From assembly GCA_014871385.1 (NCBI GenBank), contig CM026432.1, positions 6,920,970-6,984,969 of the forward strand: 64,000 nucleotides of DNA, in the 5' to 3' direction. This stretch comes from Ceratodon purpureus. Taxonomy: Eukaryota; Streptophyta; Bryopsida; Pseudoditrichales; Ditrichaceae. The first letter of the stretch is position 1. Each line of letters begins with the position of its first letter. Shown here in pieces: positions 1 to 64,000 of this stretch. The translations under genes and the position numbers were made by a program. The notes below the pieces were generated by a model, which ran no database searches, was not told the DNA's origin, and worked only from the letters and a program-made list of their open reading frames with translations.

Positions 1-102
1 CACATTGTTCAATACTTCATCCGCTATCCATCCATTTAACCACACTAATTGAACTCAAACATCACACCAACAACCCACACCATCCCCTGACTTTGCAGTA
101 CT

Positions 103-516
103 AAGGTAGAATCACCTTAAACCGTGCGAATAAGAGATTCAGCATGGTTGTGGACCTCGTGTGTACTGTTTGTAATTTTTCCTGGATGGGGAAACAGGAG
201 GGAGAGTGAATGCAAAAATTTCCAGAATTAAATAGCAAAAATTGAATTTACTACAAATTTTTGAAGTCAAAAGTGTACATGACCTTAAAGTGATCAATAG
301 ACTCTCCTTTTGTGGCGCTCACGCATGTAGCTAAAACCGTGCAAATAGAGTTAATGAACCATGAATCTATGAACCAACCACCTCCCTACACGTGTCCATA
401 TCGAGTCACTATTTATGAAATTGCTTTGCACGCAATAAGGTCCATGCCATGGGCGGCACAGGGGCGGTCTACCCTGCGCTTCTGGGGGGCCGCACGGTTT
501 AAGGTGATTCTACCTT
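103..516. mobile_element. MITE-like element with 25-bp inverted ends
   Basis: A 25-bp sequence at 103-127 (begins AAGGTAGAATCACC, ends CCGTGC) is repeated as a perfect reverse complement at 492-516. The outer part of each arm is itself nearly palindromic. The ~360 bp between the arms has no convincing coding sequence; a 68-codon open frame inside it looks accidental. Size and end structure fit a non-autonomous DNA transposon. I could not identify a target-site duplication or assign a superfamily. It lies about 0.8 kb upstream of the first BZW start codon. Confidence 0.5.
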
Positions 517-1301
517 AAACCCCCCAACATCAAAATCACTGTCATGGACCCCTTTGTCCAGAAAACCACACCGCCCAAACCAACCCCCAACCCAGCCCAC
601 CAACTGCAAAAAGCAATCATCTCCCAACTCAAACCCATTCACACTCATCCGGATAACCCACCATATAATGCAGCCAAAGCCAGGTCACGCGTTTGACCAC
701 CCCACCGAATAATCAGCCCCCACACGAAACCGTCCAACGCACTCCCCCGCACCATCCCGCGCACAGTTCCCCCCCTTCTCCCACCCCCCCGCACCGTCCC
801 CCGCACCGTCCCCCGCACGCTTCCGAACTCCCCCTCCCAAACCCGTCATCACCCCATAAACCACCACCATCTACCACCCCCAACACCCCCGAAATCTACA
901 AATCGCGCATAGAGTGTTGCCTGCTGGCACAGTGACTGCTTTACGAGGAAAGGAGACTCTCAAACCGTTGGATGACCCATAACCGTTATAATGTGCGAGG
1001 AGGCAATATGGAGGATGCTGGGATCTACGTGAGTGGAATAGAATGTGGGAGATGGGAGTGGTGACGGGAGAGAGTCCTCGTCTCCAGCGTTGTAGAAGAA
1101 GGCGTGGAGGGCGCGTACAGAGTTCTTCTGTGCAGCAATCTTCTCCATGTGCTCGCTCGCCGTCATTCTTTAGCTCGCACGCTCCATCTCTCCCTTCGGA
1201 GGCTGCATCGCTCGCTGCTGCTGGTGTCTTCTTCATCAGGGCGTGGTTCTCTTCCCGGCGCACCTTTTTTTAGCACCCCTTGCAACCTTCCGCTTCAGTT
1301 T
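517..1301 (+). promoter_or_regulatory. Upstream region and 5' UTR of the first BZW gene
   Basis: No gene is seen here. The segment 700-890 is strongly C-rich and low in complexity on the + strand, so it gives long but meaningless open frames on both strands. The part just before the ATG at 1302 is probably the 5' UTR. No clear TATA box is seen. A CCGTTGGAT motif lies near 965, but its role is unknown. Confidence 0.4.
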
Positions 1302-4300
1302 ATGAGGTAAGATCGTCTAGGGCTGCTGGCTTGAGTCTCTCGTTTCTCATGGTCTAGTTTTGTGGGATCGTATGATGGTTTGTGTGTCTGGTTTGTTTTG
1401 TTTGTTTCCTATGTGAGGATATGTGTTTGGATCCTGGTCTGGGATTCAGGTGGCACCTTGGGGGGGATGAAGTGATGGAGTTTAGCATTCGGCTTTTTGG
1501 AGATTTGGCTGGTTTTGGGATGGGGGCGATGTGTGGGATGTGGTGGTCGATGAGGTGGTGAATTGGGTGGTGTGTGTAGTGGATGTGGGTTGATGGTTCC
1601 GGATGTGTGGTTATGGGATTTCGTGGTATGTGTTGGGGGGCGATTTTAGAGTTTGGTCTTGGTTGAGTTGTTCTAGTACGAAGGGCGTTTGGGTGTTGGA
1701 TTGAGGTTTGAGTGTGGTGATAAGCTGCCGTCACATTGAGTACTCGTGTGATGTTGTTACTTGTGATAATGAGTGGGTGATGTGATCTGTCGCGTTTTGA
1801 GTACTTGGGGGCAATTTATGTGTGGGTTGTGGATCATCAGAATTTGATCGTGTGGTGAGGGTAACCCTAGATGGCAATCTAGGGTTTTTAGCATTGTTGG
1901 ACGATTATTAGCATTGTTGGACGATCAGGATTTGTGGTTCAGGACTCGTTCCTAGTGAAAAGTAGATGGTGTTTCCGTTGTTGTGTTTGAAACTTGGTTG
2001 TTAGACTGGGGTTGTGCAGAATCGAATATTCCTAGTAGGACTCGGGATTGCTTAAGTAATGGATTTACATGGTTATCTAGATGTTTTTTATTTGGTGTGG
2101 TTTAGGGCGTCAGTTCGGAGGACATTACTTTTGTTTGTAATCAGTATTTCCTCGTGTGCTGCATCGTTTATCTGTTTCAGAATTTCTAGGTTCACTTGAT
2201 CTGCCGAACGTCGTTGTTCGTTGTTATTGCTTTAGTTAGCTTGGAAGTGCTAGTCACAATTCGAGACTTAAGACTCAAATTAGATCTTTTTCTCATTCTG
2301 TTGGTGTGTACTTCTCATCTTGCAGCTCGAAGGAGAAACCGACCCTCGGGTACGTGCCCGTAGCCTTCACGAGTGAAACTTACTTGATGCTTTGATTTCT
2401 AGTTGTGTGCCGCAGATTGAGAGAAAAAACGGTGATTCGTAATGAATAGTCATGATTCGTACTCTAATCTATGAGATGATTTAGGTTCATGTGTATCTTG
2501 AATAATGGGGTTGTTTGTCTTTTTCGCGGGTATTAATTTTGATGAATCTGAGGTTTTCTCTGTTGTCTGCAGTGGCACGCGGATCAAAACCCGCAAACGG
2601 AACATAGCAGTTCCGTTGGACACTGCAACATTTGCAGATGCTGTTGTCCAAATCTATAACGAGCACAAGGGAGACTTGGTATGTGAAGTGTTCCTGATGA
2701 ACTTTCGTCTACTCTGCGGTTTCGGTTTGTGTTGACTATGGCAAATCTGCAATGAGCAGCATCCACTTTATGTCTAAGACATTTATGAAATGGTTCTCCT
2801 GTCTTTGCAGGAACTTATTGCCAAGGATGTCGATGGCTCGGATCTCGACTTCTCAAGATATGGTGAAACCTTCTTTGAGGTAATTTCTTCGTGAATCGCA
2901 AATTTACAATAACTCAGCGTGAGTTCTTGATAATTTTTAGCATCTTCATCCAACTTCTCACGTTGGCTTCTACAAGAATTGATGAACAGCTGAATTTTTG
3001 CATTAGGTTGTTTTCACTGGAGGACGCAACCAACCGGGAACAACCAAGCCCGAGGAAGGAGAGCGCCATCCCTACTCTGTTCTGAACTGCGAGGACACGC
3101 GGGAGAGCATCCTCCCGGTTGTGTTGTTCTTGCAGAAGATCATCAGGCGTCGGCCGTTCATGATTAAGACGCTCGAGAATGTGATGAAGAGGCTGCTCCA
3201 GTCATTGGTACGCAGACGAACATTCTAGTATATCTCGTTTTGGTGGCTAGGCGTTTCTTTACGTTTCATTTTAGGGGCTCATTGGTGTACCATGTCGTTA
3301 CACGCACTTCCTCTTTGACATGATGGCCAGAAACGATTGGTTGGGTAGAAAAGTCAGTATGCTGTCGAAATAGTTACTGTAACTTTTAACGCGGCCTTTG
3401 CTCATTCTGTTTTCCTTGTTTACGATATTATTTGCAGGAGCTCTATGGACCCGAAGATCGCAAGAAGTTGGCCATTTTCACTGCCTTGACCTTCTCTCAG
3501 AAGCTGTCGGGACTGCCCCCTGAAACCATTTTCTCTGCGTTGATGAGTGACAGTTTGATCTCGAAGGGCATTGTCCTGTACTTTGTGACCGACACGTTCA
3601 AGGTGTACTTGGTGGAGAACAGTTTGGATGACTTGGTGAGTCTTCTGAAGCGTGCGAAGATGGACGACCGGCTTCTGGACCTGTTCCCGATGCAGAAGCG
3701 GTCGATTGAAGGTTTCGCAGAACACTTCAAGTATGGCCATTGCCCTGATTTATTGGTTGTCGTATGCTGTGTGTTAAGTGTTATGATTTTATTTCTGCAG
3801 GCTGATATTTGCAAATGCTTCTTGAATGTGTGAGCTATTGGTGACTGAAGAAGCTGACCTTGGTATTTTGGTTTGTGCAGCAAGGAGGGTCTGGGTGTGC
3901 TTGTTGAATATAACACGAAGAAAGTTTTTGAGGTGAAACTGAAGGAGCTGCGCACGACAATGACCGACCAGATTGCCGAGAATGTCAATGTGAATGAAGT
4001 GATCGAGATGGTCAAGCTCAAGAGAAGAGAAGCAACTTTACCAGATGTCGATGTCGTTCGTACAATCTGGGATTCTATCATGGATGCAGTTCAGTGGTCT
4101 GGGAAGAATCAGCAGCAGAATTCCAATCTAGCTCTTCGTCAGGTTAGTGTATCATGTCCATGATATAGGTTTGGGTACCGGTTTGTGCTTTTAATATTGA
4201 TCGTGTTGTTTTGGGCATGATCTATTGCACCTTTGGCGTCAGGGTGTATTTGGTTTGTTTGTTAACGGTGGCGCTGTCTCAGAGTATTTGTAATTCGCGT

Positions 4301-4945
4301 GGCTCTTACATGCTGTACTTTGTTATATAGGTGAAGCAATGGGGCAAGCTCTTGGGTGCTTTTTGCACGACCGCTAGGCTGGAGATGGACTTGATGTACA
4401 AAATCCAGATCCACTGTTACGAGGATGCCAAGCTGATGAAACTGTTCCCTGAGATTGTTCGAGCATTGTATGACCAAGATGTTTTGGCTGAAGACACAGT
4501 TTTGAACTGGTTCAAGAAAGGGTCTAACCCTAAGGGCAGGTAGGTTTCTTTGACACCATTTACTGGTTTGCAATGTGGTTTTTTTATGGTCGAAGCATCC
4601 TGAACCACCAATATGCTACTTCTTCATTTGAGGGAGGATATTTAGTACATGCCTGTACTTTAGAGCCATTGCATAAGCCACATTGCATAAGCGGTCATTG
4701 CACAAGCCGCATCTCTTCAGCCTACATTTCCTCCCTGAAACGAAGGAGGGGTGTAGAAATTGGTGGTGTTAGGTACGTTGGTGGTTTAGGGTGCTTCTAC
4801 CTTCGAGATCTTGAGGTACGGATGTGATTCACTATTATGGAAAGCGCTGATGGGAAAATGCCTTCTCTTCTATTGCAGACAAACTTTCGTGAAAGGCCTT
4901 GAGCCCTTTGTGAAGTGGTTGGAGGAAGCCGAAGAGGAGGAGTGA
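1302..4945 (+). CDS. BZW: BZW/5MP (eIF5-mimic, W2 domain) protein, copy A
   Basis: The spliced product resembles BZW1/BZW2 (5MP, eIF5-mimic protein) along its whole length. These cytosolic proteins carry the C-terminal W2/eIF5C HEAT domain, bind eIF2 and eIF3, and modulate start-codon selection in translation. My exons are 1302-1306, 2326-2349, 2573-2678, 2811-2879, 3007-3207, 3438-3730, 3881-4142, 4331-4539 and 4879-4945. They total 1236 nt (411 residues), and all have GT/AG borders and compatible phases. The N terminus is MSSKEKPTLGGTRIKTRKRN, basic as in the family. The C-terminal WFKKGSNPKGR and FVKWLEEAEEEE stretch is the acidic/aromatic end of the W2 domain. Unlike eIF5, it has no N-terminal GTPase-activating domain. 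The first coding exon is only 5 nt and the second 24 nt. An equal-length copy lies 7.5 kb downstream. The start codon is supported by identical architecture in both copies. Confidence 0.93.
4662..4712 (+). repeat. Short tandem repeat in the last BZW-A intron
   Basis: About three imperfect copies of a unit containing CATTGCATAAGC lie in the intron between the last two coding exons. The other BZW copy lacks them, which agrees with independent intron evolution. Confidence 0.5.
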
Positions 4946-7900
4946 TTGAAGAAATGGAGTTGCTTGTTTGTGGCTGGTGCTTGGCTACGATTTCTTTGAC
5001 TTGATCAGTAAGCGGAGAGCTTTGTGCCTTGGCCTTTTTATCGATTGTATTGTGACATGTGAGAGTTTTGTTGCAGTCACATAATGTATGCACTGTAACC
5101 AGCTCTTTCAGTCTCTCTATGTTTATGAAAAATTATTATGGTATTGAAGATTTTGTCTGTGTTGTCGGCTTCAATTGTGAAGAGCATTAGATTACCAGTA
5201 CAATTTTTACTGCATGAGCTTTTGTGCGATTTATTTCGAGGTGCTCAAATTAGTAATCATAATGTTTTATTTATACATATCATACTGAAACCTGTTGATG
5301 TAGGGGACTTGGGTTTTCTCAGTTGCAGTACTGACTTTTATCGATGAGGTCTTAATTTAGTGATAACGTTGTGAAGCAGCTTTTCATTTTTAGGCCTTCA
5401 TTTGCCTGGTCCAGAGTCCGCTTTGTGAGTAATATACGAATCCTCCTGTATATTTAGTTTCAAATTCAAATACAAGAGATTGCCGGATGGTATACAGGAT
5501 GTGATTATCTGCACATTCAACGATTTTTTAAATGGAATTTGTTTTTACGGAGTTCTTCCTCCGAACAGAAATTCTTTGTACAGCACCTTGTGTGTGCTCA
5601 ACGCTTCGGTACAAGAACCTTGTGACCCAGATGCCCAAACGTCCAGTCAAGTAGATGGTCAGTGTCCTGGTGTACCAATGTCTAGGTCCAGCTGCTCTTT
5701 TTATCACGCCTCTTGTTAAAAGCGATTTGTGCATAGTAAAGCCCAGACAACCCTCCACTCTATTCTATCACTATGGAACCAATCACTGAAGAAATCGTTA
5801 CCAACACTACACCCTAGTACACTGGTACTAAACTGTCATGCAGAAAGTTTTTCCTCACCACCGAAATGGCAAATTTGTAACGTCCCATAGTTAATATCTT
5901 TGGTACCCATCTCACACACAACCCTTCACTTTTAACAGTGCCCACTATTTCTGCTGCCAAGTCCCAGTCCTCAACCAGATATCCCAATCATCATCACAAA
6001 TATCAAGAATGGAGATAACAAAACGCCCATCTGACAGGACAAGTGGCGTAACATCCTCCCTTTGCCTCAGTGTTTTGTTCCCCAAACCACGTTCATGCTC
6101 TTGTTCACCTTGTTGGACCACAATCCAAGAGTGCCACCTGTGTACTTGGAGAGAGGCCCTTCACCCACAAACATTGACAAGCAGTACATGACTGATAGGT
6201 CCAACTAACGCCCAAGTTCTTTTCCTGCTTGCCCTTCACTTGTGATTATGATGCTCACAGGTAAGGGGAACTATTTCCGTTAGTTTGAGCTATGCTACAT
6301 ACTTGTAAGAATGATTTTCTTAAAGAAAAGTAACCACAAATAGAATTTTGAGTGAGAAGCTCAAATTTGTTTTTTTATTTTATTAGAAAAAGAAGTTGTT
6401 ATGATTTTTTATCATATATTGAAGAATATCTTTGTGTATCTTAATATTTAGTAGGGAATTATCCACACCTTTAAACACATCATTGATTGAGTATCTACCA
6501 CCATATTGATAATTCGATTCCATAATAGTCCGGCGCGGATCTATTCCATAACAAATATCAGTCCAGAATCTAAGGGATCTGCTGACGAGGTCTCGCAAAG
6601 AAGCGCCTTATCAAAGTCTTCGACGTTCTGGAATTCTTCAAAGCCTCCCTCAATGCGTAACCACTATCTATCATCAAAGCGATACACGTGGGCTTAATTA
6701 TCAAATAAGATGGAATCCCGCCCTAGAAAGAGCTGGACAAGAAGAGCCCCCTACTTGGCGTTGTAAACATACGTCAGGTAGGCACCAACGTCGTGGAGAA
6801 CTACTACTCGCCACAAATGTGTACGCTCATGCCCATCTTTCGCATACTTTTCCACCTCTAAGGCATATACATATCGGTCATAAGAATACAGAGACGTCAA
6901 GTAGTTATCGTGATCATCCACCTTTACGATATGGTGAAGTGGATGTAGGCGCCGAATGGTGCTAAGGAATGCCTCTGGAGCATCAAAGTTCACCAAGGCG
7001 CTGGTATCAGTTCGCCTGAATACCATGCTGGATGGATGAAGGCCAGCGGTAGAAACGTCTCGCATGGTCCAATGGTCACACGAGGTCGAATCCCAAATCT
7101 GCCTACTGGAGTCGGGGTACTAATGGAACCGCAATCATCGATCACACAATCTACTCCATAACAAATATCAAAATAAATTGATTGAGAACCAAGAGTTGTT
7201 CTATACAAAAGAGTCAAAATCAATAAAGTTGATGTTGTTTCAACCAAAATTCTAGGCTTTACAGCTTCAAGTTTGACCTTGAGTGCCCAATTTAATAAGA
7301 GTGTCACGAGGCAAAGAGTTTTGTGTGTAAAGGCTACAAGACCAAAGATTCAATGTTGTCTTTTAAAGCTTTGAGAATTTAAGATCATTTCATTATTTTC
7401 TTAAGACTAAAAGCAGCCATTCAAATTTCTAATCCATCCTACTGTGTTATTCTTTTGCCAAAGTGATACTTTGAATTTGACAATATATGCAAGTCAAACA
7501 AAATTAGCCTTTTATTCCCGATGGATTCAATTATTGAAATTGGAGCTATATTAAATCTTATTGGATAAAGGCTTTGGAATTGGTTTCAAATGTTCAATCA
7601 ATGAGTATTAAGGATTTGTAATATAAATAGAGATGTTTGATGGACTAGTCTTCTAACCACATAGAAAAGTGTCTGAGTCAATGATGAAAAGAGTTAGATT
7701 GATGAACTATAGTTAAAAACTCATAATTGACAACATGCGCATTGGATTTAGACAACTCTTTATTTTGTGCATTGGAGCTAAATCACTTCAAATTGAAAAC
7801 ATATGCGCAAGGCTTAAACAACTCAAGATGTGGTGCATTAAAGCTAGACCACTCCACTAAAGAAATATAAGATATTTATGATCTAAATATAGAAAGAAAA

Positions 7901-8282
7901 TGACTTAAAATTTTAAGAATTAGATCTAATTATGAAAATGTAAAGTAAAAGGAAGAAAAAGACTAGAGAAAGACTAGAGATAGACTCTAGTATATAATAC
8001 TCAGTGGTGAGACAGTAGAAACAGTCTTTTACTACAATTTCTTTTCTATGGTTGGATGATTGAATATAAGCCCAATACATAATTGATCCCTTTTTATATT
8101 TCTACACTAAAAACAACTAAATACAAACATCTTATTAACATACACACGTTATAACCTACACCCAACAGTCTTTGTATCTAAACGTCCGCAAAACAAACAC
8201 GCTATTACAAACACAAACAAATACATCAACCTCAACAACTCTATCTATCAAATTTCAACACTCTCAAACACAAACTGAAAGC
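4946..8282. other. AT-rich spacer between the BZW copies
   Basis: The first ~200 bases are the 3' UTR side of copy A. No gene is supported in the rest. A relatively GC-rich island at about 6520-7130 has open frames on the minus strand (7065-6751 and 7307-6990) without recognisable domains. It is flanked by a short direct repeat, CCATAACAAATATCA, near 6546 and near 7150. A ~65-bp imperfect duplication containing GCATTGGA or GCATTAAA motifs lies around 7735-7860. From 7900 to 8280 it is plain AT-rich sequence. Confidence 0.45.
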
Positions 8283-8505
8283 ACTAGGAAGAGTTACACT
8301 ATCCATCAAAATCAAACATCTTGAAACAAAAACCAGAGGACTAGGAAGAGTTACACAATTAAAAGAGGCCCAATCTATCCATCAAAATCCAACACCTTGA
8401 AACAAAAACCTTAGGACCAGGAAGAATTACACAATAGTAAGAAGCCCAATCTATGTATCAAAATCCAAAATCCAGAAACCAAATGGATTAGGAAGAGAAA
8501 CATAG
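8283..8505 (+). repeat. Degenerate minisatellite
   Basis: About three to four imperfect units each contain TAGGAAGAGTTACAC followed by ATCAAAATCCAA and GAAACAAAAACC. Units begin near 8283, 8340, 8416 and 8487, so spacing varies from about 57 to 76 bp. It lies directly upstream of the presumed 5' UTR of BZW copy B. Confidence 0.6.
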
Positions 8506-8777
8506 GAGTGTAAAACTGAAGCCTGACGGTAATAGGAGGCCCTTCCTTCCTGATGAGCCTGATCTATCTACTGATCTTTCCGACCTCTTTTCCGATGCAG
8601 TTGCAGAGACTAAGTTATTAGGTCAGTCTGTGTGTCTGCGCAGTCATTTGCAACTCTCTTTGTCTCCGGAGCTTCGCATCGCATCCGCAAGTGCTGCTTC
8701 GTCGCCCAAGCGTTGCGTGTGCCCTCCCCGGAGCGCACCCCTTAGCCCCACCCCATCCCCACTCCCACCTTGCTTGT

Positions 8778-11700
8778 ATGAGGTAAGACCACCACCAGGG
8801 CTTCCACTCTTCTCCCTCTCCCACTCTCCCTGCACGCCTTGGTTCTGGGGTTTAGTGTTCCATCGCCTTTCATGTGGTGAGAAGTTAGAACACACCATCA
8901 TGGCAGTGTCAATGCCTTGTGGTTTGCTTCGTCAATGGAGTTGAGGTTTGTGGCATTTATGAGTGTTGGTTTTGGATGTGATGAGTATGGGTTTGTGATG
9001 ATGGTTTTCATGTGATGGTGATGGTTGCTTTGAGTGGAGTTCTTGGTGTGGGAGGGGGTTGGTTTTCTTTCTCAAGTGGTTGGGTTTGTGTTTGTTGAGT
9101 GTTTTGGTCGGTTGTTGGATGTTCAGGAAAAGTTAGGTCAGTTGAGTGTTTTTAGGTCATGTGGTTGTGGGAATGTGTGATCGAGTTTATGATGTGGTTT
9201 GATGGTGAGAAGGGATTACATGTGGTTTGTTTTTGCTCTGGTGAGTTATGTTTGGGGAGGTTTGTGTGAAGGCGGAGTTTTTCTTTTGGGGGTATTAGTG
9301 TTTTGTGTTTCTGGGTGTGGGTGTTGAGATTTGGATTTAGGTTTTGTGGTGATGGTGTAATGTTGTTCAGTAGCTTGCAAGTGGAGGACTTGATGTTTAG
9401 ATTGGTCTTGATGCTGTTTGTGAGTGAGCTGGAAGGTTTTGGAATTTTCCTTGCTGTCTTTGGTATCAGATACACTACTCTGTTGTTTCGATATCTTTTT
9501 ATTTCATTTAGTAACTGTTGGTTTGTTGTTTCTATTTTTGCAGCTCGAAGGAGAAACCGACCCTTGGGTATGTTTACCTGCCGTTATTATTTGTTCTTTG
9601 TTAGCTCCTAGGTTGATGTTTCGTTGGAAGTTAATACGAGATATTTGAGTGTGATGTGAGAAATGTTAAATTAGTTTTGTTTGTTGTCTTTAGGAAATTT
9701 TACATCCAAATGAGGAGCCCGGACAAGTCCATATGTTTTTATGAGTATCCTTACGGCTGTAGTGAATCTAAATTTGTTATTTATGAATTCTTGCAGTGGT
9801 ACGCGGATCAAAACCCGCAAACGGAACATAGCAGTTCCGTTGGACACTGCAACTTTCGCAGATGCTGTGGTTCAAATCTACAATGAGCACCAGGGTGACT
9901 TGGTAAGTGGAACATTTGATTACAGGATATATTATGTGGCCTTTGATAATGTCCATTAACGTTGTCGTTGTTATTCATGGCACTCTTAGTTTGCAGTAAC
10001 AATTATTTAATATCTTCACGTGGTCGTTGTCCAGGAACTTATCGCCAAGGATGTCGATGGATCTGAGCTCGACTTCTCAAGATATGGTGACACCTTCTTT
10101 GAGGTGGGTCTCATTTTAATACAACTCCTCATCGTTGCCAATTTTAATAATAGCCTTTTCAACGTGGACTTTAAAACTTTGATGTCATTATGGTTTGTAC
10201 TGATTTATCACTTGGTTCATACGTTAGGTTGTTTTCACTGGAGGACGTAACCAGCCGGGAACAACCAAGCCTGAGGAAGGAGAGCGCCATCCTTACTCTG
10301 TTCTGAACTGCGAGGACACGCGGGAGAGCATCCTCCCGGTTGTGTTGTTCTTGCAGAAGATCATCAGGCGTCGGCCGTTTATGATCAAGACGCTCGAGAA
10401 TGTGATGAAGAGGCTGCTCCAGTCTTTGGTCAGTCCTTGTTTCCCTTCAAGCTGAGGACTCGAATGCTATGTCCTTGAGTTAGACGGCTAATTAAGTCAA
10501 GGGTTGTTTAATCTGGAAGCCACGGGCGTTACACTGAAAATTTATGCTCTCGTTTTTCGGAAACTCGCGACAGTTGGATATTTTCTGACGTCGTAGTAGG
10601 GGTCTATGTCGATAACGATTTTTTTTTTGATTTACAGTTTGATCTCTCTTCTTTTCTTAGCATCTTTTTGTGTTTCTGGCTTGCAGGAGCTGTTTGGAAC
10701 TGAGGATCGTAAGAAGTTGGCCATTTTCACTGCCTTGACCTTCTCTCAGAAGCTGTCGGGACTGCCCCCTGAAACCATTTTCTCTGCGTTGATGAGTGAC
10801 AGTTTGATCTCGAAGGGCATTGTCCTGTACTTCGTGACCGACACGTTCAAGGTGTACTTGGTGGAGAACAGCTTGGATGACTTGGTGAGTCTTCTGAAGC
10901 GTGCGAAGATGGACGACCGGCTTCTGGACCTGTTCCCGATGCAGAAGCGGTCGCTTGAAGGCTTCGCAGAACACTTCAAGTACGGCCACTCCATTGATCT
11001 ATGTTCCGTGCAGTGAGCTTCTTTTTACATTGTGACACAGCATGCGGATTTTGATATGTGGTGCTTTTACTTCCATATTGTGAACTTGCGGAGAAGCCGT
11101 GCTGACTGAAGAGTGTAATGCTGGTGGTTGGTTTTTGCAGCAAGGAAGGTCTGGGCGTGCTTGTGGACTACAACACAAAGAAAGTTTTCGATGTGAAATT
11201 GAAGGAGTTGCGTACAACTATGACTGATATGATTGCAGAGGATGTGAATGTGAACGAGGTAATTGAGATGGTGAAGTTGAGGCGGAAGGAAGTAACTTTG
11301 CCAGACGTGGATGTTATACGCACAATTTGGGATTCTATCATGGATGCGGTTCAGTGGTCTGGAAAGAATCAGCAGCAGAATTCGAATATGGCTTTGCACC
11401 AGGTCGGTAAAAGTTGAAGCTAGTGAAAGCCCTTGTTCGCTATAATCACTTATCCGAATTCTAGAGTTTGCCTTTATTTTTACTCGTTTATTTCAATCTG
11501 CTTCATTGGTTTGGAAGAATTATCTTCAAGTGGAGGCACTTAACTTACATGCTGTAAAACTTGTCTGCACAGGTGAAGCAATGGGGCAAGCTTCTTGGTG
11601 CTTTTTGCACGAACGGTAAGCTGGAGACGGACTTGTTATACAAGATCCAGATCCACTGCTACGAAGATGCGAAGCTTATGAAGCTATTCCCTGAAATTAT

Positions 11701-11987
11701 TCGAGCATTGTACGACCAGGATGTTTTGGCGGAGGACACAATTTTGAACTGGTTCAAGAAAGGATCCAATCCCAAGGGCAGGTAATGTATTTGTTCATAA
11801 TGTTCAAGTTTTTGACATTAACATCTCTTGTACAAGGGTCGGTAATGTATTTGTTCGTAATGTTTACGTCTTTTTGAAATTTACCGGTATATATTCTGAA
11901 TTGCTTTTTTCCTTCACCAGACAAACTTTCGTGAAAGGTTTGGAGCCATTTGTCAAGTGGTTGGAGGAAGCCGAGGAAGAGGATTGA
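8778..11987 (+). CDS. BZW: BZW/5MP (eIF5-mimic, W2 domain) protein, copy B
   Basis: This is a tandem paralogue of the gene at 1302-4945, encoding a W2-domain eIF5-mimic that should act on eIF2/eIF3 in the cytosol. Exons are 8778-8782, 9544-9567, 9797-9902, 10035-10103, 10228-10428, 10687-10979, 11141-11402, 11573-11781 and 11921-11987. Every exon has exactly the same length as in copy A, for a total of 1236 nt and 411 residues. The protein ends EEAEEED, against EEAEEEE in copy A. Coding divergence from copy A is uneven: by hand count about 3.5% in exons 5 and 6, but about 19% in exon 7 and 13% in exon 8. The introns look unrelated. No frameshift or stop is seen, so both copies look functional. 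Confidence 0.93.
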
Positions 11988-13419
11988 GCTCTCGTTTCTT
12001 TAGTCCATGGGGTCTACGTAATTAATCCCAATCCTACAGTCTCTTCGACTTGATAGACAAGGGGAGGTTTTCTTATTTGGCCTTGTGGCATGATATTGAT
12101 TAGTTTGAGAGCAGTAGTTTGCGGGACCTAATGTTGTGGGTTTACATGAGATCGACTTTATTAAAATCCCAGCTTCACTATTAAACCTATTGTCTTCTAT
12201 TTCTTTTGTTTGTCTCTATCAATGTCGAATGTACCGCAAAGTCGTTGGGGTCAGTGTTCAGCAGCCGCTACTTTATCTTTGATAAGTAGCCTTAGCCGTT
12301 ATCTACACCCTAATTAACTGTGCTTGTCAACGAGTTAAGTGTACCTGAAGTACAATGCAGGAATGACATGTACCATTATATGCTTGTGTCATGAAAGCTC
12401 AGCTGAGGCTTTCTCGATCCTCAATTCAATGATTTCGGTGATGAAGCCATGATTTCTGCACCCTCTTAATGAGAAATGGATTGCGCACCCTACACAACTT
12501 ATAGAAGACAGATCACATGACCCTACAGGTTTTCTCTTCTGGTCTTGAAGCTGTCGACGTAGTTCAGTTCGGAACTACCGGTAAACTGTATGACCGCAAA
12601 GTTTACGTGCCTTACCGTACGGATTGATTACTTGGCTGCTTCTATCATCGCTCGTGCTTCTATCAAGTCCTTTATTAGATACAGTCTGCCAGTGCAGCTA
12701 CGACACGGATACAGCATGCTAAGAAACTATTGTTGGGCCTCTGCTTCGATTGAGAATAAATTACCACTCCTGACATTCTGTGGCACGATTGTAGAACTGG
12801 CCAATCCAGATGTACATATTTCACAAGAACTCAGAACAATGAAGCTCCTGTGAGTCAAGAATCTGTTCAATACCATTCTCACGTGAATAAAAATTTGTGG
12901 ATATCCACAACAAGATTTCACATCAAGTGAAGTCAATACCATACGAGTATCACATTCATTTTTCAACTATTTTTTATTTGTCAAATTATTGTATATCCAT
13001 TCACAGAGTCTACCCAAGTGAAGACAAACGCTGTATCAGCACCCTGATTGCTATGATTGCTAGCCTAATTGATTCTAGAAGTAAACCCGGAAGATACTGC
13101 CAACAACGTGACAAATCCAATGGTTTACAGAAATGGGGGAAAGCCCAAGAATGGCATTCAATCTAAATATGCAATTGAAAACGTTTCCATTAAATTAAAA
13201 GCAGCCAGTTCACTTGCGTCAAACTGAAACCACCCAGTTTCACTTACGTCAAAACTAATTGCAGCCAGTTTCATTTGTGTCAAAACTGAAACATCCTTGT
13301 TAAGATTTTCTGCTGCAGTATAAAATATCTAATTAATAATGAGAATGAGTAAAAACAAGTATAAAAAAATAAACATAATAATGAAATGAAACAAAAACAA
13401 AAACTGAGAGTACCCATTT
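11988..13419. other. Spacer after BZW-B
   Basis: The first ~200 bases are the 3' UTR side of BZW-B. No gene is recognisable in the remainder. A short tandem repeat lies at 13202-13296. Confidence 0.4.
13202..13296 (+). repeat. Three imperfect ~31-bp tandem units
   Basis: Three units each carry a GCCAGTTTCACTT-like start and a GTCAAAACTGAAAC-like middle. They lie shortly before the presumed promoter of the next gene. No function is evident. Confidence 0.55.
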
Positions 13420-14468
13420 ATGACAACATCACAAAACTGTGCTTCTTTTTCCTTTCCTCGCATGTTTTCTTTCGTCTTTCCAAAACCAGTCATTTCAACA
13501 AGTCGACGACTTCCTTCGACCCGCACTCACACTCCACATGAGCTTCACCACAGATCCATCACGCTCTTGCACCATTGCTCCACCTCCCGAGCTCTCGACG
13601 CCCAAGAGGAAGAGCCTGGGCTTCAGACGCGCCATCTCTCGGGGGCTGAGTCCAGCAATTGAGGCAGATATCATCAGATCTTTGGCTCCTTCTCCGGATC
13701 CACTTGCAACTTGGGTTCGCCCAAATTGTGCCCTACAACGACCTCTGCTTCGGTGAGCCCACTTTTTCCACAACGGATTCTCCTTTCCTCTCCGTAATGC
13801 AGGTTTTGTGAGAGTTTTCCGTGCAGAGATCACTGCATTTCCATATTTTTTAATATATTTTTTCCTGCTAGTCCTTCCCTTTTCTACTTCTCAAGTACTA
13901 GTGGGTATGTGAGTGAGCCATGAAAGTGTGTCTCTGAGTTTGTGACTGAGTATGAGTATGAGAATGTGAGTGGGTTAGGCATGAATTTGGAGATGATCTT
14001 TGTCGAACTAGCTTCTGGTTTTCTCAATTGTGAATAATGTGGTTATGTACATTGGCTTAAGTTTTAGGACGTTAGGAGCAGTTTCGAGGGGTTTTGAGAG
14101 GGTTATCCTGTTTTGGATCCAATTGCTTTTCAAGGTTGGTATATGATGCTGGATCTGGGGAGGTTTTGCTACCGGTTTTGACAGGGTGAAAGAGGAGGTT
14201 TCTTTGTTGAGTATTATGTGGATTTTTCTTTCGGTGACTGTCTTGTAACCCCTTCTTGTAAGAGGTGCTTATGGCTCTGTTGTGAGTTTTATTATGTGCA
14301 GGATGGGAGGGGACTGAGGTGGAAGGATGGTGTAGCGGAGATTACAGTAGGGATAATGGGTATGATTCTCTGGCTATGTGTTTCTCTGATTTGTTAAACC
14401 CTGTGGTGAGAGTAGCTTACTCTGTTGTTTGGTTTGATGTTACAGAGCATGGCGTTGTGAAACCGAAG

Positions 14469-15336
14469 ATGGGGGATGAGAAGAAGGGGCCGGCCTCGGA
14501 TTCAGTGGATGCATTGACAGATGAAGCGCAGAAACAATTCGAGCGGTTTGTGCAAGGCGCTCATCAGATGACCGCCTGTGCTTTAGCAGCCATTGATGCG
14601 TGCAGCGCCGATGTGCCGCAAACTGTCCAGCTCCTGGAGCTCTTGGTATGTTCTCACTTGCTTAATTACTGAAGGCCATGGCTACATGTAGTTTCCCGCT
14701 CACTTTTCTTGTTTGAAAATTCCGATGCTCTTCCTTGACATGGGTAAGGGGATTCGTTTCTGGTGCAATGGATCAGGCAAAGCAAGGAGATGACCGGAAA
14801 AAGAAGCAGGAATGTTTGGATTCGTTGCAGTCAGCTTTCGAAAAGCATATGACTGAGTACGAAGTGAGTGTCTATTTCTATTTCAGTGATTCTGGACTTG
14901 TATGCGAGGGTTATTTCTATTTGTAACTTTACATGTAGTGATAAGTTTTGGAGCTTCATACTGAACTAGTTTGCGATCTTCTAGGAAGAAGAGCAGAAGT
15001 ATATGCAGAGGTTGTGGAGTTCGGTGAACGCACAAGAGCAGGATCTCCAAATTCGGCTGGAGGCAGGAAACCAATTGCAGAAGTTGAGGCTGCAGGTACT
15101 CTTGATGCAGTTTTGATGACCATTAACTCCTGGAAACAGCTCTTCTCTTTAACATAATCTCAATGCAGCCTCTGAGTTGTTTCTGGGAATTCGATAAATA
15201 AGTCTGGTTACTAACCTGTTTTCATTGTTTGGTATGATTGTGATGTACTCACTTACCATGTGTAAGATTGCAGAAGCAGAAAGTGGGTGAAGCGCTCCTA
15301 TGGTTGGAGCTCATGTCGGGGCCTCCTGCCATGTGA
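14469..15336 (+). CDS. Small charged coiled-coil protein, unrecognised
   Basis: I do not recognise the family. Four exons join in frame: 14469-14645, 14777-14863, 14985-15095 and 15274-15336. They total 438 nt (145 residues). The product starts MGDEKKGPASDSVDALTDEA and ends LWLELMSGPPAM. Almost the whole chain is predicted helical and rich in K, E and Q, with heptad-like stretches (EEEQKYMQRLWSSV, QDLQIRLEAGNQLQKLRLQ). A soluble subunit of a larger complex is therefore possible. There is no signal peptide or membrane segment. At least two upstream non-coding exons are likely: one ending near 13752 before GTGAGC, and one at about 14303-14358. The last upstream exon holds short ATGs, including ATGGCGTTGTGA just before the chosen start. 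The gene converges on the galactosyltransferase gene. Confidence 0.65.
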
Positions 15337-16563
15337 TGCATCGTTGCAGGTCATCCCAAAGCCTCTCTGCATAAGGCCATTGCAACACATTGGGGAAATG
15401 CATGGCTAACTAGATTTTGTCACAGTTGCGGAAACAAGCCCTCTTCAGAGAAGTAGTGTATGCTTGATTCTTAGTACATGAGTTCATGCTGAGCCACATT
15501 GCATCCTTTTATTGGAACCTGCTTTGTCGAATGTCTTCGTCTCCGCACTAATGACGCAGTGGCAAAACCTTGCGGCCACGATGTATGGTTAGTGAAATAC
15601 AAAAGCTGACATCTGGAAAAGCACAACGTTGACTCAGAGGTTGCCTCTATTATGTAATATTTTCGACACTGTTTCTCTGGCTACACCTTTCGGTACATCT
15701 ATGGTGGTGTTGTTTATTTCTTTCTAATTGCTGGTATGATTACCCGCTGTGAGTGCACTGTTTCTACTGTTTCAGTTCGTTGCAAATTAGATGGTCTGTC
15801 CTAATTTAACTAGGTTCGCTGGCCTTGCATTTACAATTGCAATTTTGGATGTTTCAAACCTCGTACTGAGTTGGCTACTAAATTTACAAACTGACTAGTA
15901 AAAGTGTTTCTAGATAACCTTACATGAAATATGTAGTCTACTCGAGTAATGTCAGCCACAATTGCAAAACAAGTAAAATAGATTTCACTTCTGTTTCTCT
16001 TGGTGATTTGGTTTGTAACTAACGTGTTTGCTGAGGCAAATGGACCCACTGACTGACATTGGATATACGTATAAGAAATTCTTCTCGAAATATAGATGTT
16101 CAATAAGCTTTGAATGGCATTGCAATCTCCATCCAATTTACCAAGACAATTTAGCAAGGCTTTTAGTTGCCCAACATATTGAAGTAACATGTCCACATAT
16201 GCACTTCTTCGAGAGAAAGTAGGATATAAATAAGGGAAAACAAACTTGGTAGTATTGAGGGAAATGGTATATGCTGAATAATAAAAATGGAACTGTTGAA
16301 CCAAATCATCAGCTTGCTGCAGGGGAACCTCCCAACATCATGAAAAGTCGGTTGCTCTTCATTCATTTCCAGTGACGGTAGCATGAAAGTTCGCTGTACA
16401 AGTTTTGCCGATTTCTCTCAACTCAAAACATGAGTGGCAAGCAGTAATCCTAGAAAGGGGTGTCCGAGAACATGCACTATTCGGTGAATTTTTGAAAAAA
16501 ATGTTCTCTCGTCTCAAATGTACTAAGATCCTCACTAAAAATCTATACAATAACTAGGAAAAA
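15337..16563. other. Spacer between convergent genes
   Basis: This segment holds the 3' ends of the coiled-coil gene (+) and the galactosyltransferase gene (-). I see no additional gene or structured RNA. The open frames present have no recognisable domains. Confidence 0.5.
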
Positions 16564-19500
16564 TTAAATGTCATTGTTGCAGCAGATCCCATGCTCTCCA
16601 TTCATCTCATTGTTCCAAAGGCACTGCATTTGGCTCGGATTCTGATAATGAGATATGATGAACCCGTTCTCGCAAACCCCGTGTTGATAATTTTCGTAAG
16701 TTACATAATCGACCACCTTTTTCTTTAGACTTTTGTATTTATCGACCCATATTCCCATTGCCACGTCCTCCAATTTGAAGAACTGCAAAACCATTTGTGG
16801 AACGTTAGTTCAATGGCCTAGAATACCAGTTTCAAACCACATACAGTGGAAAGACACTTCTATTTCACAGGATGAACAAGCTGAAGTACATACCTTCAGG
16901 AGGTTCTTTTGGTGGCCTTCAACTACAAAATGAGCAATATCTTGAGACATAATATAGCCAGGTCCATGAGCCCATGGTGGGTAGGTGTCATTGCTCCATT
17001 CCTACAGGCAATTGATGATCTTCAACTTTGCGAACATAATGCAATGACAGATTATATTCTTAACTTAAAGGTAATAATACGCAGAAGAACGAACAAGGCA
17101 ATCAGCAGAAGTGACCATGAAAAGTGAGTTCCCTTACCTGTGTGTTTACAAACCACTTGTTACTAGGGTCTCGTTCAGGATTGGCAGTAAATTCAAGATT
17201 GCCCAAGAAAAGACTGTGAGTAGAGTTTTGCTTCGATTCAGAAATGGTCGAAAGAACCGTATCCACACGCAGAAAAGTGTCATCGTCAGTCTTCATTACA
17301 TAATCTGCCTTCAGGTTGTATTCCTGGTAAAAACGCAAGTAAATTACCAGTGAGTAACATTGCATAGTGATTCTGCAACTTGAACACCTCCAAGTAAACG
17401 AACTAAAATCATCCAAGGCAGAAATGGTATGTGGTTAAAATACCCAACAGAAATGCCAAAGAAAGTACATACCGCATACATACAAATAGCTAGAGTTTTG
17501 TATGTAATGATGTTGTAGTAGTCCACCATTGGGAGAATCTGCATGTCCCCATAAGTAAGAGACTCGGTCCAGAGCTCCTTGTTTACTTGCGTATTCTGGT
17601 GCTGCAGAATCAACCAAGCACATTCTAAGACGTAAGTGTTCTCACCCAATACCTGTTCCTTAGAGTATGCGCATATGGGAAAAGCAAGAATCGCACCAAA
17701 TCATACATCATTGCCTTTCTCGAACAAACTCGTACAAGATCGGACAAGCTTTAATTTGATACTCTAAACTCAAAGAGTGGCAGTTTTCAGAATAAAAGCA
17801 GTGCTTGGAATTTTGTCCTCTGTACAATACAACTATTGTGACTGTCATGAAGAAAATTTGACGAACTTACCAAGCCAACAAAGAACCGCACCACTACAGT
17901 GCCATTTCGGACCTCGGGATACTGCATCCAAGTTCTCCTTACAGCCATCCTTCGAACAAAATTGCTGTTTGAGGAGAACACTCCAACGAACAGGGTAGCA
18001 CGTTTTGGCAACTTAGGAGCTCTAATGACCTTCAAATCAGGTATTAAGGATGCGTCGTCGGATATCGGGAGCCCGTTCACTATTACTGAAGAAGTTTGCA
18101 GGTCCCCTTTGATGCGCAACGAATTAACCATCCAGGGCTCCAAGCTCTGCCAAAGAAAAAGGCGGTTCCTGCTTAATACCGCAGGAACTCAAGATAACAG
18201 CGCTGAGTGTAAACTGGATAATAAGAAAGATTTCATGTGGACTATCGATCTCACTGATTTACTAAAGGGACTAAATAAAAGAAGGATATTTAGCAGCCTT
18301 GAAAGATTGTAAAAATACACCTCGACAACAAGCTAATCAAGACAAGTGAGAATTTAGATGGTACCTGGCGGTACTTGAATGATGTTACATGCTTTCCATT
18401 AACAGATACATGAAAACCATCCCACCCAGCCGATATAGTAACCACAAATGGAAATCCCTCGGAGAACGGAAACCAGGTCTTTACTGATCCTTCAAGAACA
18501 TTAATACCCTTCCATAGTCCTGGCCCAGCCTTACGTGTAATATTCTGCCCGATGTCGGAATTGCACACTTTGAGACCGTCCACTGTAAAATCATCGCACA
18601 GTAATGACATCAGCTCCTAGACGTCGCTACATTCTAAACAAAAGCATCGAAATCCTTGAAATTATCATTTAATGATCAAACAATAGCTGCATTGAGGAAT
18701 AGAGAGCAAACCTTTGCCATCAGACGAAGTCTCGCAGTTTTCACAGTCAGGTAGCACAGGGCATCGCTGTTCAAGTTGCCAATCTCCACCGACCGTCCAA
18801 GTATTCTGGACGATGCTGGGGTTTATAGTTATCTGATCACCACGTAAACGCACCGAAAAATGAAACACAACTGGCTCATCCCCTTCCTCAAACAGTTCGG
18901 ATCCTATCAGCTCAAGAGAAAAATCCCCGGTTTTGACGCCTGGTGTCCCTACTACTGTTACCGAAGAATCCAGTACCAGTCCACAGGGAATCGGCAGCAG
19001 GAAAGGCTCTGATTTCAATTCAGTAGCATTCAAAGCGCTCACAAAGAATGGACACTTGTTGTCAACCTTGTGAGCGCTACTGTTTGCTCGCTCATTGGCC
19101 TCATCAACCATAGTTTTGTTAATCTCTCTCCAAGCCCGGAGTCCTTCCCGCAGGGCCTTGGTCGCATCCTTGGGCACATTGGGTCTTCTCAAATAATTCA
19201 CAAGATACTTCCATATCGGTTGAACCCTCGGAACCTTATGGATTTCAGGAAGAAGAGTCGGGTACGCGGATATTATAGGGTCGTCATCGAGGAGTAAACT
19301 CAAATCGTCATCTTCGCCAGATGTTTTAGTGTTGTTGATCAGGGGTAAACTAGAATTGCTATCATGAAGAGATGTGATAGTTGTGTTAGCCAGGGGCAAA
19401 CTAGAATTGCTGTCATGGCGAGATGTTACAGTGGTGTTAGCGAGAGGCAAACTTGAATTGCTACCTTGACGAGATATCACAGTGTTGTTAGCTAGGGGTG

Positions 19501-19693
19501 AAGTCGAATTCCTACCACTGGGGCTGGGAGCAGGAGCCCATACGAAAGAACTATCAAAAACTATAACTGGACTTCTATAATCCGCGTAGCTCCTGCCCTG
19601 TGATTGGAAATAGCCTACGGAGAAGCTACATCGTACAGCGAAGATGGCCAAGAGTACAAGCAGCAGAAAGCTCCATTGCCGCTTCTTTGTCAT
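16564..19693 (-). CDS. Galectin-domain GT31 beta-1,3-galactosyltransferase
   Basis: This is a type II Golgi glycosyltransferase of the plant GALT class, a galectin-like domain fused to CAZy family GT31. Members add galactose to hydroxyproline of arabinogalactan proteins or to glycans; which substrate applies here is not decidable. Exons, 5' to 3' on the minus strand, are 19693-18712, 18582-18365, 18146-17871, 17601-17473, 17323-17138, 17001-16894 and 16782-16564. They total 2118 nt (705 residues). The sequence shows a short basic N terminus, a membrane anchor at residues ~9-28, and a Ser/Asn-rich stem. A galectin-like region at ~240-400 contains the motif [20 protein letters not shown]. The catalytic domain carries RRTWMQYP and the metal-binding DDD of [12 protein letters not shown]. 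The C terminus is rich in Cys (CENG, QCLW, GICC). The stem contains four 17-residue repeats with eight N-glycosylation sequons. Confidence 0.93.
19322..19510 (-). repeat. In-frame 51-bp repeats in the galactosyltransferase stem
   Basis: Residues 62-124 are built from a 17-residue period, with Asn at positions 62, 79, 96 and 113. Each unit has an NSS or NST sequon and an NTT or NNT sequon around the core SLPLANTT. It is an expressed minisatellite in the luminal stem, where copy number could vary between alleles. Confidence 0.85.
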
Positions 19694-21599
19694 GGCTTAC
19701 TAGACTAAGATTGCTTGTGAGAGTCGTCACTCGGTCCTGTTCTCTCGCCTCCTTCCGCTATGCAAGTTAATTGCAGATGCACCGAGACAGTCACCAAACT
19801 CAGCTGTCCTAGGTATCAATTCGGCCATTTCCAGGTCGTTCTTGTGCTATCGTCCGTGCCAACAATCTTCGGTCAATTCACCCAACCCCACTGCCATATT
19901 GATAATCCTTCGGTAAAAATTCTAACTAAACCCTCGAGTCCTGAACAAACACAAGAATTTCTTCTCCCACCCAGCTGTATTTGCACTGAAGTCAGATAAT
20001 CATATCAGAAAAACCATCCATTCAGCCGCACCGCAAATGCAGCCACGTTCTATAGTCATATCGATCGAAACCAGAATTCCACTCGACGTCATCACGTCAT
20101 GATAACCAATTGCTCTCGCAGAATCACCACCTGCAATCACTGCACCCTTCACACCATCGGACACCAATAAGATGCTGCTCAGATACACATACAAATTATT
20201 GACATGTCTTATACCTTTCAAACCACTTTCTCCAACATGTCGTTATACCCACTATTTCAGTCAATGCCACTATTCCTCCTGTGCAACAATATCCATTGCG
20301 AGGGCGTATGATTATTTCTAACCCACTCCAGCAGTAATAAAGGCCTTGCAACCGGGCCTGGAAAACCTAACAATACAATTACATACAATTCTCTTCCCAC
20401 TCAGAACCTCTGCGTCGTGAAGACATTCTAATCAATCCTTCATCAAGTAATGCATCACTATCAAAATTCAAAAGAATCATTCCCAATACACTGCAACTAC
20501 GTGATTGCCCAGAGATTCAAACAAATGCAATACCTCCGAATCGTTGAAAAACGCAAAAAAGGTACTGATTCACCGAAGCGGGTTACAAATTCGCGAACAT
20601 AGAACCAACTCTTACAACCGCGGCCTAACAAGAGAAAGATACTTGGTTCCGCAAAATAGCAGAACCATGCATCCTCAAATTATCCCAAAAAAACCATCCC
20701 ACAAACACACTGGATCTGAAAGAGATAAACCCCTTTGATCTAACCGACAGTTAAACTCAGAGGCATTAAAAGAAAGACGAGCTATTCCTCGTCGCCGGAG
20801 AAGAACTGTAGCGAGATGGAGCGGGTCGTAACACTGCTGATTGACTAATAATTCCACTGCCAATTGACTGACAGTTTCAATGCTGATTCCCACCACTAAT
20901 ACCCCCACGATAACTCCGAGAAACGTCATATCCTCCGAAGCAGAAAAAAACCACCAGAGCTACCCACTCATTGAATTCACCAATCCTCTCGCCCTCCATA
21001 CAACAATCCCAACTCAAAAAACGAAACACTCAATCCAAAGGAACGAAACTCAACACCGAGCAACAAACCCAACAGAAACTAAGATCGTGCCTGTGGAAGC
21101 GACCACACACACCTGCACGAAATGGAAGCGGTCAAATGCATGCGCTCAGAAGCCGCTCCAAAGCTCAGGCCAATGATCTCGCCCACCTCACAGCTGCTCG
21201 AGATTCAGCTCCCAATCTCGAAAACCCAAACGAAAATCCCAAATCCGAGCGGGAACTCTAGCATTGCTGATCCTTTTGGGGCTCGGGGACGCACAGAAAC
21301 GCCCTGTAATGGCCGCTCCGGGATTGCCCTGCACCGAAAGAAGGCCTCCCAGGAAGAATGCCGGGCACTACAGTACCCATCAAAGCACGGCCCCTTTTTC
21401 AAACCCGGGCGAAAGTGGACCTCGGTCCACACACGCGCACGAAAGGCGAGTAGCCAGTCCTGTCGCGAGGCTCTTTCACGGCGTCAAAGTCGCGGAGGCC
21501 GCGGAATAGAATAATTGCGCAAAATCCAGAAACCACGGACGACTGCTGAAGCGCTGCGCCTCTGCGCTTCTTCTTTCCGAGGGTTCTTCTGTAGCTCAC
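19694..21599 (-). promoter_or_regulatory. Upstream region of the galactosyltransferase gene
   Basis: No protein-coding gene is supported here. The sequence becomes richer in GC toward 21500 and probably contains the promoter and 5' UTR of the minus-strand gene, possibly with a 5' UTR intron. The open frames seen on both strands lack domains and conflict with each other. Confidence 0.35.
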
Positions 21600-21739
21600 G
21601 TGGAATTTTGGGATGAGAGCGCATCTGCGCAACCACCCACGCATGGTCGTGGATGCGCCCCCGATCGCATGCACCTCCCCGTCGCCGAGCGCGCCCTCCC
21701 TCCGATTCTGGCCGCTGCGAAGCGCATCGCTCGCGACGT

Positions 21740-22640
21740 CGTCGTCGCGACGCCCCGCGCCGCGACCACCGGTCGCGGCGCTCTTTTCATCGTCATCCAC
21801 TGGACGCTCCCATACATTCCCCTCTCCCCCTCTCCCGACCCACGGACGGTGTCCACTGGTCTAGGTTTCGTCGCGAGACTCCTCCCGCCACGACTACTGG
21901 TCGTTGCAACTCATCTTCCTTCCACCCAGTGGACGCTCGTATCCATATCTCATCTGTGCTTTACCGACCATCGGACGAGGGATGAGACCCCTCAGCTGCG
22001 GCAAGTGGTCGCCGGAGCACTTTTTTCTCCCGTCTGGTGGTCGTGGGATTGTTCTTCCCTTTGTTCGTCTCCCGGCCATTGGACGGAGACGGCGTACCCC
22101 ACCTTTGCTTGTCGGCATTCGCGTTCATCCGTCCGGAGGTCGTCGGGGAAGCTTTCGTGTATTGATTGGGGGCAGTTAATGGTCTGGATTCTAATTTCCT
22201 CCAAGAATTTGGGCGCTGCGATCGATGTACGGTGAGGACTGACCAACGGACGGCGACTACTGGTCTTCCGTTACGTTCTTTATGTTTCTCAGTACTTTAC
22301 ATCGACGTGGGCGTACTGCTTTTGGCCGTCCGGAAGGTGTCCGGCTCACTTTGGTATTAATGGCTTCTTGGTCGTGGGCTGGACCCACGTCCCCTTCGAC
22401 GAGTTCCGACCTGCGGACGGGGAGTAGTTTAGGCCTTTGAATTTGTGCATGGCTGTTCGACCTCTGAACGGCGACCGATGGTAATCTGTTAAGTTTTCTT
22501 CTTCCGTGCAACCTTCTGTCGCTTTTTCGGTGACTGATGGTCGGAAGGTCTGACCCGTCTCCTTCGAGGACAGTTTTCCTCCGGTAGGACTCTTCTTCCG
22601 GTGGTCGTAGGAGGTTTTCTTCAACCGACGGTAACCATAG
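21740..22640. repeat. GC-rich diverged tandem-repeat block
   Basis: Motifs such as ACTGGTCG, CAGTGGACGCTC and CCATCGGACG recur at intervals of roughly 120-130 bp. Two of the clearer units begin near 21752 (CGCCGCGACCACCGGTCG) and near 21888 (CGCCACGACTACTGGTCG). Later units are more diverged. The block gives a 211-codon open frame on + that resembles no protein and is best read as repeat DNA. Confidence 0.5.
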
Positions 22641-22725
22641 CTTGACATATAACAAAAATATGAAAGAAAAATAACGAAATAAAAAACAACAATGAAAGAA
22701 GTTAATGTGGTGGACGAGTCTACCG

Positions 22726-22908
22726 TAACACCATAGCAGGATCGGTCCTCAGCAAATGAACATTTATTTTTGTTGAAAAATTAGGGTTCGTTTCTAAAAA
22801 AACTGAATTTCTCATATTTTGTTTTTCTATTTTCGTTTTCATGTCTTCATAATTTTCTATTTTTTTATATATTTTGACTTACTTAAGAACAAACCTGCTA
22901 TGGTGTTA
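22726..22908. mobile_element. 183-bp MITE-like element
   Basis: TAACACCATAGCAGG at 22726-22740 has a perfect reverse complement at 22894-22908. The interior is very AT-rich and has no coding capacity. Size and structure suggest a miniature inverted-repeat element. The target-site duplication is unclear. Confidence 0.5.
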
Positions 22909-24387
22909 GGGTATATGGAAGGGCGTGGAAGGATGGATGGAACTGATCATTTTTATGTTTGATTATTTTATTTTATTTTGTCAGTTATACCTAGTGAACA
23001 ATTTGTCATTATTAGGAATGATGGGATTGGTTTTTAGTTTTTTGGAAAATTTAAGTTTCGACTCGGTCATTGTGATATGCAGTGGGATGAGAGGTGGAAT
23101 GAGGGTACTGTTATGTGGTTGTATGATTGTTGGAAGACCTTGCTACGAGACCAAGTACAACGTGGAATGATTGTGCGTTACTATGTACTTAGGACGTGGG
23201 TACATACAGGGTCCGTTTTATGGAGATGAGAAGTACATTACGAGTTGCGGCTCACTGTCTTGCAATGCGATGTGGATCATGCTAAGGTCAAACATTAATG
23301 GGAACACTCCACTTTCCAATGTTTCTGTGCATGCTTTCTGTGTGGGAAAGGAATTGTAAAGAATGCTCCACATGTTTTTCAAATGTGAAAAGTCATGCAG
23401 CATTTATGTTTGTTGACGATGGGAATTAGCTAAAGATGCCCTGATATGTTTAGGTATGAAATTGCAACAATCTAGTAAAGTACTGTAGTCATGTGTTCAT
23501 TTGTATGTCAACTATCAGATCTTGAAGAAAGACTGTTTGATATGTTCTTAGATTAGAAGATTATTATTCCATGTGAATATATGTGATGGATCTTTAAAAT
23601 TGATTATATCTTCAAGATCACTTTCAAATAAGAATAATTCTACTTAATTCGTATTTTCTAGATCCTGTCAAGCAACTATGAAATGCATACCTTGAATCCG
23701 AATATTCTGAATTCAGGCTTTTCAGCAGCCATGGAATTCAAAGTCCTCAAAGAATGATTTCTATCTTACACACCAGTTTTATGGTTCAAAATGAGAAAAA
23801 TTGAGCATAGACTCCTTATTCTTATGAGTTTCTATTTTCGTTTTCTAATACTGGTTTGGTACAATGCTCTTTTTGCAACAAACTGTAATTGTATTCATGG
23901 TAAGTACATACTGCATATATATAATTCTCGTGAGTTGGCAATTGTGTTACCGCAGGCTCTATTCAAAAACAAATACATAATTACACAACTCTCAATATAA
24001 TTCATATATACTAATGTACAATATATGGCATTCCTGGTTTTCAGTAAGATGATTGCAAACGGAGGTCTTGTCACATCATGCATAAATTATGCTGGAGGAG
24101 TATTTGGTGACAAAGTCACATGGAAGGATACCAATAAAATGCCTTCCACCAATTAACCATGACTAGAGAGTTTTATTTTTAAATTGAAAATTTAGAAAAA
24201 AAAAACTAGATTGATTTTTAAAGGAACCTGGATGGAAGATTTGTTTGACATTTATGATAGATATATTGCTCAGCTATTGCTACTGGAGCCGCTGTAGTAG
24301 TTACAATTTAATTTCATTGCTTGTATTAAGATTATTTTTGGAACAGAAACAGCTATGGTGTCATTCCCCATCACATCAATAGGAGGC
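22909..24387. other. AT-rich non-coding stretch
   Basis: I see no gene, no structured RNA and no strong repeat in this interval. The small open frames present have no similarity that I recognise. Confidence 0.4.
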
Positions 24388-24916
24388 TGTACAGTCGCCT
24401 ACAACAAAAGATATGTGATGCCTTTTTGAGGCATTCAAATATCTGTAAATAACATACAATAAAACTGGTCCATGTTATCTTGCAAAATTATAATCGCTCA
24501 ATTCTTAGCCAATCCCACTCAAGCAAACCAAGTTTCAATTTCAAAAAAGTAAATTCTAGTTTTTGGTGGATTTTTAAAGCCAATTTTTATGAATTTACAA
24601 TATATTTTATTGAAAATAATTGATGATGACTTTTTAAAATTTGATTGCAAAGATATGTAAGGAACATACATACACACATCTTTTGCATTGAAAATCACTC
24701 CTTTGAGTAACAAAGTTTTTCTTTATGAAGAATTCAATGAAAAGTTATTATGCAAATAATTTTGTAAAATAGATATTTCTTATTGTAATAGATTTTGGCA
24801 AAAGAATTGTACCATCATGTTTAAATGTATAATGTTAATTCCCATGTCAACTAATCAGCTAAGAATTTCTTACTGGCTATTTTGATGTCAATCTCTCGTT
24901 GACAGAACCAGACCTC

Positions 24917-25547
24917 CATTAACCGAGCATGATGGCACTCATTGCTTAGTGGCTATTTTGATGTCCATTAACTGAGCATGATGGCACTCATTTCTTACTG
25001 GCTATTTTGATTTCAATCTCTCGTTGACAGAATCAGACCCCCATTAACCGAGCATGATGGCACTCATTGCTTAGTGGCTATTTTGATGTCCATTAACCGA
25101 GCATGATGGCACTCATTTCTTACTGGCTATTTTGATTTCAATCTCTCCTTGACAAAATCAGACCGCCATTAACTGAGCATGATGGCACTCATTGCTTAGT
25201 GGCTATTTTGATGTCCATTAACCGAGCATGATGGCACTCATTTCTTACTGGCTATTTTGATTTCAATCTCTCCTTGACAAAATCAGACCGCCATTAACTG
25301 AGCATGATGGCACTCATTTCTTACTGGCTATTTTGATTTCAATCTCTCCTTGACAAAATCAGACCGCCATTAACCGAGCATGATGGCACTCATTTCTTAC
25401 TGGCTATTTTGATGTCCATTAACTGAGCATGATGGCACTCATTACTTACTGGCTATTTTGATGTCCATTAAGTGAGCATGATGGCACTCATTTCTTACTG
25501 GCTATTTTGATTTCAATCTCTAGTTGACAGAACCAAACCTCCATTAA
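24917..25547 (+). repeat. 49/76-bp higher-order tandem array
   Basis: CATTAACCGAGCATGATGGC-like starts occur at 24917, 24966, 25042, 25091, 25167, 25216, 25292, 25368, 25417, 25466 and 25542. The steps between starts are 49, 76, 49, 76, 49, 76, 76, 49, 49 and 76 bp. The short unit lacks the CAATCTCTCCTTGACA segment of the long one, giving a ~125-bp composite period for much of the array. The units here are nearly identical, which implies recent amplification. Confidence 0.9.
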
Positions 25548-26369
25548 TCCCTAAAATTCTGAATGACCATATTCTGGTCGTTTCATTTTTTGGGCAGCCT
25601 CCAGAGACCTCATACATTTAAAACTTTCAATGAAAAAAACTTTTAATGAAAATTTTAGTGTACTGTCCAAAAACTACACTCTACATGTATCACTTTGTTT
25701 CACATCATTCTCATAAGTATTGCAAAAGTTATAAGCATTTGAAGTTTTTGAAGCAAGATCGGGCAACAAGGTTTTTATTCTTTTTTACTTTTTTCGGATT
25801 TTTTTTTTATTCATGATTGGTTGATCTTTATCTACAATTGAAGCTTTAAATCTATCCATTTTGAGCAATGGGATAAAAGTTACGAGGAGATATGTTTCTT
25901 AAGCAGTTTGGACAAAAAAACTTTGAAGCTCATTCCTAAACTCGATTTTCAATATTTTTTAATGAAATAAAAAGCACAATTGAAGACTTCTAAATACAAC
26001 ATTCTCACCGTTAATATTGACATCCTACAATTCCATGTCAAACTTATAAATGATTTTCTATTTCCTTCCATTTTGTACCTACTTCTACTAATTGTTTTAT
26101 GAAAAAAAAAAAATATCAATTTCTAAAGTTCAAATTTGTAACCAGATTGAACCCCAAAAAATCTTCTTTTGCAACTTTGATCCTTATAATCTAAGAATTT
26201 AATGGTCATATTGCTCTCAAAATTTCTGCTCACATGAAAAACCAAATTGGGTGTTAGATCTTACGGATAAATGATGAAAATACTAGAAAAACATATTATT
26301 TCTTCCCCAACTTCCAAATGTTGCGTTTTCATGGTTTTTTGTGAAATTACAGTTAAGGAATTTTAGGGG
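25548..26369. mobile_element. piggyBac-like non-autonomous element, copy 1
   Basis: The element is flanked on both sides by TTAA (25544-25547 and 26370-26373). It has 12-bp inverted ends, TCCCTAAAATTC on the left and GAATTTTAGGGG on the right, with one mismatch. A short hairpin, GACCA-N5-TGGTC, sits at 25565-25579. It interrupts the tandem array exactly at the TTAA present in each array unit. Removing it and one TTAA restores a unit of normal length. It is 822 bp, AT-rich and non-coding. A second diverged copy lies at 54504-55424. TTAA target duplication plus CCC/GGG ends is the piggyBac hallmark; a different superfamily with TTAA preference is possible. Confidence 0.8.
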
Positions 26370-26373
26370 TTAA

Positions 26374-27117
26374 TTAAGCATGATTGTACTAATTTCTTAC
26401 TAGTTGTTTTAGATGTCAGTCTCTCCTTGACAGAACTAGACCTCTACTGATCATGATGATATTAGTCTCTCATTAACTAAGCATGATTGTACTTATAATT
26501 TTTCACTAGTTGTTTTAGACGGTAATACCTGGAAAGAAGTAGACTTCCATTAGTTGATCATGATTGTAATAATTTCTCACTGGCTGTTTTAGATGTCAAT
26601 CTCTCCTTGACAGAATTAGACCTCCATTACTAAATATTTTGATGTCAATTTCTCCTTGACAAAACTAGACCTCCTTTACCTAAACACAATTGTGCTAATT
26701 TCTCAGTGGTTGTTTTAGATATCAATCTCTCCTTAATAGAATTAGACCTCTATTGACTGAGCATGACTATACTAATATCTCACTGGCTGTAGTAATATCT
26801 CAATGGCTGTTTTAGATGTCAATCCCTCCTTCACAGATTTAGACTTCCACTAGACCTCCATTAATTGAGCAAGATGGCACTAATTTCTTACTAGGTTTTT
26901 GATGTCAATCTCCTAGACAGAACTAGACCTCCACTAATTGATCATGATTGAACTAATTTTTTACTCCCTATTTTTGGTGTAAATTCCTTTTTACCATAAT
27001 CGAACCTCCTTGAATTGATCATGATAATATTAGACCTCTATTAACTAATCAAGATTACATTAGATCTCCATTAACTTATCATTATGATTATATTAAACCT
27101 TCATTAGCTGATCAAGT
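26374..27117 (+). repeat. Diverged continuation of the tandem array
   Basis: Degenerate units related to the array on the left continue after the inserted element in the same orientation. They contain GCATGATTGTACTAATTTCT, TGTTTTAGATGTCAATCTCT and TTGACAGAATTAGACCTCCA motifs. Decay increases toward the right inverted arm, so the spacing becomes irregular. Confidence 0.75.
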
Positions 27118-27599
27118 TGACACTAAAAGATGTGTGTATGTATGGTCCTTACATATATTTGCAATCAAATTTCAAAAAGTCATCACCAATTATTTTCAAT
27201 AAAATATATTGTAAATTCATAAAAATTGGCTTAAAAATCCACCAAAAATTAGAATTTTACTTTTTTGAAATTGAAATTTGGTATGCTTTAGTGGAATTGG
27301 CTAAGAATTGAGTGATAATTTTGCAAGATGACATAAACTAATTTTATTGTATGTTATTTACAGATATTTGAATGCCTCAAAAAGGCATCAAGTATCTTTG
27401 TTGTAGGCGACTATACAATTGGGTCCAAGATGTGTACAAACTGCCTATTTGAGAACTCAAATTTTTGTTTACAATGTGTTGTATATCTGGTATATTTTGA
27501 TAAATGTAATTATCAAACCTATCAAATTCAAGTGTGAAGAAGATAAAACTCCATTTTCACTGAAATCTTTAAGCTAATTTCAATGGTTTTTCTTACATG

Positions 27600-27665
27600 A
27601 TGTTTTTTTAAACAATTGGTGTTGATTTTTTAAAGTTTGATTCTAAATGTATGTAAGGAACACCT
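27600..27665 (+). repeat. Partial third copy of the foldback arm
   Basis: This stretch resembles 24604-24668 in direct orientation. It shares a TTGATTTTTTAAA-like stretch, then a TTTGATT core, then TATGTAAGGAACA. It is a fragment from another copy of the same repeat family. Confidence 0.5.
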
Positions 27666-27671
27666 ATCGTT

Positions 27672-28103
27672 AAGGGAAGTTTGGGGTCTCCTAAGGGCCT
27701 TTTCCATGAAATCTGTGCTTGAATTTTTGCCATGCCCGTGCACTTTACGTACTGGCACCAATGGTGCCAGCAGGTCGCCAAATGCTGCCAGCAGTGCCTG
27801 CAGTTGGCATTTGGGGGGTCCAGCCAATCGCTTCCCTTCCCCACCCCACACCACCCCATCCCCCCATTGGACAATACAAGCAGTAATGACACTGTCACCG
27901 AGCGTGTGCCCACTGCTGTCACCCCATTGGACAGTACCGGATCTTGTTGTCAGCGGGGCGAATTCTGTTGTCAGCGGGGCGAATTTTGTCGTCAGCATGC
28001 AGGATATCCACCAATGAGATTTCGCACAGAAGTGTCAGCGGGCAGGAAGCTCACCTAATCCGAGTTGTCTTACAAAGCCCTTAGGAGACCCCATTTTTCC
28101 CCT
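27672..28103. mobile_element. GC-rich element with own terminal inverted repeats
   Basis: GGGGTCTCCTAAGGGC at 27683-27698 has a perfect reverse complement at 28077-28092, and weaker pairing extends ~11 bp outward. The interior is strikingly GC-rich for this interval. It contains a perfect 9-1-9 palindrome at 27752-27770 (CTGGCACCA, A, TGGTGCCAG), a second hairpin pairing CCAAATGC with GCATTTGG, and two 21-bp direct repeats with TGTTGTCAGCGGGGCGAATT at 27945-27986. No protein is recognised. It inserted next to or into a fragment of the foldback arm. It looks like a non-autonomous transposon carrying foreign sequence. Confidence 0.6.
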
Positions 28104-31100
28104 AATGACTTACATCCTTCCTTTCGCAAGTGTCTTCACAAAAGTTTTACAATTTTTTCTACAAAGAATCTAATATATACTGGACAAATCCCATTTGTTG
28201 TAACAATAGATATATCTCTATTGTCATTAGATTTGTCCGTTTTTTCCTTCATGTGGTATCTAAATTCAAATTTTTTAGTATGATGGTTCAATTACTTTGC
28301 CAAAATCTCATTGAAATATGAAGATATATGTTTCACAAATTTTGGTCATATAAAACCTTATATTGAGCTCTTACTAGAAGAAAACATTATGAAAAACCAT
28401 GAAAATTACCTGAAAATGTTTCACCAAAAATGGAAATTTGGTCTTTTAGAATTGAGATATGAAATGTTTGATTAAAAGCGTTAAAAGATGCAATGATAAT
28501 CATCCAAGGCAAAAAACTCAAACAATTTTCTACACAATGCAATAAAAATTGGAATGGCTTAAATATGCAATTTGTATTCATCTAGGACATGACTATACAT
28601 GAAACTTGTTAATGCCACAACAATGAATGCCAAATTGATAATAACCAGCTTCTAACTGGTGAAGCATTTGACTCTTCCTTAAACTGGTAGTTTATAAGAC
28701 CATTTCCGCTCAACGCCGAGGCTACCTCAGTGTTTCTATCTTCTGAGGTCAAACAAAATTGACTACCCTGTAATTCCCAAAGAGCTCCGAGAGAAGTAGA
28801 GTGCTCTCACAGATTAGGGTTAGAAATGGTGTAGAGTGTGTTTCTACTTTATATACTCGGACTCTCGATTTAACCCTTTGTAGCAAGAGTAACCATTGCA
28901 AAAGTTCAAAATGCAAATATCAAAGTACGCGTAGAGAATTGGAACTTTATTCATGATGTTTACATTTGCGGACTTACATTACATACCTTCTATAAAATAA
29001 ATCAATTTGAGGTGGTGCAACTATCAAAATATCTCTAGACAAAACTCAAAATACTCCATGTCTTTGAAAATACAACAAATACTTATAAATACGACACTGA
29101 TTTTATGTAGTATTTATTGTCTTCATCAATTTGTTATTTGTTTTGATTTTTTTTGGATCAAAAGTTCTTATTCGCCTTTCATTAGAATTTATAATTTGAT
29201 CTTGACTAATATACTCATTCCGTTTAATTTTTAATGTATAAAAGTTTGTTCCAAACTGTATATGGATAAGTCACATTTACTTATAAAATTTATAGTAATT
29301 ATACTCGAGTCTATTCTTGATGTGAAAAGTTGTAACAAAGAAGTGTTGACATAGGGCATTGATAAACTTCTTTACTTTTAATATTGAAAATTTAATCCAA
29401 AGTTTATTTAACTTTGAAGTCATATAGCCCTTAAACTATCATTTTTGAGTGTGTATTATACATTGCAACATATACCATAATCTTCGAGTTGCACCATTGG
29501 ATGGATATGTGATTTTAACATTCTTTTTAAAATTTGAAAACAAAATTATACAACTACTTTCTTATATAATATACTCTATTTTTTGTAGTTTCTACCATGT
29601 GGAAAAATATCCTAAAGGCATTTTTACTTAGAACAATATACTAAACCTTTAGTATTTTTTAGATGTCTCTTTAATGATATATATCTTTGAGTAAATTGTT
29701 CAATCAATAATGAAAATGTATCCACTAGGGGATTTTTGAGGCAAAGCATCAACACACTACTCTAATGAGAATCAAATTGGATCATCCATTATGTCCAATG
29801 ACTTAAACTTGGAGCTCCAACCATCAACCTACTTTCCAAATAGAAGTAAATCTTATTGTTAAGGGCTTGTTCGGCTTAAAGGAAAATCAATGAAACAACG
29901 AGGCAATGTCCTCGCGACACCCCAAAGGGGACCACACCAGCCACCTACCGGCCAGTAACGGACCATCGAAGGTCCAAACCTCACTATGTACAGTAAGGAA
30001 AACAGACAGGGAAACGCCTATCATCTGATCGAAGAATATGCCAACCAGAGATTTAACAGAAAATCCTATCAACTTATGAGAATGCACACTAACTATACCA
30101 TCTAACCAAACGGATTAACCAGGAGGTCAATCATCCTTCCCTGCGATACCCAGGAAGGTGGATCATCAAGATCCAAATCATCAACCATCTGTACCACAAT
30201 TGCTTGAGCTAATTGATTAGCTAATAAAAGTAAATCTTATTAGGTTAGCCGGAAAGGCATTTCTGAATAAATCTTATGAGGTCATGGCACACCATGGTGC
30301 CTACTACCATAGTCCACCCAACTATGGTGGGGGGTCTTGAGACCTCGTTGTATGGGTATCCAAAAAGACCTTGGGGGGGATGACATGTCGGTTGTCTTCA
30401 AGGCATTTAGTGTAAAGGCACTTAGTGTAGAAAAAAGTGTCTACCTTCGAAAGGGGGAAATAGCTCTAGATTCATTATCCTTTGTCCAGCCGCCATCGGA
30501 TTAGTGAGTAGAATGAACAAACACTATATTCACGTCGGAATCTTTTTGCAAGAAAACAAAAATTCTAATACACTTTGAAGCATGTTTTGATCTAAACACC
30601 ATATAAAAAAATAATAAAATTTTAAGATATTTTTTAAAAGATTTTCCTAATTCCAACCATAGACTTTCATATCTAGTTGTTGTTCATTCTTGATGGCTCT
30701 ATACATTAGTTTCACAAGATTTTTTTAACTTTGAAGGGGCCGGAAACAGGCATGGGCCCAGAATTAGGCTGGTTTCCAATAACCGGTTCAATTCCAAAAA
30801 CATGACCGGTAAACTCCGGTAACGCACCGTGCACACACCGGGCAGCCAAACCGAACCTCCAGGAGTCGTTCGGTGCAAAACCCTAAGCCATATACACCCA
30901 ACCCCACCACGTAACCCAAAACCACCACAATCCACCCCAAATTCAAGTTCCTCAAACGCCACCTCTACACATGGCTTACATAACCGCGCATTTAGAACCC
31001 ATAACATATTTCCACACTCATCTCAAACACGAGCTCCGTCTTCGGCTTTCCGAAACCAGACCAGAATTCCATCGTCTTCACAAACTAGACAAGATCGCAG

Positions 31101-31144
31101 GGCTTCGACCGGATTTTTCACCACCCCAGCAATCTTTTCTAGTC
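28104..31144. other. Repeat-rich spacer before the mitochondrial protein gene
   Basis: No intact gene is found. The stretch 28790-28890 resembles 53828-53915: both have an (A)TTAGGGTT motif followed by TTTCTACT or TTTATATA and a CTCTCGGTTT-like stretch. This suggests LTR or other dispersed-repeat remnants. A perfect 8-bp inverted repeat (ACCATAGT/ACTATGGT) lies near 30307. The segment 29840-30260 holds a more GC-rich piece with repeated AAGTAAATCTTATT borders. From about 30830 the sequence is likely promoter and 5' UTR of the next gene. Confidence 0.4.
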
Positions 31145-32098
31145 ATGGCGAGCTCCGCTGCTGCAACCGCTGTGCGCCGGGCCGTCGCCAAAATCGCCCC
31201 TCCTGCATCATCTGGTACCATGAGCTCTGGTCCTTTAGAATGTGAAATCTAGTGTTGGGGGTTCTGATTGTCAATTAGGGTTTTGTGTTTCTGCGTGTGG
31301 TTGGGTTTTCTAGTTGATCGGGTTCTGGTTCTTAAGTTCCTAGGATTCTGGGGTTTGGGTGAGTCTTGGGAGTTTCGGTTGTTGTGTCCAGTGTTTAGAT
31401 TGTTTTGGTGGTGGATTAGGGTTTCTTTTTTGAGTTTTTGGGGTGCGGGGTTTCGTTTTTTGTGTCTAATTGTTGTGTATGAGTTTTTTTGTTTTTGCGG
31501 TTTCTAGAAGAGGATGAATGACCTAGAGAATTTTGTCGGGGTGCATAATTGGGTTAGTACTTGGTTGGTTGCGTTACAGTGTCTTTTAGGTGGGGTCTCG
31601 GTTGCATGTGTTATTTTAGTTTCTTTAGTTTTTTGTTGGACAACGCATTTTCTTGGTTTAATTTTTGATACCATGTTAAGTTCAATGCTATTTCTTCCGA
31701 AGTTGGCGTTCTTGGTGGACGGGCTTTCTGTGCATGAATGTCTTCGACAGTCTGCATATTGTGTCTGGCAGTACGTCCTTCTGATTCTAGTCTGTTAATA
31801 TCGAATTATCGGTTCGTTTCTTTGGCGTTTTTTTTGGGAATTGGTCCGTGCGTGTGTGACTAGCAAGCTAGAATTGACAGTAGTTCGCTTTGGTGCAGGC
31901 GTCCGGCAGTTTCATGCGACAGGAGCGAAGAGGTACAGTGACGACTACATCCATGCCGACCACATGTACAACATCACTGCGATGAAGAACAGGAAGCTGA
32001 AGATGGGCGTCGGTGTTTTCGGCTCCTTGGCCATTGGCATCATGGTGCCCATCTGGGCTGTGCAGTTTCAAATGAAGAAGGCAGGCGGTGGCGTTTAA
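31145..32098 (+). CDS. Small mitochondrial inner-membrane protein (COX7c-like?)
   Basis: Two exons, 31145-31214 and 31899-32098, make an 89-residue protein (270 nt). The first ~24 residues (MASSAAATAVRRAVAKIAPP) are basic, free of acidic residues and Ala-rich, as expected for mitochondrial targeting. They are followed by RQFHATGAKRY, a typical cleavage neighbourhood. The mature part has a soluble stretch ending MYNITAMKNRKLKM, one membrane segment (VGVFGSLAIGIMVPIWAVQF), and a basic tail, QMKKAGGGV. Length and layout fit a small respiratory-complex subunit. I tentatively compare it with plant COX7c-type subunits of cytochrome c oxidase, but this rests on overall form rather than a diagnostic motif. 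The intron is 684 bp, between codon positions 1 and 2. Confidence 0.75.
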
Positions 32099-33592
32099 GT
32101 GTAGACAGTCAAGTTTTCTTTCTTTGTAGAATGATGATGCCATCTTGATCACTGGCCATTTAGTTGCAGTCTTGTCTGTTCAGTACATGATATTAAGTGC
32201 GCTGCAGAAGTAAAAATAATCTCATTACTCTCCTTCGAAGTGCTGCTTATGGTGTATCCAATTGAATTTGATTAATGCCGGAATACGCGATGTAACTCTG
32301 GCATGAGCATTGTTCTTACGGCACTTTGTGTCGTCTTGTTCTGAAAGAGTCCACCTGTGTTGATTTCGGCCGATTTGCACATAGATCTCTGACTGAAGTA
32401 TATTAGAAGTTGGTATCTGTTGAGAGGGAAATTCACTAGTGTGGATGGAGAGGCAGCAAGAAACGCAGGTTGTCGAGATGGGGTGGCAACTATAAACCCA
32501 GCCACAAGAAGTGTTGTGTCATGGTCCTTTCTGATAGTCGCGAAAGCACCCAATCCGGACGACTTCAGGAACTACAGTTTGAGAGGCTTTAGACACTGAA
32601 AAACGGGGAGTTTTGGATTTTCTTTAGGCTCTAGGAGTCTACTCGAAGTATGATTTTAAGTGTGCAGATTGCCACTGCATGCAGAGCATCAAATTTCGGC
32701 ACCAACTCACAGGTCTTCAATGCACATCAGCCAAGTCGCGCCTTGAGTGTACAATACAGTATAATCATGAAGTAGAAGATCTGACAGCGCTTTCGTGGGT
32801 AGAATATAGACAGAACATGTGCCAGGTTAGTAGTACAATTTGTGACCCCATCACTTGAAGTTTGCCACAATACTGTGTGTTGAGACGGCATCGATGCTAA
32901 TGAGTCATGAACTTTGAATGCCCAGATTTGAAAGCACAGAAATGCATGAGTATGGAGTTTTGTATAACGAAAGCACAGACGCTCTCTAGAACTGATATCA
33001 GACTTCGTCAAATTAACAGGTAGTTTCTGTAATGCATACATCTCATAAAATGTCATAGAACGACATTCTGTGGCGACCGACTGTTGGTCCACGTCTCCTG
33101 CAACCAAAACTGGAGATAGACTGACCTACAACATCGCCAGGTACAGCACGTGCATATGTGCGTAACCATCTAGTGCTTGGCAGAATAGTGAACGCATGTT
33201 CGACACACCCGGTTTATAATCAAGCTTTGGTTTCCTCCCTGGAAAAGTCAACAAAATATACATTGTTATTAATGAACTTGATTCTAACATTCATGAAACT
33301 GATCAATTTAACGAGGTAAGACCTACATTGGCAGCAGACACAAATAGTATATGATTGTAAGCAGTGGCAACCGCCAAATAGAAAGTGGGAACAGGGGACA
33401 TCTTGGCTGATGGACATCAGCTCCTAGCTGTAAGAATGAAAGAGAATAGTATTCCTACAAAACCTTATTTACATATATCATATCCTGAAAGATCAGATGC
33501 AAGCAGGTAACGAGTGCCTTGGAAAACCAAAAAGCATTTCAAGACCCAACTTGACCTATATTGATAGCTCCTCATACTGCAAATGTATGAAC
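32099..33592. other. Spacer between convergent genes
   Basis: This is the 3' side of both the mitochondrial membrane protein gene (+) and the thioredoxin gene (-). No further gene or repeat is recognised; the open frames here lack domains. Confidence 0.45.
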
Positions 33593-35681
33593 TTACAGAA
33601 GCTCCTGAACCGTGTCTTTCAATTTCTTTGAGTCTGCTCCACTGAATCCTGAGACCATCTTGCCGTCCAAGTGAAACTGAAAAGTGGGCTGCCAATTCCA
33701 ACAAAAACAAGTCTCATTATTATTAACCAGTCACAAAACGGGCTGCAAGCGTCCTTAACTGTTTGCAGTGATGAAATACAAACACATGACCATCACAAAA
33801 GAGAATGAATGATGCTATGATTCAGAATCATCTCACAAGACATACCACAGCAGCAATGCCCGCCATCTCAATCGTTTTCTGAAGCTCTGGCTGCAAAACC
33901 AAACAGGTTCGTGTCAGTCCCACCTCCTTCCAGCTCCACAATGAGATAAAACCATGTCTTGACAGATCCACATCAACTTGCGAGATGTACCTCATCGAGA
34001 TCAACTTTCAGAAATTTGACATCCGCGAACTCCTGACTTAAAGCAGTCACCACTGGTGATATGTGCCGACCTGTCACAAATCAAGTCAAAGATCAATTTC
34101 CTGCCTAGAACATAAGAACAAATTTTAAGAGTTACTATGTTAATCTGTAGTTAAATAGCATAATGATTAATCTGAAAACGTCTAAATCATGAAAACACGC
34201 TTTGTAGTACTGAGGTATTCAAGGATAAAATTGCATAAATATCTTTCTTGACACAAAATTCATAGTGACTTACAAGGGCCACACCACTTGGCTGTATAAT
34301 AGACCACTGCCAGCTTTTTGTCGTCTGCAAAGGCATTGTATGGCATTTCAATTACCAATAATAAGAAAGCATAGCAATCATGGCATGTAAATAGTCAAAT
34401 CGACAAAAACATGTAACTTGATTGGAGAAAGCATGAACAGTGATCACAACCAAAAATGAAAAAAATAAAAAATAAAAGCCAAAAAATGGCACTCTAAATC
34501 TTCCCAGCTAGGTTTTCAGCATTTGCTAAATCTTTGTCTTGTAGAATCACCGAGGTTAAACTCAGCTCCTTCGGACATCAAAAAACAACGATAATTGTAA
34601 ACGTTTGAGTAACACTTTATTAATTATAGTCAGGAACTGCTTTGGATTACCTTGCGCTTCTTTGAGCAAGCTCTTATATTCCTCGGAGTTCATCACTTCA
34701 ACGACTCCGGAACTACCGCCTGGTCGTATAATATAACACAAATACCACATCACAACCAATCAGTAACCCAGGTCACATCTATAAATTACATAGAGAAGGA
34801 AAAACACATTGGCTATTGAAAGTGCCGAGCTGAGTTTCTATGCATTCTCGACATTATTGAAGCGGAAACTCTCGTCTAGTGAAACGTAAAACTTGCTGGG
34901 TTTTCTATAAATGCCAACGTGATAAAGACCATTCATAGTTCATTAACAAGAGAATCAGTCTGAAACTACTTCAGATTACCAAAACCTACGTCAGAGGCAG
35001 CATCCCACAAAGCCCTAAAATCAGCAGTATTATCATGAGCGCAACCAGTAGAGAATATCAAATCTTTCGGCCACACTGAACTTGGTTTAACTGCGAGAAT
35101 TGCTTAAGTGGACACTCTTTTCTAACTAACAAGCTCCTGACTCACTGGATACTTCCGAAAAGCACCACTGCCCTAATGCCTTCGAAACAACATCCATAAC
35201 ATTTGAATGTCGACATAATGTTCAGCATTAGCAGGATACCACTCTGGTGAAATTCAAATGCTAACCCAATTAACAGAATCACGGTGCAAAAGGAATTGGC
35301 AGTGAGACTATTCATCGAGAGGCGATTGTATCGCTGAAAAGCACACACAATACTTCGAAAGCAAAAAGCCCCTTAACCTAATCGAGCAAGCTCTCACCGC
35401 ACCACTGCTAGTCCCAAATGTGAAAATCACAACATATGGATTCCATAGATTGAAATTGGACCTGGACCAGAAGCAAAGTGCCGGAAAGAAGAGGCCAACG
35501 AAGCAGACTGCACCCTGAGCACATGCAACGCCTCCCTCTGACTCACCACCCCAGCAGGCGAACCCCCTCGTGAGCTCAAAACCCCCGACGACGAAGACGC
35601 CATCGACGCAAGCGCCTGCGATCGACAGAGCGAGGAGTAGAACGGCCGACGCAACACGCGCAATGCCCTGGATGCCATCAC
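33593..35681 (-). CDS. TRXO: Mitochondrial thioredoxin, o type
   Basis: The protein is a thioredoxin that reduces disulfides of mitochondrial targets, with electrons from NADPH-thioredoxin reductase. Six exons on the minus strand are 35681-35462, 34719-34651, 34324-34274, 34070-33991, 33890-33846 and 33688-33593. They total 561 nt (186 residues). The first ~75 residues are rich in Arg, Ser and Ala and poor in acids (MASRALRVLRRPFYSSLCRS), consistent with a mitochondrial presequence. The thioredoxin fold follows, with the active site AKWCGPCRHISPV (Cys111 and Cys114). The cis-Pro region is AAVPTFQFHLDGKMV, split by the last intron just before the cis-proline. The domain ends DTVQELL. The WCGPC motif and presequence favour type o over chloroplast types. 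Import to mitochondria is inferred. Confidence 0.9.
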
Positions 35682-35682
35682 T

Positions 35683-35735
35683 CACTCCCTCTCCCTCTCC
35701 CTCTCCCTCAAACCCCTAAACCCTAAACCCCAAAT
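35683..35735 (-). promoter_or_regulatory. CTCCCT microsatellite and telo-box
   Basis: About four CTCCCT units (35683-35708) lie directly before the thioredoxin start. They are followed on the + strand by CCCTAAACCCTAAACCCC (about 35714-35731), a telo-box. Such motifs are common near the transcription start of plant translation and mitochondrial genes. Confidence 0.55.
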
Positions 35736-36919
35736 TGAATGTTCCGCAATACAAACCCAGCAATGTCTCTCCCCCAATGACAACAATCTCACACAGCAAC
35801 TAAGAGCGATCACTGCTGTGCCGCAATTCCCTGCTCCTTGCAATAGTTCCAAGCTCCGAGGTGACACAATTCGAGATTTCGGACGCTACAAAAGACGCTC
35901 TGCGTCGCTGAGGTTGTGAAAAAGAATGCACGACAGGCATGACGGAATGCGAGCTTGGAATTTAGAGTTTGTGAAATTGAAAGCTGCGAGTCGCGACTGA
36001 ATGGGCGACTGAATGGGTGAAGTTGAGAACCGGAGGATGTGTGGGAGTGGCGGGTATCTGGGAATCTGTGGTGTTGTTATTTGGAGAGGCCTGCGTTCGA
36101 CAAGCGTTGTGGGAGTGCGGTTGGTGACTTGGCAGTTGAATGGTGGGAGTTGAAAATGGGAGATGGAATTGTGAGTTACATGGAATTCTATGGGAATCAG
36201 CGACCCCAGAACGATTTTTGGGTTTGAGCAGTGTTGGCTATGTCTATTAGGCATGGCAGCAGAATTTGCGAAACCTTGGGATAATTGTATTTTTTTTTTT
36301 TTTTTCTTAGGAATTAGAATGTAGTAATTTTGCGATTTTTTTTTTTTCTGAGCAAAACAACATTTGCTACTCAGCATGAAAGCAACTGAACTCGACAATG
36401 CTACTCATGATTTTTTTTCTACATTCATAATGCAACGTGGTGACTGAAATGATGGAAATTTGCGAAATTTTTCAAATTGTTTTTAGTTCTTATTTTCGGT
36501 TATGTTCAGAAAAGATAAGTGAAAGGAACTTGTTTATTTCTTTGTAACAAATTCATGGGGCAAGAGATTAGAATACAATTCCGAAACTAAGTGCAAACTG
36601 CAAAGTAATACTTGGAATTCTAACTGAAAAACCCTGTCATTGATGAGGGAATCGAACCCTTTAAACTGCCCATTGCAGCATCAATGTTCTGCAAACAACA
36701 CAAACAAGCCACGTTAAAATCACAAATTAGTACAAATCCAAGGCTGCTCGGTGGAGCTCCTCAACCATCGAGCTCCCGCCATTGCCGAAAGCTTCGAAGT
36801 TAAGTCCAATCTCTAGTTCTGATGAAGAATGAGCTTCAAAGTCGGCCTAACGTCATGGAAACTAAGAGAACCAAATCACAAGTTCACAACACCTCAATGG
36901 AGGATACTGCCTAAGAGTT
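35736..36919. other. Spacer between the thioredoxin and hAT-type genes
   Basis: No gene is recognised. There is a T run at 36290-36305 and another shortly after. A 49-bp hairpin-like segment at 36638-36686 has 7-bp ends (CATTGAT/ATCAATG) and a tRNA-like B-box, discussed among the rejected items. Confidence 0.45.
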
Positions 36920-39900
36920 TCAAGTATCTCCGTGCCGGCCAACTTTCACAGCACTTGGCCAGGAATCTATTGCTTCCTGAAATGGGAAGTTTTCAAGCGT
37001 GAAGTACTTCTGGCCAAACATCCGAACAACTAGAGGAAGATGCTTCCCCAACCTATTCCTCTGGCACGATTTCAAGAACTTTAAGGTGGAGAAACACCTC
37101 TCGTCCTCAGTGGAGCCTAATACGAGCACACTTCCCATCTCTGCAAGTTTCAAATATTCAGGAATGAGCTTGCACAGGGGCCTTGACGCCGAGAGGGTCC
37201 TCCACAGCTTCACAACTGGATTGACATTAAACGGAGGGGCACATGCGGCTTCAGCATTCGCCTTCATGGTGAGTTTGAACAGAGACTGCTCAACTTCTAG
37301 CTTCGACGCCGAAAGCATCTCAGGAACAGCTAGAGCCACACCATCAAGCGTGACTGTTTTCGACTTGCAATAGAAGTTTTTCAGCACTGACAAATGCTGG
37401 ACAAAACTTTCATCGGCCCCATCTTGCATCCAGTATTGAGGGTAAATGATCCCGAAGGCATCAAGTACCTCAACGTGAGGAAAACGGCGATCCAATTCAT
37501 CTGATAAGGCTTGAGCCGCCTCTGCACAGGACCAGAAAACCACAGTCAGAAGCAACGAACCGCAAAGGAACCACTGAGTCTACAAAGACACCAACGACAC
37601 ACCCTGACTAGCAACAATCCTGCAAAGACACCAGCGAGCCAGCAAAAGCACACACACATCCAGCGAGCACGACCTCAAAAACAGAGAAGCAGAATTGAAA
37701 GGAAAAAAAAATGATTGAAAAAAACAAAAATAAAAAAGAATGGAACGACGTCGACGATCAGGGGGAAGCAGGAACCAGATACCTGCAAGCAGCAAACCAC
37801 ATCATCAATCAAACATCACGAACCCCAAAGCAGCGAAGAAAAAAATAAAATACCAACGATCCATGGAGCCTAGCAACAATACAGCAACTGGAGTCGTGGA
37901 CACAACGCTCAGTGGCTTACAAAGCAAAAACCCGTACAATCCAGCAAGCCTAAGCTGCGAAAGAAGCAGAATATAAAGAATATAAAGAATTAAAAAAAAT
38001 TAAAAAAATTAAAAAAGAAAAGAATAAAAAAGAATGCAAGAACCTGTTACCTGCAAATTGACGCTGAACGTTGTCAATGCAACGATTGAATTCTTTGTGG
38101 GTTACAAAGAGGCATTGGCCGCTGGATTTATCATGGCAGCGAAGGTAGATGTATCTACTTTTGAAATCGAAGTAAAGATATTGAACGCCACTGCCGCCAT
38201 CAGACTCCTTCCATTTCATACACAGAGAAGGATGCCGAAGTTCCAGCAAATCGTGGTACTCCTTGAAGTCCTCTTCGCCAAAGGCAGTTTGGGGGTCAAT
38301 ATACTTGCGGGCCAGCTCATCCTGAACACATTTCACGGATTGTAAAAAATCGCATATGAAAACATCTCGAGCCTGGGCGAATTTGATGAGGCAGTGGACA
38401 GTGGTCAGCAAGGGCTGAAAGCATGCTAGGGACAGCAACAACTCAATGTCTACAAGGTAATCAAAGTTGTCAAAGGCCGCACCAACATCCTTACTTTTCT
38501 CACAAGGAACATGAGTCATATCCGTGCCCATCTTAACGATAAGAGTCTTGTATTCTTCAAGTACCCTTCTTGCTGGACTCCTCATGGATATCCAGCGAGT
38601 AGTGTTATTTCGGAGAATCTTGTTCCCCTTAGTTTCCATGAGGCTAGCTAACTTCTGAAGCTCAACAATTTTTTTGTTGCTTCTGCAGAAGTATGCGTAC
38701 AAGGACTGCAGGAAAGCTTCAAGCCGAGACACCATAGGAAAGTTAGACAAAGTCTGAACGTACAAATTGACCCTATGTCCACAGCACTTCATTCCCAAAG
38801 AAAAAGGCGCCCACTTCTCCCGAATCTGGGAGGCTACCCCAGTTTTCGATCCCTGAAGGGCCGCAACACTATCTGAACCGAAAGCTAGAAGCTTTCCTGC
38901 AAGCTCTACCTGAGACAGGCCGCCTTCACACATCAACGAGTGCATTATTACATTCGTTAAGTGATCAGCTTTGCCTGGCTCGGTGACATGCGACATGTGC
39001 AGCAAGTGGGGTATTCTGTCCCAATTGTCCATCGTGTAGACATGAACCCCAATCCACGACGTGTGATCAATCGCTGTAACCTCATCTGCACTAATCGAAA
39101 TGACTCGAGCAGACTTAACAATCGACTTGAGAGACTTCATAACTGACAAATGCAAGTGCTCGCTCATCTCCCAGCCAGTACTCTCAGACCAATGTTTTCG
39201 AGGCAAATTCTTAACCTTAAGGTATTTGAACAAATTCTCAGATCTTTCATAATCAATCATCGGACGACCATGACTAAGGATTTCATACAAGGTTGAGAAT
39301 TGAACTCCCTTTCTCTTCAGGTCCGGCTCCAAACCCGCCAGCACTTGATCTGCAACAGTCCCAGGCTTTCGGCTGGCCCAAGTCTTACAATGCTGTAAGT
39401 GGTGGCACTTGTGGGCAATGTAGGTGTCGCCGGCCTTGAGATGAGCCTCGGGGTGGCCATCGGCAATGCAAGTCCGCTTGCCCTGGTGCTTGGCCAGGTT
39501 ATCATTCTTCGGCACAATTGATTTCTTGCGGCCCTCCACACCAGTGCAGATCTTACAGATCACAGCCACCAAGACGCCATCCACGAACTCGCCGTCACCC
39601 CAAGTGTACTTGCAGGACCATGATTCTTGCCACATTCTCGTAACATCAGGGGTCTTCCTCTTCTTCGGCGATCCCCCTCCCTTCACCGAGCCCCTCCTCT
39701 TCCTCTTCTTCCCTCCAACCTCAGGGACGACTTGATCCTCCCCATAATCGGTGCCTTCGCCAACCTCTCCATCGGATCTCTCCTCGCTGGCCACAGAAAC
39801 TTCAGAACGACTGCACTCCAGAGGCCGAATCGCAGGGTACACGGAGTCGGAAGCTTGAGTCTCCGAGACATGCGTGAGGGACTTCTCGTTGCCAGGAACA

Positions 39901-40025
39901 ATCGCAGCAGTTGGAGCGCCGAACTTTGGAGCACGGGGCAAGTATTTGCCAAGACCATTCACATTTCGGCTTGAACCGAAGTATCGCACTCGAAAGTTCT
40001 CCGGCAGCTTCAACCGCGGAGCCAT
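36920..40025 (-). CDS. hAT-type transposase-like protein with zinc finger
   Basis: Two exons, 40025-38051 and 37521-36920, join in frame to give 858 residues. The family moves hAT DNA transposons or, when domesticated, binds DNA as a regulator. An acidic/basic disordered start contains a likely nuclear signal, KKRKRR...KKRK, at residues ~106-124. A BED/TTF-like zinc finger follows, with CKIC at 157-160 and H180/C186. Then comes the RNase-H-like core, with first catalytic-type Asp in VISISADEVTAIDHTSW and second in LLAFGSDSVAALQGSKTGVA. Next is the CCGHRVNLYVQ motif. A C-terminal hAT dimerisation region contains LWRTLSASRPL and GSTEDERCFSTLKFLK. No stops interrupt the frame. The start ATG at 40025 was chosen at MAPRLKLPENF; an in-frame ATG at 40100 is possible. 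I did not find terminal inverted repeats, so a domesticated gene cannot be told from an old or active element. Confidence 0.85.
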
Positions 40026-40130
40026 TCCCGAATCCAAATAAACCTGCGCCCCTTCAAGACAGACACAAAGCCCCCTCAATGCGCACAAAGCACTCGGCAA
40101 ATCGTGACACCGAAATCAGATCAAAGACAG

Positions 40131-40225
40131 AAAGCTCACAAAGCAGATCGATCGAAGCAGACACAAAGCTCACAAAGCAGATCGATCGAAGTAGACACAA
40201 AGCTCACAAAGCAGCTCACAAAGCG
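40131..40225. repeat. ~34-bp tandem repeat upstream of the hAT-type gene
   Basis: Nearly three units of AGCTCACAAAGCAGATCGAT plus CGAAGCAGACACAA are arranged head to tail. They lie in the presumed 5' leader of the minus-strand gene. Confidence 0.8.
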
Positions 40226-42671
40226 GATCGCAACCAAGAGCAAGCAGTAAAGACAGCAAGAGACTCGGATGCAAGAACCCACAGATCCCAACCCCAATTT
40301 ATACACACAAAAGAAATGGAACGAGACGACCTGGCCAAGACGTTGCGCTCGGAAATGAATGCCAGCCTCCACTTCGCCATCGCCGTGAATGAGAGAATCC
40401 CAAATCTTCCAAAATTCACAGCAATCGCCAAGAGCAGGGAAACAGCTCTGAAAACGGCGCTCCCCGAGTCCCCCTCTACTTCAAGCAATTACAGCAGCTC
40501 ATGCTGGACAGCAATTACAGATCAAAGACACAAATGCACAAAGACAAAGGACAAAGACACAAATCTCGAGGGGGGGGAAAACAAAGCAAAGGCAGGGATA
40601 GCTACACGGTGAGCACAGAGTTCGAAACCCCTCGCTAAGTACCCCAGCCGAAGGTGGGAGAGAGAGAAAATCTAATGATTAGGGTTCGCTAAATGGACGG
40701 TTGAGATGCAGCCGCCAAGCTACATCTGAACGGCTGCCGTCGTATCCACGCTACTCATCACATTTCAGATGAATACAGAGATGCTCATCACAATGCTGCC
40801 ACTTCGCAATTATTACATCCCGAATCCTGTTGTGTAGTAGATTCGCGAAATGTACAAAAATCGAACACCCTTTTCACACTGTACTTGTGGCACACAAGGT
40901 TTTTTTGTAGTAATTGAGCTAATTTTAGCCAGTTTTAATTTCGCTGATGGGAATGGGAGATGTAAGTGTAAAATCCGAGTTGAGTAAAGGGAGAGCACCT
41001 CGTGGTAGGGGCTCACGGTGTGGGAGGAGTTACAAGGCCAAGGGCGATGGCGTAGCGCGGCTCGAGTCGAAGGGTCTTTCCTAAGGGGTGAGCTTTTGAC
41101 GGGGAAGGGATTTCAGCTGTAGGCTTATGTAACTCAAGTGGTCTGGGCTTCCTGCTCGTGAAAAAGACTGCCTAGGGTTTTTTTGCGTGGAGGGTCTTCG
41201 ACTAGAGAACCCGGTAGATCTTCGTCGACAAGCATTTTATGAGGGAAGATCTGATGTATAGAAGAGGAACAAATATTCAAAGGAAAATACAATGAGGAGT
41301 AGGTGTTGTGTTGTGTGGGAGGTTGGGGGTTGGCGTTGACAACTGCACTTTGAAGAGAAAGGAATTTCCAGGGCTCGATTGTAAGTGTTGGCATATGAGT
41401 CTACGTTGTAATTATTTTTCTTGAATAGAGTAACATTAGAATATAGGGAGTTTTGTTACATTATAAGAAGTTGTATCACCCGCTCTAGCACCATCTAATG
41501 TGTAAACATAGTCTCTTGGGATTATGTGAAGAAGTTTACATTGATGGAAAATTTGTCGCATAAAAATATAAAATTTACGTAGTACATGATTGCACTAGTT
41601 CTTATTTGGCAAATGTAGATTTAGATTCTAAAATAATTACATCAAATAAACATGAAATTTAAATTGGTTTGCTAATTATTTGAAATCGTAGAGAAAAAAG
41701 GTAACACTTGAATATTTTGAATTATACAGAGATGGTTTGACTTGAGATACTCCTAAGCAATTGATGGAACCTGATATTATTTTAGGCAGTCTGCTAGCCA
41801 CCTCACGTTTCCAATGAAAGCTGGAAACTTAGGCTAGCCTAAATTCCGATCCATCTGATTCACAAAGCTGCACTCCAGGTCACTGGAGTACGAAATATTC
41901 TCGAAGTCTTTACTCATTTAAAGAACTTGTACCCCCTCTTGTACCAAAAATAAGTTACTGGAATTCAATATAAATTTCTCGTAAAATTTTGAAGCCTGTA
42001 TTCATAACTCATGAAAAGAACTTTTTTGTATTTTAAATTTGTTCTGTACTTGGGTTTACTTGAACGCAGAATTACAATTATGAGAATGACTGGACATGTT
42101 TGAATATGTTGATTTTACCCCACATTCACTACACTGTCCTTATTTCAGATCTCTCCAGCAAAATGTTTAGGTCAATATGGTTAAATTATCTTGAAACTAC
42201 ATGTGGACTAGAACTTTGTTTTGAAGGTTGGTACGGTGATGCAATATCCTACGCACTTGTGGATTCTAAGATTATAATGAAGATTTATAAGATTATGATG
42301 TAATCTCATGTCAAGATTCATTTTTTAAGGAAGTTCATAGTTTTAGTCCTTCCTTCCAAAGTAAGGTTTTACTTCAAAATCGTTGAAATAATTTTATGGG
42401 ATCCACTCTATTTGTTTACATCATCCACTAACCTTCTTTTATTATCTTATTCATAATATTTTTTTCTATAAGCAGTAATCAAAGCAAGAAAACGAACACT
42501 AAGTAGTTGGATACATATGCATTCATAAGACTACCACAAGACGTTGACAAACGACATAGTTTATTGTAAAAAGAGAGAGAATATAAAATATGCATGGACA
42601 TACCTAGGTGTCCAAGTATATAACTTATTTTCCTTTCTAACCATAATTGTAACTCTCATTGGCCTCAATAA

Positions 42672-42676
<5 letters not shown>

Positions 42677-42714
<38 letters not shown>
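42677..42714 (+). repeat. 38-bp poly(A) tract
   Basis: An uninterrupted run of 38 A follows CAATAAAAATT. It could mark the tail of an old retrotransposed sequence, but nothing recognisable as its body is seen upstream. Its length is also prone to sequencing error. Confidence 0.8.
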
Positions 42715-42716
<2 letters not shown>

Positions 42717-43429
42717 TTACCTCTCATTGCTTTCTCTTAGTTTTTTTATTTTTTATTTTTTATTGGTCTTTGTTCTTTCCATTGACCTATGAGTCAAATT
42801 AGATAACTTTACTACCGGAGTCACTTTCTTATTTCATAGAAGTAGGTCTAAAACTTATGGTTAAAATATTGCGCTTAGAGCCAATTCACACTATGATTGG
42901 AGGTTGAGAAGCCGTCGGTTTGCATTCGTTAGATCGTAAGAATGCCCAAAGTTTGTCTTAACCATGCTCAAAATTGGCCTTCTTAGCCTCCAAAGAATAG
43001 GCCAAAGTGCAAAGGCCATCGCATCTAAAAAAAAACCTACATGACAACAATTTTTTGAAATTAGGTCATTCATTTTTGACAAGTCTACTGCTTGAATCCA
43101 TAAAATCCTACATGGTCAACTCCATAAACAGATGTGGCAACCAGGCTTCTTACTTCTATTCATCGTTCGCCATTGGGATTTTCTACTCCCTCTTTTTTGC
43201 TCTTCTAAGTTTGGCCGCCGGTCACCGGTGCCCGTTACCGAGGTCCCAAGATCTCGTCTTAAGATATGGACAGTCATGGACGGCTACGATGCCGCAGCCT
43301 AAACATACTCAAGCTTTTTTGTTTTGTGCGCGAATCCCCAACCGAGCCCCCGAGACCTCATCTGAAGACGTGGATATTAAGCACGACGATGGACGGCTGA
43401 GATGCCGCGGCGTCCGTCATCGTCTCCGA

Positions 43430-43451
43430 TCACTAAACCCTAAACCCTAAT
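43430..43451 (+). promoter_or_regulatory. Telo-box upstream of CBF5
   Basis: CTAAACCCTAAACCCTAATT contains overlapping telo-boxes about 190 bp before the CBF5 start codon. Telo-boxes in plants are linked with coordinated expression of ribosome-biogenesis and translation genes, which fits CBF5. Confidence 0.65.
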
Positions 43452-43637
43452 TCTGTGCTTTGCAGAGCATGGCTACCGTCTTACAACACTGAAGCTCGCG
43501 ACAGAATTTCTCTTTTCGGCAGCGGAGGTCGTCTGCACCCTCCCGCATGCTCCGCACGGCGACTTAGGAGCTTCAGGCGGTTTTGGTTTGTAGTTTGGTT
43601 GTCTTTTCAGGGTTTTGAGGTCAGGGGTTTGGGTGAC

Positions 43638-45317
43638 ATGGCTGGGTCGGAGAGTAAGAAGAAGCGGAAAGAGAAGGATGAGGGGAAGGAGATGGTGGCG
43701 GTGAACGAGCAGGCGGAGACGGATTACCTGATCAAGCCGCAGGCGACGACGCCGCCGCTCGATACTTCCAAGTGGCCAATTCTGCTCAAGAATTACGACA
43801 AGCTCAACGTGAGGACGGGGCATTACACTCCGCTCCCGACGGGGCACACGCCGTTGAAGAGGCCGCTTCATGACTACGTGCGATATGGTGTGATCAACCT
43901 AGACAAGCCGGCGAATCCTTCGTCGCATGAGGTTGTGGCATGGATTCGGCGTATGTTGAGGGTGGACAAGACGGGGCACAGCGGGACTTTGGATCCGAAG
44001 GTGACGGGCAGCTTGATCGTGTGTGTGGACAGGGCGACGCGGCTCGTGAAGGCGCAGCAGGGCGCCGGAAAGGAGTATGTGTGTGTTGCTAGGCTGCATT
44101 CCGCGGTGGAGTCGGTTGCGAAGGTGGCGCAGGCAATTGAGACTCTGACTGGTGCTTTGTTTCAGAGGCCGCCTTTGATCTCGGCTGTCAAGAGGCAGCT
44201 GCGTATTCGAACCATTTATGAGAGTAAGTTGCTGGAGTATGACGCTGAGCGGCACTTGGTGGTGTTCTGGGTGTCGTGCGAGGCGGGGACGTATATTCGA
44301 ACTTTGTGTGTGCATTTGGGTCTGTTGTTGGGCGTGGGAGGTCACATGCAGGAGTTGCGTAGGGTTAGGTCAGGTATTTTGGGTGAGAAGGATAACCTAG
44401 TGACAATGCACGATGTGCTGGATGCGCAATGGGTGTATGATAATCACAAAGACGAGAGCTACTTGAGGCGCGTGATTATGCCTCTAGAGGTTCTCCTCAC
44501 CAGCTACAAGAGGTGTGTTGTGAAGGACAGCGCTGTGAATGCCATCTGCTACGGTGCGAAGCTCATGATCCCCGGGTTGCTGAGGTACGAGCAAGGGATT
44601 GAGGTTGGCGAGGAGGTTGTTTTGATGACCACTAAGGGAGAGGCCATAGCGTTGGGCATTGCCCAGATGACCACCTCGGTCATGGCCACATGCGACCATG
44701 GTGTTGTGGCCAAGGTGAAGAGGGTGGTGATGGAGAGGGATACATACCCGAGGAAGTGGGGATTAGGTCCTCGCGCCACCACGAAGAAAAAGATGATCAA
44801 TGACGGTCTCCTCGACAAGCACGGCAAGCCCAATGAGAAGACCCCTGCAGAGTGGCTGAGAGTGCCGGTGTTTGATTCTGCGCCCAAGAAGCCGGTTCAG
44901 GAAGAGGAGCCCAAGGCGATCACTGATGGAGCTGCAGCAGTTGAAGCCGAGCCAGTCACTCCTGCGAAGGAGAAGAAGGAAAAGAAGGAGAAGAAGAACA
45001 AGGCGGAGCCAGTCACTCCTGGTCCGGACGATGGTGAGAATGGTTCCAAGAGTGAGAAGAAGCGGTCGAAGGAAGCTGCATCGAGCCCAGTTGAGCAAAC
45101 ACCCGACACTGCCCACAAGAAGAAGAAGTCTAAGAAGGCGGATTCTGAAGCAGAGGAAGCCACGAATGGAGAAGCGACTACAGAGAAGAAGAAGAAAAAG
45201 AAGAAGAAATCCGAAGACGTCGAGATGGAGGAAGCAGTGGAGGTAACACCTAGTGTAGAAAAAAGTGTAGAGAAGAGTGAGAAGAAGAAAAAGAAGAAAT
45301 CTGAAGCTGTGCAATAG
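43638..45317 (+). CDS. CBF5: CBF5/dyskerin H/ACA RNP pseudouridine synthase
   Basis: This is the catalytic subunit of nucleolar H/ACA ribonucleoproteins, which convert uridine to pseudouridine in rRNA and snRNA with NHP2, NOP10 and GAR1. It is one uninterrupted reading frame of 559 residues; the Arabidopsis homologue is also intronless. Visible parts are a Lys-rich start, the dyskerin-like region ([20 protein letters not shown]), and the TruB domain with [20 protein letters not shown]. The catalytic Asp119 lies in [11 protein letters not shown]. The TruB core continues with [16 protein letters not shown] and [14 protein letters not shown]. The PUA domain spans about residues 295-370 ([20 protein letters not shown] onwards). 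The C-terminal ~110 residues are K/E-rich repeats typical of nucleolar localisation. The frame stays open 61 codons upstream, but similarity begins at the ATG at 43638 ([13 protein letters not shown]), which I chose. Confidence 0.97.
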
Positions 45318-48300
45318 AGAACGTTGAGTTTTATTTCTTTCTTTTAATTTCCGATAGTTTAAAAACTAATTTCTCGGTTTAGGAACAACAATCTCTCTGG
45401 CCTACGAATTTTGGTTCTAGGAATGATGAGGCAATTTTCAGTTGGTGCCATCGGAATGAATGGAGAGGTATCACAGCTGGTGATGTCGCGAGCTTTCATA
45501 AAGCCTCCAATATGTGTATGTTAGGACCTTCGGAATCTCTTTTGGCACACAATTTTAACTCCTAGTTGCGAATCTGATGTGCATACACTAATGCTATCGC
45601 TTAATTTACTTTTTGAATTGTGGCGTCAGCAGCCTCCTGAGCTTCACAAGCTCTAGGCTTCGACGTGGTTGACAGTCTTGAATCTCAGTTAGGGACATGA
45701 AGAGATTATCATGTGATGGTCGACCATCATAAATACCAAACCTGTTTTCGAAGGTGTTTTTGAACTCTCATATACTACAATGACCCAGCTGGTAGTTGGC
45801 GATCAATTGGATTTGATACATCTGATACCAGTTGGGCTGAAAAATGTACAGCTTCCTTGTTCATATCATTCTTGGTGAATGCAGTATTGCTTGAGATCGA
45901 AGAAGTGCTGATTCTATACCTGTACAGGAATAGAAACCAGGTGTCGGTGTATAAAGCTGAAATTTGATGCTGTAGCTCCTTTACATTTGAAACCGAATTC
46001 TTTGAATCCTTTGTGCCTCTATGCGATTCAATCTACTTAATACATGGATTTAGTGCAAGATTCCGAGGTGAAGAAATAAAACCCGCTTCCTAATCAAATC
46101 AATTAGAAAGAAGCAAATGGAGGCTGAACTATGACTAGTACCCAAAAAAGCTAGGCAGCATATTTAGTGTGTTTTAAAATATAAAATTTGAATCAAGAAC
46201 TTTAAATAATCAATGCAAAAATGTTTTAAAATATACTAAAATCTTCATAATGCTCATGTGTATTTTTTACACAATATAGATTAAACATGCATTTATGTTT
46301 TTTTTAACCATAGAAATCTTTATATCAGAGAAAAGAAGACATAAACTTATGTTTCTCTATTATAATATAAATTGCTTGGAATATATAACTTTATTGGCAG
46401 AGCAAAAACATCTCAACAAAATAAATGTATAATTGTAATGTTCTACAATGCTTTATGAAAATGAATTTACAGGTTTAAAATATTTTAGAAAAAAAATGTA
46501 AGATTTGAATCTAAAACTAATATATTTGATGCAAAATAAATTTATTTCATTATGATATTTAAAAATATTTTTGTGTATATTTTCATCATAAATTTAGAAA
46601 ATAAAAAATAAATAAAATTAAAAACCACTTTATTGAGGTATTTTTGCAAATACAAAAAGAATTATAGTAAAAAAAAAAATTTATACATCCGCTTTAACAA
46701 AGACAACAAATTAGTAATAGCTTCAAAGTTGTTTATACTATAATAGTATAATTTTAATTGTTTTTTTGAAATTATCTATATAAAATTAAAAATATCCTAT
46801 GATTTAGAAAAAACATGAATGCACATTAAAATGTACATATCATGAAAATAGAAATATATAAAATTGTTATAATGTGCCAAAGTTATATTGAATTGATATA
46901 TTATTTAAATTATATATTTATAAACAAGTTGAGAAAGGATTTTGATGGTGTCATGGAAGGTCCAATTAAAATTAGTAGAAGCATGACATTGTTTTTCAAA
47001 CAACGTCATCTCCTCCCAACCTTGGGGCAATTCCACAACATAATGAGGAAAAACTAATTGATTCAAGTTCTTCCTAAACCAAAAATGGTTTGGACCTAAT
47101 GGAGGTTGCCCCCCCCATCTCTCTCTCCCATAAATGTTTGAAAAATCCTCTTCCATTAACTCTCACGAACTTTGATGTTCTCATGAATATAGACTTCCTC
47201 TCATGCTTTGTTAACTTCATGTGGAACTTCACCCTCTCCATGATCACCCTCTCCACTATCTAGACAAGGTCTTATGAATTAACTCACTTCAAGGTCCTAT
47301 GAATTAACCCGGGGACTATCCACTTCATGAGCGATGCTTATGGATCTCTGTCCAGGTTCAGGAAGCATGCCTATCGACGGAGGTGCATATCGACTGCGAA
47401 CAGTTCCTAACTATCGACTTGATACGGTGACTTGGAACAGACCCACCAACAAAAAAACGGTACACTAATAGCGATCCCTATCGGAAGATCAATATGAAGA
47501 ACAAAGTGAGCCTCGACTGGAGCGCCCGTAGGCCGACGGATCAAACGAATCTACGGCATAGGAATCTCCGCCAAGTAGAAGATTTACTTGTCCTGCTAAA
47601 TTCTGACGAATGGCGATGATCGTGGCAATGGCGATGCAATTCGATCATCCGAGACATCGCGAGTTGCAAATTTCTCTTGCAACGATGGAATGCTACGGTT
47701 GCCGGAGTCATCCTCTTTGTGACTGATACCTAGGTAATACTATGGTTATACTCAGGTGGTACTCAAGTTCTACTCGGGGTGATACACCAAAACAAAATGG
47801 CGGCCCTCTGTCTCAGGATCTTAAATACCAAAAAATGACATTCTACATAAAATAATCACTATCTAGCACTCTCGTACATCTAAAGTCACAAATCTACCCA
47901 AAGAAAATACATACATGATATTGGAATCACGTTCACGTTTAGATAATTCAGCCTTGCGATCAAGTTTTGTACAAAACTCTTGCCCACATTCTTGCTCCGT
48001 TGCGTACGAGCAGCAACTCTGCTGAAGATTCCGGAAATTCCTTGCTTGTAGAGTAGAATACTGTTTTGTGAGCTTGAGAGGAAGTGCTACATTGACAATC
48101 ATGTCACATGAAGCTCGTTGGGGTTCACTGTGGGAGGTAAGCATGTGATAGATGTTTCTACTTCGGATATATGTGTCATGGAGGGGAAGAATGAGGTGAT
48201 GTCGGAGTTTCATGTGGAGCTTTGGTGTAAACCTTGCAGCAGTTGAGAATAGTTTTGCAGCTGTAGATTATTACTTGGGTCAGGGAGGGTGATCCGGTCA

Positions 48301-48505
48301 CTTGGCTAGAGTGGTTCAATCATCGCTAACTGAGGTCATTAGGGGATGGTGTCTGAATTCAAGACGACTGGAATTCAAGATTTAACCTATATTTTTGAGA
48401 AGATGATCGAGTGGTGTGTGCTGATTTGGTGACTTTGAGTTGGGGGGTTGTGGGTTTTTTTGGGGGTGGGTTGATGAGGCGGTTGGTGATGGTTTTTCTT
48501 TGCAG
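45318..48505. other. AT-rich spacer
   Basis: The first few hundred bases are the CBF5 3' UTR side. The interval 46150-46950 is extremely AT-rich. The segment 47290-47810 is more GC-rich and may be the remnant of a retroelement, since it contains several near-repeats such as GGTAATACTATGGTTATACT and GGTGGTACT. I see no reverse transcriptase or other diagnostic domain. Confidence 0.4.
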
Positions 48506-49206
48506 AGCTGAAGAGCAGTATCGATGATGAGTATAGCAATGCGGGGATAGAGAATCCTAAGATTCTTTTGACGACGTCTCGTGACCCGAGTAGCCGGCTC
48601 ACGCAATTTGGTAAGGTGGGGTGTTTTTTGACTCTTTGTTTTTTGGAATTAGGTTTAGGGTTTAGTGGGAGAGTGTAGGGGGTTTTGAATCAGCAGATTT
48701 TGGTTGGCGTATTTGTGGAAGAGCGTTCTCATAGCTGTATTTGGAATTCTATGTGCAGGAATTGAAAATTGTATTTCCTAATGCTCAAAGGATTAATCGA
48801 GGAGGTCAGGTATTAATTACTGATTGCAAGCCCAATACTCTGCGTCGATGTGTGTGAGCATCTGGTTCATTTTCACCTTGTGAAGTAATCGTCAAGATTT
48901 GCAGGTTAGCTTGAATGAATAGGAAAAGGTCCGCTCTGACTACAGTGAAGTCCGTCTACTTCTCAGATCATTCTACTCTTAGGTAACGTGTAGAGACCTG
49001 GTTTTTGATATTCAGCTCTGGATGGAGCTACCTTGGTGTCGGCTTGACTTTTTGGTCTGTTGTGGTAGGTACTTTCGGAGATAGTAGAATCATGTAGAGC
49101 ACAGGAGTTCTCTGACTTGATTATGGTTCATGAGCATAGAGGTGAACCTGATGGAATGATTGTTTGCCATCTTCCATTTGGCCCAACAGCCTACCTTTGT
49201 ATCTGA
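48506..49206 (+). pseudogene. IMP4: IMP4 fragment (U3 snoRNP Brix protein), truncated
   Basis: Three exon-like blocks match the middle of IMP4, the Brix-domain protein of the U3 snoRNP in 18S rRNA processing. They are 48506-48615 (DDEYSNAGIENPKILLTTSR, then DPSSRLTQFGK), 48759-48809 (ELKIVFPNAQRINRGGQ) and 49070-49206. The third contains MVHEHRGEPDGMIVCHLPFG and PTAY. GT/AG borders and reading phase are intact between blocks, so introns were kept and the copy is not a retroposed cDNA. The N-terminal ~60 residues are not found upstream. The C-terminal half, beyond PTAY, is missing: the frame ends at a stop at 49204-49206. The UFSP2 start lies only 32 bp further on. It is best read as a partial duplicate whose end was replaced by the UFSP2 gene, or as a breakpoint joining the two. 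Confidence 0.85.
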
Positions 49207-49237
49207 TTTGGTCGATTTGTTGTCCAAAACCCTAGCT

Positions 49238-52200
49238 ATGGTGATGGAGGCTGCTACCAGATGGGTACGCGTCGTGCGCGGCGCTGAGAATGGATTACAA
49301 GGGATAGACTCCATTGGGTGGCTCGTGGGATTGCCGCATTCCACTCCGATTGTGCTCTCCGTGCTTCGTTGTCTGCACGGGAGTGCTTCTCAAGCTGACC
49401 TCGTTGCCGAAGCTGGTGAGCCTTGAATTGGGTTTTTGCGTTTTTAATGATCCTCGGTGGTTTTTGGGGGCTTGGTCGTGGTCAGGGGATTGGGAATTGG
49501 ACGATCGGGTCATTTGTGATGGTTTTTTCTAGTGGTGGATGGGTGTGTGACATGTTTGGTTATGTGTGTGGATGTGGGTTTTACATGTGGGTTAATGAAT
49601 TTTGGTGTTGGTGGAGGCAGAGGAGCTGCGGGTGCTGTTGCCTAGGGGATTGAAGGTTTTGGGTGCAGTTGATTTTGGAGAGGGTGAGGGAGGTGCGTTG
49701 AGAGCGGGGAGAGTTGCTGTGAAGCTACGGGAGGAGCTTCAGGTGGCCGGTGGGGGAAAGGGATGCATCGTGGCTGCTCCATTAGGGACGAGCTCGGGTT
49801 CTAAGTTGGAGTATAGGTGGTATGATGCTGGGAATGAATTAAGTTTAGTGGCGCTCGATGTGGAGGAGATCGAGGGTAGTCCATGGGATGAGACCACTTT
49901 CCTTCGGTGTCAATTGCAGTTGAGTATGCCATTGTACTTGCAACAGACTGCAACTGCCTCAGGTATTTGCTCGCAGGTTGTTTGTTTTGTTGCTGATAAA
50001 TTGAACTCAAATATATGTAGGGTTTTAGGGTTTTAGGCTTGCTGTCGAGATCCACTTTCTCGCAGTTGCAGAGTTGCAAGGGTGTTTTGATGTGAAATTT
50101 CCCCAGTTGGTTTACCATAGTTGGTGCATAGTTATGACTTTTGTTGCATGACTGTTCAAAAGATTTAAAGCGTGATTGATACTTCTGCATTTGATTGATA
50201 CCTCAAGGTTTGTTATTCAGAGTACCAGGAGCAAGCTGTTGGAGTGATTAATAAGATTGTTGAAGATTTGAAAAGCAGTGAGGCATGTTTCTTGGCTGAA
50301 GGACCAAAAGGAACGATTCTGTTGCCTGTCGAAAGATCTGCGAATGCTGATTCAGAGTCTCCACTTTGTTCGAGTCTCCGTTCAGTTCAGACGCTTTCAA
50401 CTCCAGGAGGATACCAGGTTTCAGCTAATCCAGTCTTCTATCCATCCATTGATTAGCTCAGCTGTTTTTTTATAACTTTCCTTGAAATCACATAGTCCCT
50501 GCGTAGATTTTTTCCGAAGACTAGCTGAAAGGTGTTGCTTTACTTTTTAGCATTGAAATCATGTGTATCTTGATACAGATTCCGACGCCTGTCAAGCTAT
50601 CTGCCATGTCCTGCTCTTCGAAAGAAAAGAACACTTCTTTTATAATGCAAAACCTTCCTGGTACAGTTTCTACTTGAGTATGTTTGATCAATTCGTCTTG
50701 AGAGGTTTCATTATATGGCTATGTCAGAACTCTATTTTTAAAAACATTTTTGGTGTGGTTTTGTACGAATATGATGAGGTTATACATTCTATGCTAGTAC
50801 TTTCAGCTTGTATGATGCGGATTTGGACCTCGTGTATATGCCTTGCAGCAAGGACTCCAGTGGCAGTGCAGATTTTGAAGTTGAATGTGGATGTGCTATG
50901 TGCGGCACCCAATCATATGTCGGGGGTGGACGCAGTCACATATTTAGTTATACCTGCTCTATGTGATCAACTGAACTCAATGACCAAGATGGCGAAGAAG
51001 AATGCATCTCAGAACCCCAAGGTACGTCTTATGATAATTTTTGGTGGTGTTAATATAAGTGACCTCACGTATTCTAATATAGCTGAGGGTGGTTCTTGCA
51101 GAAGATGTAGCACACGCTGTATTATTGAAAACGTGATTCAGGAAGATTGAATGAGAGGTGTGGTATATCAATTACTATTGAACGGTTGAAATAAAGAATG
51201 TTTAACTTATAGGTGCAATATGTACACATGCAGATTTCAGCATTCCATTTCTGTCCTTTGAGGCATCCCATAACAGCAATTTATGATTTGAGCTATGGGG
51301 AAACTGAGATGGCTCTTGGTAGGGTCTCTATTGCACCCTTCAACTTTGCTACTTCAAAAGCAACTTTTGTTGAAACAGTATACAAGAGGGGTGGGTGGTG
51401 TTATGTTGAAATTCACAGGCAATTGAAGCTGCAGAATAATCTCTATCGTAGGACTGCTGTTGGAGACTACAGATGCATGATCTAAGATATTTAGGGCACT
51501 AACATAGCCTACCCATTTCGTACTAGGTCTTTGGAAAGAAATTAAAGTTAGGCTGTTTTTTATGTTCGTGCGTCCACTTAGATGGCTTACAACGCAGTAT
51601 GCTTTTGAATCTGAAATGATTTTCTTGTGCTTTATTCAAAATATCACTTTTTCAAGCTGCCTGGTATACGCTCGAAATTTACACTCATGAGAGTGGCTGG
51701 TCATGTGGCAGTGAATAGCAGGAAGTCTCTACACCAAAGGCTGAGACTACCCTTGGACAGACCTTTGCTTCGAGTTGCAAATGCACTGATGGCCAAGGAA
51801 TCAACTAGTACTTCCACAGGTGTAGTGTTGCTGCATATCTCAGTGATTTGAACTATTAATGATTTGTTATGATGCCATGGTTTTCTCCAGTTGCTCCGAG
51901 TACTCAGCAGCCTTGTGGTTTTTCTTGCAGGGTCAAGGAGGTTGTGTGATGTCCACGTGGGACTGCCTCCTTCTGGAGGTGAGGATTTAATAAGCCTCTT
52001 AAATTATATTTTTAAATTTCCTTCTTTTATTTTGACGTTGTCGTACGATTCAGTTATCCGCCAGTGAGTTATACAAGTGGTTTTCTTCTTTTTCGCTCCC
52101 CAATTTACCCTCTCCTTGTTTGCCCTTTGAGGCCACTGCAGTTATTTTCGGTTTTTGAGTTTCCTGGATAGTTGGAAACTCTTGACCTTTGATTGATGCA

Positions 52201-53635
52201 AATCATATAATTTTGTTGTATCATTTTCTGATTTTCCTTGTTATGGCAGTTGTCGGTGGCACACAGAGTCTTATTGATGGTTCTTACGAATACTATCACT
52301 ATCTACAAGATCGTTTTGATGACAATGTGAGTTCCTTTTCTGGCTACGTTAGATTGCTTGCTGTTGGTACAGAACAATGAAACATGAATCGTACTAAATA
52401 TCTGGAGATCTCTCCATACCCGTTAGATGTTTAAAACAAATTATTTCTACGCCTTGAACATGTGCAGCTTGAAAGAGTGAAGTCGGATCGCTTGGCTTCT
52501 GATTGCTTCATTTCTTTAAGTTCATTGTATCTGCTGTAGCACCAAACGGGTTGAAAGAATAACATCTACTGCTTCTCAGGGCTGGGGATGTGCGTATCGA
52601 TCTTTGCAAACTATCATTTCCTGGTTTCGACTACAGCATTACACCTCTGTGCCTGTTCCCTCTCACAGGTAACACGTTTGGCAAACTGTAACTCTTCTTC
52701 ACCACTTTTACATTTCTACGGTTGAGGAAAACGAATTATATTAGAGTTTGCTGAAATAATACTGTTGTTCGACTTGCTGCAGGGAAATACAAGAAACACT
52801 AGTTGAGATTGGAGATAAAGAAGCTTCTTTTATTGATTCACAAGAGTGGATTGGCTCAATGGATCTTTGTTACGTGATTGACAAGTTACTTGGTGTAAGC
52901 AAATTTCTAACCACCTTCAGGATCAAATTTCATGAGGTTACTTACGATAATAGTGACTGAATTTTAATTCCCCAGGCTGTGACACTTTTTCAGTCGTACT
53001 TTCAATGGTAATATAAATGTCAATTTGGCTATCACTGCAGGTGTCATGTAAGGTCTTGGATGTGCGAAGTGGTGCAGACCTACCCGGAAAGTGCAGAGAA
53101 CTAGCTCTACATTTCAGGACCCAAGGCACGCCTATAATGATAGGTAGCCTCTCATTGTTCTCTCTTTCGAGTTTCATTTGTTAGACCATCTTATGAGAGC
53201 ACAAAAAGCTTCACGACATGAAGTTCTTCACAATTTAGGCTAATGACATAACTTTCCTAATCAAGTTCTGACGTTACGTTTCTAGTTAAGCTATTACATG
53301 AGTGCGTACCGCAGTTCATCAACTTGTCCTACCTCGTGTTCTCTATTTGTGCAATCACTTCAAAATGCGTTTTAAATTTTTGAAAATTGCATGATTTCTC
53401 TGCAGGTGGAGGTGTTTTGGCATATACCTTGCTGGGGATTGATTACAACGAAATGACGGGAGAAAGTGCATTTCTGATTCTGGACCCTCATTACACTGGT
53501 GGAGAGGACTTGAAAAGTATTTGGAGCGGAGGTTGGTGTGGTTGGAAAAGAGCTGTTGGTGCAAATGGCAAAGAGTTTTTCCTTGCTAATAGATTTTATA
53601 ACCTTTTAATGCCTCAACGTCCCAACACAGTATAG
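49238..53635 (+). CDS. UFSP2: UFM1-specific cysteine protease UFSP2
   Basis: The enzyme removes UFM1 from targets and matures the UFM1 precursor in the UFMylation pathway at the endoplasmic reticulum. Thirteen exons join in frame: 49238-49415, 49621-49962, 50221-50417, 50579-50660, 50849-51021, 51234-51318, 51712-51819, 51931-51978, 52250-52326, 52580-52668, 52783-52894, 53041-53143 and 53406-53635. They total 1824 nt (607 residues). The C-terminal peptidase C78 domain carries the catalytic Cys434 in [19 protein letters not shown], and Asp558 and His560 in [10 protein letters not shown]. Further family motifs are [41 protein letters not shown] and the ending [13 protein letters not shown]. 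The N-terminal ~390 residues are the variable UFSP2 extension. ATG 49244 is an alternative start. The acceptor of exon 7 was chosen by phase (GGCAG before TGAATAGC). The 5' leader must lie in or next to the IMP4 fragment. Confidence 0.94.
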
Positions 53636-54503
53636 TCTGAATTTGGTCGCAGAGAACATTGCTTATGATTGAGCAAATCATTTGGTGAATGCCTCGATCA
53701 TGGTTTGGATCATGCGGAATCTTAAACCAGGAGTATTGGAGCTCATCCCATCCTCATAGGAAAATTAGTTAGCAAAAGCTGCTTGACCTCCTCTCATGAC
53801 TTCTTATTGCGGAGAAAGGCGGAGAGGGGTTCGAAAGGGCTCACATAATTAGGGTTTCAAATGAAAATGGGGTATTTCCCCTTTATATATTTCTACTCTC
53901 GGTTTAAAACTCTGTTGATAAGTCTAAAAATTCATGCAACTATTATGTTGCAAAGCAAACCAATGAGCATCTTCCTTTCTCTCCATTCCAGAATTCATTG
54001 TAACTCTGAAAACTCTATTTTATTAGGAAATGTAAAAAATTTCCAAAGATATTCATTACCTGTTGCTGCCTCGGGTAAAAATATAGCTTTCTTTGAATAC
54101 TGTACCATTCCGAAACAACCTGTGTACATGTCACACTGATGTTTTGCATTTCTGATGCCATTTCAGGAGCATTCACAGAATTCATAATTCTTCTCAGATA
54201 ATGGCACTTAACTCCTAGAAGTAGTGAACTAAATGATTTTATCAAGATATCATCAACAGTTCTTGAAAAGTAAAATTCTTGATTTGTTAAGACAAATATC
54301 CTTAGGAATGGCTAAAACTACAAAACCTACTACCCAAGTTTGTGATAATTTTGAGCTCTGTAGTAACTCCATCTGCGAGGAGTCTGCAGTGTAATTTTTC
54401 CGAAAAATTCAACAAAATTCATGTCAGGATCCATCAAGTGCCTGCAACTATGGCAATCAACATCCACATGTGAACATGATTACCTACATCATACACTACT
54501 TAA
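53636..54503. other. UFSP2 3' side and spacer
   Basis: No gene is seen. The stretch 53828-53915 shows a TTAGGGTTTCAAATG motif followed by TTTATATATTTCTACTCTCG. It is related to 28790-28890 and may be part of an old LTR. Confidence 0.4.
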
Positions 54504-55424
54504 CCCCTAAATGCACTGGCGACCAAAATGTGGTCGCAGCCTATTTTGGGCAGGCTGCTACGGCGTCAAAAATAATTATTAAGTTTTGAAATTTTGTATG
54601 TAGATTCTTTCAGTCATTACGTACATGTCAAGCTTTGTTTCATATGATTCTGATATGTAATGCAAAAGTTATGAAGGATTAAAGGTTCAAAATCTCAACG
54701 CGGGCAGCATAAAAAAAACTCAAATCTTTTTTTTTTTAATAAATTAAAATATCATCATTTTCTACTGATTTGTATGCACATAGGAAGCTTTGAGCCATGC
54801 CAATCCAATAAGTGAGGTAAGAGATATGAGAAGTCATATTATGCGGGCAGTTCGGTCAACTCTTCATCAAAAATAACTTCAACTATTGATTTTGAACTCG
54901 ATTTTAGCAATTTTTCAAAATTAAAAATTGGAAAAGTTTTTGGTTACTTGTTACATCATTTTCACCGTTGGAATTGACAATATCTACTTTTATGTGGACA
55001 AAATTAGTAGTTTAGTTTTTCCCTCTATTCTACATCTTATTCTAATTATTTATGGTTTGAAGATGAAAATTAAGGTTTAATGTTTTGAAATTTTTTGTGA
55101 AGAATCTCAAGTCATTCTTTAAATAGAATATGCAATTGCCCATTCTAAAACTTCAAAGCATATTTTCTGAAAATTTGTGGAAGCCAAGATTTTAGTTTTT
55201 TGAAGGATTGGAAATAACTTGTCTTGGAAGTTTAAACATCATGATCTTGTGATTGGTTTGGTTTCTGACTCTAAGAATTTGAGAAATAGTTTTTTGATGA
55301 GTTATTTATAAGATCCTACGGTTGAAATTGCAAAAGAATGTTATGAAATTAAAAAAATCAGCTTGCTTTACAAAGAGGTATCAAAAGACAGTTTGAGCCT
55401 GAAATTTTCAAGAGCATTTAGGGG
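54504..55424. mobile_element. piggyBac-like non-autonomous element, copy 2
   Basis: TTAA occurs immediately outside both ends (54500-54503 and 55425-55428). The ends are an 11-bp perfect inverted repeat, CCCCTAAATGC on the left and GCATTTAGGGG on the right. A hairpin, GACCA-N5-TGGTC, lies at 54521-54535, the same distance from the end as in copy 1. Interior blocks shared with copy 1 include TTTTGGGCAG, ATGCAAAAGTTAT, AACTCGATTTT and TCACCGTT. It is 921 bp and non-coding, so movement would depend on a transposase elsewhere. Confidence 0.8.
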
Positions 55425-55428
55425 TTAA

Positions 55429-58400
55429 ATCACATGTTGACAGTGTACTGCAAAATACTGACAAGCACATTTTAATGAGGAACAAATAGAACAATATCAT
55501 TAAAAATTCACACAATTAGACAAGTTGATGAAAACAACTAGGTGAGAGGTTTAGAAAATTGGATGTGATAATATGAGGTAGTTGGTGACTTAATGCACAT
55601 CTACATGTGCAACTTACCAAATGATAGCTAGTTAAATTAAGCAGATTCTTATATTAGGAAGTAAGACTTAGTCATGAAAATGACTTGTATCATGGGTTAA
55701 CATTATAAAATAGAATTTGATCCAAGTGATTTCATGATTTTTGAGAAAATCAATCTTGTACTTAGTTGCAAAAATATGAATCCTTAAAAATATGATGCAA
55801 ATCCCAAAACCTTCCACACAACTTCAAAGTTCAAAGAAATAGATAGCCAACAAGAAAAGAGTGTAGCCGCCACTTCTTCTCTTCTTCCCACAACAAAATT
55901 AGGCCGACTCCAATTGCCACTAAGAGCACAAGATACAAGCTGCAGGATCCCCTGGAGCAATCACCAAGGCAACACAATTTTACCATTTGTCCAAATTAAA
56001 AATCAGATTACTCAATTCATATAAGAAAATTCCGTTCTCACTCACTGTAAGTCTTACATATGCTGCCAATCCGTAATTCTGCAGAGGGTATGAGATCTTT
56101 CGTGCATAATTTTCACTGATAAAACAGGCCATAAGTCAAGGTTCAACACCTCTGGCATGCGGGATTTTTGCATCACTTAACTTTCCTTCTGATAAACTAC
56201 TTGCTAAAAAACGATCCTAAACTTTATCCCCTTAAAACCCTGAACCCTGAGCCCTAACTTCTGTGTATGCATGAGTGCTATTCTTTTCGTTTATAAAGAA
56301 TCGCTTCACTACACGACTTGAAGAAATTAGTGTGTCTGTCTGCAGCTGAATTCACAATTTCGAAACCAAAACAGCGTATAATTATAATCAAATACTGGAA
56401 CACACAAAAGTAATCATCGATGTGCCATTGAAGGAAGCAGTGAAGTCCAAATTCTTTTTATCAGCATGCAATACACCACAAATATGTTCCTCTCAAAATG
56501 ACCTTCGAATTTGAGAATATATATTCGGTTTCTAACTTCTCTTATCAGATAGATTATCGATCTATTGATCAGTAAACTATTCTGTTGAACTCTGGCACTG
56601 GCATATCTAAAAACTCTCAAGCCAAGATTTTATGACAAGTATTTTAAGAACCTCAGAACATGCAAAGCATGGGATGATGGGCGGACGGAAGATTTGCAAA
56701 TTGTCGAGCTAAGGTTCCGAGACAAGTGTTTTTAAGAATCTCAAAGCATGAAAGGCGTTGGAGGAGTACATCACTGTGGCCGGTAGTACTTCAGGCATGT
56801 GCACAACATTCGTAGTGACTAAATACACATCGATTTAAGAACCTACTCAAGCCTAAATAGTCTTATTTTAATTATTATATTACGAATTTATGATTATTAT
56901 ATTATTAATCTGGACGAGCCCATGAGGAACGCCTCTTAAACAGTAACCCACCCTTATCCTTATGCTAAATGTTAGCTATTAGCTACAGTGAAGAATCTGA
57001 CCCAGATGCTCTACTTTGGCAGATGGTCCAGGCTCTCCCAGCTGTGTATTAGTGTAATGTTGTGAGTCCAGTCTGACTACCTAATGTGGACGAGGTTAGA
57101 ATTCTTATCCACTATCATTGGCATTAGTACTTTAATGGACATTAGCAGAATCACGAACAGGAAAAACGTGTGCAAATAGTGCACCGGCTTGGACGTATTA
57201 CCTACCCAACAGACTTTTGCAGACAGCTCGAGCACCTCTCAACTTACGTCGTGACTATGTCATGTCACATGTGCAATGCAGCAGGCGAGAGAAGGGCCTC
57301 TCTGATCTTCTTTGTTTTGCATGTGTGTTTGATTGTTGGCTTTTGAAACAAGTGGGTAGAGTTCAGATTGCAGATCTGAGCACTGCATTATTGAAGTTGT
57401 AGGCTTCTGTCCGGATCCAGGTGGTATTTGTGTTCTTGCTTAGGGGTCATCAATGCTATGTTTCGTATAGGTAAATGGATGAGTAGACTAGTGGGGAGTG
57501 TGAGTACAAACGATCTGCGGCATGACTCTTGCCTGGTTCAGTTTTGTGAAAAATTAAAAAAATGGGCAAGTGGGATATCTCTTCATCAGTGCTGTACGGA
57601 ACATGAGGTACAACGGGAGCGACCAGGAACAGACCCCAATGCAGAACCGGGCCTAGGCGGAGAAGCTTGGAGATGGATATAAGTTACTTGAACACGACTT
57701 GACTGTACATTTGGCATTGCTGACTTGTGGACATGGAAGACAAGCGTATTGTGGATGTAGCATACGTATTCAAGTTCTTGTTCTCTTGCTGTATTAAAGC
57801 GGATTCAAGCAGCATCCTGATTTCCAGGAATAAGTGATGATGTCAGATGTGGATAGCCCAAACAGTTCCGAAAGATAACCATCCACTGTCCAGTACAAAT
57901 GGATTTGTTCACTATATCGGCAATTTCTTCAATTTACTTTGGTAGTTCAGGAAGTCCTCTCTAGACATGAGTATGTAGTGTGTTTAGAAACTCCTAATTT
58001 CATTTTGGCAAGGACGAAATTTCCAAAGGAATGAGTATCTCCATGACAAGGAGTATTATCTTACCTCGTGAAAGTCTTAAATGATTTATTTAATATTACA
58101 AGTCTCCCTCAAAGAAATTACTCAAGGTGAAGGAACCTGGAGTTAGGTTCCTTCGCCTTAAAAACTGTGCAAGTTGATAGATCCGTGTACCGTAGACAAC
58201 AGAGAGGCGGTATGACAGTTGCTTTTTCTGGGACACTGCTGCATTCGTAATTTCATGCACGTTGCGCAACTAGAAATAAAGCTTGCCATGTTCCACACAG
58301 TGATTCTACTGGTTATCAGCTTTTCGTAAATACAGATATTCTGCAAGTATATCAGGGCAACACCGAAAATGGCCTCAGTTTTCAAGCTACCGTAACCCAC

Positions 58401-59913
58401 GTGAGGAAATACGAGCGAATCGGATCCCGTCGTAGTGATAAAATAAGGTGAGACTCGTCCTCGTATTTTGGCCTAAGTCAAGCTTGGCAGAATGATTCCG
58501 TGTATGCTAGCCCAGGTATTAATCTGATACCCTTCAGACACAGTGAATACAATGTAGATGTCTTTGGCGGAACATGTCAACGGGGGTGGCCTCCAAGGTC
58601 TTCGGGCAGCGCTTCACGTTTCGAACGTTGTGACGCGGATGTCTGCATCGTGCCACGCGATCGAAAGTGTTTGAGAGGAATAAGTTAAGTGGATTATGCC
58701 AGAGAGTCGGGTTGCTTAAGCGTATAAAGAGTGCAGCTCTAGTAATCAACCTGATATCCAGCAAGTCAGGCTTCGAGTTGATCAAGAGCAGCGGGAGTGC
58801 ATGAGCTGAGCACGCACTACTAGCGAAGTGGTCGTTTCTCACTCCGGACTGTAAGGGCTGGGTCGCGGCTTAGGCGCTCCTCCGGCGGTTTCTGTCTTTC
58901 CCTGCGTGGTCGCCGGTGTGGGCGGTGTGGGCCACTCCTTGGAAGGCTGAACATCGAATCAGGATGCGCGATGGTACTGGATTTATCCTGGGTGGAACCA
59001 CCTCGGACAGGGTAATAAGCAAGCGCGAGCCACGTATGAATTACGACCCTCCCTCGACATAGCTACGAGATTACTGGTCCAAGACGCCGGGAATTTTAGG
59101 TCCCACGATTTCGAGGTCGTCCTCGTTGGGGTGACTCGGGTGCCGGTTGATGCCCGGTGCTTCATGTGGGAGAATGACCTCAATGTGTACAGTACGCTTT
59201 TTTTCCTGATGATATTACTGTTGATCCACATTACGGTAGTTGTACCGCGTCGTCACTTAGATTCAAATAGACGTCTGAGGGATGCAATTTTTTTCCTAAT
59301 ACTTTGAACGACCACATCCAGTCCAGTACATGACAAGCACGCCATTTCACAGAAAAAGCAGTGGAATTCATGGGCCTGTAGTAATACGAAGATAGAAACG
59401 AAATTCAATTATCCATTATAGAAGTATGTAACGAGTGCACCACATAGCGGATACGCTCAGTCCGGTGCAATCACGCACATGATACCCGAGTGAGTTCAAA
59501 GAAAATGTTAAGCTCACACCTAATTTCCGATCACACCTACTTTACGATCACACTAACTCTCCGGCAGTCGTCAAGTTCATTTTAAAGCTCTATATCAGCC
59601 CGTCCGGATGTGCATCAAAATGATTTATGTACAGACCAAAACCCCCCAGTACTCATACTATTACTGAAGCCCTCCAATTCTGAACACATCAGTCGCTATC
59701 GGTGTCCCCGATATTGATGCTCCCCATATTCCTTCCAACATTCGCATCGTAATCTCCCGATCCCGAACCAGAAGCCGCAACCTCTGCGTCAAATTCACAC
59801 ACGTAGTACAGAGATATTCTATAAGTGTAACTGCTGTTACAGGAGACATGGCTACGACTATCAGCACTCACAAAAAGTGATACGTTATATATATTCATGA
59901 GTACGTAAGCAAC
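55429..59913. other. Non-coding stretch left of the CACTA genes
   Basis: No gene is supported. From 55429 to 57150 it is AT-rich. After about 57200 base composition becomes balanced, like the CACTA portion. The left end of that transposon may therefore lie in this interval. A candidate terminus CACTACTAGCG begins at 58815, and TAGTG occurs at 58432, but neither can be confirmed without the other end. Confidence 0.35.
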
Positions 59914-61845
59914 TCAGCAGTAGAGATTATCCTTATGTAAGTGAAAGGTGATAGATCGCTCACCGCGAGGGAGTAATAGTGGACGTCGCTGGAACCTCAG
60001 CGGTGAGAACTTCACAGAAACGTTGGAATCCGCCACATACTTGTCCACTACGATGTTGCAATCCGGCACCTGCGACGCCTCATTCCCCTCAGGTGGAAAA
60101 GCCATGTCAATTGTTTTCCATCTCATCTTCGTAAGCCACCCTTCCTGTGCCTCCTCCTCCGCCTTCCGCTTCTTCGACTCTCTCTTGAACTCCGTCTCCT
60201 TCTCTTGGAGGAAGGTCAACTGTGCTTCGGGTTCGATTGTGTAGAATCCAGCCTCCACGGCCCAGTGATCCACTGCAAAATTCAGAGGTACAGTAAGCCC
60301 ACGTCGTCGCATGAGATTAAAAAAAAAATCAAGACGGGTTGTGGTTCTGAAGTCGAATAGGTTCAGTAAGGTTTAGGTGTCTCACTTCTCGACTACAATT
60401 TCAGGATGAGACAATGACAGGGGAACTCTTGAAAACTCACATTCGGCGTGAACACGGTCGGAGATGTCTACTCCGAGGACATCCTCATCGCTAACAATGT
60501 CCTCGAGGTCGCGCTCCACGCCGGCGGATGGGTGGATACTCGTTTCAGTCCTATGCCTGTCGGACGGCTCGTAATCAGAGTCCGATGTGGATCGTCCAAC
60601 CTGGCGACCACCGACAGGAGAAACTGCTGACGGCCACCCATTAGCAAGTTAAAAAGTGCTTCTATTCGACTAAACACTTAAGTGTTATATCTTCAAATCT
60701 ACTAACAAGCTAAACCGAGGCTATTTCTGGAGTACATAATAGTACCTGGTCCTGGTGACACGGGGCAGCTGTCCCACTCGTTGCCTCCTTCTACGATTGG
60801 TGATCCTTGTGTTGCAATAGGTGGTACTTCCGCGGATTGGACCTCTTCAACCGAGAGTGGAGCTGTACCTGCACGAATTGGACCACACGCCTCGATACAT
60901 TCTAATGATTGGCAGACGTAGTGGATTCCACCAAGCACAATGTCCTCCAATTGTAGGATTATTTAACTAACACTGGATTGAACATCAGCGTACATAATGG
61001 ATGACAGGAGACTCACCGTGGTTATTAACTATCTTCTCCGACGAGTCACTCCCAGAGCTTGCAGTATCACTGTCTGCATGCGACGACACTATGTACAAAC
61101 AGCCAGCATCTATTTCAGTACAGAACAATGTAATTTCATGTCAGAGTAGCGGAGTAGAATTCATATTCAAGGTACTTGAAGGGAAACGGTAGGGGGGCTG
61201 ACCTCCGATATGAACCACTCGCCCGTACAGTGGTGGGGAGACGACGGTGTCCGGCCTCGTTGGCAAGGCATCCTTCAAGTCGTAGCCGTTGATGAGCCTC
61301 ATGTTCATCTGCCGAGGATGCCTATTAACCTCCCAGTCATCCGGAGCCCCCTCCAAGTCATTCGCGTTCAGCTCCGACGCCTCAATCCGTGGCCACCAAC
61401 CGGACTCCCGTCTTGTTTTGCTTCTCAGCTCTTCTAAGGATATGAACGGACGCCCCCCCCGCTGACACTGCTTGGCGGCAAAGGAGGCCCAATCCACTGC
61501 GTGCCCGAGCTTCTCTGCAATCAGTCCCCGTGCAAAGGCGAGTCCAATGCAGCGCTGCTTCCCCATTGGGCGCTGGTGGGTAACCTCGTACAGACTCTCA
61601 ATCCTCTGTATCATTCTCGGACTCTCGCTCGAACCTGGCCGCGCGTACCAGAATTTGCCGTGTTGCTTTGGTCCCCATCGCTTCGCACACTTCTCCTCGT
61701 TCACGACTATGTCTGGAAGTGCGTCCCGGTCGCGTCTCGGGGCTCCCGGCAAGTATCCGTAGTTATTCAGTTTCTTGTCCACGAAAAACCATCGTGGCGA
61801 TCCCCGATGAGGGTTCCGTGGAATGTCATGGCTGTCGATGGCCAT
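59914..61845 (-). CDS. CACTA-associated second gene, function unknown
   Basis: A multi-exon gene downstream of, and in the same direction as, the transposase, as expected for the second gene of En/Spm-type elements. Exons supported by phase and GT/AG borders are 61845-61203 and 61109-61017 at the start, and ~60628-60441 and 60272-59914 at the end. The middle, around 60950-60750, is unresolved because two frames are open. The first exon encodes 214 residues, with RWFFVDKKLNNYGYLPGAPR, WGPKQHGKFWYARPG, QRCIGLAFARGLIAEKLG and AVDWASFAAKQCQRGG. The middle parts are acidic and Ser-rich. The last exon has a Lys/Glu-rich helix (FKRESKKRKAEEEAQEGW). I recognise no domain. The link to CACTA is by position only. 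Confidence 0.5.
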
Positions 61846-63205
61846 GTCTGCGAAGACATACAGAAGACATCATATTGATTAAGTCTTCCATAGCCGAGAC
61901 AGCAAGGGTTAAATTCTATTCCATTGTAAATAAAAAAAAGGCGCACTAACTACACAACTCCAGCAAAGAGGAACGAGAACCCAACAAATTCGGAGGATGA
62001 AATGGTTACGAGTCATTCAAACACACACAATATGGAGGAGAAGGGCGTCTGGACCGTCGACAAGATATGGAGAAGTCAGCATGGTACAAGCACATGGAAA
62101 TACTATTCGGAACATAATATCATAGATGGAAGCGCGTACCTGGTTCAGTAATGAAGCCCGTGATTCTGCTTCGCACGCACCGGGGAAGGAGTGGATTAGC
62201 ACACAGACGCCAGAAAGCATCAGTCGACGGGTTCGCACTCTGGAGGCTCCGCCCACCTGTGCGATGGAAGCATTGAGGAGCATCCGCCTCTCCATCTCTC
62301 AGGCGACTCGCTTTATTCTGAGGAAATTAGGGTTCTAGAAGACAGCCGACAATTGATTGGGGCTGGTAGTCACCTCACATCTATTGCTCCCTGTCATAAT
62401 ATGATGCTGAAATCCAATGCGTGACGGGTGTGGATACGCCACGATGGTCATTGTGTCACTAACCTGTCAATTCTCCACAACACCTTCCACTCATTGACGA
62501 TACAGCGAGGCAGACTGCTGCTAATTACAGCCCAGAGGTGACAGAATAATGACATGTGAAACTAGAAGGAGCCGCCTCGCTGATGGGATGCTATGCGTTC
62601 TACTCATGTCTACTTCAGTGCCCCATGACGGCATGACCTACGCCTACTTTGATGGAATGGACTCGAAACGGCTGGAACTGACATGCGTATGTACTCGTCC
62701 TCTGGATTATGATTGATTAGATGGACTTCCTGAATAGACAAACAGGCTAAGATTTTGTGACAGGTGAAAGAGGCTCCGCCTACTCAGTGTCCGGTGCTGG
62801 TGACATGACCGTCCTCCGTCAGAACCTTGGCTCGTACGTGAAGCAAGTTCTGACAAGTCAGTACATGGGACGAGCCTCTGACTCAGTTTGGACGTGTGAA
62901 CATATTACCTAAGAGGGATGTGGATATACTAAACCGTGGACCTACTGATGCCCCATGGCCAGAGAAGCACACGGTATTTCTCTGAACAGAACCTAGAATA
63001 TAGAGGTTGCGGAAAAACTTTTGGGGAGTTATTCAGTTACTGACCTCAGAGAGTAACCTCAACTGATCAGTTTGCAGAATGCTGTGAGAGACTGTAATGA
63101 AGGATTCATTCGCTGAATTGACGTACCAATGTCTTAGGGAATGCCGTAGTAACACCGAGTTCAAGCTCTGCGTGAAGGGCTGATGGCATTTCAAACTCGT
63201 TAGAG
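61846..63205. other. Spacer between the two CACTA-associated genes
   Basis: There is no supported gene between the end of the transposase and the start of the second gene. Composition is similar to the flanking CACTA sequence. Small open frames on both strands have no recognisable content. Confidence 0.4.
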
Positions 63206-64000
63206 TTATGCATCGTCAATCGCATTAGGTACGGGAATCACTGGAACTGCTGCCTCGTCGTTGGGGATGTCGTCCTCTGAATCGGAATGGATGTGGTCCG
63301 TTTGCATGTAAGCTGCTTCTTCGTCGACCTCTTCGTGTGCCATGACATGCACCACGTCGGCCTCTAGTACTGGCTGCCTCTGAGGCTCAGCTGCAGCCTC
63401 GCCTTGTCCTCTAGCAATGTTAAGCTCGGTGGCAGTGGTCCGACCTGGTGCGCTAAGAGAAGCGTCTGGTAGCCCATCAGTGACCCGCCGTGATCTCGGC
63501 TCCTTGTACCTCACAACCTTCCATTCTTCATTGTATGGATCATCGACAAAATAAACCTGTTCGGCATTGGGTAGTCCATAATGACGACTGTGATAAGTGA
63601 TACGATGCTCATGATGCAATTCAGAGGTTCAGCTTAGACCGGAATGCAAACATTGGGAGACTGTACGAATGAAAGGGAATTGCGTCGATTAACTGACCTG
63701 ACGGGCATGTGCGGCCATGAGATACGGCTCGACGTCTGCACTCTGTCGAGCAGCGTGTTTTACGAGCCAAAAACCGTCTTGGTCTACTTTGATTGTCGGC
63801 TCCCCTGCGAGATCAGGCTTGATCCATGAACACCTCAATACGTTGAACTTCAAATGTCCGTAGTCAACGCGCAGTATGTCCTTAATAATTCCTACATAAA
63901 GGAGCTCCGACTCAATTTGGTTCACATCCGACACTGAAGAACGGCAGGTTTGGTTTATGATGGCTGCCACTCCAGCGTCGAAGGTTACGTGTTGTTTCCC
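63206..64000 (-). CDS. CACTA (En/Spm) TNP2-like transposase, C-terminal part
   Basis: The open frame enters from the right edge, so only the C-terminal end is present: exon >64000-63698 and last exon 63556-63206. Across the junction it matches the DUF4216 domain of plant TNP2/CACTA transposases. The first exon has DILRVDYGHLKFNVLRCSW and IKVDQDGFWLVKH, ending YLMAAHARQ. It is spliced in phase to VYFVDDPYNEEWKVVRYKEP in the last exon. A ~90-residue acidic tail follows, with HSDSEDDIPNDEAA, ending NAIDDA. The catalytic transposase domain and DUF4218 would lie beyond the window. No stop or frameshift is seen in this part. Confidence 0.85.

Follow-up and report, generated by a model that had tools for sequence, protein, structure and literature searches.

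What is the 822-bp segment that sits between two copies of TTAA in the middle of a tandem-repeat array of the moss Ceratodon purpureus, and how did it come to be there? The window, by which we mean the whole stretch of 64,000 nucleotides that was analysed, corresponds to positions 6920970-6984969 of contig C12, and a preliminary description of it had proposed a TTAA-target transposon of the piggyBac superfamily. Coordinates and ends are as that description gave them. The left TTAA occupies 25544..25547, the element 25548..26369 on the plus strand and the right TTAA 26370..26373; the limits of the element were read from the sequence and from the alignment of its family. The two terminal inverted repeats are TCCCTAAAATTC on the left (25548..25559, plus strand) and GAATTTTAGGGG on the right (26358..26369, plus strand). 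A Pfam search with the 822-bp element, read in one frame with the stops as X, gave no match. In our view the segment very probably belongs to the piggyBac superfamily of DNA transposons, as a non-autonomous (MITE-like) element that is presumably moved in trans by transposases of its host.

The state of the site before the insertion can be read in the array, through paralogous units only. The element splits an array unit at its TTAA, and when the element and one TTAA are taken out, the joined flanks form CCATTAATTAAGCATGATTG, which aligns without a gap to array units, as had been claimed; the identity is 47 of 56 columns with a left unit and 43 of 50 with a right unit. The left block of the array (24865..25547) consists of ten 49-bp cores that are on average 95% identical. 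The right block (26374..27116) is degenerate, with a mean of 72% over four compared units of the 11 that were recognised. The preliminary description went too far in stating that CATTAAC is uninterrupted in all the other units. This is nearly so in the left block, where CCATTAA is present in all ten units (followed by C in nine of them and by G in one), and it is not so in the right block, where ATTAA is kept in four of the 11 recognised units. The 49/76-bp rows reported by the tandem repeat finder also lie to the left of the insertion, except for one diverged 49-bp pair at 26588-26684.

The insertion lies on the border between the homogenised left half and the degenerate right half of the array, and the part of the split unit to its right is 80% identical to the right units versus 73% to the left units. 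One reading is that the insertion acted as a barrier past which homogenisation could no longer spread; on another, the array border already existed and the element inserted there. The whole array is enclosed by an inverted repeat of about 300 bp, with its left arm at 24388..24684 (plus strand) and its right arm at 27125..27417 (minus strand). The arms are 89-95% complementary in pieces, and they may be the long inverted ends of a larger mobile element that has the array as its interior. Checked by eye, the 300-bp inverted repeat has no clear target duplication. An imperfect inverted repeat of 35 bp (83%), with arms 372 bases apart, is present at 27667-28108 of the window and is possibly another short element.

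The array alone prefers a target-site duplication of 4 bp without fixing that length: the score is 67 when four bases are removed, 66 when seven, 65 when six and 64 when five are removed. The genome in which other copies were sought comprises 362.5 Mb in 151 contigs, one of them 110.5 Mb long. When the element was used as a DNA query, 78 pieces matched; of the 86 candidates 40 received a score, and the window itself is among these. In the other 39 copies the 12-base repeat alone served to locate the ends, with TTAA not required, and the expectation of the preliminary description that genome copies would be flanked by TTAA was borne out, as 32 of the 39 have it on both sides. In the remaining seven, TTAA is missing from one side or from both; in three of these an end was unrecognised, and in four a side is changed or truncated. 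The flanks of the 32 copies are unrelated (no more than 48% ungapped identity over 60 bp), and a direct repeat one base longer than TTAA occurs in four of the 32 on the left and in six on the right, which is the chance level. The duplication length is therefore fixed at 4 bp by the family, because so many copies have TTAA on both sides and further extension is at chance.

The exact 16-mer TTAACCCCTAAAATTC from the element ends occurs 436 times in the genome (216 forward and 220 reverse), and the reversed control occurs once. TTAA is frequent, with 302 occurrences in the window, and the terminal repeat measures only 12 bp, but the idea that a chance inverted repeat lies between two TTAAs, or that an array unit diverged in place, hardly deserves consideration given a dispersed TTAA-flanked family with unrelated flanks, these two pattern counts and the readable empty site. 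Slightly better, and still highly improbable, is a PIF/Harbinger or other element with a duplication of three bases (TTA or TAA) or of five (TTAAT). Taken by itself, the window copy, which has T at position 1 of its left end, unlike the C of the consensus, would permit TTAAT on both sides; however, each end starts with C in 31 of the 32 copies, the consensus is CC...GG, and nothing extends past TTAA beyond chance. The family alignment rules out both a five-base TTAAT duplication and the absence of any duplication.

The consensus of the family, made from a 33-row alignment of the 32 copies and the window copy, is 911 bp long, non-coding and has CCCCTAAAATTC as its terminal repeat. Divergence from it ranges from 2.7 to 7.2%, the window copy being the most diverged at 7.2%. 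The window copy is also without 98 bp of the consensus, in a single internal deletion between two A-runs, and an A-run at 26102..26113 (plus strand) marks the junction. Among the matches listed for TTAACCCCTAAAATTC, which run from C1 to part of C3, the places form pairs about 0.9 kb and about 0.23 kb apart. A short type of 231-241 bp, with CCCCTAAAATTC ends and TTAA flanks, was found at five loci on C1 and C2 (L073-L077), which were picked for both ends matching, and so the TTAA flanks there are present by selection.

The window contains a second element, a diverged relative of 921 bp, which we call element 2. It lies at 54504-55424 on the plus strand (54500..55428 including its TTAAs), with ends CCCCTAAATG and CATTTAGGGG and TTAA on both sides. 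Both ends of the 911-bp consensus align to it above all 200 shuffles; the 5' end has a score of 142 against a shuffle maximum of 50 (z 15.4) and the 3' end a score of 151 against 107 (z 7.4). An early control for element 2, with 100 random window segments (best 431.5 versus 440), was set aside since the segments could overlap elements, and shuffles were used instead.

Other parts of the window also have features that can be named. Two long open frames of 219 and 721 amino acids (36920-40115, minus strand) had no Pfam match at E 0.001; by eye they have the look of a hAT-type transposase, which we offer as our assumption. An uninterrupted frame with dyskerin/CBF5-type domains at 43437-45317 and a frame for a galectin-domain protein at 18665-19696 both look like ordinary plant genes.

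A non-coding element would depend on a transposase made elsewhere, and piggyBac transposase genes are abundant in this genome. A profile search with PF13843 (DDE_Tnp_1_7) yielded 998 candidates and at least 116 matches, all of those listed being over the cut-off. The matches are distributed over all thirteen large contigs (C1-C13) and the small contig C53, and none of the 14 control genomes matched. Fifteen transposase loci (L058-L072) were searched for their ends, and at least six of them, namely L058, L059, L067, L068, L070 and L071, have both TTAA ends, a number that is a lower bound as it comes from C-rich end patterns only and from limited flanks. Judged by their ends, L058 belongs to the L059 lineage, and L067 (5114 bp, CCCCTCAACGCCCA) and L068 (3894 bp, CCCTTAAACGTCA) belong to other lineages.

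The locus L059 serves as an example. It spans 5863 bp between its TTAAs, has the ends CCCCTAAACGGC and GCCGTTTAGGGG, and carries one stop-to-stop frame of 1050 amino acids that matches PF13843 with an E value of 1.4e-80. The same frame matches PDB 6x67, which we take to be the Trichoplusia ni piggyBac, at E 7e-28 and piggyBat (9c0f) at E 2.7e-27. Its TIDE, MDNFFTS and GVDVADQ align with the corresponding stretches of 6x67, and presumably these are the stretches that hold the three catalytic aspartates; if so, this distant relative would have all three. The C-terminal cysteine-rich zinc-binding domain (PF13842) scored E 0.0055 and 17.7 bits in L059, with the cut-off at 24. A regular-expression scan for the catalytic motifs over 22 loci gave a mixed picture, with some frames broken or missed, and L061 and L062 have GVDGQDH at the place of the third motif. 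As for viral relatives of the L059 transposase domain, none of six peptide patterns matched in viral contigs.

Two of the transposase loci connect these genes to the short family. At L070, two copies of TTAACCCCTAAAATTC face each other from the ends of a 6.5-kb stretch; the transposase frame between them is broken and, when read with X at the stops, matches PF13843 at E 2.6e-56. L071 is 5395 bp long, with TTAA on both sides and a PF13843 match inside (E 4.8e-75), and its 3' end is the family 3' end for 18 nucleotides, CCCCTAAAATTCCTTGAC. The other end of L071 has only CCCCTAAA, eight bases, in common with the family, and the ends of L070, past the first dozen bases, resemble the 231-241-bp type and not the 911-bp family. 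The long copies with a DDE_Tnp_1_7 domain that the preliminary description had foreseen thus exist and share the first 16-22 bases, and what they share is the ends and not the interior. The locus L072 (an 822-aa frame with TTAACCCCTAAAATTC on one side) was considered as a complete element and rejected, as no second end was recognised in the fetched stretch.

Several features expected of a piggyBac element are present in the family: a TTAA target-site duplication, short terminal inverted repeats of the CCY/CCC kind (CCCCTAAAATTC) with CC...GG termini, and related full-length copies coding for DDE_Tnp_1_7, namely L071 and, with its broken frame, L070. The superfamily reading of the preliminary description stands, and a common superfamily for the short family and the transposase-bearing elements is well supported because the latter have the same ends. 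Other superfamilies also leave a TTAA duplication, Sola3 among them. According to a passage of PMC9587614, Kolobok likewise duplicates TTAA, but its ends are 5'-RR...YY-3', and so it shares the target site with our family and does not fit termini of the form CC...GG with C first in 31 of 32 copies. An origin as Kolobok or Sola3, already very unlikely, would also have to be reconciled with the PF13843 domain inside a long copy that has the same 16 bp at both ends (L070), and after L070 and L071 we regard this explanation as largely refuted.

Beyond the terminal repeats, some of the piggyBac elements have internal signposts in common. The window element has the motif TTTGGGCAG at 25589..25597 (plus strand), the first base being element base 42, and the same motif occurs 41-42 from the 5' end in the family consensus, element 2, L058 and L059. 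The motif GATC[CT]TACGGTT, one mismatch allowed, is found at -113/-114 in the consensus, element 2 and L059; it also occurs with one mismatch at -113 in L071 and, with one mismatch, at 26257..26268 (plus strand) of the window, 113 bases from the 3' end of the element. Within the 64-kb window, exact TTTGGGCAG and GATC[CT]TACGGTT are present in the two elements only, with one TTTGGGCAG per element. A subterminal imperfect palindrome, TGACCATATTCTGGTCG, at 25564..25580 (plus strand) has the counterpart CGACCA...TGGTCG in element 2. On their transposase strand, the seven loci L063-L069 have neither of the two motifs; L070 and L072 are without both at the expected places, and L071 is without an exact TTTGGGCAG.

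Alignments of the interior gave a less consistent result. In end-free alignment the consensus 5' end reached z 1.6 against L059 and z 2.3 against L058, both under the best shuffle, and the 3' end reached z 3.5 against L059, just above the best shuffle. In local alignment, two of five tests for the 911-bp consensus exceeded the best of 200 shuffles, these being the 3' end with L071 (38 versus 30) and the 5' end with L059 (33 versus 29); the 5' end with L071 and the 3' end with L072 and with L059 did not. For element 2 the count was four of five. Outside the terminal repeat and the motifs, then, the homology of the consensus to the fetched transposase-bearing elements is weak. The notion that the 911-bp family is a simple deletion derivative of the L059 lineage was rejected, since it has no support beyond the end and the motifs, and the exact autonomous parent of the family was not found among the fetched transposase-bearing elements.

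These results bear on the one alternative that keeps some weight, namely that the element is a fossil, a piggyBac MITE that has outlived its own transposase lineage, the present transposases belonging to other lineages and no longer moving it. We regard this as possible, if doubtful. The copies have drifted 2.7-7.2% from their consensus, the interior homology is weak as described above, L070 is broken, and the matches listed include no intact autonomous element that carries CCCCTAAAATTC at both of its ends. However, of the 436 ends those listed run from C1 to part of C3, and so intact partners may lie elsewhere. In addition, the piggyBac element at L058 (C2:17856966-17864605) contains a nested copy of element 2, inserted in a TTAA and 99.0% identical across all 921 bp, which suggests that the sister family has moved recently.

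Taking the segment as a non-autonomous piggyBac element, the likely course of events would be as follows. A piggyBac transposase produced from another locus of the genome would recognise the CCCCTAAAATTC ends and the subterminal motifs and cut the element out of its donor site; the element would then be joined to the TTAA of an array unit, leaving TTAA on both sides. The 98 bp may have been lost after the insertion or may already have been missing from the source copy. Mobilisation in trans by these transposases is what we infer from the ends, the motifs and the transposase genes.

The element family is new and its superfamily is known; what would surprise a specialist is the number and the diversity of the transposases. 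We think it reasonably likely that the native piggyBac elements of this moss genome form a large population of many lineages that has moved recently and may still move. A superfamily regarded mainly as one of animals, fungi and protists would then have radiated in a land plant, including on a contig of sex-chromosome size. This interpretation is based on more than 100 scored transposase matches among the 998 candidates, on several types of terminal repeat and on the presence of three or more sorts of dependent short element. For comparison, a passage of PMC8000587 puts the C. purpureus U and V chromosomes at more than 100 Mb each. The transposase genes, the dependent short elements and the readable empty site together are evidence from the sequence that a moss has an abundant piggyBac system of its own, and they open questions about the origin of plant piggyBacs (vertical or horizontal), about their activity and about the effects of insertions on tandem arrays.

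The preliminary description had added that piggyBac was rare or unreported in land plants, and "unreported" has to be withdrawn. A passage of a 2015 survey (PMC4438587) counts PiggyBac among the superfamilies present in every taxonomic group that the survey covers, and land plants are one of these. The repeat table of a fern (PMC6890710) contains a row for PiggyBac whose first column reads 1230, and the abstract of PMC10813416 names plants among its sources. A passage of PMC12732532 describes piggyBac as occasional in plant genomes, e.g., red algae. None of the open-literature matches listed is a description of a moss piggyBac family, and the one joint match for "piggyBac" and "Ceratodon" in the open literature uses "piggybacking" in another sense.

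How, then, do these elements compare with the systems already known? As in the piggyBac superfamily represented by 6x67 and piggyBat 9c0f, they have TTAA as target and duplication, ends that start with CCC and DDE_Tnp_1_7 in their relatives; they differ in that the host is a moss and that the window copy is non-coding. Beetle piggyBac elements have CCCT as the commonest start of their ends, and their transposases measure 500-725 amino acids, according to passages of PMC12732532, as opposed to the stop-to-stop frames of 1010-1050 amino acids in L058 and L059. The piggyBac MITEs of animals, for example of coral (PMC2872659), are by description like the window element in being short, non-coding and associated with piggyBac and TTAA. 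Unlike these, the moss elements form a 911-bp and a 231-241-bp type that have one 12-bp terminal repeat in common, and they reside in the genome of a plant.
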